Made by a program: the position numbers and the translations under genes
Source of the DNA: Sphingosinicella flava
GTDB taxonomy: Bacteria > Pseudomonadota > Alphaproteobacteria > Sphingomonadales > Sphingomonadaceae
Length of the DNA stretch: 64,000 nt
Direction: 5' to 3'
Assembly (NCBI RefSeq): GCF_016025255.1
Contig: NZ_CP065592.1
Span: forward strand, 1,841,122-1,905,121
Shown: positions 1 to 64,000 of the stretch, piece after piece
Numbering within the stretch: position 1 is the first letter of the stretch
Layout of the letters: each line of letters starts with the position of its first letter
Notes under the pieces: model-generated
What the model was told of the DNA's origin: nothing
Database searches by the model: none
Seen by the model: only the letters and a program-made list of their open reading frames with translations

Positions 1-1
1 A

Positions 2-211
2 CGCGGCCAGAAAAAGGGGGTTTTCCAAAGGTTTCTGCAGGCGGACGGCCTTTATTCCTGGCAAGGAATGACTGGTCAAGTCATTGAAAATGAAGGTGAA
101 TTTTCTAAATTCATAGACAGGCGCCGCCGTTTCGACCCCGATCTATGGTTAATAGAACTGGACATCGCATCTGCCGAACGGTTCGCCGCTGAAATGAATG
201 CGTTCGATTGA
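2..211 (+). CDS. 3' end of an unrecognised gene (5' end outside window)
   Basis: The frame that stops with TGA here stays open to the left edge of the window, giving the last 69 residues of a protein that starts upstream. The visible tail is rich in charged and aromatic residues (it contains WQGMTGQVIEN and IDRRRRFDPDLWLIELD) and ends in an amphipathic stretch, EMNAFD. I do not recognise the family. There is no sign of a signal peptide or membrane segment. It is followed by about 160 bases without a convincing gene before the wall hydrolase. The base composition is lower in GC than the following genes. Being coding is inferred from the open frame only. Confidence 0.5.
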   Translation, partial: RGQKKGVFQRFLQADGLYSWQGMTGQVIENEGEFSKFIDRRRRFDPDLWLIELDIASAERFAAEMNAFD

Positions 212-371
212 CTCGGTCACGCAGCCGAAACTAATGGGCGGCACTTCCAAAGCGGAGGGCCGCGCAACGTGCCAGAGTTTCGGCACGGCGGCCACGCAGA
301 CGGAGGGCGATCAGGGATGCATTTTCCAGGCATCCGGCGTTGGATCGACCGCCGCACTTGATAGAGTTTAG

Positions 372-1079
372 ATGCTTGTTTCCGTGCGCGCTGCGGCCTT
401 TGCCGTGGCCTCTTTTGCTGTTGCGCTTACCGCTACCTTCCGGCCGTCCATGGCCGAAGAGGCGGATGCGGCTCCGGTGGCCGCCTCTTATGCGGTCCAT
501 GCCGCCGCCGCCATCGAGGACGGCGTTCAAAATGTCGACACGCTGGCTCCGGCCGCGACTGAAATTTCCACCGATCCTGCCGCTTCCATTGCAGAGCATG
601 CCGTCGCGATCACGGATCCTGCCGACGCAGCGGATGAATCCGACAATGCGGGCAAAACCCTCGCCCAACCCAAGACCCTGAGCGCGATGGTCGACGATCT
701 TGCCGACAATGGCCTCGACGCCGAAATGGAATGCCTTGCCGGCGCCGTCTATTTCGAATCGAAGGGCGAACCGCTGGAAGGGCAGCTCGCCGTCGCCGAG
801 GTCATCATCAACCGCATGAAGTCGGGACGTTTCGCCTCTACCCTGTGCGGCGTCGTGAAACAGCGCGGGCAGTTTTCCTTCGTTCGCGGCGGCAAGTTCC
901 CGCCGATCGCGCGCGGTTCCGCCCATTGGAAAAAAGCGGTCGGCATCGCCCATGTCGCGATGCAGGATCTGGCCGACAGCAAGGTCGACGATGCCCTATT
1001 CTTCCACGCCCGCCGCGTATCGCCGGGTTGGAAGCTGAAGCGCCTGGCGACCGTCGGGAATCACGTTTTTTATCGCTGA
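372..1079 (+). CDS. Cell wall hydrolase, SleB/Hydrolase_2 family
   Basis: The 235-residue product has an N-terminal export signal (hydrophobic stretch within residues 5-25), an alanine/aspartate-rich linker to about residue 110, and a C-terminal SleB/CwlJ-type hydrolase_2 domain from about residue 118. The domain signature is visible: ECLAGAVYFESKGEP with the glutamate typical of this transglycosylase-like family, then VAEVIINRMKSGRFASTLCGVVKQRGQFSF and a C-terminal HARRVSPGW. The family cleaves peptidoglycan glycan strands; in alphaproteobacteria it acts in the periplasm on growing wall. A strong terminator follows it, so it ends its own transcript. The exact cleavage specificity is not readable. 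Confidence 0.9.
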   Translation: MLVSVRAAAFAVASFAVALTATFRPSMAEEADAAPVAASYAVHAAAAIEDGVQNVDTLAPAATEISTDPAASIAEHAVAITDPADAADESDNAGKTLAQPKTLSAMVDDLADNGLDAEMECLAGAVYFESKGEPLEGQLAVAEVIINRMKSGRFASTLCGVVKQRGQFSFVRGGKFPPIARGSAHWKKAVGIAHVAMQDLADSKVDDALFFHARRVSPGWKLKRLATVGNHVFYR

Positions 1080-1103
1080 CCGCCTGAAGCGGTGGGGAAA
1101 TCT

Positions 1104-1136
1104 GGGCCTGTCGCCGTTTCGGCGCAGGCCCTTTTT
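1104..1136 (+). terminator. Rho-independent terminator after the SleB-type hydrolase
   Basis: GGGCCTG and CAGGCCC flank an inner CGCC/GGCG pairing with one unpaired base, followed directly by TTTTTCTT. This is a classical intrinsic terminator on the + strand, 25 bases past the hydrolase stop. Confidence 0.85.
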
Positions 1137-1184
1137 CTTGGGGCCGGCCTTTCATCCGTTCCCGTTTCATTCTAGGGCAAGGGC

Positions 1185-1670
1185 ATGGCGAGCCTGCCCG
1201 ATTCCTGCTTCCTCGACGCGCCGCTTGCCGCCCAGGATGTCGCGCGCGGCGTATCCCGCCTGTTTCACCGCCTGGATCTCTGCGCCTTGTGCGAGGTGCC
1301 GCTGCCCAACGGCCGCCGCGCCGACATGATGGCGGTGGACGCCAAGGGCCTGCTCACCATCGTCGAGATCAAGGTGTCCCGCGCCGATCTGCTCGGCGAT
1401 TGCAAGTGGCGCGATTATCTCGACCATTGCGACCGCTTCTTCTGGGCGGTGCCGGCCGGCTTCGCGCTCGATCCTTTCGACGGCGATCATTGCGGGCCGG
1501 ACCTTTCGGGACTGATCGTCGCCGACCGCTACGATGCGGCAATCCTGCGCGATGCTCCGACGCGCACGCTTTCCGCTGGGCGCCGCAAAGCCGAAATGCT
1601 GCGTTTCGCGCGTCGGGCCGCGCGCCGGATCATGGGCGCCGCCGATTCAGGGTTGGACGGATTGGATTGA
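1185..1670 (+). CDS. mmcB: MmcB family DNA repair protein
   Basis: The 161-residue protein matches the MmcB family of small alphaproteobacterial DNA repair proteins, named for mitomycin C sensitivity in Caulobacter. The hallmark PD-(D/E)XK-like core is readable: the acidic residue in LPNGRRADMMAVD, then TIVEIKVSRADLLGD (E-x-K), then KWRDYLDHCDRFFWAVP. These patterns suggest a restriction-endonuclease-like nuclease fold. It starts at an ATG preceded by an AAGGGC ribosome site. In other alphaproteobacteria mmcB is part of the damage response; no LexA-type site is obvious upstream here. It is convergent with the ankyrin gene. The family call is firm; nuclease activity is inference. Confidence 0.85.
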   Translation: MASLPDSCFLDAPLAAQDVARGVSRLFHRLDLCALCEVPLPNGRRADMMAVDAKGLLTIVEIKVSRADLLGDCKWRDYLDHCDRFFWAVPAGFALDPFDGDHCGPDLSGLIVADRYDAAILRDAPTRTLSAGRRKAEMLRFARRAARRIMGAADSGLDGLD

Positions 1671-1679
1671 GCCGGCGCG

Positions 1680-2279
1680 TCAGAATTTCGGGCCGACAAT
1701 GTCCTTCTGTTTCGGCTTCGGATTTTCCAGCAGGCGCAATATCGCCTCGGCGCGATTGTCGCGACGGGCATAATCGAGCGCGTTATACCCTGCGATCCGG
1801 TCGCTGACCCGGGGATCGGCTCCGGCATCGAGAAGAAAGCGTACCATCGGCAGGTCGCGCCCCTGAACCGCGAGGATGAGCGGCGTCTGACCCCGGCTGT
1901 CCGTGGCGTTCACATTGGCCCGGTGCGCGACCAGGATCTCCGCGCCGCCGATCCAGCCCATTTGCGCGACGAGCGTGAAGGCGGTGTCGCCGCTGCGCGA
2001 CTGAAGATCGGCTTTCGCGCCTTTGCCCAGGAGATAGTTGAGCCACGCGACATCACGGCGCTTCACCACCTCGTGAATGGCGGCCTCGCCCGTCGACGGA
2101 TCCTTGTAGGTGAGGACGATGGAGCCGGGAGCGGTGACAAGCGCATTGGCTTTGGCGCCGTCACCCTCGCGAATGGCCTTGAGGAACGTATAGCCGTCCG
2201 ACACGCGCTGCGCCGGGGCCGGCGCCGTCAGGCAAATTGCCGCTCCCATCGCCGCCAGGCTCAAAAGTCTCACACGCAC
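1680..2279 (-). CDS. Exported ankyrin-repeat protein
   Basis: The product (about 199 residues) begins with a signal peptide ending near APAPAQ and carries about four ankyrin repeats from residue 35 to the end, for example GEAAIHEVVKRRDVAWLNYLL, DTAFTLVAQMGWIGGAEILVAH, GQTPLILAVQGRDLPMVRFLL and YNALDYARRDNRAEAILRLL. Ankyrin proteins bind other proteins; the periplasmic partner is unknown. The GTG start was chosen because AAGGGTGG lies eight bases upstream; a GTG three codons earlier would sit inside that ribosome site. It is divergent from the SCO gene and shares a promoter region with it. Confidence 0.85.
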   Translation of the reverse strand: MRVRLLSLAAMGAAICLTAPAPAQRVSDGYTFLKAIREGDGAKANALVTAPGSIVLTYKDPSTGEAAIHEVVKRRDVAWLNYLLGKGAKADLQSRSGDTAFTLVAQMGWIGGAEILVAHRANVNATDSRGQTPLILAVQGRDLPMVRFLLDAGADPRVSDRIAGYNALDYARRDNRAEAILRLLENPKPKQKDIVGPKF

Positions 2280-2344
2280 GATTCCCACCCTTTTACAAAC
2301 GATGCTTGATCCCCGCCCCTTAGCAAAGCATGGCTGGAGAAACC

Positions 2345-2944
2345 ATGAATGGATTTCGTAAAATGCGGACTTCTTTGCTTATCCTGTTGGGTTTTTTCGC
2401 TTTTCTGGGTGCATGTTCGGCGCCCGCCGAAGCGCCGCCGCTCGCCGGAGCTGCGATCGGCGGGCCGTTCGCCCTCACCGACCAGGACGGAAAGGCCGTC
2501 ACCGACAAGGATTTCGACGGCGCCTACCGCATCGTCTATTTCGGCTATACCTATTGTCCGGACGTCTGCCCGGTCGACCTTCAGCATATCGCGCAGGGTT
2601 ATGCGGCGTTCGAAAAGGCCGCCCCCGCCAAGGCGGCAAAGGTGCGGCCGATCTTCGTCAGCGTCGATCCCGAACGGGATACGCCGGCGGTGGTGAAGCA
2701 ATATGTCGCGGCCTTCCATCCGCGCATGACCGGCCTTACCGGCACTCCCGAGCAGCTGGCCGCGGCAGCCAAGGCCTATGGCGTTTATTATCAGCGTCGC
2801 GATGAAGCCGGAGCGAGCGAATATCTGATGGACCATAGCCGATCGGCGGTCCTTTTCGGTCCCAAGGGGGAGCCGATCGCGTTGTTGCCGCAGGATCAGG
2901 GTGCGGCCGCCGTGGCCGCCGAACTCGAACGCTGGGTGCGATGA
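2345..2944 (+). CDS. SCO1/SenC family copper-handling lipoprotein
   Basis: SCO proteins carry copper to the CuA centre of cytochrome c oxidase or act as thiol-disulfide reductases. The 199-residue protein has an N-terminal lipobox (FLGAC), so it is probably a membrane-anchored lipoprotein. The thioredoxin-like domain has the CPDVCP copper/redox motif in GYTYCPDVCPVDLQ and the distal histidine in MDHSR, so all three copper ligands are present. This ATG follows a GGAGA ribosome site with correct spacing; an ATG five codons upstream lacks one. The next gene overlaps its stop codon (ATGA), indicating translational coupling. No oxidase genes are in the window. Confidence 0.93.
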   Translation: MNGFRKMRTSLLILLGFFAFLGACSAPAEAPPLAGAAIGGPFALTDQDGKAVTDKDFDGAYRIVYFGYTYCPDVCPVDLQHIAQGYAAFEKAAPAKAAKVRPIFVSVDPERDTPAVVKQYVAAFHPRMTGLTGTPEQLAAAAKAYGVYYQRRDEAGASEYLMDHSRSAVLFGPKGEPIALLPQDQGAAAVAAELERWVR

Positions 2945-3372
2945 CGGAATCCTTTTGGGAACAACCGCTGCAACGGCTGAGCCGCGCCGAATGGGAGGCC
3001 TTGTGCGACGGTTGCGGCAAATGCTGCCTCCACAAATTGGAAGATGAGGAAAGCGGCGAGGTGTTCCACACCAATGTCGCCTGCCGCCTCCTCGACCGCC
3101 GCGAAGGGCGCTGTACCCACTATAAGGGCCGGCACGCCTTCGTGCCCGACTGCATCCGCCTGACGCCCGGCAAGATCGCGGAGATGGATTGGCTCCCGTC
3201 CACCTGCGCCTATCGCCTGCGCGCGGAGGGCAAGCCGTTGCCCGATTGGCATTATCTGATCAGCGGCGACCGCGAGACGATCCACCAAGCGGGAATGTCG
3301 ACACGCGGCTGGACCGTCAACGAGACGGACGTGGTCGATTTCGAGCAGCACGTCATCGACCATGATCTTTAG
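2941..3372 (+). CDS. YcgN-like cysteine-cluster protein (UPF0260)
   Basis: This 143-residue cytoplasmic protein matches the UPF0260/YcgN family. It carries the characteristic cysteine cluster: CDGCGKCC near residues 22-29 followed by CRLLDRREGRCTHY and later PDCIRL and STCAYRL. The cysteines are thought to bind zinc or an Fe-S cluster; the biochemical role is unknown. It overlaps the SCO gene by four bases and the following metalloprotease gene by 11, so the three form one transcription unit. Nothing in the sequence reveals what it acts on. Confidence 0.92.
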   Translation: MTESFWEQPLQRLSRAEWEALCDGCGKCCLHKLEDEESGEVFHTNVACRLLDRREGRCTHYKGRHAFVPDCIRLTPGKIAEMDWLPSTCAYRLRAEGKPLPDWHYLISGDRETIHQAGMSTRGWTVNETDVVDFEQHVIDHDL

Positions 3373-4060
3373 GCGGCCCGGCCCGGCGGTTCCCGAGGGC
3401 ATGACGCTGAAGGTTTCCGCCCGGGCCAAGGCGATGCGCCTGCGCGTCGACAGCCGGACCGGCGCCGTGGTGCTGACCGTTCCGAAACGCATTTCGGCGC
3501 GGCGGGCGCTGGCCTGGGCCGCGACGCAGGCCGATTGGATCGCGCGAACCCAGGCGGCCGTGCCGCCAGCCATGCCGCTGGTGCCGGGCGCGCCCATCCC
3601 ATTTCGCGGGATCGAGCACCGCATCTTCTGGGATCCGCGCCTGGCCCGAACCCCCTGCGCGGAAGAAGGCGTGATCCGGCTCGGCGGTCCTGAAGACGCA
3701 GTTGAGGCGCGTCTCCTGCGCTGGTTGAGGAGACAGGCGCTCGACATCCTGACCGCCGATACGGCCTTGTTCGCCCGGCGCGCAGGCGTAACGGTCGGCC
3801 GCGTCGGCACTGGCGACACAGTGTCCCGTTGGGGCAGCTGTTCCGCGTCTGGCGACATTCGCTACAGCTGGCGCCTGATCCTGGCGCCCGACTGGGTGCG
3901 CCAAGCGACAGCCGCCCATGAAGTCGCCCACCGCGTTCACATGAATCATGGGCCCGCTTTTCACGCCCTGGTTGCCGAGATTTTCGGCGCCGATCCTTCG
4001 CCCGCGCGCGAATGGCTTCGCCGCAATGGCGCTGCGCTGCATCGGGTCGGCCGGACCTGA
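3362..4060 (+). CDS. YgjP-like zinc metalloprotease (M48/DUF45 type)
   Basis: The 232-residue protein belongs to the YgjP/SprT-like DUF45 metallopeptidase family. The zinc site HEVAHRVHMNH is at about residues 181-191 with the catalytic glutamate in HExxH and an additional downstream histidine (PAFHALV). The family signature WGSCSASGDIRYSWRL precedes it. There is no signal peptide. Substrates of the family are poorly known. It is the last gene of the SCO-YcgN-metalloprotease chain and converges on the PBP1A gene four bases later. Confidence 0.9.
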   Translation: MIFRRPGPAVPEGMTLKVSARAKAMRLRVDSRTGAVVLTVPKRISARRALAWAATQADWIARTQAAVPPAMPLVPGAPIPFRGIEHRIFWDPRLARTPCAEEGVIRLGGPEDAVEARLLRWLRRQALDILTADTALFARRAGVTVGRVGTGDTVSRWGSCSASGDIRYSWRLILAPDWVRQATAAHEVAHRVHMNHGPAFHALVAEIFGADPSPAREWLRRNGAALHRVGRT

Positions 4061-4064
4061 GCCG

Positions 4065-6176
4065 TTAAATATCCAGGGGTTGCTGCTGCGGCGCCTGCCG
4101 CTGGCCGGGGGCGGGCGGCAGCGTTTCCGGGCGCCGCACCGGTTCCCGGGGCTGGCGGCCCGGCTGTTGCGGCCGCTCCCGCCCAATGGCGCGGTCCAGC
4201 CATTGCTGGTCGAGCTGTTCCTCGCCCGGGGCTGGCTCGGCATCCATGGGCGCTTCCTCGGGCGATCCCGGTTGGGGCTGCGGCGTGCCGATCGGATTGC
4301 CGTCGGGATCGACCATCATGAAATCCTCGGGCGCCCCGTACCAGCTTTCCGCGTCGGGTTCTGTCTGCCAGTCGGGCAATTCGGTCTGGATCTCGAACTG
4401 TTCGATCGGGCGCTTGGCCACCGCTTGCACCATATAATCGTGGAAGGCACGGGCCGGCGCGGTGCCGCCCTGAAGGCCCGCAATGGGCCGCGCATCGTCG
4501 CGGCCCATCCACACGCCGGTCGTGAGGCCGCTCGAAAAGCCGACGAACCAGCCATCCTTGTTGGACGTGGTCGTGCCGGTCTTGCCCGCGACGGGGCGTC
4601 CGATCTGCGCCGCGCGGCCGGTGCCCGTCATCACGGCGGATTGCAGAAGGTCCGTCATCTGCGCCGCGACCCAAGGCGCGATGAGCACCCGATTTTCGTC
4701 GGACCGGTGCTGATAGAGGATGCTGCCATCGGCGAGCGTGACCTTGGCGATGCCGTAGGGCGTGACCGCCGTGCCCTTGCGCTGGACCGCGGCGAAAGCG
4801 CGAGTCATGTCGATCAGGCGCACGTCGGACGTGCCGAGCACCATGGACGGATGCGTGTTGACCGGCGTGGTGATGCCGAACCGGCGCGCCATGTCCGCGA
4901 TATTGCTGAAACCGACTTGCTGCCCGATCTGCGCCGACACGGTGTTCAAGGAGAGTGAGAAAGCACCGCGCAGGCTGATTGGCCCGGCGAAGCGGCGGTT
5001 GCTGTTGCGCGGCGACCAGCCGTTGATCGTCACCGGTTGGTCGACGACCGTCTGCTCCGGCGTGTAGCCGGTTTCAAGCGCGGTCAGATAAACGAACAAT
5101 TTGAATGCCGATCCGGGCTGGCGCTGCGCCTGGGTCGCGCGGTTGTAGATTGAGCTTACATAATCCTTGCCGCCGACCATCGCGCGCACCGCGCCATCGC
5201 GGTCGAGCGACACGAGCGCGCCTTGCGCGCCGCGCGGCGTGTTGGCGTTGATCGCTGCGTCCGCCGCCCGCTGCATGGCCGGATCGAGCGTCGTCCAGAC
5301 CTCGATCGGGTCGCTGGTTTCGTCGATCAGGGTATCGAGCTGCGGCAACACCCAATCGGTGAAATAGCGGACGCTGTTCTGCTTGGGGGTCGGCACGATC
5401 TTGACCTCGGCGGGGTCGGCGGCGGCGGCCTGGGCGGGCGTGATGGCTTCCGCGCGGACCATCAGGTCGAGCACGACATTGGCCCGCTCCCGCGCCGCTT
5501 CCGCATCGGCGGTCGGCGAATAATTGGACGGCGCCTTGACGAGGCCCGCGATGATCGCCGCTTCGGAAACCGACAATTGTTCGGCGGAATGGCCGAAGAA
5601 GAGCCGGGACGCGGCGTCGATGCCGTAAGCGCCGCCGCCGAAATAGACGCGGTTGAGGTAGAGTTCGAGCACCTGTTCCTTGGAGAAACGCCTCTCGAGC
5701 GCGAGGGCCAAGATCGCCTCGCGCAGCTTGCGCGCATAGCTGCGCTTGCTGGTGAGGAAGACGTTGCGGGCGAGCTGCTGCGAAATGGTGGAAACGCCGC
5801 GCACCCCGCCGCCTTCGGTCAGGCTGACCTGGATGCCGCGCAGCGTCCCGACCGGGTCGACACCGGGATGATACCAGAAGCGCCGGTCCTCGACGGCCAC
5901 CATCGCGTCGCGCATGACCGGCGGAATTTCGTCATAGGTCAGCCATTCGCCGAAACTTGGCCCCATCGACACCAGGATCGATCCGTCGGCCCCCCGCACC
6001 CGGATCATCTGTCCCAGATCGTCGCGGCGGACGAGTTGCTGGTAGGAGGGCAGTTGGCTCATCGCGACGCCCACCGCGACGACGAGGGCGATAAGGGCGA
6101 TAAGGGCCGTGTAGAGCCCGACCTTGAAGGAGGTGACGAAAAACCGCTTCAGCGGCGAGGAAGCATGACTGGCCAT
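4065..6176 (-). CDS. Class A penicillin-binding protein 1A (glycosyltransferase/transpeptidase)
   Basis: This 703-residue bifunctional murein synthase polymerises glycan strands from lipid II and cross-links them in the periplasm. Order: one membrane anchor (about residues 17-40), a GT51 domain with catalytic E96 in EDRRFWYHPGVD and the downstream STISQQLARN motif, then a transpeptidase domain with SAFK (S356-K359), SLN (409-411) and KTGT (532-535). The tail after about residue 640 is proline/glutamine-rich and probably disordered. The frame stays open into the tRNA-Leu gene, so the longest reading is wrong; I chose the ATG just before the membrane segment, with an alternative ATG 11 codons upstream (6209). 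Confidence 0.95.
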   Translation of the reverse strand: MASHASSPLKRFFVTSFKVGLYTALIALIALVVAVGVAMSQLPSYQQLVRRDDLGQMIRVRGADGSILVSMGPSFGEWLTYDEIPPVMRDAMVAVEDRRFWYHPGVDPVGTLRGIQVSLTEGGGVRGVSTISQQLARNVFLTSKRSYARKLREAILALALERRFSKEQVLELYLNRVYFGGGAYGIDAASRLFFGHSAEQLSVSEAAIIAGLVKAPSNYSPTADAEAARERANVVLDLMVRAEAITPAQAAAADPAEVKIVPTPKQNSVRYFTDWVLPQLDTLIDETSDPIEVWTTLDPAMQRAADAAINANTPRGAQGALVSLDRDGAVRAMVGGKDYVSSIYNRATQAQRQPGSAFKLFVYLTALETGYTPEQTVVDQPVTINGWSPRNSNRRFAGPISLRGAFSLSLNTVSAQIGQQVGFSNIADMARRFGITTPVNTHPSMVLGTSDVRLIDMTRAFAAVQRKGTAVTPYGIAKVTLADGSILYQHRSDENRVLIAPWVAAQMTDLLQSAVMTGTGRAAQIGRPVAGKTGTTTSNKDGWFVGFSSGLTTGVWMGRDDARPIAGLQGGTAPARAFHDYMVQAVAKRPIEQFEIQTELPDWQTEPDAESWYGAPEDFMMVDPDGNPIGTPQPQPGSPEEAPMDAEPAPGEEQLDQQWLDRAIGRERPQQPGRQPREPVRRPETLPPAPGQRQAPQQQPLDI

Positions 6177-6293
6177 CGGGCGACGAGGAATAAGGCGGGT
6201 TTGGCCCATGAACAAGAGACGTCGCGAGGGCGGGAGCCGATTGCCGCCAAGCGGAAGGGACGCCGCCGCCAAAAGATTGTTCTGAAGGGGAAA

Positions 6294-6380
6294 TGGTGCG
6301 GTCGAGAAGACTCGAACTTCCACGGCCTTTCGGCCACAACGACCTCAACGTTGCGCGTCTACCAGTTCCGCCACGACCGC
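6294..6380 (-). tRNA. tRNA-Leu (GAG)
   Basis: The minus strand folds as a class II tRNA: acceptor stem GCGGTCG/CGACCGC with discriminator A and an encoded CCA, anticodon stem CAACG/CGTTG with loop TTGAGGT (anticodon GAG), a variable arm with CGTGGCC-like pairing around CGAAAG, and a T arm with GTTCGAGTC. GAG decodes CUC/CUU leucine codons. It is encoded just upstream of the PBP1A gene on the same strand. Confidence 0.95.
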
Positions 6381-6483
6381 ACATTTCTTTAGGTACCGCC
6401 GGTCACCCGGCGTCCGGTAGGCCGCGCCTCTAGCAAAGCTCTCGGGCCCGCGCAACGTGCTAATCGCGAAAAGCGGTGGCGCC

Positions 6484-7587
6484 TCAATAGAGGAACATCG
6501 GCATGCCTTCGACGCGCAACAGGCGGGCGCGGTAGACGCCGCTGTCGTAAAGCGCCGAGACATCGACCGATTTGGTTCCGGCGAGCAGGGTATCGATAGG
6601 CACATGCTGATAATTGCCGTCGATGAGCGCCACCATCCGTCCATATTCGCCGCGCTGGAGAAGCTGGACGGCAAGGCCGCCAAAGGCGAAGCCGACCATC
6701 CGGTCCATCGCATCGGGTTCTCCGGCGCGCATCAGATAGGCCAGCTCCTGCACGACGGTGCCGATTCCGGTGCGCTCCTCGATCTGTCGCGCCAGACGCT
6801 GGCCGACGCCGGCCTTGCCGCGCTTCGTCGCCGATTGCGCGATGTCGCTGCCGTCTGCGGCGGCATCGGTCGACAATCGGGCGCCTTCGGAAATCACGCA
6901 GACGGCGTAATTGGACGGGCGCGACGCGCGGTCCGCAGCGAGAAGGGGGAGCAGGATGTCGAGATCGGCCGGCACCTCGGCGATGATCGTCCGGTCGACC
7001 TGGGCGAGAAACCCCGCAAGAAGCGCGGTTTCGCCGCTGCGGCGCCCGAACAATTCGATGACGGCGATGCGCTCGTGGCTTTCGGTGGTGGTGCGCAGCG
7101 CATTGATCGCCTCGACGGAGCGGCTGACGGCGGTCGAGAAACCGATGCAATAATCGGTGCCGTGGACGTCATTGTCCATCGTCTTGGGCACGGAAATGAC
7201 GGGGAAGCCCTGCGCCGACAGATGGGCCGAAAAACGCAGCGTGCCGTCGCCGCCCAAGGTGATCATCGCGTCGATGCCGAGGGCCTTCAGGACGCAGAGG
7301 ACGTGATCGGTCCGGTCTCCCTCCTTCACCGTGCGCGGATCGGTGCGCGAAGTGTGAAGGATGGTGCCGCCCATCCGGTCGATGCCGCGCACGGCTTCCC
7401 GGTCCAGTCTGTAGGTAAAAGCAGCGATGCTGGCGGGATCGCCGGGATCGATGTTGAGAAAACCCTGCCAGCCCTTGCGGAAACCGGTCACGTCCCAGCC
7501 GAGATCGATGGCCGACAACACGATCGAGCGGATGCAGGGATTGAGGCCCGGAACATCGCCTCCGCCGGTCAGAATGCCGATCCGCAT
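6484..7587 (-). CDS. pfkA: 6-phosphofructokinase
   Basis: The 367-residue enzyme phosphorylates fructose 6-phosphate in glycolysis. Visible family motifs: GGGDVPGLNP at residues 8-17, GGDGT at 112-116, PKTMDNDVHGTDYCIGF from 134, and GRRSGETAL. The residue matching E. coli Gly104 is Gly115, which favours ATP, while the residue matching E. coli Gly124 is Lys135, as in pyrophosphate-using enzymes; this mixed combination is also reported for ATP users, so ATP is the better guess. It stands alone, upstream of tRNA-Leu and downstream of the zinc-ribbon gene on the same strand. Many sphingomonads rely on the Entner-Doudoroff route, so its presence is notable. Confidence 0.92.
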   Translation of the reverse strand: MRIGILTGGGDVPGLNPCIRSIVLSAIDLGWDVTGFRKGWQGFLNIDPGDPASIAAFTYRLDREAVRGIDRMGGTILHTSRTDPRTVKEGDRTDHVLCVLKALGIDAMITLGGDGTLRFSAHLSAQGFPVISVPKTMDNDVHGTDYCIGFSTAVSRSVEAINALRTTTESHERIAVIELFGRRSGETALLAGFLAQVDRTIIAEVPADLDILLPLLAADRASRPSNYAVCVISEGARLSTDAAADGSDIAQSATKRGKAGVGQRLARQIEERTGIGTVVQELAYLMRAGEPDAMDRMVGFAFGGLAVQLLQRGEYGRMVALIDGNYQHVPIDTLLAGTKSVDVSALYDSGVYRARLLRVEGMPMFLY

Positions 7588-7615
7588 CAGGCTCCTCCCG
7601 CTTGCCGCTCTCCCG

Positions 7616-8338
7616 TCAGGAAATGGCCCCGAAGCGCAATTTCAGTTCGCGGGCGGATTGCGGCACATCGACTTCCGCACTGTTGAACGTCGCGCGCTGG
7701 CCCGGTTGGAGGCGGGGCACCGGCGCGGAAATGGCCCAATCATAAACCACCCGGCCCTGGGCATCGCGCAGCTCGGCCAGGATCTGCGGCACCTTTTGCG
7801 GTTCGTCGGTGGGGTTGACGACCCGGCCCGAAACCGTGAGCAGCTCATTGCCGCTTTCCATCATGCGCCGCTCCGGCTTTCCGGAATATTCGAGTTCGAG
7901 AGCGGTCGTTCCGGCGCGGGCGATCGGAATGGCACGATTGCCGCCCAGATAGACGAAGGCGGCGGCGGCAAGCGCGAGCAAGGCGATGACAATCGCGACC
8001 CACAGCCATTTGCGGGTGCGGTGCGGCGGCAGAGAAGGTTCCGTTGGATCGGGAGCAGCGTCGTAGGCGGGCTCTTCCGTCACGCTAGGGGGGGGCGTCA
8101 CCGGCGCAGGCGACCTTGCTTCGAAAGCAGGGCGGGCAAGGTGCTCTTCGGGTTGAGACGGGGCAGCGGCATTCGTGCCGCTTTCAAACGCAGCGGCTTC
8201 CTCCTCCTCCTCCACCGGAGGCGGTTCCTGAAACCAGCCATGTTTGCACGAAGCGCAGCGAACCTGGCGGCCGGAGGGGCCGACGGCGCTGTCCGGAACG
8301 ACATAACGGGTCTTGCACGCTGGGCAGGTAAGGATCAT
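7616..8338 (-). CDS. MJ0042-type zinc-ribbon, membrane-spanning DUF3426 protein
   Basis: The protein (240 residues from the ATG directly before ILTCPACK) starts with a zinc ribbon, CPAC...CASC, of the MJ0042 type. An acidic/proline-rich linker with EEEEEAAAF follows, then a single membrane segment ([20 protein letters not shown], about residues 130-150) and a C-terminal DUF3426 domain likely on the periplasmic side. Function is unknown; in alphaproteobacteria this architecture is often encoded next to ftsE, as here, where it is divergently transcribed 165 bases away. The upstream in-frame ATG six codons earlier is less likely because family members begin directly with the zinc ribbon. Confidence 0.88.
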
Positions 8339-8503
8339 GTCGCGGCGCCGTCCCAATAGGATTGATCTTCTGCGTTGAATCTAAGCACGTTCATTGCGCG
8401 CCTTGCAAGCGTGACGGTACGGCTTTTCCGAATGTCGTCGCTTTACGGGCAGGGCTGGTCCATGCGAAGGCCTTCCATCGGGCTTCAAGGGGCGAGGACG
8501 GCG

Positions 8504-9214
8504 GTGGCTTCTGGCATCGTGCAATTCGAATATGTCGGCCTGCGCTACGGCATGGGCGCGGAAATCTTGCGCGACCTCAATTTCTCGCTCCGCGAGGGCG
8601 GTTTCTACTTCCTGACCGGCCCATCCGGCGCGGGCAAGACATCGCTGCTGAAGCTCCTCTACCTCGCCCAAAGTCCGAGCCGGGGCGCGATCCGCCTGTT
8701 CGGAGAGAATGTAAGCAGTCTCCGTCGTGCCGATTTGCCGGCACTGCGGCGCAAAATCGGGGTCGTCTTCCAGGACTTTCGCCTCGCTGGTCATTTGTCC
8801 GCATTCGACAATGTCGCTCTGCCGCTGCGCATCGCGGGCGTGAGCGAGAGTGAAATCGCGAGCAGCGTCGGAGAGATGCTCGACTGGGCGGGGCTTGCCG
8901 ACCGGGCGAGCGCGCGGCCTGCCACCCTCTCGGGCGGCGAGCAGCAAAGGGTTGCTATCGCTCGCGCCGTCATCGGGCGGCCAAAGCTCCTCGTCGCCGA
9001 CGAGCCGACGGGCAATGTCGATCCCGATATGGCGGCCCGCCTTCTCGGCTTGTTCGAGGCGCTCAACCGCATCGGGACGACGGTGGTGATCGCGACCCAT
9101 GACATCCAGCTCATCGCGCGCATGCCCGCCGCCGAAATCATGCGGCTCGACAAAGGCCGGCTGGCCGACCCGACCGGCATGTTCCGCCATCCTCCGAAAA
9201 GGCCTGGGCTATGA
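8504..9214 (+). CDS. ftsE: Cell division ATP-binding protein FtsE
   Basis: FtsE is the ATPase of the FtsEX complex, which in many bacteria controls periplasmic wall hydrolases at the septum. The 236-residue protein has Walker A GPSGAGKTS, Q-loop VFQDFRL, signature LSGGEQQR, Walker B LLVADEPTGNVD and a switch histidine in IATHDIQ. The frame is open further upstream, but GTG at this position is preceded six bases earlier by GAGG and gives an N-terminus matching the family length. The ftsX start overlaps its stop (ATGA). No LexA-type or other regulatory site is visible. Confidence 0.93.
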   Translation: MASGIVQFEYVGLRYGMGAEILRDLNFSLREGGFYFLTGPSGAGKTSLLKLLYLAQSPSRGAIRLFGENVSSLRRADLPALRRKIGVVFQDFRLAGHLSAFDNVALPLRIAGVSESEIASSVGEMLDWAGLADRASARPATLSGGEQQRVAIARAVIGRPKLLVADEPTGNVDPDMAARLLGLFEALNRIGTTVVIATHDIQLIARMPAAEIMRLDKGRLADPTGMFRHPPKRPGL

Positions 9215-10086
9215 GGGCGCTATCGCGCATCGGCGAGAGTGAAGGCCGGTTGCTGCCGCAGGGCGTGGCCAGCCCGACGCCGTGGATCATCGCCGTCATG
9301 ACCTTCCTCGTCACGCTCGCGGCGGCGGCAAGCATTGCTTTGACAGGGACAGCCCGACATATCGGCGCAGGCACGGGCATCGCCGTCCAGATCGTCACCG
9401 CCGATGGGGCGAAAAGGGAAGCCGATGCGGCGGCGGCGGCGGCCGTGCTGCGCGCCGCTCCGCAGGTCGCCGATGTCCGGCGCATCCCCGACAGCGATGT
9501 CGCGGCCATGCTGGAGCCCTGGCTTGGCGAGTTTGGGCAAGCCGATATTCCCTTGCCCGCGATCATCGAGGCGGAGCGAAGGGGCGATGTCGATATTGCG
9601 CAGCTGCGCCGGACGCTGGCCGATAAGGCGCCGTCCGCGCGATTGTCCACCGATGCCGAATGGCTGGCGCCCCTGTCGCGCCTCATTGCGATGCTGAGCG
9701 GGCTGGGATTTGCTATCCTTGCCCTGATGACGGCGGCGACGGGCGCCGTCGTGGCGCTCGCGGCGCGGGCCGTGTTCGACACGCATCGTCCGATGATCGC
9801 GCTCCTTCACACGATGGGCGCGACGGACGCGCAGATCGCCCGGCTGGTGCAACGCCGCATCGCGCTCGACGCTTTGTGGGGATCGGTCATCGGCGGCGGC
9901 GGCGCGATCCTCTTCGTCCTCCTGATCGGCGATCGCGCCGCGGACTTGGGATCGGAACTGCTTGGCGGGACGGCACCCCCGGCCTGGGGCCTGTTGCCGC
10001 TGCTCTTCGTGCCGCTGGCGAGCGCGGGCCTCGCGATGCTGGTTGCCCGGATCACCGTTTTTCGGGCATTGAAGCGCGATCCATGA
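9211..10086 (+). CDS. ftsX: Cell division protein FtsX-like permease
   Basis: The 291-residue membrane partner of FtsE. It has a short cytoplasmic N-terminus, a first membrane segment at about 27-50 (IIAVMTFLVTLAAAASIAL), a periplasmic domain to about residue 165, then three further segments (GLGFAILALMTAATGAVVAL, LWGSVIGGGGAILFVLLIG, GLLPLLFVPLASAGLAMLVA), the usual FtsX topology. FtsX transmits ATP hydrolysis to extracytoplasmic partners such as EnvC-like LytM proteins; a LytM protein (M23) is encoded 6 kb away but a link is inference. It overlaps ftsE and the YdcF gene by four bases each. Confidence 0.92.
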   Translation: MRALSRIGESEGRLLPQGVASPTPWIIAVMTFLVTLAAAASIALTGTARHIGAGTGIAVQIVTADGAKREADAAAAAAVLRAAPQVADVRRIPDSDVAAMLEPWLGEFGQADIPLPAIIEAERRGDVDIAQLRRTLADKAPSARLSTDAEWLAPLSRLIAMLSGLGFAILALMTAATGAVVALAARAVFDTHRPMIALLHTMGATDAQIARLVQRRIALDALWGSVIGGGGAILFVLLIGDRAADLGSELLGGTAPPAWGLLPLLFVPLASAGLAMLVARITVFRALKRDP

Positions 10087-10613
10087 TCAGCAGGCTGCTC
10101 TCCTTTCTGTTGCTTCTCTACCTGCTCGGCTATGCGGCTTTCGTCGTGCTGCTGCCGAAACCGGCGGACATGCAACGCACCGACGGAATCGTTGTCCTGA
10201 CCGGCGGGCCGGGCCGGGTGGCCCGCGGCCTCGACCTGATGGCGAACAAAAAGGCGGACCGGATGCTGATTTCCGGTGTCGAACGCAGTGTACGGCCGCA
10301 GGAATTGGCGGCGGAATATGATGCGGACATCGCTCTTTTCGAATGTTGCATCGATCTTGGCCGGGAATCGATCGATACGCGCTCGAATGCGACCGAAACC
10401 GCGCGCTGGCTGAAGCGAAACGGGGTCAAGACGGTGCGTCTCGTCACCAATGATTGGCATATGCCGCGGGCGGGTCTCGAATTTTCGCTCGATATACCGG
10501 AAGACGTCGAAATTCTGTCCGACGCGGTGCCAGGCAAGGCGAGTTTCCGGCAATTGTTCAAGGAATATAACAAATATCTGCTGCGTTATGCGGCGGTGCT
10601 GGTCGGCATCTGA
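10083..10613 (+). CDS. YdcF family membrane protein (DUF218)
   Basis: The 176-residue protein has an N-terminal membrane segment (LLSFLLLLYLLGYAAFVVLL) followed by a DUF218/YdcF domain: DGIVVLTGGPGRVARGLDLM, then SRSNATETARWL (the ETxxNA-like family motif) and VTNDWHMPRA. Members of this family (SanA, ElyC, YdcF) affect envelope integrity, and ElyC affects lipid-carrier metabolism, but the reaction is unresolved. It starts at the ATG overlapping the ftsX stop and its own TGA overlaps the ATG of plsC by one base, so it belongs to the ftsEX-plsC chain. This suggests an envelope role at division. Confidence 0.88.
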   Translation: MISRLLSFLLLLYLLGYAAFVVLLPKPADMQRTDGIVVLTGGPGRVARGLDLMANKKADRMLISGVERSVRPQELAAEYDADIALFECCIDLGRESIDTRSNATETARWLKRNGVKTVRLVTNDWHMPRAGLEFSLDIPEDVEILSDAVPGKASFRQLFKEYNKYLLRYAAVLVGI

Positions 10614-11317
10614 TGGCGGTTCTCCGCTCGGCCCTGTTCGCCCTCATCTTCTATCCCGGCACGGCTTTGTACGTGGCGGCGACCTTTATCGGGGGCCTGT
10701 TCGGGCGGGAGGCCCTTATTCGCGCGGTCCTCGCCTGGGCGCGCTTTCATCGCTGGTGCGCCGCAACCTTGCTTGGCGTCCGCGCGCGTCCGGAGGGACA
10801 TTGCCCGTCCGGGCCAGTGCTGATCGCGGCCAAGCATCAGTCGATGTTCGAAGCCATCGATTTTCTCCTCATGCTCGACCGTCCGGCGGTGGTCTTGAAG
10901 CGGGAGCTGGCCGACATTCCCGGCTGGGGCTGGGCGGCGCGGGCCTATGGCGTCATTCCCGTCGACCGGGCGGGCGGCGCCGCCGCCCTCCGCCGCATGC
11001 TGCGCGCGGCGGAGGCGGCGATCCGGGAAGGCCGTCCCATCCTCATTTTCCCCGAAGGCACCCGCGTCAAGCCTGGCGAACAGCCGCCGCTCGCCGCCGG
11101 ATTTTCCGGTCTCTATAAAGCCTTGGGCCTTCCCGTCGTGCCCGTCGCGCTGGATGCGGGCCGCGTCTGGCCCAAGGGCAAGTTCGTCAAACAGGCCGGC
11201 GACATATGTTTCGTTTTTCACGATCCTGTTCCGCCCGGCCTGCCCCGCAAGGAGGTCGAAGCGCGCATTCACGCCGCGATCAACAGTTTGGAGCCGCCGG
11301 TGCCGCCAGCCGCTTAA
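10613..11317 (+). CDS. plsC: 1-acyl-sn-glycerol-3-phosphate acyltransferase
   Basis: PlsC adds the second acyl chain to lysophosphatidate at the inner membrane, giving phosphatidic acid. The 234-residue protein has a hydrophobic N-terminus and the two family motifs: HQSMFEAID (HX4E-type catalytic motif, about residue 75) and FPEGTR (about residue 145) with downstream VPVALDAG. It is the last gene of the ftsE-ftsX-ydcF-plsC chain, coupled to the previous gene by TGATG. An intrinsic hairpin follows between it and the convergent carD. Confidence 0.93.
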   Translation: MAVLRSALFALIFYPGTALYVAATFIGGLFGREALIRAVLAWARFHRWCAATLLGVRARPEGHCPSGPVLIAAKHQSMFEAIDFLLMLDRPAVVLKRELADIPGWGWAARAYGVIPVDRAGGAAALRRMLRAAEAAIREGRPILIFPEGTRVKPGEQPPLAAGFSGLYKALGLPVVPVALDAGRVWPKGKFVKQAGDICFVFHDPVPPGLPRKEVEARIHAAINSLEPPVPPAA

Positions 11318-11331
11318 TGGCTGTAAAAGAA

Positions 11332-11355
11332 AAGGCGGCCCTCGCGGACCGCCTT
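11332..11355. terminator. Hairpin between plsC and carD, probably bidirectional
   Basis: AAGGCGG and CCGCCTT form a stem around a short loop, with an A-rich run on the left (AAAAGAAAA) that would read as a U-tract for transcripts arriving from carD on the minus strand. On the + strand the tail (CTCATC) is weak. It probably serves carD mainly. Confidence 0.6.
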
Positions 11356-11381
11356 CTCATCGTCACCATTAGGGCAAGCGC

Positions 11382-11918
11382 TTATTTTTCGACAGCCTTG
11401 TCCTTATTGTAGATCGCGGCTGCCTTGTTGAGGATCTCGAGGATCTTCTTCAAAGCCGTCGGTTCATCCACCTGCTCCATTGCCGCGAGCTCACGGGCGA
11501 GGCGGCTGGAAGCGGCTTCGAAAATCTGGCGCTCCGAATAGCTCTGCTCCGGCTGGTCGTCGGCACGGAACAGGTCGCGCGTCACTTCGGCGATCGACAC
11601 GAGGTCGCCCGAATTGATCTTCGCTTCATATTCCTGGGCCCGGCGCGACCACATGGTACGCTTGACCTTCGGCTTGCCTTTCAGCGTGTCGAGGGCTTCC
11701 TTCATCGTCTTGTCGGACGACAATTTGCGCATGCCGACGCTTTCCGCCTTGTTGGTCGGAACGCGCAGGGTCATCTTTTCCTTTTCGAAACGGAGCACGT
11801 ACAGCTCCAGCTTCATGCCCGCAATGTCGGTGCTTTGGAGCTCGACGACACGGCCAACGCCGTGCTTGGGGTAAACGACATAATCGCCAACGTCGAAATT
11901 CAACGCCTTGGTCGCCAT
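11382..11918 (-). CDS. carD: CarD family transcriptional regulator
   Basis: CarD proteins bind the RNA polymerase beta subunit and stabilise open promoters, notably of rRNA genes. The 178-residue protein has the N-terminal RNAP-interaction domain (FDVGDYVVYPKHGVGRVVELQ, then LYVLRFEKEKMTLRVP) and a helical DNA-binding C-terminus with SRRAQEYEAKINSGDLVSIAEVTRDLFR, followed by a lysine-rich tail. It sits at the end of a same-strand group with doxX-like, fdxA, S4 and SUV3-like genes, an arrangement common in alphaproteobacteria except for the DoxX gene. About 260 bases of leader separate it from DoxX, so it likely has its own promoter. Confidence 0.95.
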   Translation of the reverse strand: MATKALNFDVGDYVVYPKHGVGRVVELQSTDIAGMKLELYVLRFEKEKMTLRVPTNKAESVGMRKLSSDKTMKEALDTLKGKPKVKRTMWSRRAQEYEAKINSGDLVSIAEVTRDLFRADDQPEQSYSERQIFEAASSRLARELAAMEQVDEPTALKKILEILNKAAAIYNKDKAVEK

Positions 11919-12177
11919 GGACGCACCTTTCTATGATCGCCGTCAATCGAGCCAACCCGCGTCACCCCTGCCGCGGCTCGAACATCCCCATTTGTCGGCG
12001 AAACGTGTGATCACCAGAGGCAGGCGTCGTTACACCTACCGTTACGGACTATCATATAACAGAAAAGTGACTCGAATTCCAGTGCCGGACGCGGCTTCTC
12101 CCCGTCCGGAAAAGGGACGATCGGTCATTCGTCCCATGCTTGGAACGGTTCGGCGGAATGGCGGACTTTTCGCCTTG

Positions 12178-12576
12178 TCAGGTCCGTCTTGAGGCGCGTC
12201 GCGCGTCGAGACTCCAGGCGCCTGGACCGCTGAAGACGATGTAAAGGAAGATGAAGCAAAACAGAATTGCCGCATCACCGCCATTGTTGATCGGAAAAGC
12301 ATCCTTGGGCGCATGCGCCATCCAGTAAGCGACCGCCATCTGACCGGAGGCGATGAAGGCGGCAAGGCGGGTGAACAGGCCAGCAAGCAACAGCAAGCCC
12401 AGAACGATTTCCAAGATGCCGGCGATACCCATCATGGACAGGAGCGGAACCGCATCGGGCCCGCCGGCGGGAAAGCCGAGCAATTTCCAGGTGCCATGTT
12501 CAAGAAACAATAAAGCCGACACGATCCGCAACAGGCTGAGAACCCTTGGCTGCCAGGCGGTCAGATTTGCATTCAC
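12178..12576 (-). CDS. DoxX family membrane protein
   Basis: The 132-residue protein has four predicted membrane segments (around residues 12-30, 45-68, 72-88 and 100-118) and matches DoxX/SURF4-like proteins, including the LFLEHGTWKLLGFP start and GIAGILEIVLGLLLLAGLFTR second segment. Members are linked to thiosulfate or quinone metabolism or stress, but most are uncharacterised. It lies between fdxA and carD. Substrate cannot be inferred. Confidence 0.9.
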   Translation of the reverse strand: MNANLTAWQPRVLSLLRIVSALLFLEHGTWKLLGFPAGGPDAVPLLSMMGIAGILEIVLGLLLLAGLFTRLAAFIASGQMAVAYWMAHAPKDAFPINNGGDAAILFCFIFLYIVFSGPGAWSLDARRASRRT

Positions 12577-12623
12577 GCCATCTTATCCTCCCCCTTTTCG
12601 AAAGACAGCGCCGGATGACGGGC

Positions 12624-12962
12624 TCAGTCGCCCTGGCCAGGCTCCGGCGAGAAATACTTCTCGTACTTGCCCTCTTCGCCCTTATGCGCATCGGCGTCGG
12701 CGGGCTGCTCGCGTTTGCGGGTGATGTTGGGCCATTCGGCGGAGAATTGGGCGTTGATTTCCAGCCACTTCTCCTGCCCCGCCTCGGTATCGGGGACGAT
12801 CGCCTCGGCCGGGCATTCGGGTTCGCACACGCCGCAGTCGATGCATTCGTTGGGATTGATGACGAGCATATTGTCGCCTTCGTAGAAGCAATCGACCGGG
12901 CAGACCTCCACGCAATCCATATATTTGCAGCGGATGCAATTTTCGGTGACGACGTAGGTCAT
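12624..12962 (-). CDS. fdxA: 7Fe-8S ferredoxin FdxA
   Basis: The 112-residue protein is a seven-iron ferredoxin. The first cluster binds through [17 protein letters not shown], with the spacing that gives a 3Fe-4S centre; the second is the 4Fe-4S motif [13 protein letters not shown] hydrophilic lysine/glutamate-rich tail follows. It carries electrons in the cytoplasm; the redox partner is unknown. It lies 27 bases downstream of the S4 gene in the group helicase-S4-fdxA-carD. Confidence 0.95.
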
Positions 12963-12989
12963 GGTCGATTTCTCCTAAGCCGCCCTGCT

Positions 12990-13295
12990 CTAATCGGGGC
13001 CGACTCCTTCCGTCAACGGCCCTCTTTCCGCCCCGCCGCCAATCTCCGCATAAAGCAGCCGCGCTTCGGCCGGCGGCCCGCGCCGCGCGGGCAGCGCTTC
13101 GATCCGGATGACGCGCACCGTGTCGCGCTGAGCGAAGGCGAGCACATCGCCGACGCGCACTCGGGCGTGGGCGCGATCGATCACCCGGCCGCCCAGGCGG
13201 ATCCGCCCGTCTTCCGCCATCGTCTGGGCGAGCGCGCGTGTTTTCACGATGCGGGCGAACCAGAGGAATTTGTCGAGCCGCAAGCTGTCAGCCAC
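12990..13295 (-). CDS. S4-domain RNA-binding protein (Hsp15-like)
   Basis: The roughly 101-residue protein has an S4 RNA-binding domain from the start (LRLDKFLWFARIVKTRALAQTMAEDGRIRLGG), then RVRVGDVLAF, as in Hsp15, which binds 23S rRNA on stalled 50S subunits. I chose the GTG start that overlaps the helicase stop by eight bases, because homologues begin with the short run before RLDKFLW; a longer reading from an upstream ATG would run further into the helicase gene. Coupling to the SUV3-like helicase suggests an RNA-related job for both. Confidence 0.88.
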   Translation of the reverse strand: MADSLRLDKFLWFARIVKTRALAQTMAEDGRIRLGGRVIDRAHARVRVGDVLAFAQRDTVRVIRIEALPARRGPPAEARLLYAEIGGGAERGPLTEGVGPD

Positions 13296-15804
13296 GGCGC
13301 AGATTCGCCAACGCAGCAAAGGGACTGGCGGAATCGAGGGTTTTTTCGAATTCTTTCTCGCGCATCCGTCCGCGCCAAATCCATCCCACCGCGCTTGCCG
13401 CCGGGCGAAAGCCGATATCGCGCATCAGCTTCGCCACCGTCTGCGGCTGGAGGCCGAGCGAGGTTGCGAGAGCATCGTTGACGACATCGGCCTGCTTTCC
13501 GGCCCGCGCCTCATGGGCATGCGCGGCCAGCCGCTCGACCATGTCCACCCGCACCATCTGCGGTCCCAAGGCCCGGAAACCAAGGCGGGCGATGCGGGTG
13601 CGCTCCGGCTCCTTGGGTGCGGGCAGCACGGCGGCGGCTTCCGGCGGCAAAAGGGGCATCGCCGTGCCCTCTGCGGCTGCGCGCAATGCCGTGCGCCATC
13701 GCTTTGCCTCCGGCCTCAGCATGTCGGGGATGAACAGATCGAGCGATCCGATGCGGATGCGGAGGGCGCCAATGGCGCGCCGCTCCTCCTTGGTCAGCCG
13801 CGCGAGGGGACCGGCGACGGCATCGCGCGCGATGACGCCGCCTTTGTCGACCAGCATGGCGAGCACGGCGCGCAGCGCGGGCGAAGCGGCGCCGTCGCGC
13901 CCCGCCATGCCGGCCCGGCGGAGATGGCCGAGATGCCGCTCCACCCCCGCCGCAATCCAGGCCTTCAATCGCTCGACGACGGCCTCCCGGCCCTTTTGCG
14001 AGACGCGTTCCAGCCGCCGGTCGAGAAGGATGTTCGGCGACAGAAGATTTTTCCCCGGCGCGAGCCGCGCCACTTCGTGGCCGCGCCACAACAGGGCGAC
14101 GGAGGCCCCCGCGTCGGTACGCAGGGCGAAATGCGGGTCCGTGTCGGCAACAAGCGCCGTGGCACGCTTCTCATATTCGCCGCCCAGCCGCCGCTCGGCA
14201 GTGGCGAGCAGCATCTTGCGGTCGCCCGCCCGCGCGGCGGGATCGACTTCGAAAGCGAAGCCCTGCATCCGGCCGATGGGGTGGCTGCCGACGCTCACTT
14301 CGCCTTCGGCATCGATCGTGACGGGGAATTCGCCGACGCCCTTGGCGCCGAGATCGCGCATTAGCACCGCCGTGCGCCGGTCGACGAAGCGCTGGGTGAG
14401 ACGTTCGTGGAGCGCATCGGACAATCGCTCCTCCACATCGCGGGCGCGCGCCGCCATCTCTTCGGGATGAAGCAGCCAATCGGCGCGATGGGCGATATAG
14501 GCCCAGGTGCGCACGCCCGCGATCCGGTCGGCGAGCGTGTCGATATCGCCCTGAACATTGTCGAGCTGCGCAATCTGTGCCGCATACCAGGGCTGCGGGA
14601 TGCGGCCATTGCCTTCGGTGAGGTGCAGATAGAGCCGGGCGACGAGGCGGGCATGATGCTCGGCACCGGTCTTGCGAAAATCGGGAAGGCCGCATGCCGC
14701 CCACAGCCGCCGCACGCGTTCGGGCGTGTCGGCGCGGGCGCGCACCTCGGCATCCTCGGCGAGCCGCCTCAGCACGGCGAGGTCGACCGCTTCGGGCGCG
14801 GGGCGGAGGACGGTTTCTGAGGGCCGCCTTTCGAGATCGCGGATCAGCGCGCCGATCGACCGGGTGTCCGGATCGCCTTCTCGCCAGAACAGGGTGTCGA
14901 GATCCGGAAAGCGGTGATCCTCAATCGCGGCGATCTCTTCGGGCGTGAATTCGGGGCTCGCCTCGCCTTCGAAAGTGAGGGTGCCGAACGTGCCGTCGCG
15001 TTGGTGCCGTCCCGCACGTCCAGCAATTTGCGCCATTTCCCCGACCGCCAGGCGTCGCCGCCGCCTGCCGTCAAATTTGGAGAGGCCGGCAAAGGCGACA
15101 TGGGCGACATCCATGTTGAGACCCATGCCGATGGCATCGGTCGCAACCAGATAATCGACTTCGCCCGCCTGATACATGGCGACCTGCGCGTTGCGGGTGC
15201 GGGGCGAGAGTGCGCCCATCACCACCGCGGCGCCGCCCCGCATGCGGCGCAGCATCTCCGCGACGGCATAGACCTGCTCGCCCGAAAAGGCGACGATGGC
15301 CGAACGCGGTGGCAGGCGGGACAATTTGCAGGCGCCTGCGAAGCTCAACGTCGAAAAACGCGGCCGGGTGACGATCTCGGCGTCCGGCACGAGAGCACGG
15401 ATCATCGGGCGAAGGGTTTCGGAGCCGAGGATCATCGTCTCCTCCCGCCCTCGGGCATGAAGCAGGCGATCGGTAAAGACGTGGCCCCGCTCTGGATCGG
15501 CGCCAAGCTGAGCCTCGTCCAGCGCGACGAAGGCGAAGTCCCGATCCATCGGCATCGATTCGGCGGTGCACAGAAACCAGCGCGCATCTTTCGGCAGGAT
15601 CTTTTCCTCACCGGTGATGAGGGCGACCTGCCCCTCCCCCTTCAGCTTGACGACGCGGTCATAGACCTCGCGGGCCAAGAGGCGCAGCGGAAAGCCGATC
15701 ATGCCACTCGAATGGGCGCACATCCGTTCGATGGCGAGGTGGGTCTTGCCGGTGTTGGTCGGGCCGAGGACGGCGACCACCGCCGCCCGGTCGTGGGTGT
15801 TCAT
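13288..15804 (-). CDS. SUV3-like RNA/DNA helicase
   Basis: This 838-residue superfamily 2 helicase resembles mitochondrial SUV3, the RNA helicase of the mitochondrial degradosome. Walker A is GPTNTGKTH (about residue 14), motif II is ALDEAQLG with DEAQ in place of DEAD, and the C-lobe shows VATDAIGMGLNMD and QIAGRAGRHQ. An extended C-terminal region of more than 400 residues follows, which in this alphaproteobacterial family lacks known domains. It is the first gene of the helicase-S4-fdxA group and is divergent from the M23 peptidase. RNA as substrate is inferred from SUV3 and the S4 neighbour. Confidence 0.92.
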   Translation of the reverse strand: MNTHDRAAVVAVLGPTNTGKTHLAIERMCAHSSGMIGFPLRLLAREVYDRVVKLKGEGQVALITGEEKILPKDARWFLCTAESMPMDRDFAFVALDEAQLGADPERGHVFTDRLLHARGREETMILGSETLRPMIRALVPDAEIVTRPRFSTLSFAGACKLSRLPPRSAIVAFSGEQVYAVAEMLRRMRGGAAVVMGALSPRTRNAQVAMYQAGEVDYLVATDAIGMGLNMDVAHVAFAGLSKFDGRRRRRLAVGEMAQIAGRAGRHQRDGTFGTLTFEGEASPEFTPEEIAAIEDHRFPDLDTLFWREGDPDTRSIGALIRDLERRPSETVLRPAPEAVDLAVLRRLAEDAEVRARADTPERVRRLWAACGLPDFRKTGAEHHARLVARLYLHLTEGNGRIPQPWYAAQIAQLDNVQGDIDTLADRIAGVRTWAYIAHRADWLLHPEEMAARARDVEERLSDALHERLTQRFVDRRTAVLMRDLGAKGVGEFPVTIDAEGEVSVGSHPIGRMQGFAFEVDPAARAGDRKMLLATAERRLGGEYEKRATALVADTDPHFALRTDAGASVALLWRGHEVARLAPGKNLLSPNILLDRRLERVSQKGREAVVERLKAWIAAGVERHLGHLRRAGMAGRDGAASPALRAVLAMLVDKGGVIARDAVAGPLARLTKEERRAIGALRIRIGSLDLFIPDMLRPEAKRWRTALRAAAEGTAMPLLPPEAAAVLPAPKEPERTRIARLGFRALGPQMVRVDMVERLAAHAHEARAGKQADVVNDALATSLGLQPQTVAKLMRDIGFRPAASAVGWIWRGRMREKEFEKTLDSASPFAALANLRRG

Positions 15805-15979
15805 CGGGATTAGATCGGGGTTCTCGCGCGAAAGCGCAATGTTTTAAGCCGGTTCCCACCCACGCAAACGGCTCACCGCCGCTCATGCCCGGCCCGCCGC
15901 AGCCTGATCGTCAAAGGCGGGGCTTTAATTTGACTTTAACCCTGTTTCTCCACACCCCTCCCGACCTGGCCGCATCGGC

Positions 15980-17518
15980 GTGCCGGGGGCGAAACCATCG
16001 TGGGGGCATGCTGCCTTGTATCGTTTCAACGATTTCGGCCAGATTTCGGGCGGCGGCACCGCGGTGCTGCGTGCCGCCCCGCCGGTCCGCCAGCCTGCCC
16101 TTGCGCGCGGTTTTGCCGATAGGCTGAACGACATCCGCGCCGGCGAGATGGACCTCGTCGTCGATCTGGGCGCCGATATCGGATCGAAGGACTGGCTGCG
16201 CGGCGCCGCGACCTGTTTCGGTCTGTGTCTTGCCGCATGGTCCTTCGCGCCCAGTTTCGAAGCCGGGACGGCCGCCGTTCCGGCGCCGCTCGACGACCGC
16301 CAATGGGAAGAGGCGCGCGCGCTTTCCTTCGCACCGCTCGCTTATGGCGGCGACACCGGGCGCCGCATGGCCGCCACCGGCGCCGTCGAGGCGCTCGCCG
16401 AAACGCCGGAACGGCCGCGCATCGATCTGATCGCCACGATGGGCCAGGGCGATACGCTGGCTGATGTGCTGCGCCGGTCCGGCGTGGCCAAGGCCGAAGC
16501 GGATCGTGTCGCGGCGTTGATCGGCGGCGTGATGCCGATCAACGACCTCAAGGCGGGGACCGCGCTCAACGTCACGCTTGGCCGCCGCGCCAGCCGCAAC
16601 ATGCCGCGTCCATTGGACGCGCTCGATTTTCGCGCCCGCTTCGATCTGAAGCTCGCCGTGAACCGGGTGAACGGGGCGCTCGCGCTCCAGCGCACCGACA
16701 TTTCCGTCGACGACACGCCGCTTCGCATTCAGGGCATCGTCGGCTCCAGTCTCTATCGTTCCGCGCGCGCCTCCGGCGTTCCGGCCCAGGCCATCCAATC
16801 CTTCCTGCGCGCGATCGGCACGCATGCCGATGTCGGCAGCCTCGGCGCCGGCGACCGGTTCGACATCATCGTCGAGCATCGCCGCGCCGAAACCGGCGAG
16901 ACGGAAACGGGGCAGCTGCTTTATGCCGGCCTCGATCGCGCCAATGGCAAGGATTTGCAGCTGATGCAGTGGACGCAAGGCGGCAAGGCGCAATGGTTCG
17001 AAGCATCGGGCGTCGGCAAGACCAGCGGCATGCTGCAACGGCCGGTGCCGGGCGCGGTCTCGTCCAATTTCGGCACCCGCCGCCATCCGATCCTCGGCTA
17101 TACCCGCATGCACAAGGGGCTCGATTTCCGGGCTGGCCACGGCACGCCGATCCTCGCCGCCGCCGACGGCCGGGTCACCCGGTCCGGCTGGGCTGGCGGC
17201 TATGGGCGGCAGGTGCGGATCGACCATGGCGGCGGCCTCGCCACGTCCTACTCGCACATGAGCCGGATCGCCGCGAATCCCGGTGCGCATGTTCGCAAAG
17301 GCCAAGTGATCGGCTATGTCGGCTCGACCGGCCTGTCGACCGGCCCGCACCTCCATTACGAAATGTACCGGAACGGCCAGGCGGTGAACCCCGCGTCGGT
17401 CAAGTTCACCAGCCAGGCGCAATTGAGCGGGGCGGAGCTGGCTAGCTTTCGGGCGAAGCTGCGCGGACTGCTGAATGTACCCGCCGGCGCGGCGCAGATC
17501 GCCCGCAAGGCGCCCTGA
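15980..17518 (+). CDS. M23 family (LytM) murein peptidase
   Basis: The 512-residue protein has an N-terminal membrane anchor (GAATCFGLCLAAWSFAP, about residues 75-92), a middle region with LysM-like/opacity-associated features (QGDTLADVLRRSG near 158) and a C-terminal LytM domain at about residues 375-470. Zinc ligands are intact: HKGLDF, SHMSR and GPHLHYE. It should cleave peptide cross-links of peptidoglycan in the periplasm. The GTG start gives the full open frame; a later TTG is possible. It stands alone, divergent from the helicase, and is followed by a repeat element. It could be an FtsEX-responsive hydrolase, but that is inference. Confidence 0.92.
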   Translation: MPGAKPSWGHAALYRFNDFGQISGGGTAVLRAAPPVRQPALARGFADRLNDIRAGEMDLVVDLGADIGSKDWLRGAATCFGLCLAAWSFAPSFEAGTAAVPAPLDDRQWEEARALSFAPLAYGGDTGRRMAATGAVEALAETPERPRIDLIATMGQGDTLADVLRRSGVAKAEADRVAALIGGVMPINDLKAGTALNVTLGRRASRNMPRPLDALDFRARFDLKLAVNRVNGALALQRTDISVDDTPLRIQGIVGSSLYRSARASGVPAQAIQSFLRAIGTHADVGSLGAGDRFDIIVEHRRAETGETETGQLLYAGLDRANGKDLQLMQWTQGGKAQWFEASGVGKTSGMLQRPVPGAVSSNFGTRRHPILGYTRMHKGLDFRAGHGTPILAAADGRVTRSGWAGGYGRQVRIDHGGGLATSYSHMSRIAANPGAHVRKGQVIGYVGSTGLSTGPHLHYEMYRNGQAVNPASVKFTSQAQLSGAELASFRAKLRGLLNVPAGAAQIARKAP

Positions 17519-17524
17519 CCCTCC

Positions 17525-17603
17525 GTCCTTCCGGCAAAGGCCGGAATCTCAGATCGGAGAAGACATCTTTTCGACATGAGGCCCCGGCTTTCGCCGGGGT
17601 GAC
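17525..17603. repeat. Diverged inverted-repeat element, REP-like
   Basis: Two 26-base arms, GTCCTTCCGGCAAAGGCCGG plus ATCTC and GAGGCCCCGGCTTTCGCCGG plus GGTGAC, are imperfect reverse complements separated by 27 bases. The same design (26-base arms, 25-base spacer) occurs upstream of gyrB and half of one at the right window edge. Such palindromic intergenic elements are common in sphingomonads. Confidence 0.75.
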
Positions 17604-17617
17604 GACGGGGCTGGAAA

Positions 17618-19303
17618 TTACCGCCCCTGATTGCGCCAGCGTTTGACGATGCGGCCGATGATGGCTTCCTCTTCGCCGGTCTGCTTCCACAATTCTGAAA
17701 AGAGCGGATCGGCCGAGGCGGGACGGCGATAGGGTTCGAGATCGTCGAAGGCGACGCGGATCGGGATCGCCACGCCTTCCCCGCAGACGATGCATTCGCG
17801 GTTGCGGAGCGCCGGAATGGCGTCGAGGAACCCGCGCGCGCCTTCGGGCATGGCGGACTTCACATAGGCCTGGTCGCGATCGTTGTTGAGCCGCATCGAG
17901 ATGATCGTGCCGCATTGCGACAGCACCCCTTCGGCAAGGTCTGACGGCCGCTGCGTGATGAGGCCCAAGGACACGCCATATTTGCGGCCCTCCTTGGCGA
18001 TCCGTTCCAGGATCTTGCGCACCGCCTGCCCGCCCGACGTCTTGTCGGCGGGAATGTAGCGGTGGGCCTCCTCGCAGACGAGAAGGACCGGACGCTGCGG
18101 TTCGTTGCGCGACCAGATGGCATAATCGAAGACGAGCCGGGCCAGCACCGCGACCACCACCGAGGTGATGTCGGACGGGACGCCCGACACGTCCACGATG
18201 GAGATCGGCTTGCCGCTCGCGGGCAGGCGGAAGATCTTGCCGATGAACGTATTCATGCTGTCGGCGACCAGCATGCCGGAGAACATGAACCCGTAGCGCG
18301 GATCCTGCTTCAGTTCGTCGATCTTGGTCTTGAGGCGCATGAACGGCGCGGTGTCCGTCGCCTTGTTGAGCAGCCCCATTTCGTTGCTGATCGCATTCGT
18401 CAGGTCGGACAGCAGGTAGGGGACCGGCGAATCCACTGTCAATTTGGTGATCCCTTCCGCCGCGCGGTTCTTGGCGCGGGCGGCGAGCAGGCATTTGGCG
18501 AGGATGTCGCGATCCTGCTGCAGATCGGCGCCGGACGAGGTGATGAACACCTCGCAATGCTCCTCGAAATTCATCAGCCAATAGGGCATGGCGAGATTGT
18601 CGACGTTGAACAATTCGCCGTTCGACTTGAACGCCGCCGAATATTCGCCGTGCGGATCGATCATCACGATATGGCCGTCCGGCGCCTGATCGCAGATGCG
18701 ATGGAGGATGAGGGCGGCGGAGGTCGACTTGCCGGTGCCGGTCGAGCCCAGCAGCGCGAAATGCTTGCCGAGCAGGGAATCGGTGTAAAGCGCGCCGCGC
18801 ACATCCTTGGTCGGATAGACGGTGCCGATTTCGATATGGGCGCGGTCTTCGGCGGCGAACATCTGCTTCAAGTCCGCGCCGGTCACCGGAAAGATCTTGT
18901 CGCCCGGGATCGGATAGCTGGTGATGCCGCGCCGGAAATGGACGAGGCGGCCAGTCTGCTCATCCTCGTCGCCTTCGCCCAGGAAGTCGATTTCGGCGGT
19001 CACCATGCCGCCATCCTCCATCCGCAAATTGCGGACGTTGGCGAGCAGCCATTTACCCCCGGATTGCAGCTTGATCTGGCTGCCGACCTGCCCCGACAAG
19101 GCGACGCTGGGATCGGGATCGCTCTGCAGCGCCTTCAGCCGCGCGCCTTCCATGCGGATGCGCGCGCCGCCCCCGCTAATCTCCACGATCTCGCCGATCG
19201 GATCGTGCAGCGCGGCGGCGGGCGCCGCGCCGCGGATCGGCGCCAGCACGGGGCCGAGATCGTCGGAATGCTGCGGAGAGGGCATTTGGGAAAGGTCGTT
19301 CAT
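17618..19303 (-). CDS. HerA-like ATPase (DUF87 domain)
   Basis: The 561-residue protein has an N-terminal beta-rich HAS-barrel-like region (to about residue 150) and a HerA/FtsK-fold ATPase: Walker A LGSTGTGKSTSA (near residue 187), MIDPHGEYSAAF, Walker B VLLVCEEAHRYIP, and sensor ITQRPSDL with a C-terminal arginine region. HerA is a hexameric DNA translocase that works with NurA nuclease in archaeal end resection; bacterial HerA-like proteins have varied partners, including in defence. No nurA or other nuclease gene is adjacent, so this is probably the housekeeping alphaproteobacterial form. It is monocistronic and flanked by a repeat element. Confidence 0.88.
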   Translation of the reverse strand: MNDLSQMPSPQHSDDLGPVLAPIRGAAPAAALHDPIGEIVEISGGGARIRMEGARLKALQSDPDPSVALSGQVGSQIKLQSGGKWLLANVRNLRMEDGGMVTAEIDFLGEGDEDEQTGRLVHFRRGITSYPIPGDKIFPVTGADLKQMFAAEDRAHIEIGTVYPTKDVRGALYTDSLLGKHFALLGSTGTGKSTSAALILHRICDQAPDGHIVMIDPHGEYSAAFKSNGELFNVDNLAMPYWLMNFEEHCEVFITSSGADLQQDRDILAKCLLAARAKNRAAEGITKLTVDSPVPYLLSDLTNAISNEMGLLNKATDTAPFMRLKTKIDELKQDPRYGFMFSGMLVADSMNTFIGKIFRLPASGKPISIVDVSGVPSDITSVVVAVLARLVFDYAIWSRNEPQRPVLLVCEEAHRYIPADKTSGGQAVRKILERIAKEGRKYGVSLGLITQRPSDLAEGVLSQCGTIISMRLNNDRDQAYVKSAMPEGARGFLDAIPALRNRECIVCGEGVAIPIRVAFDDLEPYRRPASADPLFSELWKQTGEEEAIIGRIVKRWRNQGR

Positions 19304-19385
19304 GGCAGATCCTGAATGGTGTCGGGCTGATGGTTAACGCGGAAGCGTAAATAAGCTCTTTCCAGCGCGCGGCTCCGGTAAGCGC

Positions 19386-20147
19386 TTATTTTTTGCGGAA
19401 GGCGGCGCTCGCCGCCCAGCCCAGCCCGAGCGACAGCAGCACCGACACGATGCCGTAGGCCAGCGACCAATCGTCCGCGAAATCGGCGACGGCGCGTTCG
19501 AAGCCCAATTTCTCGATGCGGATTTCCCGCGCCGCGCCGGCGACGACGCGGCCGTCGCGGATCAGGAAGGTTTCCGCGACATAGGTGCCGACCGGCACCC
19601 GCGCCGGGATGGAGATGCGGGCGCGGTAGAGCACATTCTCGCTAATCTCCACGCCGCGCGGATTTTCCGAATAAAGCTGTCCCCGCTCCTGCAGATCGAG
19701 CAATCCCGCTTCGAACCGGCGGCGCTGCTCCGGAGTCGTGCCGGATGCGGGCGAGAGCTGGAGATTTTGAAGGCCAAGTTCGTAAATCGCCGCGGTGCGT
19801 TCGTCGACGAGGGCGGACAAGGGCTTTGAGGAGGCGACGGCGTAGAAAGCGGGGGCGGACCGGAAGCGCTCGCTTTCGACATTCATCCAGATGCCGAGCA
19901 CCTTCTGCTTTTCGCGCACGACGATGGGCTGGGTCGGCCCCTTCACGACGACCGCGATGTCGGTGCCACCGTCCGGCGCGCGGCCGCCGGGGTAAATGAT
20001 GGCGCCGAACAGCAGCAGCTCGGCGCCGGTGAAGGAATAGCGGATTTCGATATCGCGCTGCGACACGTCCGGCACCAGCCGCGGCTTGGCTTGGGCCATC
20101 AGCAGGGGTGCCAGGAGGAGCGCGAGGGGGGCAAGCCGGCGCTTCAC
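19386..20147 (-). CDS. TIGR02186 family membrane-anchored exported protein
   Basis: The 253-residue protein has a signal peptide (LAPLALLLAPLLMAQA), a beta-rich periplasmic region starting with VPDVSQRDIEIRYSFTGAELLLFGAI, and one C-terminal membrane segment (WSLAYGIVSVLLSLGLGWAASAAF). It matches TIGR02186, whose genes in alphaproteobacteria are next to a TauE/SafE permease; here the two overlap by four bases (ATGA), with the permease first. The role is unknown; the pairing suggests an accessory subunit of an anion exporter. Confidence 0.9.
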   Translation of the reverse strand: MKRRLAPLALLLAPLLMAQAKPRLVPDVSQRDIEIRYSFTGAELLLFGAIIYPGGRAPDGGTDIAVVVKGPTQPIVVREKQKVLGIWMNVESERFRSAPAFYAVASSKPLSALVDERTAAIYELGLQNLQLSPASGTTPEQRRRFEAGLLDLQERGQLYSENPRGVEISENVLYRARISIPARVPVGTYVAETFLIRDGRVVAGAAREIRIEKLGFERAVADFADDWSLAYGIVSVLLSLGLGWAASAAFRKK

Positions 20148-21055
20148 AGCAGCTGCACCGTGTAGATTTCCGATGGCCGCCAGCCGAGGCCGAGCGCCAT
20201 GCGGAAGGCGACGGCGAGGCAGATAAGCGCAAGCGCCATGCGCAAAAATTCGGGCCGCGCCTTCTGCGCCATCCTCGCTCCGAATTGGGCGCCCACCACG
20301 CTGCCGAGCAGGAGGAGGGTCGCCAGGACGATATCGACCGATTTGGTGGTGGTCGCGTGGATGAGCGTCGTCGCTCCCGTCACGAACAATATCTGGAGCA
20401 GGGAGGTGCCGACCACGACCTGCGCCGACATGCCGAGCAGGTAGATCATCGCGGGGACCACGACGAACCCCCCGCCGACGCCGAGCAGCACGGTAAGCAT
20501 GCCCGACACGAAGCCGAGCGCGAGCGGTGCGAGCGGAGAGATGTAGAGGCCCGAACGGTAGAAGCGCCAGCGCATCGGCAGCCCGGCGATCAATGGGTTG
20601 TGCCGCCGGAGCGGCTTCGCTCCGCCCTTTCGCTCGATCAGGCCGAGCGCGCCCGCCGCTTCGCGCGCCATCAGGAAACCGATGCTGCCCAGCAGCAGGA
20701 CGTAAAGGATGGCGATGACGGTATCGATCTGCCCGCTCCCTTGCAGGAGGCGGAACAGGAAGCCGCCCGCCGTCGCGCCGATCACGCCGCCCGCGATAAT
20801 GACGCCGCCCATTTGATAATCGACGCCCTTGCGCCGCCGGTGGGCAAGGACGCCGGACACGCTGGTGCCGGTGATCTGCGTCGTCGACGAGGCGACCGCG
20901 ACCGCGGGGGGGATGCCGTAAAAAATCAGGATCGGCGTCGTCAGGAACCCGCCGCCCACGCCGATCAGACCGGTCAGGAACCCCACCGCCCCGCCAAGGC
21001 CGATGATCACCAGCGCATTGACCGAAAGACCGGCGATGGGAAGGTAGATATCCAT
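20144..21055 (-). CDS. TauE/SafE family permease (sulfite/sulfoacetate exporter-like)
   Basis: The 303-residue integral membrane protein has about eight segments and the twin TauE/SafE repeats: GAVGFLTGLIGVGGGFLTTPILI near residue 23 and GFVSGMLTVLLGVGGGFVVVPAMI near 180, each with the glycine-rich GVGGGF motif. The family moves sulfur-containing or organic anions out of the cell. It is coupled to the TIGR02186 gene downstream. No sulfur-oxidation or taurine genes are nearby, so the substrate is unknown. Confidence 0.93.
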   Translation of the reverse strand: MDIYLPIAGLSVNALVIIGLGGAVGFLTGLIGVGGGFLTTPILIFYGIPPAVAVASSTTQITGTSVSGVLAHRRRKGVDYQMGGVIIAGGVIGATAGGFLFRLLQGSGQIDTVIAILYVLLLGSIGFLMAREAAGALGLIERKGGAKPLRRHNPLIAGLPMRWRFYRSGLYISPLAPLALGFVSGMLTVLLGVGGGFVVVPAMIYLLGMSAQVVVGTSLLQILFVTGATTLIHATTTKSVDIVLATLLLLGSVVGAQFGARMAQKARPEFLRMALALICLAVAFRMALGLGWRPSEIYTVQLL

Positions 21056-21119
21056 GCTGACGGGGACGCTAGCGGCTAATCACGTGCCGTGAAAGGGCGG
21101 CGGGCATCCTATTTCAGCA

Positions 21120-22118
21120 TCAGAAGCCTACCGCCAAGGAGAGGACTGGGCCGGAGTCTGGCGCCGCATTGCCCGCGATCCTTTGCCGCCAGTCGAGCGC
21201 GATCGTAACCGGCGCATCGGCGGGGCGGAGGGCGATGGTGGGGCCGATGTCGACGCGCGCCGCCCCCGGCTGGGCGGCGGCCCAGGCACCGGCACCCACC
21301 TTGACCGGAAGTGCATCGTCCAACTGGAACCGGACGGCCGCAATGCCATCGGCGAACATATCCCGGTTTCTCGCGCCGACGATCCCCGCCTGTCCATACA
21401 GATCGATCGCCGCCCGCCCCACCGCCGTGCTGATGCCGCCATAGGCCGTCAGCGAGAATGCGGAGCGTCCATCGGGTCCAAAGGCCTGGCGCCTTTCGAC
21501 CAGAAGGCCGGCCGGGATCGTTCCGACGGGGCGCCAGTCCAGACCCGCCGCCACATCGCCCGCTTTCAATCGATCGGCGGGCGCGTAGAAACGCAGACTG
21601 GCCGAGAGCGTGCCGGAGCGGGCCAGCCGGTACCGGATCCGGCCGCCAATCTGGCTTCCGCCCAAGGCCGGGCTCGGGAAGGCCGAAACCCCGGCATCGC
21701 GCGCCAAGACCCAAAAATCGGCGGACCACCGTTTGATGGCGGTCCCGCCGGCCTTTGCCGGGACCGGCGAGGCCAACCAGCCTGCGCCAGGCGCAGCGGG
21801 CGTCGGCGGGAGGGAGTCGCGCGTTTTCCCAGGCGAGCCCGTTGATATCGAATGCTGCGGGGAGGCGTTTTCCAGGAGTTCTAACATGGGTGAGGGAGAC
21901 CAGGCGGCGGATGTTCGGGGATTGATTGCACCCGCGCGCAGAACCTGCCTGGCGGGCTGAGCGACCGCTGCGATTTGAACGGATTTTTTGCCGGCCTTGT
22001 CTGGTGGAGCCGGAAGCGGATGGGGGGATGAAAAAGGAAGCAGGATGAGGCTCGCGCGTACCGCGCCCCATCCGCCGATCAGCACGACCAGGAAACGGAA
22101 GGCGGGCGGCAGCCTCAC
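21120..22118 (-). CDS. Putative outer-membrane beta-barrel partner of the NfrB-like protein
   Basis: The frame is open far upstream into the glycosyltransferase gene, but the likely start is the GTG that overlaps the glycosyltransferase stop (GTGA). This gives 332 residues beginning with a signal-like stretch FRFLVVLIGGWGAVRASL, a proline-rich linker to about residue 125, then alternating hydrophobic strands typical of a beta-barrel (for example SLTAYGGISTAVGRAAIDLYGQAG) ending in the terminal phenylalanine LSLAVGF required for outer-membrane insertion. Position and C-terminal strands resemble the C-terminal part of NfrA-type proteins that pair with NfrB, but the long TPR-bearing N-terminus of E. 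coli NfrA is absent. Function is inferred from coupling. Confidence 0.7.
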   Translation of the reverse strand: MRLPPAFRFLVVLIGGWGAVRASLILLPFSSPHPLPAPPDKAGKKSVQIAAVAQPARQVLRAGAINPRTSAAWSPSPMLELLENASPQHSISTGSPGKTRDSLPPTPAAPGAGWLASPVPAKAGGTAIKRWSADFWVLARDAGVSAFPSPALGGSQIGGRIRYRLARSGTLSASLRFYAPADRLKAGDVAAGLDWRPVGTIPAGLLVERRQAFGPDGRSAFSLTAYGGISTAVGRAAIDLYGQAGIVGARNRDMFADGIAAVRFQLDDALPVKVGAGAWAAAQPGAARVDIGPTIALRPADAPVTIALDWRQRIAGNAAPDSGPVLSLAVGF

Positions 22119-23491
22119 CGGCCGGACAATTCGGCCGGGAAGATGTGGGAGGTCTTGTGCCAGCGCGTCACGCCGCTCCGCAGCATGTGAACATAGAGCC
22201 GAGTGGCGTGTAGCGCGGCGTGTATGAGGATCAATGTGCTGACCAGCATGCGCGGCACGGCGCGCAATCCTTCGCGCCAGCCGTAGACGGACGCCGTGAA
22301 ACAGAAGCGAAGCGTGAGGCGCCAGGCGAACAGGAGGGCATTCGCCCATGCCAGGCCGGCCAGGACCGGCAGGTCGAGAGGACTTTCCTCCGCCCGCCCA
22401 AAGGCTTGCAGCAGGAGCCAGGCAGCTGCGACGCCATAGCCGGTCAGGGTGACGAGTGCGACCAGGAGCGGCTGGCGGTCGCGCAAGCGCATCCATCGCT
22501 CGCCCACGCCGCCACGCCAGCCGAGGCGGTCCCACCCGGCGAGCGCGATACCGGCGATCCACCGGCTTTTCTGGGCGATGGCGGCGCGCCAATGAGCCGG
22601 AAAATGTTCGCCGGTCGCGACCAGCCTTCCCTCCGCATCGCGGCAGCGGAGAAAAAGAGCTCGCCCGGGGCGCCCGATCTTGAGGCCGAGTTCATAATCC
22701 TCGGTGAGACTTTCCGCATCGAACGGCCCCGGCGCGCCCGGACCCGCCAGGGCCGCGAGGCAGTCCCGCGCAAAGGCACAGCCGACGCCTGCCGAGGGCA
22801 AGGCCGCGCCGACATGCTGCCGGACTGCCTGATCCTTCAAGTGCGATTCGGCAAATTCATCGGCATAGTGGCCCGCGATCCAGCGCGACCGCGAATCGAT
22901 CAACGGGACGACAGGCAGCTGGATCATGTCGTAACGGCCGATCAGTGCCCCGAACCAGGCGAAAGAATCGGGATGCACCACGTCTTCCGCGTCGTGCAGA
23001 ACGACCGCCGCGAAGGGATAGCCCTGCCGCGCCTCATCCTCCCTCATCGCCCGCCAGATCGTGTTGAGGCAATCGGCCTTGGTCGTGCCGCCAGGGCGGG
23101 GGCCGACGACCAGCCGGACCCGGGGGTCGTCCACCGCCTCTACCGCGCCGATCGTTTCCGGATCGTTGGGATAGCAGCCCACATAAAGACGGTAATTTTC
23201 ATAATGCAGTCGGGACAGAGTCGTCGTCAGCATCGCCCCGATGACGTCCGATTCGCGCCACGCGGGTATGAAAACGGCGAGCCGTGGCTGTGATGGTATG
23301 GCCGGGAACCTGCCGATCTTATCGGAGCCCCGATTTTCGAAACCTGTTTTTTTCCAAAATCTGGCGAGGCACGTCTTAAACCATATCAGGTCGACAAGAA
23401 GCTCGTTGAGACCGAGCATCAAGAAACCGCTGCCGGCAAAGAGAGCCAGTTCCCGCATCACAATCAAAGGGGCTGTTTCGCTTCCATGCAC
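22115..23491 (-). CDS. NfrB-like membrane glycosyltransferase (GT2)
   Basis: The 458-residue protein starts with a membrane segment (ALFAGSGFLMLGLNELLVDLIWF), has a cytoplasmic GT2 domain (LAVFIPAWRESDVIG; HDAEDVVHPDS as the DxD-like metal site; LTEDYELGLKIG; QKSRWIAG as the QxxRW-type acceptor motif) and several C-terminal segments. This layout matches NfrB, the inner-membrane subunit of the E. coli phage N4 receptor system that makes an amino-sugar glycan. The C-terminal MshEN domain of E. coli NfrB is absent. Initiation is GTG. The downstream barrel-like gene is coupled by GTGA. The glycan is unknown. Confidence 0.85.
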   Translation of the reverse strand: MHGSETAPLIVMRELALFAGSGFLMLGLNELLVDLIWFKTCLARFWKKTGFENRGSDKIGRFPAIPSQPRLAVFIPAWRESDVIGAMLTTTLSRLHYENYRLYVGCYPNDPETIGAVEAVDDPRVRLVVGPRPGGTTKADCLNTIWRAMREDEARQGYPFAAVVLHDAEDVVHPDSFAWFGALIGRYDMIQLPVVPLIDSRSRWIAGHYADEFAESHLKDQAVRQHVGAALPSAGVGCAFARDCLAALAGPGAPGPFDAESLTEDYELGLKIGRPGRALFLRCRDAEGRLVATGEHFPAHWRAAIAQKSRWIAGIALAGWDRLGWRGGVGERWMRLRDRQPLLVALVTLTGYGVAAAWLLLQAFGRAEESPLDLPVLAGLAWANALLFAWRLTLRFCFTASVYGWREGLRAVPRMLVSTLILIHAALHATRLYVHMLRSGVTRWHKTSHIFPAELSGR

Positions 23492-23685
23492 GCGCGAATA
23501 TTTCCCTTTGCCCGGATGATGGATCCAAAGCCGGCTTCATTTGTTCAGTGGCGTCGGCGAAGGCGTTTTATCGCATTTTAATATTTGCCTGCAACAATCG
23601 CCAAGTTGCGCCGGCACAAAAACAGCTTTATGGCGTTCATTTCTCCCGCGACGCGAACGTGTGGAGAACGCAAGGAGGAACTAAC

Positions 23686-23922
23686 ATGCTTAAGAAACTG
23701 ATCGCGGGAGCAGCGGCCGTTGCCCTGACCGCGACCCCGGTGATGGCTTCGGCCAGCCCGGCTTCCGCTCTTTCGCTGCGCTCGGGTATCGAGATGCAGG
23801 ACGAAAACGGCCTTGGCGGCGGTTTTGGGCTCGTCGCGCTTGTGGGCGTCGCTCTTGCAGCGCTCCTCGTTGTCGCAGTCACCGACGATGACGATGATGA
23901 AGAGCTGCCGGCTTCTGCCTAA
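23686..23922 (+). CDS. Small secreted/membrane protein with Asp-rich tail
   Basis: The 78-residue product starts at an ATG with a textbook AAGGAGG site eight bases upstream. It has a signal peptide ending near MASASP, a short polar region, one membrane segment (FGLVALVGVALAALLVVAV) and a highly acidic tail with five consecutive aspartates. Proteins of this shape are frequent hypotheticals in sphingomonads. A strong terminator follows. The role is unknown; the strong ribosome site suggests high expression. Confidence 0.8.
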   Translation: MLKKLIAGAAAVALTATPVMASASPASALSLRSGIEMQDENGLGGGFGLVALVGVALAALLVVAVTDDDDDEELPASA

Positions 23923-23939
23923 GCTCTGATGCTATACGG

Positions 23940-23973
23940 CCGCCGCGGTCCATCGGCCGCGGCGGTTTGCATT
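23940..23973 (+). terminator. Intrinsic terminator after the small Asp-rich protein gene
   Basis: CCGCCGCGG and CCGCGGCGG pair perfectly (9 base pairs) around an eight-base loop, followed by TTTGCATTCT. The U-run is short but the stem is very stable. Confidence 0.75.
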
Positions 23974-24034
23974 CTAGAAGCGTTCTTGGTTCACAAGGGC
24001 GCTTTTTCTTTGTCTCAATGAGGCGCTGCAGGGT

Positions 24035-24547
24035 TCAGGACGGCGGCATTTGCTTTTTGTCGACCCACATGAGTTCTTGCAGCGAAAGGGCGCGGCCATC
24101 GTCGGCGCGCACCGCCATGGGCGCGATCGGGCGCTGATTGGCCTTATCGACCAGTACGGGGTTGCTGGGCACGCCGGATACCCAGCGCTCGCCCCATTGC
24201 CGGAGGGCGATGAGGACGGGCAACAGTTCACGCCCCTTGTCGGTTAACGTATAGGTGACCTTGCGGCGGTCGGCGGGATCCGGCTCGCGCTGCAATATGC
24301 CGTGATCGACCAAGCGTCCCAGGCGATTGGACAGGATGTTCCGCGCAATGCCGAGCGTCGCCTGAAATTCCTCGAAATGATGCAGTCCGTTGAACACGCC
24401 GCGCAGAATCAGGAAGGACCAGCGCTCGCCGACGGCTTCGAGCGCGGCGGGAAGGGCGCATTCGACGAGGACCGCCTTTTGATAATCGCGTTCGATCACA
24501 ACAGCATCCAATCCATTTTTTCTCGATGCCAAGATGGCACGTTCCAA
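24035..24547 (-). CDS. HxlR-type winged-helix transcriptional regulator
   Basis: The 170-residue protein contains an HxlR/MarR-like winged helix: CALPAALEAVGERWSFLILRGVFNG (residues 30-54) with the conserved cysteine and GxRW motif, FEEFQATLGIARNILSNRLGRLVDHGILQRE as recognition region, and the wing DRRKVTYTLTDKGREL. HxlR proteins often sense reactive electrophiles or oxidants through the N-terminal cysteine and control a divergent gene. Here the divergent neighbour is the CC_3452-type small protein, with a 70-base shared region. Target unproven. A later GTG start is possible. Confidence 0.9.
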   Translation of the reverse strand: MERAILASRKNGLDAVVIERDYQKAVLVECALPAALEAVGERWSFLILRGVFNGLHHFEEFQATLGIARNILSNRLGRLVDHGILQREPDPADRRKVTYTLTDKGRELLPVLIALRQWGERWVSGVPSNPVLVDKANQRPIAPMAVRADDGRALSLQELMWVDKKQMPPS

Positions 24548-24617
24548 GGGCAGTTTCCAGTTGCATTTAGAAACCTTCCGTTATAGGTTGCTCATCGCAA
24601 CTTAAATGGGAGTTTTT

Positions 24618-24902
24618 ATGCGCAGCTTCATCCTTTCCGTCGCTTTGGTCGCATCCGCCACACCGGCGGCGGCCCATTACGTCGCCGTTCCAGTGGCCAA
24701 GTCCGCCATGAAGGTGCCGCTCGGCGGTGTTATCTGGCAATGCGGCGACACTGGCTGCACGGCCGGGGCGACAACCAGCCGCCCCGAAACCGTCTGTGCT
24801 TCCTTCGCGCGCAAGATGGGCGCGGTAAGCGCCTTTGCCGCCGGGGGCCGCGATTTCGACGCCGCAGCGCTCGAAAAGTGCAACGCCCGGGCCAAATCCT
24901 GA
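24618..24902 (+). CDS. CC_3452 family small secreted protein
   Basis: The 94-residue product has a signal peptide (SFILSVALVASATPAAA) and the conserved pattern of the CC_3452 family: VIWQCGDTGCTAG, then SRPETVCASFARKMG and AALEKCNARAK, with four cysteines likely forming disulfides in the periplasm. The family is restricted to alphaproteobacteria and has no known function. The ATG with GGGAG five bases upstream is preferred over an ATG four codons earlier. It is divergent from the HxlR gene. Confidence 0.85.
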   Translation: MRSFILSVALVASATPAAAHYVAVPVAKSAMKVPLGGVIWQCGDTGCTAGATTSRPETVCASFARKMGAVSAFAAGGRDFDAAALEKCNARAKS

Positions 24903-24948
24903 CATTTTCCAATTGCAACCCCGGTGGCCCGGACCCCATGTTGGTCCG

Positions 24949-27036
24949 GTGCTGAGGCAATATGAACTGCTCGACAAGATAAAGTCCTACGATCCGGACG
25001 CGGACGAGGCGCTGATCAACCGCGCCTACGTCTTTTCGATGAAGGCGCATGGCAGCCAGCTGCGCGCGTCCGGCGATCCTTATTTCAGCCATCCGATCGA
25101 GGTGGCGGGCATCTTGACCGACCTCCACCTCGACGACGAGACGATCGTCACCGCCATTCTTCACGACACGATCGAGGATACGGTCGCGACGCCGGAAGAG
25201 ATCGAGAGGCTGTTCGGCAAGAATGTCGCCCGGCTGGTCGACGGCGTCACAAAACTCTCCAAGATCGAGGCGCAAAGCGAGAGCGAACGGGCCGCGGAGA
25301 ATCTGCGCAAGTTCCTGCTCGCCATGTCCGGCGACATTCGCGTTCTCCTCGTGAAGCTTGCCGACCGGCTCCACAATATGCGCACCCTGCGCTTCATCGG
25401 GAACGAGGAGAAGCGCCGCCGCATCGCCAAGGAGACGATGGATATCTACGCCCCGCTCGCCGAGCGGATCGGCATGTACGAATTCATGAAGGAGATGCAG
25501 ACCCTTGCCTTCCGCGAGCTCGAGCCGGACGCTTATGCGTCGATCGGCAAGCGGCTGGACCAGCTCAACCAAGGCGGGGGCGATGCCATCGAGCGGATCC
25601 AGGACGGCCTCACCGCCCATCTGGAAGCGCATGGCATAACGGCCGAAGTCCAGGGCCGGGAAAAGCATCCTTATTCCATCTGGCGGAAAATGGCGGAACG
25701 CCATGTCAGCTTCGAACAGCTGTCCGACATCATGGCGTTTCGCTGCATCGTGGACAATGTCGACGATTGCTATCGCACTTTGGGCCTGATCCATGGGCGT
25801 TGGCCGATGGTGCCCGGCCGGTTCAAGGATTATATTTCGACGCCGAAGCGGAACGGCTATCGCTCGCTCCACACCACGATCATCCACGATGAAAATATGC
25901 GGATCGAAATCCAGATCCGCACCCGCGAGATGCACGCACAGGCCGAATTCGGCCTCGCCGCCCATTGGGCCTATAAGGAAGGGAAGGCGGCGGCGACGGC
26001 CCAGCATCCCTGGATCACCGACCTCATCGAAATCTTGGAGCATGCGGCGAGCGCGGAGGAGCTGCTCGAACATACCCGCATGGCCATGTACCAGGATCGC
26101 ATCTTCGCCTTCACGCCGAAGGGCGAGCTCATCCAGCTGCCCAAGGGCGCGACGCCGGTCGATTTCGCTTATGCCGTCCACACCGACCTTGGCGACCAGA
26201 CGGTCGGCGCCAAGATCAATGGACGGGTGATGCCGCTCCGCACGCCGCTCGACAATGGCGATCAGGTCGAAATCCTCGTTTCCAAGGCGCAGCATCCGCA
26301 GCCTGGCTGGCTCGCCTTCGTGGTCACCGGCAAGGCGCGCGCCAAGGTTCGCCGCTTCGTGAAGTCCAAGGAGCGGGAAGAGACGGTGGCGCTCGGCCGC
26401 AAGATTTACGACGAAATCGTCGCGCGCCTGCCGATGCAGCTTGGCTGGGAGGCGTTGACCGAGGCGCTGAAGCGCCTGCACCTGCCGGACGACGAAGCGC
26501 TGATGGAGGGCATCGCGCTGAAGCGGATCAGCGATACGCAGGTCATGGAAGCGTTGATGCCAGGCTCCACCGGCAAGGATGGCGTCAAGCCGCCACCGCA
26601 GCGCCAGGCGATTTCGATCAAGGGCCTGACGCCGGGCGTCGCCTTCGACCTCGCATCATGCTGCCATCCCGTGCCCGGCGACCGCATCGTCGGCCTGCGG
26701 CGGGAGGGCGAGGGGATCGAGGTTCATACGATCGATTGCGAAAATCTCGCGACCGGCGTCGATGCGGATTGGGTGGACCTCGCCTGGGGCGACGAATCGG
26801 ACGGCGGCACCGCGCGCCTGTCGGTCGTGCTCAAGAACGAGCCCGGCGCGCTTGCCGCGATCACCGGGATTTTCGGCGGCCATGGCGCCAATATCGTCAG
26901 CATGGACCTCACCAGCCGCGACGGCAGCTTCTATACCTTTCAAATGGACATCGAGGTGCACGATGTTCAGCATCTGATGCGTATCCTGGCCGCGCTGCGG
27001 GCCACCGATGTCGTTTCAACCGCCGAGAGATTGTGA
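24949..27036 (+). CDS. rsh: Bifunctional (p)ppGpp synthetase/hydrolase (Rsh)
   Basis: This is the single long RelA/SpoT homologue of alphaproteobacteria, 695 residues from a GTG start. Order: HD hydrolase domain with H48 and H72-D73 in ILHDTIEDT; synthetase domain with REKHPYSIWRKM and RFKDYISTPKRNGYRSLHT (RFKD motif at 291-294, typical of bifunctional enzymes); TGS domain (FAFTPKGELIQLPKGATPVDFAYAVHT, about 375-435); and a C-terminal ACT domain (RLSVVLKNEPGALAAITGIF, about 620-695). Both catalytic sites look intact. The stop codon overlaps the tryptophan dioxygenase start by one base. It is the main source of stringent alarmone control in the cytoplasm. Confidence 0.95.
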   Translation: MLRQYELLDKIKSYDPDADEALINRAYVFSMKAHGSQLRASGDPYFSHPIEVAGILTDLHLDDETIVTAILHDTIEDTVATPEEIERLFGKNVARLVDGVTKLSKIEAQSESERAAENLRKFLLAMSGDIRVLLVKLADRLHNMRTLRFIGNEEKRRRIAKETMDIYAPLAERIGMYEFMKEMQTLAFRELEPDAYASIGKRLDQLNQGGGDAIERIQDGLTAHLEAHGITAEVQGREKHPYSIWRKMAERHVSFEQLSDIMAFRCIVDNVDDCYRTLGLIHGRWPMVPGRFKDYISTPKRNGYRSLHTTIIHDENMRIEIQIRTREMHAQAEFGLAAHWAYKEGKAAATAQHPWITDLIEILEHAASAEELLEHTRMAMYQDRIFAFTPKGELIQLPKGATPVDFAYAVHTDLGDQTVGAKINGRVMPLRTPLDNGDQVEILVSKAQHPQPGWLAFVVTGKARAKVRRFVKSKEREETVALGRKIYDEIVARLPMQLGWEALTEALKRLHLPDDEALMEGIALKRISDTQVMEALMPGSTGKDGVKPPPQRQAISIKGLTPGVAFDLASCCHPVPGDRIVGLRREGEGIEVHTIDCENLATGVDADWVDLAWGDESDGGTARLSVVLKNEPGALAAITGIFGGHGANIVSMDLTSRDGSFYTFQMDIEVHDVQHLMRILAALRATDVVSTAERL

Positions 27037-27833
27037 TGAGCGATCCGAATGGAATGACGTACGGCCAATATCTCGGCCTCGATCGATTGCTGACCGCGCA
27101 GCATCCCCTGTCGCAGCATCATGACGAATTGCTGTTCGTCATCATTCACCAGACCAAGGAATTGTGGCTGAAGCAAATCATCGCGGAATTGCATCTCGCG
27201 CTCGACATGATTCGCGCGGACGCCCTGGTTCCGGTTTACAAGAGCCTCAGCCGCATCTCGCGCATTCAATCGGTAATGACATTGAGCTGGGACGTGCTGG
27301 CGACGATGACGCCGTCCGATTATTCCAGCTTCCGCGATGTGCTCGGCACCAGCTCAGGCTTCCAGTCCGCCCAATTCCGGCAAGTCGAATATCTGCTCGG
27401 CTTCAAGGATGGCGGGCATCTTAAATATCAGGAAAAGGGTTCGCCGGAGCAAGAGGCGCTCCGCCAGGCGCTCGAAAGCCCGAGCCTCCGGGACGAGGCC
27501 AATCGCGCCCTCGCCCGCGCAGGTTTCGATCTGCCGGCGCATGTGACGGACCGCGACTGGGCGCAGCGCCATGTCCCCGACCCGGCGATCGAGGAGGCAT
27601 GGCTGAGCGTCTATCGCGATCCCAGGCGCTGGTGGCCCCTTTATCAGCTCGCCGAAAAGCTGGTGGATCTCGACGATGCGATGGCGACCTGGCGGCACAA
27701 GCACGTCATCACTGTCGAACGCATCATCGGCTTCAAGCGGGGCACCGGCGGCACCGCAGGCGTCAAATATCTCCAGTCCACGCTCGAAAAGCGCGCCTTC
27801 CCGGAACTCTGGTCGCTGCGGACCAAATTATGA
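27036..27833 (+). CDS. kynA: Tryptophan 2,3-dioxygenase
   Basis: This heme enzyme opens the indole ring of L-tryptophan to N-formylkynurenine, the first step of the kynurenine route. The 265-residue protein carries family motifs HHDELLFVIIHQTKELWLKQ, SYSSF-like substrate pocket (DYSSFRDVLGTSSGFQSAQFR) and, near the C-terminus, KHVITVERIIGFKRGTGGTAGVKYL. The proximal heme histidine is in WRHKHVITVER. Its ATG overlaps the rsh stop by one base, so it is probably translationally coupled. No kynureninase or formamidase gene is in the window. Confidence 0.95.
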   Translation: MSDPNGMTYGQYLGLDRLLTAQHPLSQHHDELLFVIIHQTKELWLKQIIAELHLALDMIRADALVPVYKSLSRISRIQSVMTLSWDVLATMTPSDYSSFRDVLGTSSGFQSAQFRQVEYLLGFKDGGHLKYQEKGSPEQEALRQALESPSLRDEANRALARAGFDLPAHVTDRDWAQRHVPDPAIEEAWLSVYRDPRRWWPLYQLAEKLVDLDDAMATWRHKHVITVERIIGFKRGTGGTAGVKYLQSTLEKRAFPELWSLRTKL

Positions 27834-27861
27834 GGAAAGCGCCTTAAGCAATCTTCCGGAT

Positions 27862-28314
27862 TTAAAGATCCGCTGCGGTCACCGGCCGCAACAGGATGCG
27901 GTGGTTCGACACGAAGGACACGTCCTTGCCGTCATTCGCGACCCCGGCATAATCGCCAACGCTCAGCTGATTGTCGCCGTCCATATCTTTCCACGCGAAC
28001 AGGAACAGGCGGTCGCCATTCACCATCAGGTTGTAAATCGCCACGGTGCCGGCGGGCGTCACATCGTCCGCTTCATATTTGGTGGCGCAGCCGTCGAAAG
28101 GCGCGGCGCAGGCGATGATCTTTACGCCGCTTGATTCCTGTTTCTTGGTGAAAACGGCCGAACCGGAGATGATCCCTTCCGATTCATGCCTGTCGAGTAT
28201 CTCTCCGGGAGGAGAATTGACGGCAATCGAAAGCATGGATGCATCGTCATTCTGGGCGTGCGCCGTCGCGGTCAGACCGGCGGCGGCCACGAGCAGCATC
28301 GTCTTGAAACGCAT
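27862..28314 (-). CDS. Secreted protein of unknown function
   Basis: The 150-residue product has a signal peptide (MLLVAAAGLTATAHAQ). The mature part is beta-strand-like, with two cysteines (IIACAAPFDGC) and an acidic DMDGDNQLSVGDYAG loop resembling an EF-hand-type calcium site. I do not recognise the family. It converges on the tryptophan dioxygenase gene and stands alone. Calcium binding is inference from one loop only. Confidence 0.75.
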   Translation of the reverse strand: MRFKTMLLVAAAGLTATAHAQNDDASMLSIAVNSPPGEILDRHESEGIISGSAVFTKKQESSGVKIIACAAPFDGCATKYEADDVTPAGTVAIYNLMVNGDRLFLFAWKDMDGDNQLSVGDYAGVANDGKDVSFVSNHRILLRPVTAADL

Positions 28315-28371
28315 ATCATTCCCCCTCGAAATTCCAGAGGCGGATATCAGTCATCCCGGCTTTCCGCCACC

Positions 28372-29031
28372 TTAACGGTTCAAGACCTGGTCCGCGACGA
28401 AAGGGTTGGTCTGGCGTTCATGGGCGAAAGTGCTCATCGGTCCATGGCCGGGCACGAATGCGGTGTCGCCACCGAGCGGCCAGAGCTTGGCCTGGATGGC
28501 GTCCAGCAGATCCTGATGATTGCCGCGCGGGAAGTCGGTGCGGCCGATCGACCCCTTGAACAGCACGTCGCCGACAATGGCGAGCCTTGAAGGCGCGTGG
28601 TGAAAGACGACATGGCCCGGCGTGTGGCCGGGGCAGTGATAGACGTCGAGCGTCAATGCGCCCACCGTCACCGTGTCGCCATCCACCAGCCAGCGGTCGG
28701 ATTCGAACGGCACGCCGGGAACGCCGTAGCGCGCGCCATCTTCGGCCAGCCGGTCGATCCAGAATTTGTCGGCGAGGTGCGGCCCTTCGATCTTCACGCC
28801 CAATTCGCCAGCCAGCACCTTGGCCGATCCGCAATGATCGATATGGCCGTGGGTGACGAGCAGCTTTTCGATGGTGACGCCCTGGCTCTCGGCCGCCGCT
28901 TTCAGCCGGTCGAGATCGCCGCCGGGATCGGTGAAGGCGCCCTTCATCGTTTTCGTGCACCAGATGAGCGTGCAATTCTGCTGGAGCGGCGTCACCGGAA
29001 TGATGGCGGCCTTCAAGGGGGCATCGGTCAT
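28372..29031 (-). CDS. MBL-fold hydrolase, glyoxalase II-like
   Basis: The 219-residue protein is a metallo-beta-lactamase-fold hydrolase. The metal site is complete: THGHIDHCG (HxHxDH), a histidine in HCPGHTPGHVV, a bridging aspartate in IVGDVLFKGS and a final histidine in VPGHGP. The small size and single domain match the YcbL-like glyoxalase II group, which hydrolyses thioesters such as S-lactoylglutathione. I used the ATG before TDAPLK; an upstream extension lacks similarity and runs into the serine dehydratase gene. The pair is on the same strand. Confidence 0.9.
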   Translation of the reverse strand: MTDAPLKAAIIPVTPLQQNCTLIWCTKTMKGAFTDPGGDLDRLKAAAESQGVTIEKLLVTHGHIDHCGSAKVLAGELGVKIEGPHLADKFWIDRLAEDGARYGVPGVPFESDRWLVDGDTVTVGALTLDVYHCPGHTPGHVVFHHAPSRLAIVGDVLFKGSIGRTDFPRGNHQDLLDAIQAKLWPLGGDTAFVPGHGPMSTFAHERQTNPFVADQVLNR

Positions 29032-29077
29032 GCCGGTCGAGATGGCCCGGCCCGGCGGCGGATGCAAGCGCGGCGGA

Positions 29078-30463
29078 TCAGCACTCCACCACATTGACCG
29101 CAAGACCGCCCAAGGAGGTTTCCTTATAACGCTCGTTCATGTCGAGGCCGGTCTTGCGCATCGTCTCGATCACCTGGTCGAGGCTGACGCGGTGCGTGCC
29201 GTCGCCGATCAAGGCGAGACGGGAGGCTTCGAGCGCCTTTACCGCGCCCACCGCATTCCTTTCGATGCAGGGCACCTGGACGAGGCCGCCGACGGGATCG
29301 CAGGTGAGGCCGAGATTATGCTCCATGCCGATTTCGGCGGCATTTTCGATCTGCTGCGGCGTGCCGCCGAGGGCGGCGGTCAGGCCCGCGGCGGCCATCG
29401 AACAGGCGACGCCGACCTCGCCCTGGCAGCCGACTTCGGCGCCGGAGATAGAGGCATTTTCCTTGAACAGGGAACCGATGGCGGCAGCGGTCAGCAGGAA
29501 GACGTGGACGCCCTCTCGCGACGCGCCGGGCGTGAAGCGCTGATAATAACGCAGCACGGCCGGCACGATTCCCGCCGCGCCATTGGTCGGCGCGGTGACG
29601 ACGCGGCCGCCCGCCGCATTCTCCTCATTCACCGCCAAGGCCCAGAGGTTCACCCAATCAAGGACGGTCAACGGATCGGACAGGGCGCGTTCGGCCTTGT
29701 CGGTGAGGAGGCGGTGGAGGCCGGGCGCGCGGCGCTTGACCTGCAGGCCCCCGGGCAGGATGCCCTCGCCGCGCATGCCGCGGTCGATGCAGGCGGCCAT
29801 GGCATCGGCGATGGCGTCGAGCCGCGCGCCGATTTCATCCTTGTCCAGCGCCGCCCGTTCGTTCGCCATCGCAATGGCGGCGATGCTGAGACCCTCGCGC
29901 TCGGCGATGGCGAGCAATTCCGCGCTGGAATGATAATCGAACGGCAAGTCCCATCCGCCTTCGGGCGGCGCATTGCGGGCGATATCCGATTCTCCGACGA
30001 TCGCGCCGCCGCCGATCGAATAATAGATGGCGCTCGCCAATTCGGCGCCTGCCGCGTCGAACGCGGCAAAGCGCATGCCGTTGGAATGATGGGGAAGGCG
30101 CTCCTTCTGCAGGAACAGGAGGTCGTGTGCTTCATCGAAATCGAGAGGCTGCGTGCCGCCCAGCGCCAGCGATCCACTCCCTCGAACGGCATGCACGATG
30201 CGTTCGCCCTCGTCCGGGCACAGGCTGTCGGGTTCCATGCCGGTGAGGCCGATCAGGATGGCGCGATCGGTCGCATGGCCTTTGCCGGTCAGTGCCAGCG
30301 ATCCGTAAAGACGCGTTTCTACCCGCGCGGTCCGGGCGAGGAGATTCGCTTCGCGCAACGAGCCGGCGAAGCGGGCCGCGGCCTTCATCGGTCCCATCGT
30401 GTGCGAACTGGACGGTCCCACTCCGATCTTGAACAGATCGAAGACACTCGAAACCACAGGCAT
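29078..30463 (-). CDS. sdaA: L-serine ammonia-lyase (iron-sulfur type)
   Basis: The enzyme deaminates L-serine to pyruvate and ammonia using a 4Fe-4S cluster. The 461-residue protein is the fused single-chain form, with the beta domain first ([12 protein letters not shown] near residue 14) and the alpha catalytic domain after about residue 160 with cluster cysteines in [27 protein letters not shown] and CQGEVG. It lies 46 bases upstream of the MBL hydrolase gene and is divergent from pabB. Confidence 0.95.
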
Positions 30464-30538
30464 TCTCCTTCACTGGCAGCGTCCTGCCTTACTGAAGGGG
30501 CATGACGGGCTTGCCGGACAATGGCAAGACGGTGGGCG

Positions 30539-31693
30539 ATGATCGATCCCGCCCGGCCCTTCCTCCTGTTCGACGATGCCCGCGCAGGGGGTGGCCCGGC
30601 CCTGTTATATGCGGATCCGTTCGCGATTATCGAGACGCGCGATCCGGGGGCGGTGCGCGGCTGTCTTGACCGGCTGCGGGATGCCCAGGCCGCGGGCCAT
30701 CATGCCGCCGGTTTCCTGTCCTATGAGGCCGGTTACGCGCTGGAGCCGCGTTTGGCCCGGCTTGCCGCGCCGCCGCCAGAGGATGCGCCGCCTTTATTGT
30801 GGTTCGGGCTCTTCGATGCGCCGCGCGCCGTCAGGGCCGAAGACATCCTTCCCGCCGCTTCCGCCCGCGCCGGAGCGCCCCGGCCGCGCATCGAACCCGG
30901 CCTCTATGGGGAAGGCGTCCACCGCATCCAGGAACATATCCTGGCGGGCGACATCTATCAGGCCAATTACACGTTTCAGGCCGATGTTCCGTTAGAGGGC
31001 GATCCGCTTGCTCTTTATGCCGCGATCCGGGGCCGTGCCCGCGCGGGTCATGGCGGGATCGTGCATATTGGCAGCCATTGGCTCCTGTCTTTCTCGCCCG
31101 AACTTTTCTTCACGCTGGAGGATGGCCAAGTGACGGCGCGGCCGATGAAGGGAACGGCGCGGCGCCATGCCGACCCTTTGTCGGATGCAGAAGCGATGCG
31201 GATGCTGAGGAGCGATGAAAAGCAGCGCGCCGAAAATCTGATGATCGTCGATCTTCTCCGCAACGACTTGAGCCGGATATCCCGGCCGGGCAGCGTGAAG
31301 GTGCCCGATCTCTTCACCGTCGAAACCTATCCGACCGTCCATCAAATGACGTCGACCGTCACCGCGGCGGCAAAGGACGGCATCGGTGCATTCGACATCG
31401 TCGAGGCGATCTTTCCCTGCGGATCGATCACCGGCGCGCCCAAGATTCGGGCGATGGAAATCATCGCGGAGCAGGAACGGGAGCCGCGCGGCGTCTATAC
31501 CGGATCAATCGGCTGGGCCGCCCCCGACGGCCGGGCATCGTTCAACGTCGCGATCCGGACCTTGACCCTCACGGCCGGGAGCCGCATGTCTTCCCTTGGT
31601 CTCGGTTCGGGGATCGTGGCGGACAGCCGCGCCGGCGACGAATGGCGCGAATGCCTGGCCAAAGGGGCGTTTGTAAGCGTGGGCGATGACTGA
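30539..31693 (+). CDS. pabB: Aminodeoxychorismate synthase component I
   Basis: PabB converts chorismate with ammonia to 4-amino-4-deoxychorismate, the first committed step to the p-aminobenzoate of folate. The protein (384 residues) shows the chorismate-binding domain: DIYQANYTFQAD, MKGTARRHADP (the PIKGT-like motif), ENLMIVDLLRNDLSRI and CGSITGAPKIRAMEII. The start is the ATG before IDPARPF; an ATG six codons upstream is possible. The pabC start overlaps the end by eight bases. No glutamine amidotransferase component (pabA) is visible nearby. Confidence 0.93.
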   Translation: MIDPARPFLLFDDARAGGGPALLYADPFAIIETRDPGAVRGCLDRLRDAQAAGHHAAGFLSYEAGYALEPRLARLAAPPPEDAPPLLWFGLFDAPRAVRAEDILPAASARAGAPRPRIEPGLYGEGVHRIQEHILAGDIYQANYTFQADVPLEGDPLALYAAIRGRARAGHGGIVHIGSHWLLSFSPELFFTLEDGQVTARPMKGTARRHADPLSDAEAMRMLRSDEKQRAENLMIVDLLRNDLSRISRPGSVKVPDLFTVETYPTVHQMTSTVTAAAKDGIGAFDIVEAIFPCGSITGAPKIRAMEIIAEQEREPRGVYTGSIGWAAPDGRASFNVAIRTLTLTAGSRMSSLGLGSGIVADSRAGDEWRECLAKGAFVSVGDD

Positions 31694-32291
31694 CTTCGAC
31701 CTGATCGAGACGATCCGCTTCGACCCCGAGGCGGGCGTGATCGATACCGAACGGCATCTGGCCCGGCTGAAGGCGAGCGCCACCGCCTTGGGGTTCAGCT
31801 TCGACCGGCACGCGGCGCGCAATGAATTGCAGGCGGCGACCTTCCGGCTTACCGAGCCGCATCGCATCCGATTGATGCTGTCCCGTTCGGGCATCATCGC
31901 CGTCGAAGGCGGACCGGTACCCGACACGCCGGCCGAGGCGCGCGTCGCGATTGCGCCCTTGCCGGTGCCGGCCGACGATTTCCGGCTGCGCCACAAAACC
32001 AGCGATCGCGCCTTTTACGACGATACTCGATCGAAGAGCGGAGCCTTCGAAGTCCTGTTCGTCGATCCGGACGATTTCCTGACCGAAGGCAGCTTCACGA
32101 CCCTGTTCGTCGACCGCGACGGGGCGCTTTTGACTCCCCCTTTATCCCGCGGCCTGCTGCCCGGCATTCTTCGCCAGCGGCTGATCGAGGAGGGAGAAGC
32201 GGTGGAGGCCGACCTTCGTCCGGAGGATCTGGCCAATGGCTTCCTGATCGGCAACGCGTTGCGCGGACTGATCCCGGCCCGGCTGGTCTAA
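31686..32291 (+). CDS. pabC: Aminotransferase class IV, 4-amino-4-deoxychorismate lyase type
   Basis: The 201-residue PLP enzyme of fold class IV follows pabB with an eight-base overlap. It lacks the full-length N-terminal region of branched-chain aminotransferases. The PLP lysine is expected in LRHKTSDRAFYDD, and the downstream FLTEGSFTTLFVD matches the family's EGSxxNxF motif, here with threonines. In the folate route it releases pyruvate from aminodeoxychorismate. In some alphaproteobacteria the two activities are fused; here they are separate. It converges on the PdeM gene, overlapping by four bases. Confidence 0.9.
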   Translation: MTDFDLIETIRFDPEAGVIDTERHLARLKASATALGFSFDRHAARNELQAATFRLTEPHRIRLMLSRSGIIAVEGGPVPDTPAEARVAIAPLPVPADDFRLRHKTSDRAFYDDTRSKSGAFEVLFVDPDDFLTEGSFTTLFVDRDGALLTPPLSRGLLPGILRQRLIEEGEAVEADLRPEDLANGFLIGNALRGLIPARLV

Positions 32292-32950
32292 GCCGCGACG
32301 GGAAAGCGCAGCAGCCGGTCGGCGAGCGGCACCAAGGCCTCGGCGCGGCCGCCGACCGCCCGGACGATTTCGGGATGCGCGGGATCGAGCCCGCCGGTCA
32401 GCGATCCGAAAGCGGGCAGGATGAGCTTGCGCTCGGTCACGACGAAGCAACGCCGCGCGACTTGCCGCCCTTTCAGCGATATGCGCAATTTGGGATGAAA
32501 ATGGCCGGACAGTTCCGGCCGCGTCTCGCCCGGCTGCGCCTCGTGCCGCAGCAGCAGGCCGTCCACTTCCGCCTCCTCCACGATGGCGCCGCCGCAATGG
32601 TCGGCAAAACCCGGATCGTGATTGCCGGTGATCCACGTCCAGCGCGTGGACGCGGTCAGCGCCGTCAGCAGCTCCCGCGCGCGGAGGGGAAGCCGGTCGC
32701 AGCCATATTTGTCATGGAAGCTGTCGCCCAGGCACCAGATTTCGCGGGCGCCGGTGCGATGCACGATCGCGGTCAGATCGGTCAGCGTCGCGATCGAATC
32801 GTAAGGCGGCAGCATCTGCCCGATCCGGGCGAACCAGCTCGCCTTTTCAAGATGCAAATCCGCGACGAGGAGCGCCCCACGATCCGGCCAGAACAGCGCG
32901 CCATCGGGCAACGCCATGAGGATGTGACCGACGAACGAAAAGGGAACCAT
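32288..32950 (-). CDS. pdeM: LAD system endonuclease PdeM (metallophosphoesterase)
   Basis: PdeM is the calcineurin-like phosphoesterase of the ligase-associated DNA damage response (LAD) genes. All metal motifs are visible in this 220-residue protein: LVADLHLEKA (DxH), WCLGDSFHD (GD), ITGNHDPG (GNHD) and SGHFHPKL (GHxH). The ATG before VPFSFVGH is chosen; the longer frame has a basic extension unlike the family. It lies 2 kb before the LAD helicase and 17 kb from the LAD ligase, so the set is dispersed. A small membrane-protein gene lies upstream on the same strand. Confidence 0.9.
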   Translation of the reverse strand: MVPFSFVGHILMALPDGALFWPDRGALLVADLHLEKASWFARIGQMLPPYDSIATLTDLTAIVHRTGAREIWCLGDSFHDKYGCDRLPLRARELLTALTASTRWTWITGNHDPGFADHCGGAIVEEAEVDGLLLRHEAQPGETRPELSGHFHPKLRISLKGRQVARRCFVVTERKLILPAFGSLTGGLDPAHPEIVRAVGGRAEALVPLADRLLRFPVAA

Positions 32951-32990
32951 GGTCCGGCTATAGCTGCACGGACGGCGGGCGCAAGGGCGA

Positions 32991-33152
32991 TCAACGCGTC
33001 GGCGGGGCCGCGATTTCCGTTGTTCGTGCAAGGTCTTGGGCTTGCGCGTCGGCGGGGATCGTCACCCAGACGAGAAGCGAGCCCATGGCGAAGCCCTGCG
33101 CCACCAGCGCGAACGGATTGCTGAGCGTCTTCTTCAAACCACGCGTCGTCAC
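32991..33152 (-). CDS. Small single-pass membrane protein
   Basis: A 53-residue frame starts at a GTG preceded by AGGGGAA at good spacing. It has a basic N-terminus (TTRGLKKTLSNP), one membrane segment (FALVAQGFAMGSLLVWVTIP) and a short polar tail. The topology resembles small conserved hypotheticals of sphingomonads. No family assignment. It lies 40 bases upstream of PdeM on the same strand and may be co-transcribed. Confidence 0.55.
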   Translation of the reverse strand: MTTRGLKKTLSNPFALVAQGFAMGSLLVWVTIPADAQAQDLARTTEIAAPPTR

Positions 33153-33300
33153 GTCATTCCCCTGCCGCCTGAGCGGTCTTGCTTTCAAATTACTGCGATG
33201 ATCCGGCGCCGCTAAAGCGCGCTGCGCCGATAAGCGCCTATCATCCGAATTTCACGCACTTTTTGCGCTAAAACACATAACGGCGGCTGAACGAAAAGAT

Positions 33301-33330
33301 TGCGCGGCCCGAAAAATGCCGGGCCGCGCA
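33301..33330 (-). terminator. Intrinsic terminator of the hsp20 gene
   Basis: TGCGCGGCCCG and CGGGCCGCGCA pair over 11 bases around an eight-base loop. Read on the minus strand the stem is followed by ATCTTTTC, a fair U-tract. It lies seven bases after the Hsp20 stop. Confidence 0.85.
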
Positions 33331-33337
33331 TATTCAA

Positions 33338-33814
33338 TCAGGCGTCTTCGGTCTGCCGCGCCCGATCATCGGCCTCGATCAGCGTGTTTTCGCCGCCGTT
33401 GATCGCGATCTTGCGGGGCTTCATCGCCTCCGGAATCTCGCGGACCAGTTCGATCGAAAGCAGGCCGTCGGCCAGATCGGCACGCTCGACCCGCACGAAA
33501 TCGGCGAGTTCGAAGCGGCGTTCGAAGGCGCGCGTGGCAATGCCCATATGCAGGAAATTACCTTCTTTGCGCATGTCGCCCTTGCGACCGGTCACAATCA
33601 GCAGATTCTGCCGCGCGGTCACATCGATCTCGCCAGCTTTGAAGCCCGCGACGGCCAGCGTGATGCGATAACTGTCGTCGCCCAGTTTCTCGATATCGAA
33701 GGGCGGATAATTGTCGCCCTGCTCGCCGCGCCCGGCTGTTTCGAGAAAATCGAACAACCGGTCGAAGCCGACGGTGGAGCGGCGGAACGGGGTCAAATCG
33801 AATTGGCTACGCAT
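33338..33814 (-). CDS. Small heat-shock protein Hsp20/IbpA
   Basis: The 158-residue chaperone binds unfolding proteins during heat stress. It has an N-terminal arm (MRSQFDLTPFRRS...GFDRLFDFLE), an alpha-crystallin domain with YPPFDIEKLGDDSYRITLAVAGF and the GIATRAFERRFELADFVRVERADLADGLLSIELVREIPEA strand region including the conserved A-x-x-x-N-G-x-L equivalent, and a C-terminal tail. The ATG after GGAGG was chosen; the frame is open upstream through the leader but that stretch is the regulatory RNA. It has an RpoH-like promoter and a ROSE-type leader, and its own terminator. Confidence 0.93.
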   Translation of the reverse strand: MRSQFDLTPFRRSTVGFDRLFDFLETAGRGEQGDNYPPFDIEKLGDDSYRITLAVAGFKAGEIDVTARQNLLIVTGRKGDMRKEGNFLHMGIATRAFERRFELADFVRVERADLADGLLSIELVREIPEAMKPRKIAINGGENTLIEADDRARQTEDA

Positions 33815-33902
33815 GATCATGTCCTCCATTGAGCAACAAATGCTGTGAAGCGGCTCCGTGCGGACGCCGCCTGTCCGGAAACCTGAAAGCCAGCGTTTCC
33901 GG
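33815..33902 (-). promoter_or_regulatory. ROSE-type RNA thermometer in the hsp20 leader
   Basis: The leader can fold three hairpins. The first pairs CCGGAAAC with GTTTCCGG; the second pairs GCGGC with GCCGC; the third, at the ribosome site, contains TTGCT...GGAGGA (plus-strand 33822-33836) where UUGCU pairs with AGGA leaving a bulged G. That UUGCU/AGGA pairing with the bulged G is the hallmark of ROSE elements, which block the Shine-Dalgarno at low temperature and melt on heat shock. Placement directly before an hsp20 start fits every known ROSE example. Confidence 0.8.
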
Positions 33903-33910
33903 CGCTGTTC

Positions 33911-33938
33911 ATCTAGGCGCAAAGGTCGGGCTTTCAAG
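33911..33938 (-). promoter_or_regulatory. RpoH (sigma-32) type promoter of hsp20
   Basis: Read on the minus strand, CTTGAAA and CCTAGAT are separated by 14 bases, close to the heat-shock consensus CTTGAAA / CCCCATNT as adapted in alphaproteobacteria. Transcription would start about where the first thermometer hairpin begins, so promoter and leader agree. Confidence 0.7.
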
Positions 33939-34008
33939 GAGGCTCCCTTGCTTCGGCCCAAGGCTTGGGGCAGAGAGCGGGACTTCAAAACCGGGGAGGG
34001 TTTAATAT

Positions 34009-34941
34009 ATGACTTTCATGCGTAATTTCCGCCGCATAGGCGGGCTTTTGACCTTGGCGATGCTGGCGGCACAACCTGCCGCGGCGCAGATGCGGATGCA
34101 GCCGCCGCCCGGCGCGGCGCCGCCGTCGGCCGCGCTCAACGACGAATTTGACGGCGATAGCCTGTCGCCGGACTGGAAGATCTTTCATGCCGAAAATGGC
34201 TGGCCGAACAAGATCAAGGCCATGGACGTCGGCAAGACGACCCAGGGTGCCCTGCACCTTGAACCTTATGATTCGGCGTGGGTGCGTGATCTCAACGCCC
34301 CTTTCCTCTACAAGATTCTGCAGGGCGATTTCGACGTCCGCGCCCGGGTCCGGGCAAAAGGGGCCAATGGCGACATTCCGGCGGGCACCTGGTCCCTGGG
34401 AGGCCTGATGGCGCGCGTGCCAAACGGCCTCACCGAAGCGACCTGGCAGCCCAATCGCGAAAATTGGCACTTCATCACCACCGGCGTCGGCTTCGAAGCC
34501 GGCAAGACGATGACGGAGACGAAGGGCACCTATAACAGCTATTCGTCGCTAAAATTGCGCCCCTATCAAAGCGGCTGGGTCGAACTGCGCCTCGTCCGCG
34601 TCGGCATGGCGATCTTCGCCCTCGTCCGTCCCGACGACAAAAGCCCTTGGGTGGTGCGCGACCGCTTCTACCGCATGGAAGGATCGCCCTTCATGCAGGT
34701 CGGGCTCATCGCCTACACGACCAGTCCGGATACCAAGCCGGGACCGGAAAATGCAGCGGTGACGAACCGCCAGGTTTCGAAGGAGCTGCCGGTCGACATG
34801 ACGCTGGAAGTGGATTGGGTGCGCTTCGCCCCCGCCAAGCCCGCGCCGGTTCGCGATTGGTATGGGCAGGTGAACGGCACCAATCCGCTCACCAATCCCA
34901 ATATTACCGACGCGGAAATCCTCGCGGCGATCGGCGACTAA
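34009..34941 (+). CDS. Exported DUF1349/concanavalin-like protein
   Basis: The 310-residue protein has a signal peptide (GGLLTLAMLAAQPAAAQ) and a proline-rich linker before a beta-sandwich domain from about residue 45: LNDEFDGDSLSPDWKIFHAENGW, then FLYKILQGDFDVRARVRA and GLMARVP. This matches the DUF1349/beta-xylosidase C-terminal concanavalin-like family, probably binding or acting on polysaccharide outside the cytoplasm. No catalytic pair is evident, so enzymatic function is unproven. It converges on the LAD helicase gene with a four-base overlap. Confidence 0.7.
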   Translation: MTFMRNFRRIGGLLTLAMLAAQPAAAQMRMQPPPGAAPPSAALNDEFDGDSLSPDWKIFHAENGWPNKIKAMDVGKTTQGALHLEPYDSAWVRDLNAPFLYKILQGDFDVRARVRAKGANGDIPAGTWSLGGLMARVPNGLTEATWQPNRENWHFITTGVGFEAGKTMTETKGTYNSYSSLKLRPYQSGWVELRLVRVGMAIFALVRPDDKSPWVVRDRFYRMEGSPFMQVGLIAYTTSPDTKPGPENAAVTNRQVSKELPVDMTLEVDWVRFAPAKPAPVRDWYGQVNGTNPLTNPNITDAEILAAIGD

Positions 34942-37367
34942 TCCAGCCGCATCGCCTCGGCGGCGAGGCTCTCGGCTTCGATGAGGAGCGCATCGTCCAC
35001 CGTTCCGGTGGCGGTGCGCTCCCGGCCGACGATGACGAGGACGGGGACGGCCATCGGCGAGACCCGTTCCAGCTCCACATGCAGCATCGTATCGGCGGCC
35101 CGATCGAGCAGGCGGGCGAGGCGGCCGACATCGGTCATGCGCTGCTTGGCGTCTTCCCAGGCGGCGCGGAGGAGGAGATGGTCCGGCTCGTAACGGCGGA
35201 GAACGTCGTAGATGAGATCGGTCGAGAAGGTGACCTGCTTGCCCGATTTCTTCTTGCCGGGATGATGCCGCTCGACGAGCCCGCCGATCACCGCGACCTC
35301 GCGGAAGGCACGCTTCAAGAGGTTCGATCCCTGAACCCAATCGACAAATTCATGCTCCAGGATATCGGATGACAGGAGGGCGGCGGGGTCGGCGATCGGC
35401 TCCAGGCCGTAGCAGGCGAGCGCATAATCGTTGGACACGAAACCCAGCGGCTTCAGCCCCATCGTTTCCATCCGCCGGGTGATCAGCATGCCGAGCGACT
35501 GGTGCGCGTTCCAGCCTTCGAAGCTGTAGATGACCATATAATGCCGCCCCTCGTGCGGGAACGTCTCGACGAGCAATTGGTCGGGTGCCGGGAGGGTCGA
35601 GCGGCGTTCCTGGGCATGCAGCCAGTCCCGCACATCGTCCGGAAAACGCGGCCATTGAGCGCGGTCGTGGAGGAAGTGGCGGACGCGGTCGGCGAGGTTG
35701 GTGGTCATCGCCATGCGCGCGCCGACATAAGTTGGGATGCGCGCCGATTTGGCGGTCGCCCGAACGAAAAGGTCGGTGCCGTCGATCTTTTCCACCTCCA
35801 GCACCAGGCCGGAAAAGAAAAAGGTGTCGCCGGGGCTCAGGGTGGACGCGAAATAATCCTCCACCGTGCCGAGCTTGCGCCCGTTCCTGAATTTCACGTC
35901 GAGCAGGGGCGCGTCGACGATGATACCGGCATTCATCCGATGCTGCTGGATGAAGCGGGGATGGGAGACGCGCCAGAGCCCGTCCGGCCCCCTCGTCAGC
36001 CGCTTGAACTTGTCATAGGCGCGCAGGGCATAGCCGCCGCTCTCGATATAAGCGAGCACCTGGCCGAACAGGCCGGCGGTGAGGCCCGCATAAGGCGCGG
36101 CGGACCGCACTTCGGTCAGCATCTCCGCCTCATCGAACGGCGCGGCGCAGGCGAGGCCCATGATGTGCTGGGCAAGCACGTCGAGCGCGCCTGGCCGGAA
36201 GATTTCGGGATCGAGCTCGCCGCCGTCAATGGCGTCCAAGGCTGCCCGCGCCTCCAGATATTCGAAGCGGTTGCCGGGGACGAGGATCGCTTCGGACGGC
36301 TCGTCCATCCGGTGATTGGACCGGCCGATCCTTTGCGTTAGGCGCGAGGAGCCCTTGGGCGCGCCCATCTGGATGACGAGATCGACGTCGCCCCAGTCGA
36401 CGCCGAGATCGAGGCTCGCCGTGCAGACGAGTGCGCGCAGCCGCCCGTCCGCCACCGCATTCTCCACCTTCCGCCGCGCCTCGACGGACAGCGATCCATG
36501 GTGGACGCCGATCGGCAGGGTCTGCTCGTTCACCGCCCAGAGATCCTGGAAGATGAGCTCGGCTAGGCTGCGCGTGTTGCAGAAGACGAGGCTGGTGCGG
36601 TGCGCCTCAATCTCTTTCATGACCTGCGCCGACGCCCAGCGCCCGGAGTGGCCGGACCAAGGGATGCGCTCGTCCGCCGGCAGCATGATCCGGATGTCGG
36701 CCTTCGCGCCGGGTTCTCCCCGCACCACGTCGACCGTCTCGATATCGGCATCGGGGGCGAGCCAGCCCTGATAGGCTTCGGGATCGGCCACGGTCGCGGA
36801 CAAAGCGACGCGGCGGAGGCGGGGCGAGAGCTTTTGCAGCCGCGCCATGGCGAGCGAGAGGAGGTCGCCGCGCTTGCCGGATGCGAAGGCGTGGACCTCG
36901 TCGACGACCATGGTACGCAGGTTGCCGAAGAGGATCGCGCTGTCCTCGTGGCTCAGGAGCAGCGAAAGCGATTCCGGCGTAGTGAGCAGGATATGCGGCG
37001 GCTTCACCCGTTGCCGCGCCTTGCGGTCCGAGGGCGTGTCGCCGGTGCGGGCCTCGACGGTCACGGGAAGGCCCATCTCCTCGATCGGCGTCAGCAAATT
37101 GCGCCGCACGTCGACCGCGAGCGCCTTCAACGGCGAGACGTAGAGGGTGTGGAGACCCTGGAAATTTTCCGCCTCGGTAAGTTCGACGAGGGTCGGCAGG
37201 AAACCCGCCAGCGTCTTGCCCGCGCCCGTCGGCGCGACCAGCAGAGCGTTGCGGCCGGCGCGTGCGGCCTCCAGCATCTCCATCTGATGCCGCCGGGGCG
37301 CCCAGCCCTTGTCGGCGAACCAGGCGGCGATGGCAGGGGGCAGGGCCTCCCCGCCTTTCAAAGCCAT
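34938..37367 (-). CDS. LAD system DEXH-box helicase (Lhr-type)
   Basis: The 809-residue protein is a superfamily 2 Lhr-core helicase of the type clustered with repair ligases. Motifs: Walker A VAPTGAGKTLAG near residue 42, DEVHAF (DEVH box), and QRIGRSNHR as motif VI, followed by the winged-helix and Lhr-specific C-terminal region. Lhr enzymes unwind RNA-DNA and DNA forks. It starts directly after the stop of a 61-residue membrane-protein gene (TAAATG), is divergent from the LAD exonuclease, and lies 2 kb from PdeM, consistent with a shared repair pathway. Confidence 0.95.
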   Translation of the reverse strand: MALKGGEALPPAIAAWFADKGWAPRRHQMEMLEAARAGRNALLVAPTGAGKTLAGFLPTLVELTEAENFQGLHTLYVSPLKALAVDVRRNLLTPIEEMGLPVTVEARTGDTPSDRKARQRVKPPHILLTTPESLSLLLSHEDSAILFGNLRTMVVDEVHAFASGKRGDLLSLAMARLQKLSPRLRRVALSATVADPEAYQGWLAPDADIETVDVVRGEPGAKADIRIMLPADERIPWSGHSGRWASAQVMKEIEAHRTSLVFCNTRSLAELIFQDLWAVNEQTLPIGVHHGSLSVEARRKVENAVADGRLRALVCTASLDLGVDWGDVDLVIQMGAPKGSSRLTQRIGRSNHRMDEPSEAILVPGNRFEYLEARAALDAIDGGELDPEIFRPGALDVLAQHIMGLACAAPFDEAEMLTEVRSAAPYAGLTAGLFGQVLAYIESGGYALRAYDKFKRLTRGPDGLWRVSHPRFIQQHRMNAGIIVDAPLLDVKFRNGRKLGTVEDYFASTLSPGDTFFFSGLVLEVEKIDGTDLFVRATAKSARIPTYVGARMAMTTNLADRVRHFLHDRAQWPRFPDDVRDWLHAQERRSTLPAPDQLLVETFPHEGRHYMVIYSFEGWNAHQSLGMLITRRMETMGLKPLGFVSNDYALACYGLEPIADPAALLSSDILEHEFVDWVQGSNLLKRAFREVAVIGGLVERHHPGKKKSGKQVTFSTDLIYDVLRRYEPDHLLLRAAWEDAKQRMTDVGRLARLLDRAADTMLHVELERVSPMAVPVLVIVGRERTATGTVDDALLIEAESLAAEAMRLD

Positions 37368-37553
37368 TTAGATTTTCTCGTCGTCCAGCTTGGCATCTTC
37401 CGCCTTGTACAAATCGCGTGTCGCCTGCTCGGTCCGCTCGATGTCGCGGCGGCTCGCCTTGCGATTGCGGACAATGGCCCACAGGAGGACGGCTGCCAAC
37501 AGGATCGGGCCGAGAATCGTGATGAGGCTCCAACTGAAACCACCTGAATCCAT
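37368..37553 (-). CDS. Small membrane protein upstream of the LAD helicase
   Basis: This 61-residue product has one membrane segment (SLITILGPILLAAVLLWAIV) and a highly charged helical tail (NRKASRRDIERTEQATRDLYKAEDAKLDDEKI). Its TAA stop directly abuts the helicase ATG, so translation is probably coupled. The charged tail is cytoplasmic by the positive-inside rule. No known family; function unknown. A GGAGAGAC run lies a few bases before the start. Confidence 0.8.
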   Translation of the reverse strand: MDSGGFSWSLITILGPILLAAVLLWAIVRNRKASRRDIERTEQATRDLYKAEDAKLDDEKI

Positions 37554-37621
37554 CGTGTCTCTCCTTGTCTTCGCGCACGCGGCATGGAGCCTGAAGCGCC
37601 CTTCGCTTATTATAGCTCCCG

Positions 37622-38620
37622 ATGGCCCGTCTCGGTTCCTGGATAGAGCCTTTTCCCGAAGGCATTTATGTGAAGCCCGCCGACGCCTGGGTGGACCCGT
37701 CCCAGCCCAAGGCGCGGGCGATCGTCACCCACGGCCATGCCGATCATGCGCGCGGCGGGCATGGTCAGGTGTGGGCGACGCCGGAGACGCTCGCCATCAT
37801 GGAATGCCGTTATGGGCCGCAGAACGGATCGCCGGTGGGCTATGGCGACGTAATCCGCATGAGCGAGGTCGACGTGAGCTTCGTGCCTGCGGGCCACGTC
37901 CTCGGCTCCGCGCAGATCATCCTCGACCATCGGGGCGAAAGGGTGGTCGTCTCCGGCGATTACAAGCGCCGCCCCGATCCCACCTGCGCGCCGTTCGAGC
38001 CGGTGCCCTGCGACATCTTCATTACCGAGGCGACGTTCGGCCTCCCCGTCTTCCGCCACCCGGATACGGGGAGCGAGATGGACCGGCTTTTAGAGCGGCT
38101 CCATGCCAATCCCGATCGCTGCGTGCTGGTCGGCGCCTATGCGCTCGGCAAGGCGCAGCGCGTGATCATGGAACTCAGGCGGCGGGGGCATCACGATCCC
38201 ATCTATATTCACGGCGCGCTCCAGCGGCTGTGCGAGCTTTACCAGGAACAAGGCGTGGAACTTGGCGACATCCGTCCCGCGACCGGCATAGCGAAGGAGG
38301 AATTGAAGGGCCGGATCGTCCTCTGCCCGCCCGGCGCCCTGAACGACCGCTGGTCGCGGCGCCTGCCCGATCCGATCACCGCCATGGCATCGGGCTGGAT
38401 GCGCGTCCGCCAGCGCGCCCGGCAGAGGAACGTCGAATTGCCCCTCATCATCTCCGACCACGCCGACTGGGACGAGCTCACCGCCACCCTGCGCGAAATC
38501 GCGCCGAAGGAAGTGTGGGTGACGCATGGCCGCGAGGAAGCGCTGATTCACTGGTGCGCCATGCACCAGATCAAGGCGCGCGAGCTCAATCTCGTCGGCT
38601 ATGAGGATGAGGACGATTAA
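37622..38620 (+). CDS. LAD system MBL-fold exonuclease
   Basis: The 332-residue protein is a metallo-beta-lactamase/beta-CASP nuclease like CPSF/Artemis. The metal motif VTHGHADHARGGH (HxHxDH) is near residue 40, with FVPAGHVLGSAQI, VVSGDYKRR and VTHGREEALIHW later. It belongs to the ligase-associated exonuclease family, thought to process DNA ends with the LAD helicase, ligase and PdeM. It is divergent from the small-protein/helicase pair across a 68-base gap. Its end overlaps the HEPN-like gene convergently by four bases. Confidence 0.95.
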   Translation: MARLGSWIEPFPEGIYVKPADAWVDPSQPKARAIVTHGHADHARGGHGQVWATPETLAIMECRYGPQNGSPVGYGDVIRMSEVDVSFVPAGHVLGSAQIILDHRGERVVVSGDYKRRPDPTCAPFEPVPCDIFITEATFGLPVFRHPDTGSEMDRLLERLHANPDRCVLVGAYALGKAQRVIMELRRRGHHDPIYIHGALQRLCELYQEQGVELGDIRPATGIAKEELKGRIVLCPPGALNDRWSRRLPDPITAMASGWMRVRQRARQRNVELPLIISDHADWDELTATLREIAPKEVWVTHGREEALIHWCAMHQIKARELNLVGYEDEDD

Positions 38621-39060
38621 GGCAGGTCATTAATAGGGATTTGATCACCAATTGCTTGAATATGAAGCCAAGCCAATTGCCGAGCTTGTTCTGCATCGGG
38701 AATCTCAACAACGCCGCCCCTCATATATCTCAGCTCATTCCTCATATGAAGAGGAGATAAGATGCTTATCAAGTCTGATATATTAGGGTCTGGCAGTTTG
38801 TAGCCAAAGGATATGGCCATACTTAAAGATTTACTTAAATCGTGGCCAATTTTTTTTAAATCATTGTAGGTGACCACTTCTCTGTACACCAGCATGCTTT
38901 TCAAAGATAATTCAAAAGAATAGGACAAGTTTACAAAGAAGGCTGGCCAATGGAACATGTCATCATTCTTAAGTAAAGCTGAGGCTGCCTCATAAAAGCC
39001 TACTGCACCTGTTAGGAGCATCTTTGTCGATAAGGAATTGTGCCCTTTGCTTTGGTTCAT
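38617..39060 (-). CDS. AT-rich HEPN-like protein
   Basis: The 147-residue frame starts at an ATG overlapping the phosphoglucomutase stop (TAATG). Its base composition is strikingly AT-rich compared with every neighbour, which suggests recent acquisition. The pattern YEAASALL..WPAFFVNLSYSFELSLKSMLVYR..HDLSKSLSMA resembles HEPN domain helices, which occur in toxin nucleases and in accessory RNA-binding proteins. The canonical R-x4-6-H catalytic motif is not convincing (RNELRYMRG lacks the histidine), so RNase activity is doubtful. It lacks a visible antitoxin partner. Whether it is expressed through coupling is inference. The extended frame upstream overlaps the mutase gene and is a shadow. Confidence 0.7.
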   Translation of the reverse strand: MNQSKGHNSLSTKMLLTGAVGFYEAASALLKNDDMFHWPAFFVNLSYSFELSLKSMLVYREVVTYNDLKKIGHDLSKSLSMAISFGYKLPDPNISDLISILSPLHMRNELRYMRGGVVEIPDAEQARQLAWLHIQAIGDQIPINDLP

Positions 39061-40448
39061 TAGTGACCCGCCTGCGGCCCGCGCTCCAGCCCTGACAAAG
39101 CGAGCTGCTCGTCGATTTGGGCCATGAGGCGGTCGAGCCCGGCCTGATCCCTGGCCTCGGCACGGGCGACGAGCACATCCTGCGTGTTCGATGCACGGAG
39201 CAGCCACCAGCCGTCGGCCGTGTTGACGCGGGCGCCGTCCGTGTCGTTCACTTCCGCGCCCGATGCCGCGAGGCGGTCGAGCACTTCGCGGACGACCGGG
39301 AATTTGCGGCTATCGTCGACCTGGAAGCGCATTTCGGGCGTGTTGACCATGGCGGGCATGTCGGAGCGCAATTGGGTCAGCGACTTGCCGATGCGGCTCA
39401 CCGCGCGGATCAGGCGGACGGCGGCGTAGAGCGCGTCGTCATAGCCGTAATAATCGTGGGCGAAGAAGATGTGGCCGCTCATCTCCCCCGCAAGCGGGGC
39501 GCCGGTTTCCTTCATCTTCGACTTGATGAGGCTGTGGCCGGTCTTCCACATGAGCGGATGGCCGCCCAGTTCGGCGACCCGGTCGTAGAGCGCCTGGCTC
39601 GCCTTCACGTCGGCGATGATCGTGCAGCCGGGCACGTCGGCGATCACCGGTTCGGCGAGGATGGACAGGAGCTGGTCGCCCCACACCACCCGCCCTTCGC
39701 CGTCCACCGCGCCGATCCGGTCGCCGTCGCCGTCGAAGGCGAGGCCGAAATCGAGGCTTTTTTCGGCGACCAGCACCTTCAGATCGGCGAGATTCTTTTC
39801 CTCGGTCGGATCGGGATGATGGTTGGGAAAACGGCTGTCGACATCGGTATAGAGCAAATGATGCTCGCCCGGCAGCTTCGCGGTCAGCTTCTCGACCACC
39901 GGCCCCGCCGCGCCATTGCCCGCGTCCCAGCCGATGCGGAACGCCCCCCCGTCGAAGCCTTCGAGCAGCCGGTCGACATAGCGGTCGACAATGTCGTGAT
40001 CGGCGACGTCGCCCGGCGTTTCCGCCGCATCCCAATCCCCGTTCTCGGCCATTGTGCCCAGGCCCTGAATGTCGGCGCCGAAGAAGGGGCGGCCGAACAG
40101 AACCATCTTGAAGCCGTTATAATTGGCCGGATTGTGGCTGCCGGTGATCATGATGCCGCCGTCAACTTCGAGTACGGCCTCGGCATAATAAAGCATCGGC
40201 GTGGGACCGAGGCCGACGCGGACGACCGACACGCCGCCTTCGGTCAGGCCCTTCACCAGCGCCTTTTCCAGCACCGGCGAGCTTTCGCGGCCGTCATAGC
40301 CGGTCGCGACCCGGGTGCCGCCGCCGCGCCGGACCAACGTCGAGAAGCCGCGCCCGATCGCATAGGCGTCTGCCTCGCCCAGCGTTTCTCCCACGATCCC
40401 GCGAATGTCATATTCGCGCAGCGAGGTCGGGTGAAAGCGATGGGTCAT
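39060..40448 (-). CDS. Phosphoglucomutase/phosphomannomutase
   Basis: The 462-residue alpha-D-phosphohexomutase interconverts hexose 1- and 6-phosphates for nucleotide-sugar and polysaccharide synthesis. It carries the phosphoserine loop [15 protein letters not shown] (near residue 100), the metal loop [12 protein letters not shown] (near 240), the sugar specificity loop [15 protein letters not shown] and phosphate-binding [12 protein letters not shown] (near the C-terminus). The SG(E/H)MSGH-like loop matches PMM/PGM enzymes such as AlgC. Its stop overlaps the start of the AT-rich gene. The substrate sugar cannot be settled. Confidence 0.95.
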
Positions 40449-40476
40449 AACGGCTCCATGATGAGGAAAGGCGGCA

Positions 40477-40881
40477 TCAAGACGCGCGAGGCGTCCGCTT
40501 GTTCATTTCGGCGACGATCGTGTCGCGCGCGCGATCGAGGCGCGCGACCTGTTCGTCGTCCTCCCCCGCTTCGGCCAGCCGCTCGGCATAAGCGGCGCGA
40601 ACCTCCGCAAGGGTCGCGGTTTCGCCGACGCCCAGAATGGCGCGGGCGACCGGCACGGCCATGGCGGCCCCCTCCAATTGGCGGCGGCGATATGCGGCCC
40701 ACAGGATCGCGCCGCCCATCAGCAGCGCGCCGGTCAGCACCCGGCCGGTCGTCAGCAGCCGGAGGCCGAGGAGGAAGAGAACCGCCGCGATGGCGTCTTC
40801 ATAGGTGACGCCCTTCAGCCGCCCGGTCCACCAGGCCCAGCCGCCGAGGCCAAGGAGGAGCAGGATGAGGACCGGCGGCAC
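40477..40881 (-). CDS. Membrane protein with degenerate J-domain-like tail
   Basis: The 134-residue protein has two or three short hydrophobic segments in the first 65 residues and a C-terminal helix region [25 protein letters not shown]...[15 protein letters not shown] resembling the helices of a DnaJ domain, but with no HPD tripeptide. Such membrane-tethered J-like proteins recur in sphingomonads. Function unknown. It lies between MipZ and the mutase on the same strand, with the MipZ stop only three bases from its start region. Confidence 0.75.
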
Positions 40882-40884
40882 GGC

Positions 40885-41685
40885 TTAGCCCGCGGCGCGG
40901 GCGCGGGCGGGCGCCTCGTCCGCCTCCGGCAGGCCAAAGCCCGCGATCATCTCGCGCAATTCCTGCCGTGCCGCGATATGGGCGATGCCGACCTCGCCGA
41001 TCTGGGCGAGGTCGAGCAGGGTGATGCCCTTGGGAAACAGTTCGCGATAGATGACGCGCTCGCCAAGGCCCGGAATGACGCGGAAGCCGACGCGGCGGGA
41101 GAGCTCGTCCAGCGCCTTGCCGACGCGGCGCATATTCTTCGCCTCGATATGCTGCATGCGGTTTCTGAGGACGACCCAGTCCACGCTGTTGCCGGTGACC
41201 TTCGCCCGCTGCGTCCGGCTGTTCCAGACGAGTTCGGCATAGAAGGATGGGCGCTTCACCTTGTAGGTTTCGGCATCGACCTCGCCGATCAGGTCGAGAT
41301 CGACGAAGCTGTCGTTGATCGGGGTGACGAGCGTGTCCGCCTTCAGCATCGCGGCGCGGGCATAGGGATCGTCGCGGCCCGGCGTGTCGATGACGATCAC
41401 ATCCGCATCCTCGGCCAGCCGGGCGAGCTGGCCGTCGAAATCGTCGCTCTTCGCCGGATCGAACGTCTCGTGACGCGGCATCGGAAGCGGCACGCCGGTG
41501 CGCGCGATCGTCCTGGCGCGATTGTCGAGATAGCGGCCCAGCGTGCGCTGCCGGGTGTCGAGATCGAGCGCCGCCACCCGCCGCCCGGCCGCGGCGAGCG
41601 CGACCGCGCTGTGCACCGCCGTGGTCGACTTGCCGGTGCCGCCTTTTTCATTGGCGAAAACGATGATGTGCGGCGCGTCTGCCAT
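40885..41685 (-). CDS. mipZ: Division-plane positioning ATPase MipZ
   Basis: MipZ forms a bipolar gradient that blocks FtsZ assembly away from midcell and is a ParA-like ATPase characteristic of alphaproteobacteria. The 266-residue protein from the ATG before ADAPHIIV has the deviant Walker A FANEKGGTGKSTTA at residues 9-22, DLDTRQRTLGRY, VIDTPGRDD and the MipZ-specific VVLRNRMQHIEAKNMRRVGKAL. The longer frame upstream is a shadow over the panC start region. It is divergent from panC. Confidence 0.95.
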   Translation of the reverse strand: MADAPHIIVFANEKGGTGKSTTAVHSAVALAAAGRRVAALDLDTRQRTLGRYLDNRARTIARTGVPLPMPRHETFDPAKSDDFDGQLARLAEDADVIVIDTPGRDDPYARAAMLKADTLVTPINDSFVDLDLIGEVDAETYKVKRPSFYAELVWNSRTQRAKVTGNSVDWVVLRNRMQHIEAKNMRRVGKALDELSRRVGFRVIPGLGERVIYRELFPKGITLLDLAQIGEVGIAHIAARQELREMIAGFGLPEADEAPARARAAG

Positions 41686-41779
41686 GGATCCTCGAAACGT
41701 CCTCTTGATCTTGGGGGTGGCGGCACGCAAGACGCGCCCCATATCCCGCCCGAACTCACTTACCGAAGGCCTGGAATCC

Positions 41780-42640
41780 GTGCAAACACTCCGTGACCTC
41801 CCCGCCCTGCGCGCCGCGCTTGGCGCTCTTCGTACCGAAGGCGGCAAGATCGCTTTCGTGCCGACCATGGGCGCGCTTCATGCTGGGCACATGGCCTTGA
41901 TCGCGGAAGCGCGGCGGCGGGCGCGCTTCGTGATCGCCTCCGTCTTCGTCAATCCGACCCAATTCGGTCCCAATGAGGATTTCAGCCGCTATCCGCGCCA
42001 GGAAGCGAGGGATGCCGCGCTGCTGGAAGAGAATGGCTGCACCCTTCTATGGGCGCCGAGCGTCGAGGTCATGTATCCGGGCGGGCCGGAGATGGCGACC
42101 AGGATCACCGTCAGCGGCGTCAGCGAAGGGCTGTGCGGGGCGAGCCGGCCCGGACATTTCGACGGCGTCGCGACCGTCGTCGCCAAATTGCTCAACCAGG
42201 TGCAGCCCGATTTCGCCCTGTTCGGCGAAAAGGATTATCAGCAGCTCGCCGTCATTCGCCGCATGGCCGCCGATCTCGACCTGGCCGTGGAGATTGCCGG
42301 GGTGCCGACCCAGCGCGATGCGGACGGCCTCGCCCTCTCCTCGCGAAACGCCTATCTGTCGCCGGAGGAGCGGGTCGCCGCCCGCGCTCTGCCCCGCGCC
42401 CTTGGCCGCGCCGCCGCCGCTCTTCAAGCGGGGGAAGAGGTGGACGCCGTTCTCGCGGCGGCGCGCGCGGCCCTCGCCGATGCCGGTTTCGCGTCCGTGG
42501 ATTATGTCGAATTGCGCGACGCGGACACGCTCGTCCCGCTCGCCGCTTTGGACCGGCCCGCCCGCCTCCTCGCCGCGGCACGCATGGGTGCCACCCGCCT
42601 TATCGACAATCTGCCCGTTCTGCCTGCCGGCAAGGCGTAA
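41780..42640 (+). CDS. panC: Pantoate--beta-alanine ligase
   Basis: PanC condenses pantoate with beta-alanine using ATP, giving pantothenate for coenzyme A. The 286-residue protein has FVPTMGALHAGHMALI (HIGH-like motif), SVFVNPTQFGPNED, FGEKDYQQLAVIRRM (KMSK-like region) and GLALSSRNAYLS. Initiation is GTG; no ATG matches the family's start. It is divergent from mipZ. Confidence 0.96.
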   Translation: MQTLRDLPALRAALGALRTEGGKIAFVPTMGALHAGHMALIAEARRRARFVIASVFVNPTQFGPNEDFSRYPRQEARDAALLEENGCTLLWAPSVEVMYPGGPEMATRITVSGVSEGLCGASRPGHFDGVATVVAKLLNQVQPDFALFGEKDYQQLAVIRRMAADLDLAVEIAGVPTQRDADGLALSSRNAYLSPEERVAARALPRALGRAAAALQAGEEVDAVLAAARAALADAGFASVDYVELRDADTLVPLAALDRPARLLAAARMGATRLIDNLPVLPAGKA

Positions 42641-42707
42641 CCGGCGTCGTTAACCATTTCTTTCCACTCATTCGGCGATCCTGCTCTTAACAGCAGGGGA
42701 CAGGACG

Positions 42708-43013
42708 ATGAGCGGCATTCAGAATCACAAGGCTTTCGTGATCGAAAGCCAGTTGCAGGCGGCGGCGCGGGGCGAGGCGGAAGCCTTGTTCGACCTCGGC
42801 CTCGCTTATGCCAATGGCGGCGCGGCGCTGGCGGCCGATCCGGTCGAAGCGCATAAATGGTTCAATCTCGCCGCGCTCAACGGCGTCGAGGAAGCCAAAT
42901 ATTGCCGGGCCGACATCGCCGACACGATGACGGCGCGGGAAATCGCCGAGGCGCAGCGCCGCGCGCGCAGCTGGCTGGCCGCGGCGGCGATGCAGGGCCT
43001 GGTTGCGGCCTGA
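42708..43013 (+). CDS. Small Sel1-like repeat protein
   Basis: The 101-residue protein contains one to two Sel1/TPR-like repeats, QAAARGEAEALFDLGLAYANGGAAL..PVEAHKWFNLAALNGVEEAKYCRADI, followed by a helical tail (REIAEAQRRARSWLAAAAMQGL). Sel1 repeats are protein-binding helical hairpins. The short single-domain form is common in sphingomonads. No export signal. It converges with the FemAB-like gene, five bases apart. Confidence 0.88.
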   Translation: MSGIQNHKAFVIESQLQAAARGEAEALFDLGLAYANGGAALAADPVEAHKWFNLAALNGVEEAKYCRADIADTMTAREIAEAQRRARSWLAAAAMQGLVAA

Positions 43014-43018
43014 TCCTT

Positions 43019-44155
43019 CTATCCGCGCTTGAACGGCGTCATTTCGGTCAGATCGGCTATGTCGTCGGCGACGGCGCGCCTTTCCTCCTCGAGATAGCGC
43101 GCGACGGCGTCGCGAAAGCCCGGATCGGCGATATAATGGGCCGACCATGTCGGCACCGGCCGATAGCCTCGCGCCAATTTATGCGCGCCTTGCGCGCCCG
43201 CCTCGACCCGTGACAGCCCCTGGGCGATGGCGAAATCGATCGCCTGATAATAACAGATTTCGAAATGGAGGTGCTGCACCTCCTCGGTCGCGCCCCAATA
43301 GCGCCCGTACAGCGTGTCGCCGCCGATGAAGTTGAGCGCGCCCGCAATGGGCCTGCCATCCCGTTCGGCGAAGACGAGGAGCAGCCGATCGGCCATGCTG
43401 GCGCCGATCTGCGAGAAGAAAGTGCGGGTGAGATAGGGCCTTCCCCACTTCCGCGCGCCGGTGTCCTGATAAAAGGCCCAGAAGGCGTCCCAATCGGCCT
43501 CTGTGATCTCCGCGCCGCCAGCCTGGCGGACGGTGAGGCCCTCAAGCGCCGCCGCCCGTTCTTTGCGAATTGCCTTGCGCTTGCGAGAAGCGAGAGTGGC
43601 GAGGAAATCGTCGAAATCGCCAAAGCCGTCATTGTGCCAATGAAATTGCCGGTCGACGCGGATCAGCCAGCCCGCCGCCTCGAACGCCGCAACCTCCCCT
43701 TCGTCGATGAAGGTGGCGTGGACGGAGGAAAGGCCGCTGCCCTTCGCCAAGGATTCGGCCCCGGCGATAAGGGCCGGGATCAGCGCGGGATTCTGCGTCA
43801 GCAATCGCCGGCCCGGAACCGGCGTGAACGGCACCGCGATCTGCAGCTTGGGATAATAATCGCCGCCCGCCCGCTCATAGGCGTCGGCCCAGGCGTGATC
43901 GAAGACATATTCGCCCTGGCTGTGGCTCTTGGCGTAAGCGGGCAAGGCGGCCGCGATGCGCCTGTCCGGACCATCGATGACAATCGGCGCCGGCTGCCAG
44001 CCCGTCCGCGCGCCGACACTGCCCGATTCTTCCAGTGCCGACAGGAAGGCGTGGCTGAGGAAAGGATTGTCCGCGCCCGCGACCGCGTCCCATTGGGCGG
44101 GATCGAGGGTGGAAACGCCATTCGCGATCCGTGCGACGATGCTCTTTTCATTCAT
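43019..44155 (-). CDS. GNAT/FemAB-like N-acyltransferase (DUF482, peptidogalycan biosynthesis type)
   Basis: The 378-residue protein matches the DUF482 FemAB-related family: NPFLSHAFLSALEESGSVGARTGW near the start, DHAWADAYERAGGDYYPKLQIAVPFTP, RKRKAIRKERAAAL, AFWAFYQDTGARKWGRPYLTRTFF and YYQAIDFAIAQGLSRVEAGAQGAHKLARGY. Members are annotated as peptidogalycan or GNAT transferases, but the acceptor is unknown. The chosen ATG overlaps the GDPD stop by four bases; the longer frame is a shadow. It belongs to the run RidA-GDPD-DUF482. Confidence 0.88.
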   Translation of the reverse strand: MNEKSIVARIANGVSTLDPAQWDAVAGADNPFLSHAFLSALEESGSVGARTGWQPAPIVIDGPDRRIAAALPAYAKSHSQGEYVFDHAWADAYERAGGDYYPKLQIAVPFTPVPGRRLLTQNPALIPALIAGAESLAKGSGLSSVHATFIDEGEVAAFEAAGWLIRVDRQFHWHNDGFGDFDDFLATLASRKRKAIRKERAAALEGLTVRQAGGAEITEADWDAFWAFYQDTGARKWGRPYLTRTFFSQIGASMADRLLLVFAERDGRPIAGALNFIGGDTLYGRYWGATEEVQHLHFEICYYQAIDFAIAQGLSRVEAGAQGAHKLARGYRPVPTWSAHYIADPGFRDAVARYLEEERRAVADDIADLTEMTPFKRG

Positions 44156-44883
44156 GGCCGGACAGGCAGTTCGTAGATGATCTGGTCGGCGTGCGCCGCC
44201 GCAATCTCCAGCGCCGCCGGGCTGCGCACCGTCCATGTGAAGACCGGAAGCCCGCACCGCCGCGCCGCCGCCGCGAAACGCGAGGGGAGGTCGCGTATGT
44301 CATAGGCGAGAAAGTCGGGCTTGGCCCAGGCCAGCGACAGCGTCCTTTCGATCCGGCCGCGCAGCCCTTGCTTATGCTCTTCCGTGACGACGAGACCGCG
44401 GAGCGTCTCCGGCCGTTCCCGCGCGAACCAGCGGGCGACCCCGGGGTTGAACGACATGATTCCCGCCTTGCCCGGATATGTGTCCAATGCGCCAGCCACG
44501 GCACGGCAAAGCGGCCCAATCGTGCGGCGCGGCGCCTTTATTTCAATGAGGACGGGGACTTGCCCCCCGATCAAAGCGAGGATTTCGGCAAGTGTCGGGA
44601 TGCCTTCGTCCGTGCCCTTGATCCTGACTGCGGCCAGGGTGGCGGCATCGCGGTCCAGCAACGCGCCTTTGTCATCCGTCAAACGGTCCAGCCGCGCATC
44701 GTGGAACACCATGGCCGCGTCATCGCCGCTGAGCTGGACGTCGAGCTCGATCCCATGTCCTGCCGCGATGGCGGCCAGGAACGCCGCGCGGCTATTCTCG
44801 ATGCGGCCTTCCCCGTGCAGCCCGCGATGGGCAAAGGGATGCCGCCCGAGCGCCTTAGTCCTGGCGGATCGCGACGATCGCAT
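44152..44883 (-). CDS. Glycerophosphodiester phosphodiesterase
   Basis: The 243-residue cytoplasmic enzyme cleaves glycerophosphodiesters to glycerol 3-phosphate and an alcohol. The TIM-barrel motifs are visible: FAHRGLHGEGRIENSRAAF (HR..EN) at about residue 16, IELDVQLSGD and HDARLDRLTD. No signal peptide, so it is the cytoplasmic UgpQ-like form. The ATG overlaps the end of the RidA gene by 29 bases and is the only sensible one before the HR motif. It is coupled to the DUF482 gene by ATGA. Confidence 0.9.
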   Translation of the reverse strand: MRSSRSARTKALGRHPFAHRGLHGEGRIENSRAAFLAAIAAGHGIELDVQLSGDDAAMVFHDARLDRLTDDKGALLDRDAATLAAVRIKGTDEGIPTLAEILALIGGQVPVLIEIKAPRRTIGPLCRAVAGALDTYPGKAGIMSFNPGVARWFARERPETLRGLVVTEEHKQGLRGRIERTLSLAWAKPDFLAYDIRDLPSRFAAAARRCGLPVFTWTVRSPAALEIAAAHADQIIYELPVRP

Positions 44884-45319
44884 CGATCTCGACGGCGGCA
44901 CCCAATGGCAGGACGGGCACGCCGACAGCGCTGCGCGCATGGCGGCCAGCCTCGCCGAACACCCTTTCCATCAGCTCCGAAGCGCCGTTGGCGACCTTGG
45001 GCTGATCGGTGAAATGGCCCGCGCTGCTGACGAACACGCCGAGCTTCACGATCCGCTCCACCCGGTCGAGCGAGCCAAGCGCCTTCTGCATTTGCGCGAG
45101 CAGCATCACGCCGCAACGCATCGCCGCCTTCTGGCCGAAATCCACGTCGCGATCCTCGCCCAGGCGCCCGGTCATCAACTGGCCGTCGTCGAACGGCAGC
45201 TGCCCTGAAATGTGGAGAAGCCCGCCCGCTTCGACGGCGGGAACATAAGCCGCGACGGGCGCGGCGGCTTCGGGAAGGACAATGCCGAGGTCGGCGAGGC
45301 GGGATGAGATGCTGGTCAT
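44855..45319 (-). CDS. RidA family enamine/imine deaminase-like protein
   Basis: The 154-residue protein belongs to the YjgF/RidA superfamily, longer than classic 125-residue RidA and closest to the subgroup with SSRLADLGIVLPEAAAPVAAYVPAV near the start. LHISGQLPF, VFVSSAGHFTDQPKVANGASELMERVFGEAGRHARSAVGVPVLPLGAAVEIDAIVAI match the family. The catalytic arginine of true RidA lies in the ARSAVGV region. It heads a same-strand run with GDPD and DUF482. Confidence 0.92.
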   Translation of the reverse strand: MTSISSRLADLGIVLPEAAAPVAAYVPAVEAGGLLHISGQLPFDDGQLMTGRLGEDRDVDFGQKAAMRCGVMLLAQMQKALGSLDRVERIVKLGVFVSSAGHFTDQPKVANGASELMERVFGEAGRHARSAVGVPVLPLGAAVEIDAIVAIRQD

Positions 45320-45369
45320 GGCTTGACTCGTAAGCACCCAAGGCGCCCTGGGGTCAAGCCAGTCCCGGA

Positions 45370-46326
45370 TCATGCAGCCAAGAAGCAGGTTCTTCCCGCG
45401 CCCCGGCTGATCGTAAAGGCTCTTTGTTTCAAGACATCCGCGCCCAGGATAATTGCGGGTTCCGCGTCGAGCTGCGTGGCCTTGAAAACCGGCAGGTCGG
45501 CGATTCGCACCTCTAACGGCGGCACGGTCCAGCCCGGCAATCTCATTCCGCCCAAAGTGTAGAGATAGGTTTCGATGCCTGCTGCGCCCGCCGCTAGGCC
45601 ACGGGTGCCATTCTCGCGCTTGCGGACCCGGGGATCTTGGGGCGTCAGGCCGAGAGCACGGGCCGCATGCCAGTTGAGAACCGTCTGTGCGGCACCCGTA
45701 TCCACAATCATCGTCGCGCTCGCCTTGCCGGAGCTTCCGGCATCTCCGATCAGCTCTCCGTCGAGAAGCGCGAATCCGGCCATGCCGGGCATGCGGCCCG
45801 GCCGCGCATTGGGTGCGCATTCCTTCGCCGTGGCCGCTGGCTCTTCCATGCTGGACAGCACAAGTTTCTGGTTCGGCATGTCGAACAGCACGCCATAATG
45901 GCGGAGCACGTCATTGCCGATAATGCCATCGGCGCCGGGAGCAACGCGCTCCATGTCGACAATGACGGCATCGACATTCTCACGGCTCATCCCCGCCAAA
46001 GTCACGCGATTGACCTTGACCAAATTGTGGCTGGCGCTGCCGTTGGCGCCGTGGACTTCCTCCTGGCGCATGCCGCCGGACATCAGGCCAAGGCTTTCCG
46101 CGATGTTTCGGTCCACCACCGTTGCGCCCGCGGCGGTGTCGACGACGAAGCGCAACGGGACGTTGCCATTCAAAAGCACGTCCGCCATTGGGTGACGGCG
46201 CGGCATGGTAAGCGGAGTGGATTGGATCGCTGGTCCTTTTTGTTCGGCGGGCGCTGGCGAGAAAGCCACGACACTGATGGCTACCGCCAAAGTCATTTTT
46301 GTATGGCGGAAGTAACGCGCTTCCAT
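45370..46326 (-). CDS. Retropepsin-like aspartic protease (two-domain)
   Basis: The 318-residue exported protein has a signal-like hydrophobic start (MTLAVAISVVAFSPAPA) and two retropepsin-type halves: FVVDTAAGATVVD near residue 80, with VIVDMERVAPGADGIIGNDVL, and TMIVDTGAAQTVLN near 228, with AIILGADVLKQRAF. The second DTGA is complete while the first is DTAA. Two aspartates on one chain could form one active site, as in pepsins. The ATG follows AAGGGGAG. The natural substrate is unknown. Confidence 0.9.
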   Translation of the reverse strand: MEARYFRHTKMTLAVAISVVAFSPAPAEQKGPAIQSTPLTMPRRHPMADVLLNGNVPLRFVVDTAAGATVVDRNIAESLGLMSGGMRQEEVHGANGSASHNLVKVNRVTLAGMSRENVDAVIVDMERVAPGADGIIGNDVLRHYGVLFDMPNQKLVLSSMEEPAATAKECAPNARPGRMPGMAGFALLDGELIGDAGSSGKASATMIVDTGAAQTVLNWHAARALGLTPQDPRVRKRENGTRGLAAGAAGIETYLYTLGGMRLPGWTVPPLEVRIADLPVFKATQLDAEPAIILGADVLKQRAFTISRGAGRTCFLAA

Positions 46327-46398
46327 TTGAAATCTCCCCTTCAAACGATCGGAACATGCGGGGTCATTGTGCCGGGGCAAAGCTGTCCAGAAGATTAA

Positions 46399-47016
46399 TT
46401 ACATGGGTAATCGTTCGAGGCGCATCAGGATCCAGGGCAGCGCCTCTTCCCAAGAATCAATTCGCGCATGGGCATGCGGCGCGGGCGGCACGTGCGTGGC
46501 AATGCGCGGTTCGGCGATCATGTGCAGCCGCCATACTTCAGGCGCATGTTTGGCGACCGATTCGTGATGGACCGGTAGGTCGTCCACGAACACGACGGGG
46601 CCCGGCGCCATGTCCGCGATCAGCTCCGCCACGGGCCGTCCCTTGCCGCCGCGATTGCAGAGGACGCGGTGGCGGATGCCGAAGCGGTCCAGCTGCTCGA
46701 CCCGGTTCGCATGATATTGGTCGCCGATATTGGTGAGAATGACGATGTCCGCGACCGCGCCGATCGCCTGGAGCGCTTCGGCGGCGCCGGGCACGACATT
46801 CTGCCGGTGCATCTGCGCGTCGAAGAAGCCGTCGAGCAATGGCCAGACCGTTTCGGCGGGGACGGGGCGTCCGTTGGTATCGGTCACAGCCTCGACGAAG
46901 CCGGGCGTGTCGAGGCAGAAGGTGAGGCCGTGATCCTCGCGCAGCCAGTCGGCGAAATGGCCGACCATGTGGAGCAGCACTTCGTCGCAGTCGGAAATGA
47001 GGAGCGGGCGGCTCAC
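46399..47016 (-). CDS. HAD-superfamily hydrolase
   Basis: The 205-residue protein is a HAD phosphatase-like protein: nucleophile motif ISDCDEVLLHM (D-x-D with cysteine between), motif II VILTNIGD, motif III lysine in RGGKGRPVAEL and motif IV VVFVDDLPVHH. These suggest a small-molecule phosphatase in the cytoplasm, substrate unknown. Its start overlaps the DUF3572 gene by four bases. Confidence 0.88.
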   Translation of the reverse strand: MSRPLLISDCDEVLLHMVGHFADWLREDHGLTFCLDTPGFVEAVTDTNGRPVPAETVWPLLDGFFDAQMHRQNVVPGAAEALQAIGAVADIVILTNIGDQYHANRVEQLDRFGIRHRVLCNRGGKGRPVAELIADMAPGPVVFVDDLPVHHESVAKHAPEVWRLHMIAEPRIATHVPPAPHAHARIDSWEEALPWILMRLERLPM

Positions 47017-47279
47017 CCCTCCAGGCTCCGCCGTGCGGCGACGAGATCGGCGGGCGTGACGCCCGTCGCCGCGGCGCAGGCGATGAGGTCGGGCTCATGC
47101 GCTTCGAGGAAGCCGAGCACCGCCGCGAGGACAGCGGGATTGGACAGGCGCAGGCGCAGATCGTCCGGCGTCAGGCCGGTCAGCGCGATCAGGCGCTGGG
47201 CGCGGCTGTCCTCAGCCAGGATCCAGGCGAGCGCCGACAGGGCATAAACGGTTGCGAAATCTTCACTACTGGCGTCCAT
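47013..47279 (-). CDS. DUF3572 family protein
   Basis: The 88-residue protein matches the alphaproteobacterial DUF3572 family: FATVYALSALAWILAEDSRAQRLIALTGLTPDDLRLRLSNPAVLAAVLGFLEAHEPDLIA, an all-helical protein of unknown role. The family is often next to divK, as here, where it is divergent with a 47-base gap. The start may be an ATG three codons upstream (47288). The HAD gene overlaps its end by four bases. Confidence 0.88.
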   Translation of the reverse strand: MDASSEDFATVYALSALAWILAEDSRAQRLIALTGLTPDDLRLRLSNPAVLAAVLGFLEAHEPDLIACAAATGVTPADLVAARRSLEG

Positions 47280-47326
47280 GGTCGGCATAACGTAGAAAGT
47301 GCACTCCCTGTACGAGGTCATGTCGC

Positions 47327-47752
47327 GTGGGACAAAAAATCCTCGTTGTCGAGGACAACGAACTTAATCTGAAGCTCTTTTGCGACCTTCTGCGCGCGCA
47401 TGACTATGCGCCGGAGCCGGTGCGCGACGGGCGCGACGCGGTCGGACGGGCGCGCGAATTCCGCCCCGACCTCATCGTCATGGATATCCAGATGCCCTAT
47501 ATCAGCGGCCTATCGATCATCGAGGAGTTGAAGGCCGACGCGGACCTGAAAGCCATTCCGATCATGGCGGTTACCGCTTATGCGGCGAAGGGAGACGAGG
47601 AGCGGATTCGCGACGCGGGTGCCGAAGGCTATGTGTCGAAGCCGATTTCGGTGGTGAAATTCGTGAAGGCGGTCGAAGCGCTGCTCGACGACTCGCCGGA
47701 TCTCAAAATGCAGAACCCCGGCAATGCCGGGGTTCAAAGCGAATCGCGGTGA
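47327..47752 (+). CDS. divK: Single-domain response regulator DivK
   Basis: DivK is the essential alphaproteobacterial cell-cycle regulator phosphorylated by PleC/DivJ-type kinases. The receiver domain is complete: ILVVEDNELNLKLF (acidic pair), LIVMDIQMPYISGLS with the phosphoacceptor aspartate at about residue 53, AVTAYAAKGDE (threonine) and VSKPIS (lysine). Initiation is GTG. The protein is 141 residues, longer than the usual 120-125; the C-terminal extension (QNPGNAGVQSESR) is encoded by the terminator hairpin. Its kinase genes are not in the window. Confidence 0.95.
   Translation: MGQKILVVEDNELNLKLFCDLLRAHDYAPEPVRDGRDAVGRAREFRPDLIVMDIQMPYISGLSIIEELKADADLKAIPIMAVTAYAAKGDEERIRDAGAEGYVSKPISVVKFVKAVEALLDDSPDLKMQNPGNAGVQSESR
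47714..47734. terminator. Hairpin between divK and rpmG, probably bidirectional
   Basis: AACCCCGGC and GCCGGGGTT pair perfectly over nine bases with a three-base loop. On the minus strand it follows rpmG and is trailed by CTGCATTTTG; on the + strand it lies inside the last codons of divK and is trailed by CAAAGC. It probably ends the rpmG transcript and weakly the divK transcript. Confidence 0.7.
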
Positions 47753-47764
47753 GCGGGAAGCCGC

Positions 47765-47932
47765 TTACTTGATCTTCGCTTCCTTGAATTCAACATGCTT
47801 GCGCGCGACTGGGTCGTATTTGCGGAAGGTCATCTTCTCGGTGATGTTGCGCGGATTCTTCTTCGTCACGTAGAAGAAGCCCGTGTCGGCCGAGCTGACG
47901 AGCTTGATCTTGACGGTTGCTGGCTTGGCCAT
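47765..47932 (-). CDS. rpmG: 50S ribosomal protein L33
   Basis: The 55-residue protein is not easily seen in frame listings but reads [19 protein letters not shown] and continues [21 protein letters not shown], the L33 sequence of the large subunit. This is the form without zinc-binding cysteines, typical of alphaproteobacteria. It is monocistronic, followed by a hairpin shared with divK and divergent from uvsE. Confidence 0.97.
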
Positions 47933-48084
47933 GGCAGCCTCTTCTCACTTCAAAGGGTTTGAAAAATAAAAGCGGCGTCGCCGCCGCTCCAATCGGGGTG
48001 AGCCTTTGCCGATCCGCTCCGCTTCTGTCAAGGGGAGGCATCCGATCCCCCGGTCCGGGGTTCTTGCAGGTCGAGGAGAAAGGC

Positions 48085-49110
48085 ATGGCTGACAACGCGC
48101 GAATCGGTTTCTGCTGCACCTTTCAGTCGCCGACGGGCGATGCGGCCCAAGAAAAGCGCATGAACATGCGGACCACGACGATCTCCTGGCTGAAGCGCCA
48201 ATCGCCCGCCGACGCTTATGACCGGCTGGCGGACATCGTGGCGCACAATCTCGACGCGCTCGACGGCCAACTCCGCTTCGTCGCCGGGCTGCCGCCGCTC
48301 GAACATATGTTCCGGATCCTGAGCGGCATCTTCCCCGGCTTTTCCCATCCCGACATCGCGCCATTCTACGACAGGGATTTGATGGCGCTTATCGAAGGGC
48401 GCCTCAAAGCGGCCGGGGATTATGCGCGCACGAACGGCATCCGCCTGTCCATGCATCCCGGCCATCATACGATCCTCGCCACCAGCCGTCCCGATGCCCT
48501 TGCCAACGCGATTACCGACCTGATGGACCATGTCGCGATCATGGAGATGCTGGGCTATGGCGGCGGCTGGCATCCCTGGGGCGCCCATGTGAACATCCAT
48601 GGCGGATCGGGGGCGCTGGGGGTCGAGGGCATCCGTCATGGCCTCTCCCAGCTTCCCGCGGCCGCGCGCGATCTCGTCACCCTCGAAAATGACGAGATGA
48701 GCTTCGGACTGGACGATCTTCTCCGCCTCGCCGAGGAGGTCGCCATCGTCGTCGATTTCCATCATCATTGGATCCGGTCGCAAGGGGAATATCTCGAGCC
48801 CGAAGACTCGCGGGTCGAGGGGGTCAAGGCGTCCTGGCGCGGCGTTCGTCCGGCCGCCCATATCTCCGTATCGAGAGAGGTGCTGGTACCGCATGTCGGG
48901 GCGGAGGAGCGGCCCGATTTTCTCGCGTTGAGCGCGGAAGGCCTGAAGGCCGCCAAGCTCAGGGGCCATAGCGACATGATGTGGAACCTGGCGGTCAACG
49001 ATCTCGTCGCGCGCCACCTTGTCTGGTGCGACGTGGAAGTCGAAGCAAAGGCGAAGAATCTGGCAAGCGCCCAGCTTGCCGATCACGTCCGGAAAACCGC
49101 GAATGCCTAG
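48085..49110 (+). CDS. uvsE: UV damage endonuclease UvsE-like
   Basis: UvsE/UVDE nicks DNA 5' to UV photoproducts in an alternative excision repair route. The 341-residue protein has the TIM-barrel features: RIGFCCTFQ at the start, RLSMHPGHHTIL (metal-binding histidines) near 125, WGAHVNIHGGSG, LVTLENDE (metal glutamate) and VVDFHHHWI, then GVRPAAHISVS and HSDMMWN. All expected metal ligands are present. The chosen ATG has a GAGGAGAAAGG ribosome site. It lies just upstream of the LAD ligase, so UV repair and end joining are adjacent. Confidence 0.9.
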   Translation: MADNARIGFCCTFQSPTGDAAQEKRMNMRTTTISWLKRQSPADAYDRLADIVAHNLDALDGQLRFVAGLPPLEHMFRILSGIFPGFSHPDIAPFYDRDLMALIEGRLKAAGDYARTNGIRLSMHPGHHTILATSRPDALANAITDLMDHVAIMEMLGYGGGWHPWGAHVNIHGGSGALGVEGIRHGLSQLPAAARDLVTLENDEMSFGLDDLLRLAEEVAIVVDFHHHWIRSQGEYLEPEDSRVEGVKASWRGVRPAAHISVSREVLVPHVGAEERPDFLALSAEGLKAAKLRGHSDMMWNLAVNDLVARHLVWCDVEVEAKAKNLASAQLADHVRKTANA

Positions 49111-49193
49111 AAGATGATGTCCAGCACACCAAAGACCAGCAACAGGCCGAGGACGACGATGGCGACAACCACGCACCCGATCGCACGCAACAT
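49107..49193 (-). CDS. Micro-membrane protein (28 residues), tentative
   Basis: A tiny frame starts at an ATG with GGAG eight bases upstream and encodes little more than one membrane helix (CVVVAIVVLGLLLVFGVL) ending DIIF. Its TAG overlaps the uvsE stop from the opposite strand. Such small single-helix proteins are common in sphingomonads near the end of genes. No homology can be claimed; coding is inferred from the ribosome site and the helix. Confidence 0.4.
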   Translation of the reverse strand: MLRAIGCVVVAIVVLGLLLVFGVLDIIF

Positions 49194-49291
49194 GATCCGC
49201 ACTCCATTGTGATGATCCTGTAACCCGGCGCCGCTGCTCCTGTTCCATTGCCGTTGGAACCCGGCGCAGCGTTCCGCTCGTTACGTTGCCG

Positions 49292-50890
49292 ATGCGCGAT
49301 TTTTCAAAGCTCCTCGACGCCCTCGTCTACACGCGTTCGCGCAATGCGAAGGTGAAGCTGATCGGCGATTATCTGAAGGAAACGCCCGATCCGGACCGGG
49401 GTTGGGCGCTGGCCGCGCTGACCGGAGAGATCGACATTCCCGGCGTGAAGCCTGCCGTCATCCGCGCCATCGCCGAGGAACGGGTCGATCCCGTGCTTCT
49501 TTCGATGAGCCGGGATTATGTCGGCGACATGGCCGAGACCGTGTCGCTGCTCTGGCCCAAGCGGATCGATCAGCCCGACGACATCGACGACGGCACGCTC
49601 CGCATCTCCTTGGTCGTCGAGCGGCTGATGAAGCTCGGCCGGGCCGAGGCGCCGGGCGCGCTCGCCGCGATGCTCGATCATCTCGACGCCAGCGGGCGAT
49701 TCGCGCTCTTGAAGCTCGCGACCGGGGGCCTGCGCATCGGCGTGTCGGCCCGCCTCGCCAAGCTCGCTCTCGCCCAGGCCTTCGCGCTCGACGTCGATGC
49801 GGTGGAGGAAGTCTGGCACGGGATCGCGCCGCCTTACGATAGGCTCTTCGACTGGGCGGAGGGCAAGGGCGAGCGGCCCACTTTGGCCGACGTGCCGGTC
49901 TTCCGGCCCTTCATGCTCGCCCATCCGCTGGAGGATTTGCGCGTCTCGCTCGACGATTATGCCGCCGAATGGAAATGGGACGGCATTCGGGTCCAGATCG
50001 TTCGTGTCGCAGGCGAGACCAGGCTCTACAGCCGCGCGGGCGACGACATCACGCGGAGCTTTCCGGAAGTGGCCGACGCCTTCGATGCGGAGGGCGCGGT
50101 GGACGGCGAATTGCTGGTGAAGGGAGAGGCGCAGGGCGCAGAAGAGCATGGCGGCGCGGCGGCGAGCTTCAATGCCCTCCAGCAGCGTCTGGGCCGCAAG
50201 ATCGTGTCGGCCAAGATGATCGCCGACTATCCCGCCTTCGTTCGTCTCTACGACCTGCTGATGGATGGCGCCGAAGATCTGCGGGCCTTGCCCTGGACGC
50301 AAAGGCGGGCGCGCCTGGAAGCGTTCGTGGCGCGGCTCGATCCGGGCCGGTTCGACCTTTCGACGGTGATCGAAGCGGAGAGTTTCGAAGCGCTCGAAAC
50401 CTTGCGCGACGGCGCGCGGGACGCCGCGATCGAAGGCGTCATGCTAAAGCGCAGGGACGGGCCCTATATTCCCGGGCGCCGCGTCGGCCATTGGTATAAA
50501 TGGAAGCGCGACCCGCTCACCGCCGATTGCGTCATGATGTACGCCCAGCGCGGCAGCGGGAAGCGTTCATCCTTCTATTCGGATTACACCTTTGGTTGCT
50601 GGACCGAAGAGGGGGAATTGCTGCCGGTCGGCAAGGCCTATTCGGGTTTCACGGATGAGGAATTGAAATGGCTCGACCGGTTCGTCCGCAACAATACCGT
50701 TCAGCGTTTCGGGCCGGTCCGCGAAGTGGAAAAGACCCTGGTTCTCGAAGTGGCGTTCGATTCCATCCACGACAGCCGCCGCCACAAATCCGGCCTCGCC
50801 ATGCGCTTCCCGCGCATCGCGCGCATCCGCCGCGACAAGCCGGCGCATGAGGCCGACCGGATCGAAACGCTCCGGAGGATGGTGACCTGA
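49292..50890 (+). CDS. LAD system ATP-dependent DNA ligase
   Basis: The 532-residue enzyme seals nicks using ATP and belongs to the ligase family linked to cisplatin response and the LAD helicase, exonuclease and PdeM. An N-terminal DNA-binding domain (DFSKLLDALVYTRSRNAKVKLIGDYL) is followed by the adenylation domain with the AMP-lysine K228 in EWKWDGIRVQ, then EGVMLKRRDGPYIPGRR and VGHWYKWKRD (motifs IV and V) and an OB-fold end. The ATG before RDFSKLLD is preferred over a TTG two codons earlier. An inverted repeat lies upstream. It is not linked to Ku or a polymerase, unlike LigD. Confidence 0.95.
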   Translation: MRDFSKLLDALVYTRSRNAKVKLIGDYLKETPDPDRGWALAALTGEIDIPGVKPAVIRAIAEERVDPVLLSMSRDYVGDMAETVSLLWPKRIDQPDDIDDGTLRISLVVERLMKLGRAEAPGALAAMLDHLDASGRFALLKLATGGLRIGVSARLAKLALAQAFALDVDAVEEVWHGIAPPYDRLFDWAEGKGERPTLADVPVFRPFMLAHPLEDLRVSLDDYAAEWKWDGIRVQIVRVAGETRLYSRAGDDITRSFPEVADAFDAEGAVDGELLVKGEAQGAEEHGGAAASFNALQQRLGRKIVSAKMIADYPAFVRLYDLLMDGAEDLRALPWTQRRARLEAFVARLDPGRFDLSTVIEAESFEALETLRDGARDAAIEGVMLKRRDGPYIPGRRVGHWYKWKRDPLTADCVMMYAQRGSGKRSSFYSDYTFGCWTEEGELLPVGKAYSGFTDEELKWLDRFVRNNTVQRFGPVREVEKTLVLEVAFDSIHDSRRHKSGLAMRFPRIARIRRDKPAHEADRIETLRRMVT

Positions 50891-50895
50891 CGCAA

Positions 50896-50954
50896 TTGAA
50901 ACGGTTTCAAAACGACCCTTGTCAATTCAAGCGGAAAGTCGCTAGCATTCTTCC
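50896..50954 (+). promoter_or_regulatory. Promoter and palindrome before the acyltransferase-like gene
   Basis: TTGTCA (50919-50924) and TAGCAT (50943-50948) are 18 bases apart and make a good sigma-70-type promoter. A 15-base palindrome TTGAAACGGTTTCAA lies directly upstream and could be an operator. The start codon GTG is only seven bases after the -10 element, so transcription would begin at or near the start codon and the message may be leaderless. Confidence 0.55.
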
Positions 50955-51677
50955 GTGATAAAGAACGACCGCCTAAAAATCATTACAATCAAAAATGCTA
51001 GTGCCCAGTGGCATTGTTCCTCGGTGCGGAACATATTTCTTAAGATCGTGGATTTGAAACTTCAGGGTTATAGCAGCGAATATCCGCCCACCGCTTTAGC
51101 CGTGGACACAACTGATTTCATTGCTTCCCATGTCCTCATTGCGCAGGAAGAAGAGGATGGTGATCTCTCCCTTCTCATGGGGTATAAATGGGTCACGTCT
51201 GATCTTTGTTCACATTATAAAATAGATTTTCCGCCACTTGCCGCCGCAAAATCGGCCTGCGCGAGCCGGCATGAAAAACGGTTGCGACAGCTTCTCAGCG
51301 ATTATGAGCGGAAAGGAAAGCGTGTCGGCTATATTGGTAGCTGGACAAGCCGTCCGGACGTCCGGGCCGATCGTGACGCGGCGCGACATCTGGTCCAGAT
51401 CGCCATCGGCATGCATGCGCGTTTTGCACAGGATCATGCCTTCGACGGTTGCATTGCTTTGGGCGTGCCCCGACTGAAAACCGAGCGGATCGAGGCGTCC
51501 GCAGGATATGAGCTTCTAACAGATGAAGAAGGCCCATTGCCGCCATTCCCTCTTGGCAATCTGGCTGGAGAGCCAGTCATATTGATGCATTTGCAAGAGC
51601 ATTCGGCAACAGCCCAGTCTCTAGCCAACGAGCATGAAAGCCTTTGGCGCCAAAGGCTTTCCTTGGAACAGGAATAA
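50955..51677 (+). CDS. GNAT-like acyltransferase of unknown substrate (low-GC cassette)
   Basis: The 240-residue protein begins at GTG. Its base composition and codon use are richer in A and T than neighbours, suggesting transfer. The order of predicted strands and helices, including VGYIGSWTSRPDVRADRDAARHLVQIAIG and CIALGVPRLKTERIEASAGYELL, resembles GNAT folds as in N-acyl amino acid synthases and homoserine lactone synthases, but I cannot name the family. It is followed five bases later by a methyltransferase gene, and a 26-base perfect palindrome lies at its 3' end. Acyltransferase function is inference. Confidence 0.6.
   Translation: MIKNDRLKIITIKNASAQWHCSSVRNIFLKIVDLKLQGYSSEYPPTALAVDTTDFIASHVLIAQEEEDGDLSLLMGYKWVTSDLCSHYKIDFPPLAAAKSACASRHEKRLRQLLSDYERKGKRVGYIGSWTSRPDVRADRDAARHLVQIAIGMHARFAQDHAFDGCIALGVPRLKTERIEASAGYELLTDEEGPLPPFPLGNLAGEPVILMHLQEHSATAQSLANEHESLWRQRLSLEQE
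51636..51661. repeat. 26-base perfect palindrome at the gene junction
   Basis: GAAAGCCTTTGGC is followed at once by its reverse complement GCCAAAGGCTTTC. It lies in the last codons of the acyltransferase-like gene, about 22 bases before the methyltransferase start. As RNA it folds a strong hairpin; as DNA it could be an operator. Confidence 0.8.
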
Positions 51678-51682
51678 GTGGC

Positions 51683-52459
51683 ATGTCTTATGTACTTGAA
51701 CATCCCGACGAAGCGCGACGCCTTGAGCAGCAAGCCCTGCTTTCCGCCTATGACATGCAGGGAGAAGTGAGGGACATCAATCTTTTACCTGGCGAGGCCT
51801 TGATCGACCTTGGATGCGGAAGCGGCCTTCTTTCGAGGGAATTGCAGCGCAAGTTTCCCCATGCCACGATTGAAGGATGTGATGGTTCAGAACAGCGTCT
51901 GGCCCAGGCCAAAGCGCTCTTGCCAGCGGAAAACGCGGTGCATTTTTTCTTGTCGCCGCTCGAAAACATCGCGACGGACGCCAATCGTTATGAATGGGCT
52001 GTTGCGCGTTACGTATTCGAGCATCTGAAGAATCCAGTCGCCTGTGCGCGAGAAGTTCTGCGAGTGCTGAAGCCGGGCGGAAAATTGCTGGCGGTGGATT
52101 TTGATGGGCTCATGTTCAACCTGTTTCCGATCAGCCCGGAACTGAACCAAATGCGGCAATCCCTTCTCAAAGCCTTGCCGGTCAATCTTTATATCGGGCG
52201 TGAATTGCCGTCGATTCTACACGAGGCAGGGTTCCAAAACATCAAATGGTCCGTGGAGGCGCATTCTTTCCAAGGCGCCGATTTGGATGCGGAGAAAGCG
52301 ATTATTGAACAACGTATTCGTCTCGCTGCACCAGCTTTGGAAGAGGTGCTTGGCGTTGCCGGAGCCCAACATTTTGAAAAAGAATATTTGACGCACCTTG
52401 GTCAACCGGGCGCGACCTTATTTTACAATAAGTTCAAGGTCTTGGGCACTAAGGGGTGA
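51683..52459 (+). CDS. Class I SAM-dependent methyltransferase (low-GC cassette)
   Basis: The 258-residue protein has the Rossmann-type motif LIDLGCGSGLLSREL (motif I, about residue 46-60), CDGSEQRLAQAK, LSPLENIATDANRYEWAVARYVFEHL and LRVLKPGGKLLAVDFD, with a C-terminal substrate region. It resembles UbiE/COQ5-like small-molecule methyltransferases; the substrate is unknown. It follows the acyltransferase-like gene and shares its lower GC. There is no other gene in the cassette. Confidence 0.85.
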   Translation: MSYVLEHPDEARRLEQQALLSAYDMQGEVRDINLLPGEALIDLGCGSGLLSRELQRKFPHATIEGCDGSEQRLAQAKALLPAENAVHFFLSPLENIATDANRYEWAVARYVFEHLKNPVACAREVLRVLKPGGKLLAVDFDGLMFNLFPISPELNQMRQSLLKALPVNLYIGRELPSILHEAGFQNIKWSVEAHSFQGADLDAEKAIIEQRIRLAAPALEEVLGVAGAQHFEKEYLTHLGQPGATLFYNKFKVLGTKG

Positions 52460-52588
52460 CAGGATTGCTAGGGGCTCGCCTTAATGCGCCCAGCTTCACA
52501 GTGTTGCTTACAGTAAGGAACAAATGGAGCTGTTGAGCCCAGCGATTGCAGCGGAGGGTCAAGACCTGCTTTATTGGCGCTTAAAGAG

Positions 52589-52915
52589 CTAAGACTTGTC
52601 CTGGCCGAGCTTTTCGATCTCGCCCATGCGCTTTTCGACTACACCGGCGCATTCGGTGATGACGGCTTCCATGTCACCCGTTTCCAAGGCCTTGGCCTCG
52701 CTCTCGACCAGAGCCGCCAAATCGGCCTGGGGCGCGCGGCCGTCGACGCGGCCGATGAAATAGGTGGTGATGAGGGTGATGTTGTTCTTCATCTCGGCCT
52801 CTTCGGCAGCGGCCGCGGCGGCGCTGAGCGCGGCCATGCAACGGACATCATGCCTCAAGGCCGCATCATCCAGGGCCGGCTGCGCAGCAATGAGCGCGAG
52901 CGAAGTCAGAATCAT
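52589..52915 (-). CDS. Small exported protein, conserved hypothetical
   Basis: The 108-residue product has a short signal peptide (MILTSLALIAAQPA), an alanine-rich helix with one cysteine (VRCMAALSAAAAAAEEAE), and a helical remainder with a second cysteine (VITECAGVVEKRMGEIEKLG). The two cysteines could be paired in the periplasm. Small helical proteins of this pattern are common in sphingomonads. Function unknown. Confidence 0.7.
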   Translation of the reverse strand: MILTSLALIAAQPALDDAALRHDVRCMAALSAAAAAAEEAEMKNNITLITTYFIGRVDGRAPQADLAALVESEAKALETGDMEAVITECAGVVEKRMGEIEKLGQDKS

Positions 52916-52971
52916 GATATCCCCCTATCCCCGGAAAAGATGGGCCCGGCGCCAGGCCGGGCCCACGCTTC

Positions 52972-53733
52972 TTATTGCAGCGGCTGAAGGTTGACGGCCG
53001 CGGTCTTGCCGCGACGGTCGACCTCCAGTTCGAACTCAAGCCGGTCGCCCTCGTTCAAGGACACCATGCCCGCGCGTTCGACCGCCGAGATGTGCACGAA
53101 TGCGTCCGGCTGGCCATCGTCGCGGCTGATGAAACCGAAGCCCTTCATCGCATTGAAGAACTTGACCGTTCCGGACGCCTTTTCGCCGGTCAGCTGCCGC
53201 TGCGGACCGCCACGGTCGCCGCCGAAACCGCCGCGATCTTCGCGCGGTGCGCGTTCCGGCACCGGAAGCGGATCGCCTTCGATGCTAAGGTCGGTGGCCG
53301 ACACCTTGCCGCCACGGTCGACGAGAGTGAAGGAAAGCGGCTGACCTTCGGCAAGGCCGGTGAGGCCCGCCTGCTCGACCGCCGAAATGTGGACGAAGAC
53401 GTCTTCGCCGCCATCGTCACGGACGATGAAGCCAAAGCCCTTCTGGCCGTTAAAGAATTTTACGACGCCCTTGCCTTCGCCGACAACCTGGGGGGGCATG
53501 CCGCCGCCGCGCGGGCCGCCGAAGCCGCCACCGCCGCCGCTGCGAAAACCGCCGCCGCCACCGCCAAATCCGCCGCCACGGTCGCCATATCCGCCACCGC
53601 CGCCGAAGCCGCCACGGTCACCGCCGAAGCCGCCGCTGCCGCGATCGTTGTAGCCGCCGTAATTTTCGTCACCAAAGCTGTCACGCTTGTCTTTGCTGCC
53701 GCGTCCGCCGCGACGACCCCTGTCAAAACCCAT
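52972..53733 (-). CDS. Tandem cold-shock-domain protein with glycine/arginine-rich N-terminus
   Basis: The 253-residue protein contains two cold-shock domains, GVVKFFNGQKGFGFIVRDD (from about residue 88) and GTVKFFNAMKGFGFISRDD (about 185), each with the RNA-binding KGFGFI and VFVHIS/AFVHIS motifs. The first 80 residues are almost entirely glycine, arginine, tyrosine and aspartate (GGYGDRGGGFGG type), resembling RGG boxes. It should bind single-stranded nucleic acid and may phase separate. It is single and its start is divergent from TerC. Confidence 0.92.
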   Translation of the reverse strand: MGFDRGRRGGRGSKDKRDSFGDENYGGYNDRGSGGFGGDRGGFGGGGGYGDRGGGFGGGGGGFRSGGGGGFGGPRGGGMPPQVVGEGKGVVKFFNGQKGFGFIVRDDGGEDVFVHISAVEQAGLTGLAEGQPLSFTLVDRGGKVSATDLSIEGDPLPVPERAPREDRGGFGGDRGGPQRQLTGEKASGTVKFFNAMKGFGFISRDDGQPDAFVHISAVERAGMVSLNEGDRLEFELEVDRRGKTAAVNLQPLQ

Positions 53734-53953
53734 GCAGTCAAAACTTTCTTGCGCCCTAGATCCATTTGAAACCCTTGCGCGGGGGGCTCGTCACGCAATC
53801 GGTCCGGCGCGCTGTGAAGACGCACCCGCGACTCCCATAACCCAAATTATCCACAGCCGCGAGTCGGTTTCGCTCACGTGTGGGAATCCACTCTAGCCTC
53901 GCCGCTCATGTTCGTGCATCTGGGCGAAAATTCATTCCAGGGAGCCTCGCATC

Positions 53954-54754
53954 ATGGACTCGATCCCCGCCCTTCTCGCCGATCCGGCCGCTTGGGCCGC
54001 GCTCGCCACGTTGATCGTGATGGAAGTGGTGCTCGGCATCGACAATCTCATCTTCATCTCGATCCTGTCCAACAAGCTGCCCGAAGCGGAGCGGCAGAAG
54101 GCGCGCCGCCTCGGCATCGGCCTCGCGCTCGTCATGCGCCTCGTCCTCCTGTCCGGCATTGCCTGGCTGGTCGGCCTCACCGCCCCCGTCTTCGACCTCG
54201 GCATCACCGGTGCCCCAGGCGCGCATGGCGAGCCGACGTTCGAAACGCAATTTTCATGGCGCGATCTCATTCTGATCGCGGGCGGCCTGTTCCTGGTCTG
54301 GAAAGCGACCAAGGAAATTCATCACAATGTCGATCCCCATCCCAATGCGGACGTGTTCGACACCGCCAAGTCGACCTTGAGCTTCGGCGCGGCGATCGCC
54401 CAGATCCTGGTTCTCGATCTCGTCTTCTCGATCGATTCGATCCTGACCGCGGTCGGCATGACCGAACATCTGCCGATCATGGTCGTCGCGGTGATCACCG
54501 CGGTCGTCGTCATGCTGCTCGCCTCAAATCCGCTGGCCAACTTCATCAACAAGAATCCGACGGTAGTGATGCTGGCCCTGGGCTTCCTGTTGATGATCGG
54601 CGCGGTGCTGATCGCCGACGGTTTCGGCGTCCATGTGCCCAAGGGTTATATCTACACCGCCATGGCTTTCTCGGCTGGTGTGGAGATTCTCAACATCGTC
54701 GCCCGGCGCCGCAAGGCGCGCGGCGCGGCGGCGGAAACGCCTGCCGGTCATTGA
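53954..54754 (+). CDS. TerC family membrane protein
   Basis: The 266-residue protein has seven predicted membrane segments and the two conserved metal-binding patterns of the TerC/Alx family: [17 protein letters not shown] near residue 20 and [20 protein letters not shown] near 155. TerC proteins are linked to metal ion export (manganese) and to secreted metalloenzymes. No yybP-ykoY manganese riboswitch is visible in the 200-base leader. It is followed by RNase D. Confidence 0.92.
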
Positions 54755-54785
54755 GGAGTCAGGCACTTGCGCCTATGCGGGGCGC

Positions 54786-55406
54786 ATGACCGTTCATTTC
54801 CATGAAGAAGATCTGCCGGCGGGCCTATTCGCCCCCGGCGCGTCCGTCGCCGTTGATACCGAGACGATGGGCCTGCAGCCCGGCCGCGACCGGCTCTGCG
54901 TCGTCCAGATTTCCGACGGCGGGGGCGACGAGCATCTCGTCCGCTTCCGCGCGGGCAGCGATTTCGCCGCGCCGAACCTGAAGGCCGTGCTGTCCGACAT
55001 GAGCCGGCTGAAGCTCTATCACTTCGCGCGCTTCGATCTCGCGTCCATCTACGCTTATCTCGGCGTCATGGCCGCGCCGGTCTATTGCACCAAGACCGCT
55101 TCGCGCCTGATCCGCACCTATACCGACCGTCACGGCCTTAAGGAGATCGTGCGCGAATTGCTCGGCGAGGAGATTTCCAAGCAGCAGCAATCCTCGGACT
55201 GGGGCGCGCCGGAACTGTCCGACGCGCAGAAAGAGTATGCCGCGTCTGACGTGCGCTATCTTCATAAGCTGAAGGAGAAGCTGGACGAACGCTTGGTCCG
55301 CGAAGGCCGCGCCGGTCTCGCCCAGGCCTGCTTCGACTTCCTGCCGCACCGGGCCTTGCTCGACCTTGCCGGGTGGCCGGAGGTGGACATCTTCGCCCAT
55401 GTCTGA
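54786..55406 (+). CDS. Ribonuclease D-like 3'-5' exonuclease
   Basis: The 206-residue protein has the DEDD exonuclease core: VAVDTETMGL (D, E), YHFARFDLASIYAYL (D) and YAASDVRYLHKL (YxxxD). The HRDC domain of full RNase D is absent, so it is a short alphaproteobacterial Rnd-like exonuclease. In Caulobacter-related genomes this gene precedes lptC, as here: the lptC ATG overlaps its stop by eight bases. It trims RNA 3' ends; target unknown. Confidence 0.92.
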   Translation: MTVHFHEEDLPAGLFAPGASVAVDTETMGLQPGRDRLCVVQISDGGGDEHLVRFRAGSDFAAPNLKAVLSDMSRLKLYHFARFDLASIYAYLGVMAAPVYCTKTASRLIRTYTDRHGLKEIVRELLGEEISKQQQSSDWGAPELSDAQKEYAASDVRYLHKLKEKLDERLVREGRAGLAQACFDFLPHRALLDLAGWPEVDIFAHV

Positions 55407-56037
55407 GGCGGCAACCCGCGAACGGACGGTGAAGCGCCACTGGGCGGTGCCCGGCAGTGCGCACGATCGTTTCGTGGGCATCTTGAAGATCGCGCTGCCG
55501 ACCCTGATCGGCATGCTCGTCGCCTATCTCGCCCTCGCGCCACTGACCCGGGGCGAGGAATTCAGCTTCCTTCTCGATAAGAATGAAGTCGCCGTCGCGG
55601 AGGAGCGGATGCGCGTCCTTTCCGCCCAATATCGCGGGCAGGACAGCAAGGGCCGTCCTTTCGTCATCGGTGCGGATTCGGCCATTCAGGCGACTTCGGC
55701 CGATCCGATCGTCGACATCAACGGCATGGCCGCGCGCATGCTTCTGGAAAACGGCCCGGCGACGCTCACCGCGTCCAAGGCCCGCTACAATCTTGAGGAG
55801 GAAACGGTCGCGGTGAACGGCCCGGTCCGCTTCGCCGCCGCGGACGGCTACCGGCTCGAAACCCGCGACGTCCAGGTCGATCTCGACACCCGCACGATGC
55901 ACGGGGACAATGGCGTGTCGGGCGAAATGCCGCTTGGATCGTTCAGCGCCGACACGATGAGCGCGGACCTCGGCAGCCGCACCGTCACCCTGGCCGGCCG
56001 CGCGCGCTTGCATATCGAACAGGGGGCCGCCAGATGA
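55399..56037 (+). CDS. lptC: LPS export protein LptC
   Basis: LptC is the inner-membrane-anchored periplasmic link of the Lpt machine that carries LPS to the outer membrane. The 212-residue protein has one N-terminal membrane segment (IALPTLIGMLVAYLALAPL) and a beta-jellyroll domain with DINGMAARMLLENGPATLTASKARYNLEEETVAVNGPVRF. It overlaps RNase D and LptA genes by eight and four bases, consistent with one transcript to rpoN. Confidence 0.92.
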   Translation: MSEAATRERTVKRHWAVPGSAHDRFVGILKIALPTLIGMLVAYLALAPLTRGEEFSFLLDKNEVAVAEERMRVLSAQYRGQDSKGRPFVIGADSAIQATSADPIVDINGMAARMLLENGPATLTASKARYNLEEETVAVNGPVRFAAADGYRLETRDVQVDLDTRTMHGDNGVSGEMPLGSFSADTMSADLGSRTVTLAGRARLHIEQGAAR

Positions 56038-56576
56038 ACGCCATGAAAAGCCTTCGGATCGCCGCCCTCCTCCCCTTCCTCGCCCTCGTCGCCGGGACCG
56101 CGCAGGGGCAGGGCGGCGCGTCCGCGCTCGGCAATCACGACACCAACGCGCCGGTCGATGTCGCCGCCGACCGGATCGAGGTGCAGGACCGCGCCGACCG
56201 CGCGATCTTTTCCGGCAACGTCCTCGTCCGCCAGGCCGATCTGACCCTTTCCGCCGCCCGCCTCACCGTCGCTTATTCGAGCGCGGGCGGCATTCAGATC
56301 GAACGGCTGGACGCGAGCGGCGGCGTTACCTTGCGCAGCCCGTCCGAAACCGCGCGTGGCCAGTTCGCCATTTACGACCTCAATGCCCGCATCATCACCC
56401 TGATCGGCAACGTCACGCTGACCCGCGGCCAATCCAACGTGAATGGCGGCCGGCTGGTCATTGATTTGAACAGCGGCCGCGCCGTGATGGACGGCAGCGC
56501 CGCCGCAAGGCCAGGCACGTCGACGCAAGGCGGACGCGTGACCGGCACTTTCACCGTGCCGCAGCGGAAAGACTGA
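56034..56576 (+). CDS. lptA: LPS transport periplasmic protein LptA
   Basis: The 180-residue protein has a signal peptide (LRIAALLPFLALVAGTAQG) and an OstA-like beta domain: PVDVAADRIEVQDRADRAIFSGNVLVRQADLTLSAARLTVAY and GNVTLTRGQSNVNGGRLVIDLNSGRAVMDG. LptA forms the periplasmic bridge between LptC and LptD. It lies between lptC and lptB in the expected order. Confidence 0.93.
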   Translation: MNAMKSLRIAALLPFLALVAGTAQGQGGASALGNHDTNAPVDVAADRIEVQDRADRAIFSGNVLVRQADLTLSAARLTVAYSSAGGIQIERLDASGGVTLRSPSETARGQFAIYDLNARIITLIGNVTLTRGQSNVNGGRLVIDLNSGRAVMDGSAAARPGTSTQGGRVTGTFTVPQRKD

Positions 56577-56683
56577 TAAGGCGTTGTGGCCGGATCGTCA
56601 CGGCCGTGGCGCGATATGCATGCAGGAATCTTGCCAGTTGAGGCGTCGCGCCCATTCTCCTAGATTCCGCTGAACGGACAAGC

Positions 56684-57466
56684 ATGATGAACGACGTCAC
56701 ACCCATCGAACGGCCTGAGCCGGAAACCGCGGTCGGCGCGCTGGAGGGTGGCCTTTCGGTTCTTTCCATCGCCAAGGCCTATGACAAGAAAGTGGTGCTG
56801 AAGGACGTGTCGCTGGGCGTGGACCGCGGCGAAGTGGTCGGCTTGCTCGGCCCCAATGGCGCGGGCAAGACGACCTGTTTCTATTCCGTCATGGGCCTGG
56901 TGAAGCCCGACAGCGGCCGCATCCTTCTCGACGGGCGCGACATTACCGGCCTCCCCATGTATCGCCGCGCGATACTCGGCCTCGGCTATCTGCCCCAGGA
57001 AACGTCGATCTTCCGGGGCATGACGGTGTCGCAGAACATCATGGCGGTGCTGGAGGTCGCGGAACCGGATAAGGTCACGCGGGCCGCGCGCCTGGAACAA
57101 TTGCTCGACGAATTCGGCTTGCAGCGCCTGCGCGATGCTTCCGCCATGGCCTTGTCGGGCGGCGAACGGCGCCGCTGCGAGATTGCCCGCGCGCTCGCGG
57201 CCGAACCCTCGATCATGCTGCTCGATGAGCCGTTCGCGGGCATCGATCCCATCTCCATCTCCGACATCCGAGACCTTGTCGGCGAACTCAAGAAACGCGA
57301 CATTGGCGTGCTCATCACCGACCATAATGTCCGAGAAACGCTCGACATCGTCGACCGCGCCTGCATCATCTATGGCGGCAAGGTGCTGTTCGCCGGCAGC
57401 CCGGACGAACTGGTTCGCAACGAAGAGGTCCGCCGCCTCTATCTGGGCGAAAGTTTCGAGCTGTAG
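56684..57466 (+). CDS. lptB: LPS export ATP-binding protein LptB
   Basis: The 260-residue ATPase powers LPS extraction with LptFG. It has Walker A LLGPNGAGKTT, Q-loop YLPQETSIF, signature LSGGERRRCEIARAL, Walker B IMLLDEPFAGIDPI and switch histidine LITDHNVRETL. The N-terminus has about 20 residues more than the E. coli protein before the first strand. It is separated from lptA by 107 bases and precedes rpoN by two bases. Confidence 0.95.
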   Translation: MMNDVTPIERPEPETAVGALEGGLSVLSIAKAYDKKVVLKDVSLGVDRGEVVGLLGPNGAGKTTCFYSVMGLVKPDSGRILLDGRDITGLPMYRRAILGLGYLPQETSIFRGMTVSQNIMAVLEVAEPDKVTRAARLEQLLDEFGLQRLRDASAMALSGGERRRCEIARALAAEPSIMLLDEPFAGIDPISISDIRDLVGELKKRDIGVLITDHNVRETLDIVDRACIIYGGKVLFAGSPDELVRNEEVRRLYLGESFEL

Positions 57467-57468
57467 CG

Positions 57469-58962
57469 ATGGCGCTCGGTCCCCGCCTGGACCTGCGTCA
57501 AAGCCAGTCGCTGGTGATGACGCCGCAGCTCCAGCAGGCGATCCGGCTGCTGGCGCTCTCCAACCTCGAGATCGAAACGTTCATCGCCGAGGAGCTGGAG
57601 CGCAATCCGCTTCTCGAATCCGGAGGACAAGAGGTCCGCGACCGCGTCGAGGCGCCGGTCCGCGACGAATATGAAGAAGTGCCGGAACCCGACAGCATCG
57701 ACCATCTCGGCGCGGGCGATGGTGCCGGCGCGCTCGACATCGACGTGTCGAACGAAAATCTCCACCAGGACAGCGCCGCCGACGCAATGGGCGGAACGGA
57801 CGGCGGCCTCGGCCTGACCGGCACCAGCCTTGGCGGCTCTGTGGACGCTCCGGATTTCGACAGTTTCGCGAGCGATGAAGCGTCACTCCACGACCATCTC
57901 CTCTCTCAAGCGGGCGCGGCTTTGTCCGGCGCCGATTTGATGATCGCAGCCGCAATCATCGAGCAGATCGACGAAACCGGCTACCTGACCGTCTCGCTTC
58001 TCGACATTGCCGACCGCCTCGGTGTGCCGAAGGCGGAGGTGGAGCGGGTGCTGGCGGCCGTGCAGACCTTCGATCCCGCCGGGGTTGCCGCGCGCAGCCT
58101 GTCGGAGTGTCTCGCGCTGCAGGCCAAGGATGCGGACCGCTACGATCCCGCCATGGCGCGGCTGATCGACAATCTCAACTATCTCGCCAAGGGCAATTTA
58201 AGCGCCCTGAAACGCATTTGCGGCGTCGACGACGAGGATCTGACCGACATGATTCGGGAATTGCGCGCCTATGATCCCAAACCGGGTTGCCGGTTCGAGG
58301 GCGGCAGCCGCGTCGAGGCGGTCGTGCCGGACGTCCTCGTTTCGCGCAGGGGCGCGGGTTGGTCGGTCGAGCTCAACGGCGCCACCCTGCCCCGCCTCCT
58401 CGTCAATCGCACTTATTATGCCGAACTCTCCGGCGGCGCGCAGGACAAGAAGTCGAAGGCATGGCTGTCGGAATGCCTGGCGAGCGCCAACTGGCTGATG
58501 AAGGCGCTCGACCAGCGCGCCCGCACCATCACGCGCGTCGCGACGGAGATCGTGAAGCAGCAGGAAAATTTCTTCCTTCGCGGCGTCGCCCATCTCCGTC
58601 CGCTCACCCTGCGCACCATCGCCGAAGCGGTCGGCATGCACGAATCGACGATCAGCCGGGTCACGTCGAACAAATATCTGTCCTGCGAGCGCGGATTGTT
58701 CGAACTCAAATATTTCTTCACCAGCGGCATCCAGAGCGCCGACGGCGGCGACGCCGTTTCGGCCGAGGCGGTGAAAAGCCATATCAAGACCCTGATCGCG
58801 GGCGAAGGCGGCAAAATCCTGTCCGACGACCAGCTTGTCGACCTCCTCAAGGCGAGAGGCTTTGATATTGCGCGCCGTACCGTCGCCAAATATCGCGAAG
58901 CGCTCGGCATCGGTTCGTCGGTGCAGCGGCGGCGCCAACGCGCTCTTGAGGGCGAGAGATAA
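57469..58962 (+). CDS. rpoN: RNA polymerase sigma-54 factor
   Basis: The 497-residue protein is sigma-54. Region I (PRLDLRQSQSLVMTPQLQQAIRLLALSNLEIETFIAEELERNPLLE) binds activators; an acidic region II follows; the core-binding domain and the helix-turn-helix (TLRTIAEAVGMHESTISRVTSNKYL) come next; the RpoN box ARRTVAKYRE is at the C-terminus. It follows lptB by two bases, the usual alphaproteobacterial order. No activator (enhancer-binding protein) gene is in the window. Confidence 0.96.
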   Translation: MALGPRLDLRQSQSLVMTPQLQQAIRLLALSNLEIETFIAEELERNPLLESGGQEVRDRVEAPVRDEYEEVPEPDSIDHLGAGDGAGALDIDVSNENLHQDSAADAMGGTDGGLGLTGTSLGGSVDAPDFDSFASDEASLHDHLLSQAGAALSGADLMIAAAIIEQIDETGYLTVSLLDIADRLGVPKAEVERVLAAVQTFDPAGVAARSLSECLALQAKDADRYDPAMARLIDNLNYLAKGNLSALKRICGVDDEDLTDMIRELRAYDPKPGCRFEGGSRVEAVVPDVLVSRRGAGWSVELNGATLPRLLVNRTYYAELSGGAQDKKSKAWLSECLASANWLMKALDQRARTITRVATEIVKQQENFFLRGVAHLRPLTLRTIAEAVGMHESTISRVTSNKYLSCERGLFELKYFFTSGIQSADGGDAVSAEAVKSHIKTLIAGEGGKILSDDQLVDLLKARGFDIARRTVAKYREALGIGSSVQRRRQRALEGER

Positions 58963-58997
58963 GTGGAGTCTAAGCGCTACGCGCAAGGGAGGGGAAG

Positions 58998-59822
58998 ATG
59001 ATGTTGTCCATGTTGGCCGCGTTGATGGGCGCGGGTATTCCGGCGGGCCTGCCGCCAAGCTGCGGCGCCTTGCCGGGGATCGAGCAGCTGCTCGACCGGC
59101 CTGATTTCAACTATCTGCTGATCGGCGAATATCATGGCACGGCCGAGATGCCGGCGGTGGCGGCCGATGCCCTGTGCGCGGGCGCGAAGGCCGGGCGTCC
59201 GCTCATCCTGGGGCTCGAATTCCCGCCCGCCAACCAACCCTATCTGGACGCCTATCTGTCTTCCGACGGCGGGGAGGCCGCGCGCACCGCCCTTCTTGTC
59301 GCTCCCGCCTGGCATGCGGCGGAGGATGCGCGCGTAACTCATGCCGTGCTGGCGCTCATCGACAGGGCGCGCCTCCTGGCGAGCCGCGGATATAAAGTGT
59401 CGGCGGTGGCCTTCGACAAGATCCCCCAGCCGCTCATTTCCAAGGAGAGGGAGGCTGGCATGGCGGAGCTTCTCACCGCCGCGCAAAGGAAGGTTCCGGG
59501 AAGCCTGGTCGTGGCCCTGACCGGCACGGGCCATGCCGATAAGGAGGGATGGACCTCCCAAAATCCGCCTTTCCTCGCGGCGGGCGGCATACTTCCGCCG
59601 CGTGAAACCGTCTCCCTCGCTTTTGCCCGTCCCGGCGGTCAATATTGGGGATGCCAGTCGCCGGGCGGCGAGGCCAATGGCTGCAAGGCTTATGATATGG
59701 CGGTGCGCGAAGCCGTGCGTCCACGCGGGATCGTGCTCGATCCGGCGTTGCGCGGCGGATTTGACGGCCTGTATTCGACCGGCGGGCAATATACCGCCTC
59801 CTTGCCCGCATTGAGCAAGTGA
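58998..59822 (+). CDS. ChaN-like/heme-binding-uptake-type exported protein
   Basis: The 274-residue protein begins with a signal-like stretch (MLSMLAALMGAGIPAGL). The central pattern NYLLIGEYHGTAEMPAVAADAL followed by LILGLEFPP matches the ChaN/EreA-like fold with a conserved E-x-H and E residues. ChaN is a lipoprotein with heme binding in some species; EreA-type relatives are esterases. The Shine-Dalgarno is GGGAGGGG. It follows rpoN by 35 bases where many proteobacteria encode a ribosome-hibernation factor. Function cannot be settled. Confidence 0.75.
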   Translation: MMLSMLAALMGAGIPAGLPPSCGALPGIEQLLDRPDFNYLLIGEYHGTAEMPAVAADALCAGAKAGRPLILGLEFPPANQPYLDAYLSSDGGEAARTALLVAPAWHAAEDARVTHAVLALIDRARLLASRGYKVSAVAFDKIPQPLISKEREAGMAELLTAAQRKVPGSLVVALTGTGHADKEGWTSQNPPFLAAGGILPPRETVSLAFARPGGQYWGCQSPGGEANGCKAYDMAVREAVRPRGIVLDPALRGGFDGLYSTGGQYTASLPALSK

Positions 59823-59855
59823 GGCGGCTGAGGAGCTCAGGGCCGATCCGCTTTC

Positions 59856-62700
<2,845 letters not shown>

Positions 62701-63891
62701 TCAGCTCTCCCGTATCGCGCCGTTTTCCACCGTCAGCCACGTCGCCCCGGCGCCGACGCTATCGAACAGCGCCCGCTCCGTTCCCGTCATCCACACTTGT
62801 CCGCCCGCGCTTTCGAGCCGGTCGAACAGGGCCGCGCGGCGGGAGGGGTCGAGGTGGGCGGTCACTTCGTCGAGGAGGAGGATCGGCCGCCGGTCCGCAT
62901 GGTCGGCGACGAGATCGGCATGGGCGAGGACGATGGCGAGGAGGAGCGCCTTCTGCTCGCCGGTCGAGCAGGCCTCCGCCGCCTGCCCCTTGGCGAGATG
63001 GGTGACGAGGAGGTCCGTGCGGTGCGGCCCGGCAAGGGTTCGTCCGGCCGCCGCGTCGCGCCCGCGTCCGGCCTTGAGTTCGGCCCGGAGCGCCCCCTCC
63101 GCATCGTCGGCGGGGCGCCAGCCGCCCAAGGCGAGCCCGGCGCGCGCGAACGGCCCTTCGGCTTGCGCGGCCAGCCTTTCCCCGAGCCAGGCAAGCGCCC
63201 GTTCCCGCGCCTCGGCGATGCGCGCGCCATGTTCGGCCATCCCGGCTTCCAGCGCCCCGAGCCAGGCGGGATCGGCCGTTTCGGGTTCGGCCAGCAGCTT
63301 GTTCCGCGCCCGCATCGCCGCCTCGTAGCGGGCGGCATGGGTGGCGTGAGACGGCTCGAGCGCCAGCACCAGCCGGTCGAAGAAGCGCCGCCGCCCCGAC
63401 GCGCCTTCGGTGAACAGCCGGTCCATCGCGGGCGTGAGCCAGAGGACGGAGAGCCATTCACCGAGCGCGGCCGCGGAGGCGGTAGCGCCGTTGATGCGGA
63501 CCTGGCGGCGTTCGGGGGCGGTGGCGAGGGTGCCCGTGCCGATTTCGACACCCCCCTTTCCGTCAGGGGAGGGGCTGGGGGTGGGGCTGGTCGACATCGT
63601 AGGGCTCGCCTCTGCGAGGCTCGCACCCACACCTTGATCCCCTCCCTTGAAAGGGAGGGGAGAAGAAAGACGCGCCGCCACGCTAAAGCCTCCGGCACCC
63701 TTCTGCCGCGCCATTTCCGAAAGGCTGGCACCGCGCAGTCCACGTCCGGGGGTGAGGAGCGATACGGCCTCAAGGATATTGGTCTTCCCCGCGCCATTCT
63801 CGCCGGTCAGCACGACCAGACCCGGGCCCGGCGACAGGACGGCATCGGCATAAGAGCGGAAATCGGTGAGGGACAGGCGGGAGAGGTGCAC
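62701..63891 (-). CDS. recF: DNA replication/repair protein RecF with a repeat-derived insertion
   Basis: RecF loads RecA at gaps with RecO and RecR. The 396-residue protein has Walker [19 protein letters not shown] (residues 29-46), the RecF core [16 protein letters not shown], signature [20 protein letters not shown] and Walker [21 protein letters not shown]. Residues about 76-114 (rich in P, S, G, T) do not belong to the family and are encoded by palindromic repeat DNA in frame. Removing them would join VAARL to [21 protein letters not shown], the normal continuity. It lies upstream of gyrB as expected. Confidence 0.93.
63551..63660. repeat. Palindromic repeat inserted in frame in recF
   Basis: The right end is CCCCTCCCTTGAAAGGGAGG plus GG, a 10-base perfect stem. 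The left end is CCCCCCTTTCCGTCAGGGGA plus GGGG, an imperfect hairpin of the same type, and a central GCCTC/GAGGC hairpin lies between. The design is that of an intergenic repeat, yet here it is read through in recF. Confidence 0.75.
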
Positions 63892-63935
63892 TCCCGCCTC
63901 TTACGCGCCTGCCGGATGCTCGAGCAATGCCTGCC

Positions 63936-64000
63936 GTCACTCCCGCGAAGGCGGGTGTCCGGGAGGGGCCGCTGCCTGCCCGGGCAGCGACTGGATTCCC
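63936..64000. repeat. Partial inverted-repeat element at the window edge
   Basis: GTCACTCCCGCGAAGGCGGG followed by TGTCC, and then CTGGATTCCC at the very edge, look like the left arm and the beginning of the right arm of an element of the same family as that upstream of gyrB. The second arm is cut by the window end. Confidence 0.6.

Follow-up and report, generated by a model that had tools for sequence, protein, structure and literature searches.

An in-frame palindromic element in recF of Sphingosinicella flava, recurrent insertion at one RecF loop among sphingomonads, and DUF559 nucleases as candidate mobilisers

The window analysed here is a 64,000-nucleotide stretch of the Sphingosinicella flava genome (contig NZ_CP065592.1, forward-strand positions 1,841,122 to 1,905,121), and all coordinates below are window positions. 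It contains a recF gene whose product is assigned to RecF by NCBIfam (TIGR00611, 235 bits against a cut-off of 172) and whose coding sequence holds an insertion built of palindromic DNA. The features are as follows, where T1 to T7 are arm-type labels of this analysis, defined by sequence patterns.

62701-63891, minus strand: recF coding sequence, 396 residues with a GTG start (open reading frame list); TIGR00611 RecF, Pfam SMC_N
63553-63666, minus strand: in-frame insertion, RecF residues 76-113 (RecF alignment; filled and empty-site DNA)
63638-63661: perfect palindromic arm with an 11-bp stem and a 2-base loop (hairpin scan)
63621-63637: subterminal linker adjoining the perfect arm (from the sequence); a similar GGGTGGGTGC linker occurs in some DUF559 arms
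63608-63620: central 5-bp hairpin, GCCTC-TGC-GAGGC (read from the sequence)
63575-63589: subterminal G-rich linker, CTGGGGGTGGGGCTG, as in T1 and T2 DUF559 arms (sequence and arm alignment scores)
63553-63574: imperfect arm, CCCCTTTCC-GTCA-GGGGAGGGG, with two G-T pairs (read from the sequence)

The sequence-only reading had described a 39-residue in-frame insertion that breaks RecF family continuity after VAARL. The insertion is indeed in frame, but its size was overstated, the net gain being about 36 residues. Residues 76-113 are extra relative to most sampled RecFs, in which VAARL leads into a (V/D)xIGTGT strand after 2-7 residues. The perfect hairpin reported on one side, CCCCTCCCTT-GA-AAGGGAGGGG at 63639-63660, extends to 11 bp once the next pair is counted (63638-63661), and the imperfect arm and central hairpin that had also been noted are both present. 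The element spans ~112-117 bp, in frame within recF. Because the sister genome G019, whose RecF is 87% identical, also has the insert, an assembly error is unlikely. There is good support for reading the insert as mobile palindromic DNA that recF has captured, in the form of a non-autonomous two-armed element. The encoded peptide is a low-complexity stretch (P, S, G, T), as would be expected from ordinary expansion of a low-complexity loop without mobile DNA; however, the perfect stems, the related copies elsewhere in the genome and the insert-free sites in relatives make such an expansion hardly credible.

The likeness to Rickettsia palindromic elements suggested earlier is right in principle. 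Those elements, in the portion of PMC2229807 available, are 105-146 bp long and lie in frame in conserved protein genes, and one tested product was active; the recF insert is likewise palindromic DNA, of such a size, in frame in a conserved protein gene. The likeness is one of layout; on the other hand, the arms here are GC-rich and of CCCTCCC type, the host is a sphingomonad, RecF is a recurrent same-site target and longer, DUF559-bearing forms exist.

Two further palindromes lie close to the start of the gene. A hairpin with a 9-bp stem (63875-63899, hairpin scan) covers the recF GTG and could affect initiation, or could mean that another start is used. The other lies just upstream of recF (63940-63999) and has a CCGCGAAGGCGG core at 63943.

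The AlphaFold model of RecF has a mean pLDDT of 91.6, and the solved structures that it matches best are those of RecFs (TM-scores of 0.68-0.81, normalised by query length). In this model the insert forms a disordered segment at the tip of a β-hairpin, between strands 69-76 and 115-122, with pLDDT ~45-56 at residues 81-110, which fits the proposal that the insertion is tolerated in a surface loop. Comparison of the S. flava gene (G000) with that of G019 revealed that RecF outside the insert is under purifying selection (dN/dS 0.091 over 358 codons). The insert gave dN 0.217, dS 0.114 and dN/dS 1.9 from only 19 changes in 38 codons, and its pN is three times that of the remaining gene. At synonymous sites the insert has diverged only about one-sixth as much as the rest of recF (0.733), a difference for which DNA-level constraint and conversion between copies are both options.

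Alignment of relatives showed that this loop is filled in some lineages and empty in most. Our RecF set comprised 104 distinct proteins, namely that of the window, 29 search loci and 80 named loci, minus 6 duplicates. At least 20 residues occupy the loop in 17 of the 104 sampled sphingomonad RecFs, a proportion that is not a population frequency because the sampling covered the best-scoring 30 places among 79 genomes with RecF and 80 of 556 named relatives, and because one of the query peptides was derived from the insert. The remaining 87 have shorter loops, of 2-7 residues in 82 and 9-19 residues in five (L012, L019, L021, L022 and L031), so the long loop is not universal among kin. A repeat signature goes with it: 15 of the 17 long inserts, all but L010 and L068, retain a perfect stem 8 bp or more in length. 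Across the 104 recF genes, hairpins whose stem reaches 8 bp number 23 in 4,866 bp of loop versus 54 in 108,090 bp of the rest; palindromes in the loop are more than chance. Filled and empty loops even occur under one species name, S. kyeonggiensis (L106, L097), and the filled and empty sites that were compared are too diverged to reveal a target-site duplication.

The RecF tree requires 10 changes of insert state, with 8 forced by well-supported (starred) branches, versus a mean of 16 for shuffled labels. The long-insert label is therefore clustered, 7 of the 17 falling in a single clade that includes S. faeni and S. aurantiaca, yet it is far from a single origin. The inserts differ by lineage in palindrome type, peptide sequence, length (28-60 residues) and frame, the first arm starting in codon phase 0 in 6 inserts, phase 2 in 9 and phase 1 in 2. 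These data bear on whether one ancient recF insertion was mostly lost and, where retained, re-written by gene conversion from other copies. Such a history would account for the use of one site, for the scar-like short loops (L012, L019, L021, L022) and for the low insert dS over 38 codons, which is expected from homogenisation or DNA-level constraint. By contrast, all three codon phases occur, a phase switch in frame needs compensating indels, palindrome types vary by lineage and empty rows are interspersed among filled ones on a tree that forces 8 changes. We consider a single origin unlikely.

The same comparison speaks to selection on the loop peptide for RecF function, for example as a flexible tether, with DNA repeats being a cheap source of it. 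Recurrent gain at one place would suit this explanation, as would the report that many REP-bearing genes are repair genes (PMC3733652, available in part). However, the peptides vary in sequence, length and frame, the pN of the insert is elevated threefold, and most sampled RecFs do without a long loop, making selection for the peptide improbable. We propose instead that RecF was hit repeatedly because its loop tolerates almost any peptide, so that insertions survive; a DNA target preference may also underlie the repeated hits.

Extra stretches of at least 8 residues outside the loop are confined to 3 of the 104 rows, at three places, near residues 125 (L038), 260 (L035, L038) and 301 (L012). 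The one near 301 in L012 (G013) is 16 residues long and the one near 125 in L038 (G060) 20 residues, each in one row. Within the loop, L053 and L087 carry additional, different palindromes in frame inside the first element.

The expectation of further copies in the S. flava genome was borne out by related copies. A 171-bp query of the recF region found partial matches elsewhere, the best being 48 bp at 92% identity, and no full-length copy of the element. The matches are arm-sized, indicating that arms are common to copies and centres differ. The 2.42-Mb genome contains 65 instances of the pattern CCCTCCC-N3-12-GGGAGGG and 2 of a reversed control pattern. Most of these hairpins are of one kind, T3, and among their listed places are ten pairs spaced 82-121 bp. 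Fourteen two-armed T3 elements of 104-107 bp were found in the stretches of genome examined, and over 36-41 bp their arms share 79-100% identity with the left arm of the genome's T3 DUF559 unit. Were that unit autonomous, this sharing would resemble that of MITEs; the recF element is only T1/T2-like. Its arms (left/right) score 31/38 against T1, 34/39 against T2, 24/27 against T6, 15/20 against T3 and 16/18 against T4, while the T1 arm of the genome's own DUF559 unit scores 19 and 38 against them. As T1 and T2 are matched about equally, no single cognate nuclease type is picked out. By eye, no unpaired GTAG or CGTC tag was seen beside the stems of the recF element or the DUF559 arms.

Three further features lay beyond what the sequence-only reading could see: the recurrence at one RecF site, inserts in other proteins, and arms like those around DUF559 genes. 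In-frame palindromes are also present in UvrA (identified by Pfam), MurD and TruB (both by Pfam and NCBIfam) of the S. flava genome. A genus search over 26 genomes returned matches for MurD in 26, UvrA in 24 and TruB in 25, and by eye the length of the corresponding loops varies among genomes, from short to long. Between the sister genomes, the MurD loop is short in G019, TruB has another palindrome kind in G019, and the UvrA loop holds a T6 element in G019 and a T3 element in G000. The TruB loops (L256-L281) encode LPGTGRGT...GPPPRSGE-like peptides in several genus genomes, with T4 arms by eye; the largest group of typed DUF559 genes likewise has T4 arms. In all, 37 open frames overlie hairpins in the genome, of which RecF, TruB, MurD and UvrA only were taken to Pfam; most of the 37 were, by inspection, taken for shadow ORFs of GC-rich DNA. 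The hairpin of the L137 ORF, presumably dapF-like, looks like chance. Hairpins were also noted on the N-terminal side of ORFs L002 and L143, which we take to be lipoprotein-like and lepB-like, respectively.

Palindromes lying in frame within repair genes and truB have been published before (PMC2229807, PMC3733652). The latter, in the portion available, describes GTAG- and CGTC-tagged REPs inside uvrA, uvrB, recB and truB, with truB copies in E. litoralis and S. alaskensis among others, and two Xanthomonas recB genes hit at about one site; recF is absent from its main text. The elements described here resemble those REPs as palindromes within repair genes and truB, and differ in that their longer forms hold a candidate enzyme gene between arms.

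Hairpin pairs in the S. flava genome enclosed ORFs that were taken for DUF559, and PF04480 was therefore searched. Five genes match, four of them between inverted arms, and DUF559 was found in 25 of the 26 genus genomes. Ninety-four loci were fetched initially, of which 5 were dropped for contig ends, leaving 89 with intact flanks; 1048 sliding placements in other loci served as controls. An inverted-flank score of at least 40 was obtained for 76 of the 89 (median 63) and for none of the control placements (maximum 34), while a score of at least 34 was reached by 80 DUF559 loci and 3 control placements; 13 of the 89 fall under 40. The DUF559 gene of the S. flava genome without matching arms on both sides is L171 (G000:C1:1463944), and its tree neighbours L299 and L304 likewise have none.

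Arm type follows the protein tree. Mapping 7 states on 80 typed rows takes 8 changes versus a shuffled mean of 49.8 (minimum 43, 200 shuffles), and in this tree of only 106 columns T2, T3 and T7 each form one group, unlike T5 and T6. Sorting the 89 loci by outer flanks yields 36 groups, and kinship of loci explains part of the clustering. Keeping one row per flank group (the first, although one group of 13 mixes T1, T5 and T6) lessens this effect and cannot remove it; 7 changes for 6 states on 32 rows still compare with a shuffled mean of 17.4 (minimum 14, 300 shuffles). As the type match holds with one row per group, the DUF559 gene and its arms tend to remain paired across different locations. 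A later set of 29 loci (the 5 dropped plus 24 new) contained a DUF559 match in 28. Judged by eye and not blind, 23 of these have a predicted-type arm no more than 90 bp away on one side or both, L407 has another type, and L399, L400, L401 and L406 have none clear.

The DUF559 protein of L170 matches PF04480 with an E value of 8.8e-39, and E15, L22, Q34, E54, D56, G57, H60, D65 and R81 are invariant in 48 sequences. Against solved structures the DUF559 profile finds 3hrl (endonuclease-like, E 1.6e-35) as the closest, 3r3p (E 3.9e-5), a 'mobile intron protein' that we take to be I-Bth0305I, and, weakly, 1cw0 (Vsr, E 0.069). The last two are the named solved relatives of the profile; no intron or intein was seen at the loci described here, where the gene lies between palindromes.

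Paired inverted palindromes in many copies (the 65 hairpins and 14 two-armed T3 elements) recall REPIN-RAYT and REPtron systems, as does a nuclease gene framed by inverted REPs with many short non-autonomous copies; the enzyme here, however, would be a PD-(D/E)XK protein, DUF559, and not an HUH tyrosine transposase. Indeed, the RAYT profile PF01797 has no match in the S. flava genome at E 0.001, whereas it matches 5 of 14 control genomes, E. coli and Caulobacter among them, and RAYT was ruled out as mobiliser on this ground.

A further question is whether DUF559 is a passenger, with REP-like palindromes spread by another enzyme or by host recombination and DUF559 genes merely located where these repeats accumulate. 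T3 motifs were found in all 8 genomes with a T3 DUF559 gene, and in 8 of the 18 without it; G012 and G022 have 1 and 2 motifs, which may be just the gene's own arms, and five genomes with no detected T3 DUF559 hold 14-27 motifs (for example, 27 in G021 and 20 in G018), as passengers would allow. So would the gathering of REPs in intergenic gaps generally (PMC3733652, in part) and the prediction that the Caulobacter DUF559 protein VsrA is a mismatch-repair endonuclease (PMC12907096, in part). The separation of DUF559 loci from control placements in inverted-flank score, the agreement of the arms with each other and with protein clade, which persists when each flank group is reduced to a single row, and the missing PF01797 match all stand against it. 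We regard a passenger role as possible but doubtful. Outside Sphingomonadaceae the association weakens, with inverted arms at 13 of the best 30 phylum-wide loci, and for this reason it is not claimed to be universal; two plasmid loci have low scores, 28 for L422 (Azospirillum) and 18 for L425 (Sinorhizobium).

A second nuclease family occupies one of the same genomic slots. Of 25 genomes compared at the yqeY-dnaG gap, 9 have a DUF559 unit there, 7 a GIY-YIG ORF, 4 a spacer of just 15-25 bp and 5 other DNA, and in none are DUF559 and GIY-YIG found together. The GIY-YIG ORFs are L343 (G019; PF01541, E 1.2e-16), L347 (G006), L352 and L358-L361. Their inverted flanks score 30-60, with two at 30, under the control maximum of 34, and TCGTCC(C/T)GAGC is common to six of the loci, whereas the seventh, L343, has the adjoining GCGAAGTCGAGGGGCGCT. 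Because the loci are orthologous, the seven cases amount to close to one observation. A GIY-YIG gene elsewhere, on a plasmid record (L424), scores 33 with a similar core, and Sphingomonas parapaucimobilis YK209 (L423) has DUF559 in the slot with T1-like arms (score 58).

The explanation that we favour, and consider probable as a whole, is that a palindromic mobile insert is tolerated in a RecF loop and that DUF559 acts as the mobiliser. A palindromic element of a group common in sphingomonads, with two inverted arms, G-rich linkers and a short centre, would have entered recF in the DNA for a β-hairpin tip and been kept as it was in frame and harmless. Longer elements, in which arms of the same kind enclose a DUF559 gene (PD-(D/E)XK, Vsr/I-Bth0305I-like), would be the autonomous form. 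The nuclease may recognise its own hairpin-arm type and cause both forms to be copied or relocated; a nick at an extruded hairpin followed by repair synthesis is one possible route. Movement by DUF559 is the best available idea, suggested by the association and the matching types, and no link between DUF559 and palindromic repeats was met in the literature searched, whose coverage was mostly short of full text.

More broadly, palindromic repeats of sphingomonads might be moved not by transposases but by small site-specific nucleases, comprising DUF559 subfamilies with their own arms (seven types were distinguished within one genus) and, in a shared intergenic slot, GIY-YIG proteins with a CGTC-containing palindrome, a generalisation that we hold tentatively and regard as close to an even call. 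If it is true, the RecF, UvrA, TruB and MurD inserts would be by-products of spread by nucleases, and CGTC-type repeats, for which no dedicated transposase was found according to the available part of PMC3733652, could be served by a nuclease of their own. DUF559, and secondarily GIY-YIG, are candidate enzymes for palindromic repeats, and a mobile-element reading is thereby offered for a family whose function Pfam still gives as unknown. In sphingomonads, one protein loop has repeatedly taken in mobile DNA, and the emergence of new protein segments can be traced there event by event.

At two DUF559 loci, L173 (G000:C1 ~1735013) and L292 (G019), the DUF559 frame runs stop-free through an arm, giving a 443-codon open frame, and the gene that it reaches is presumably thiL.
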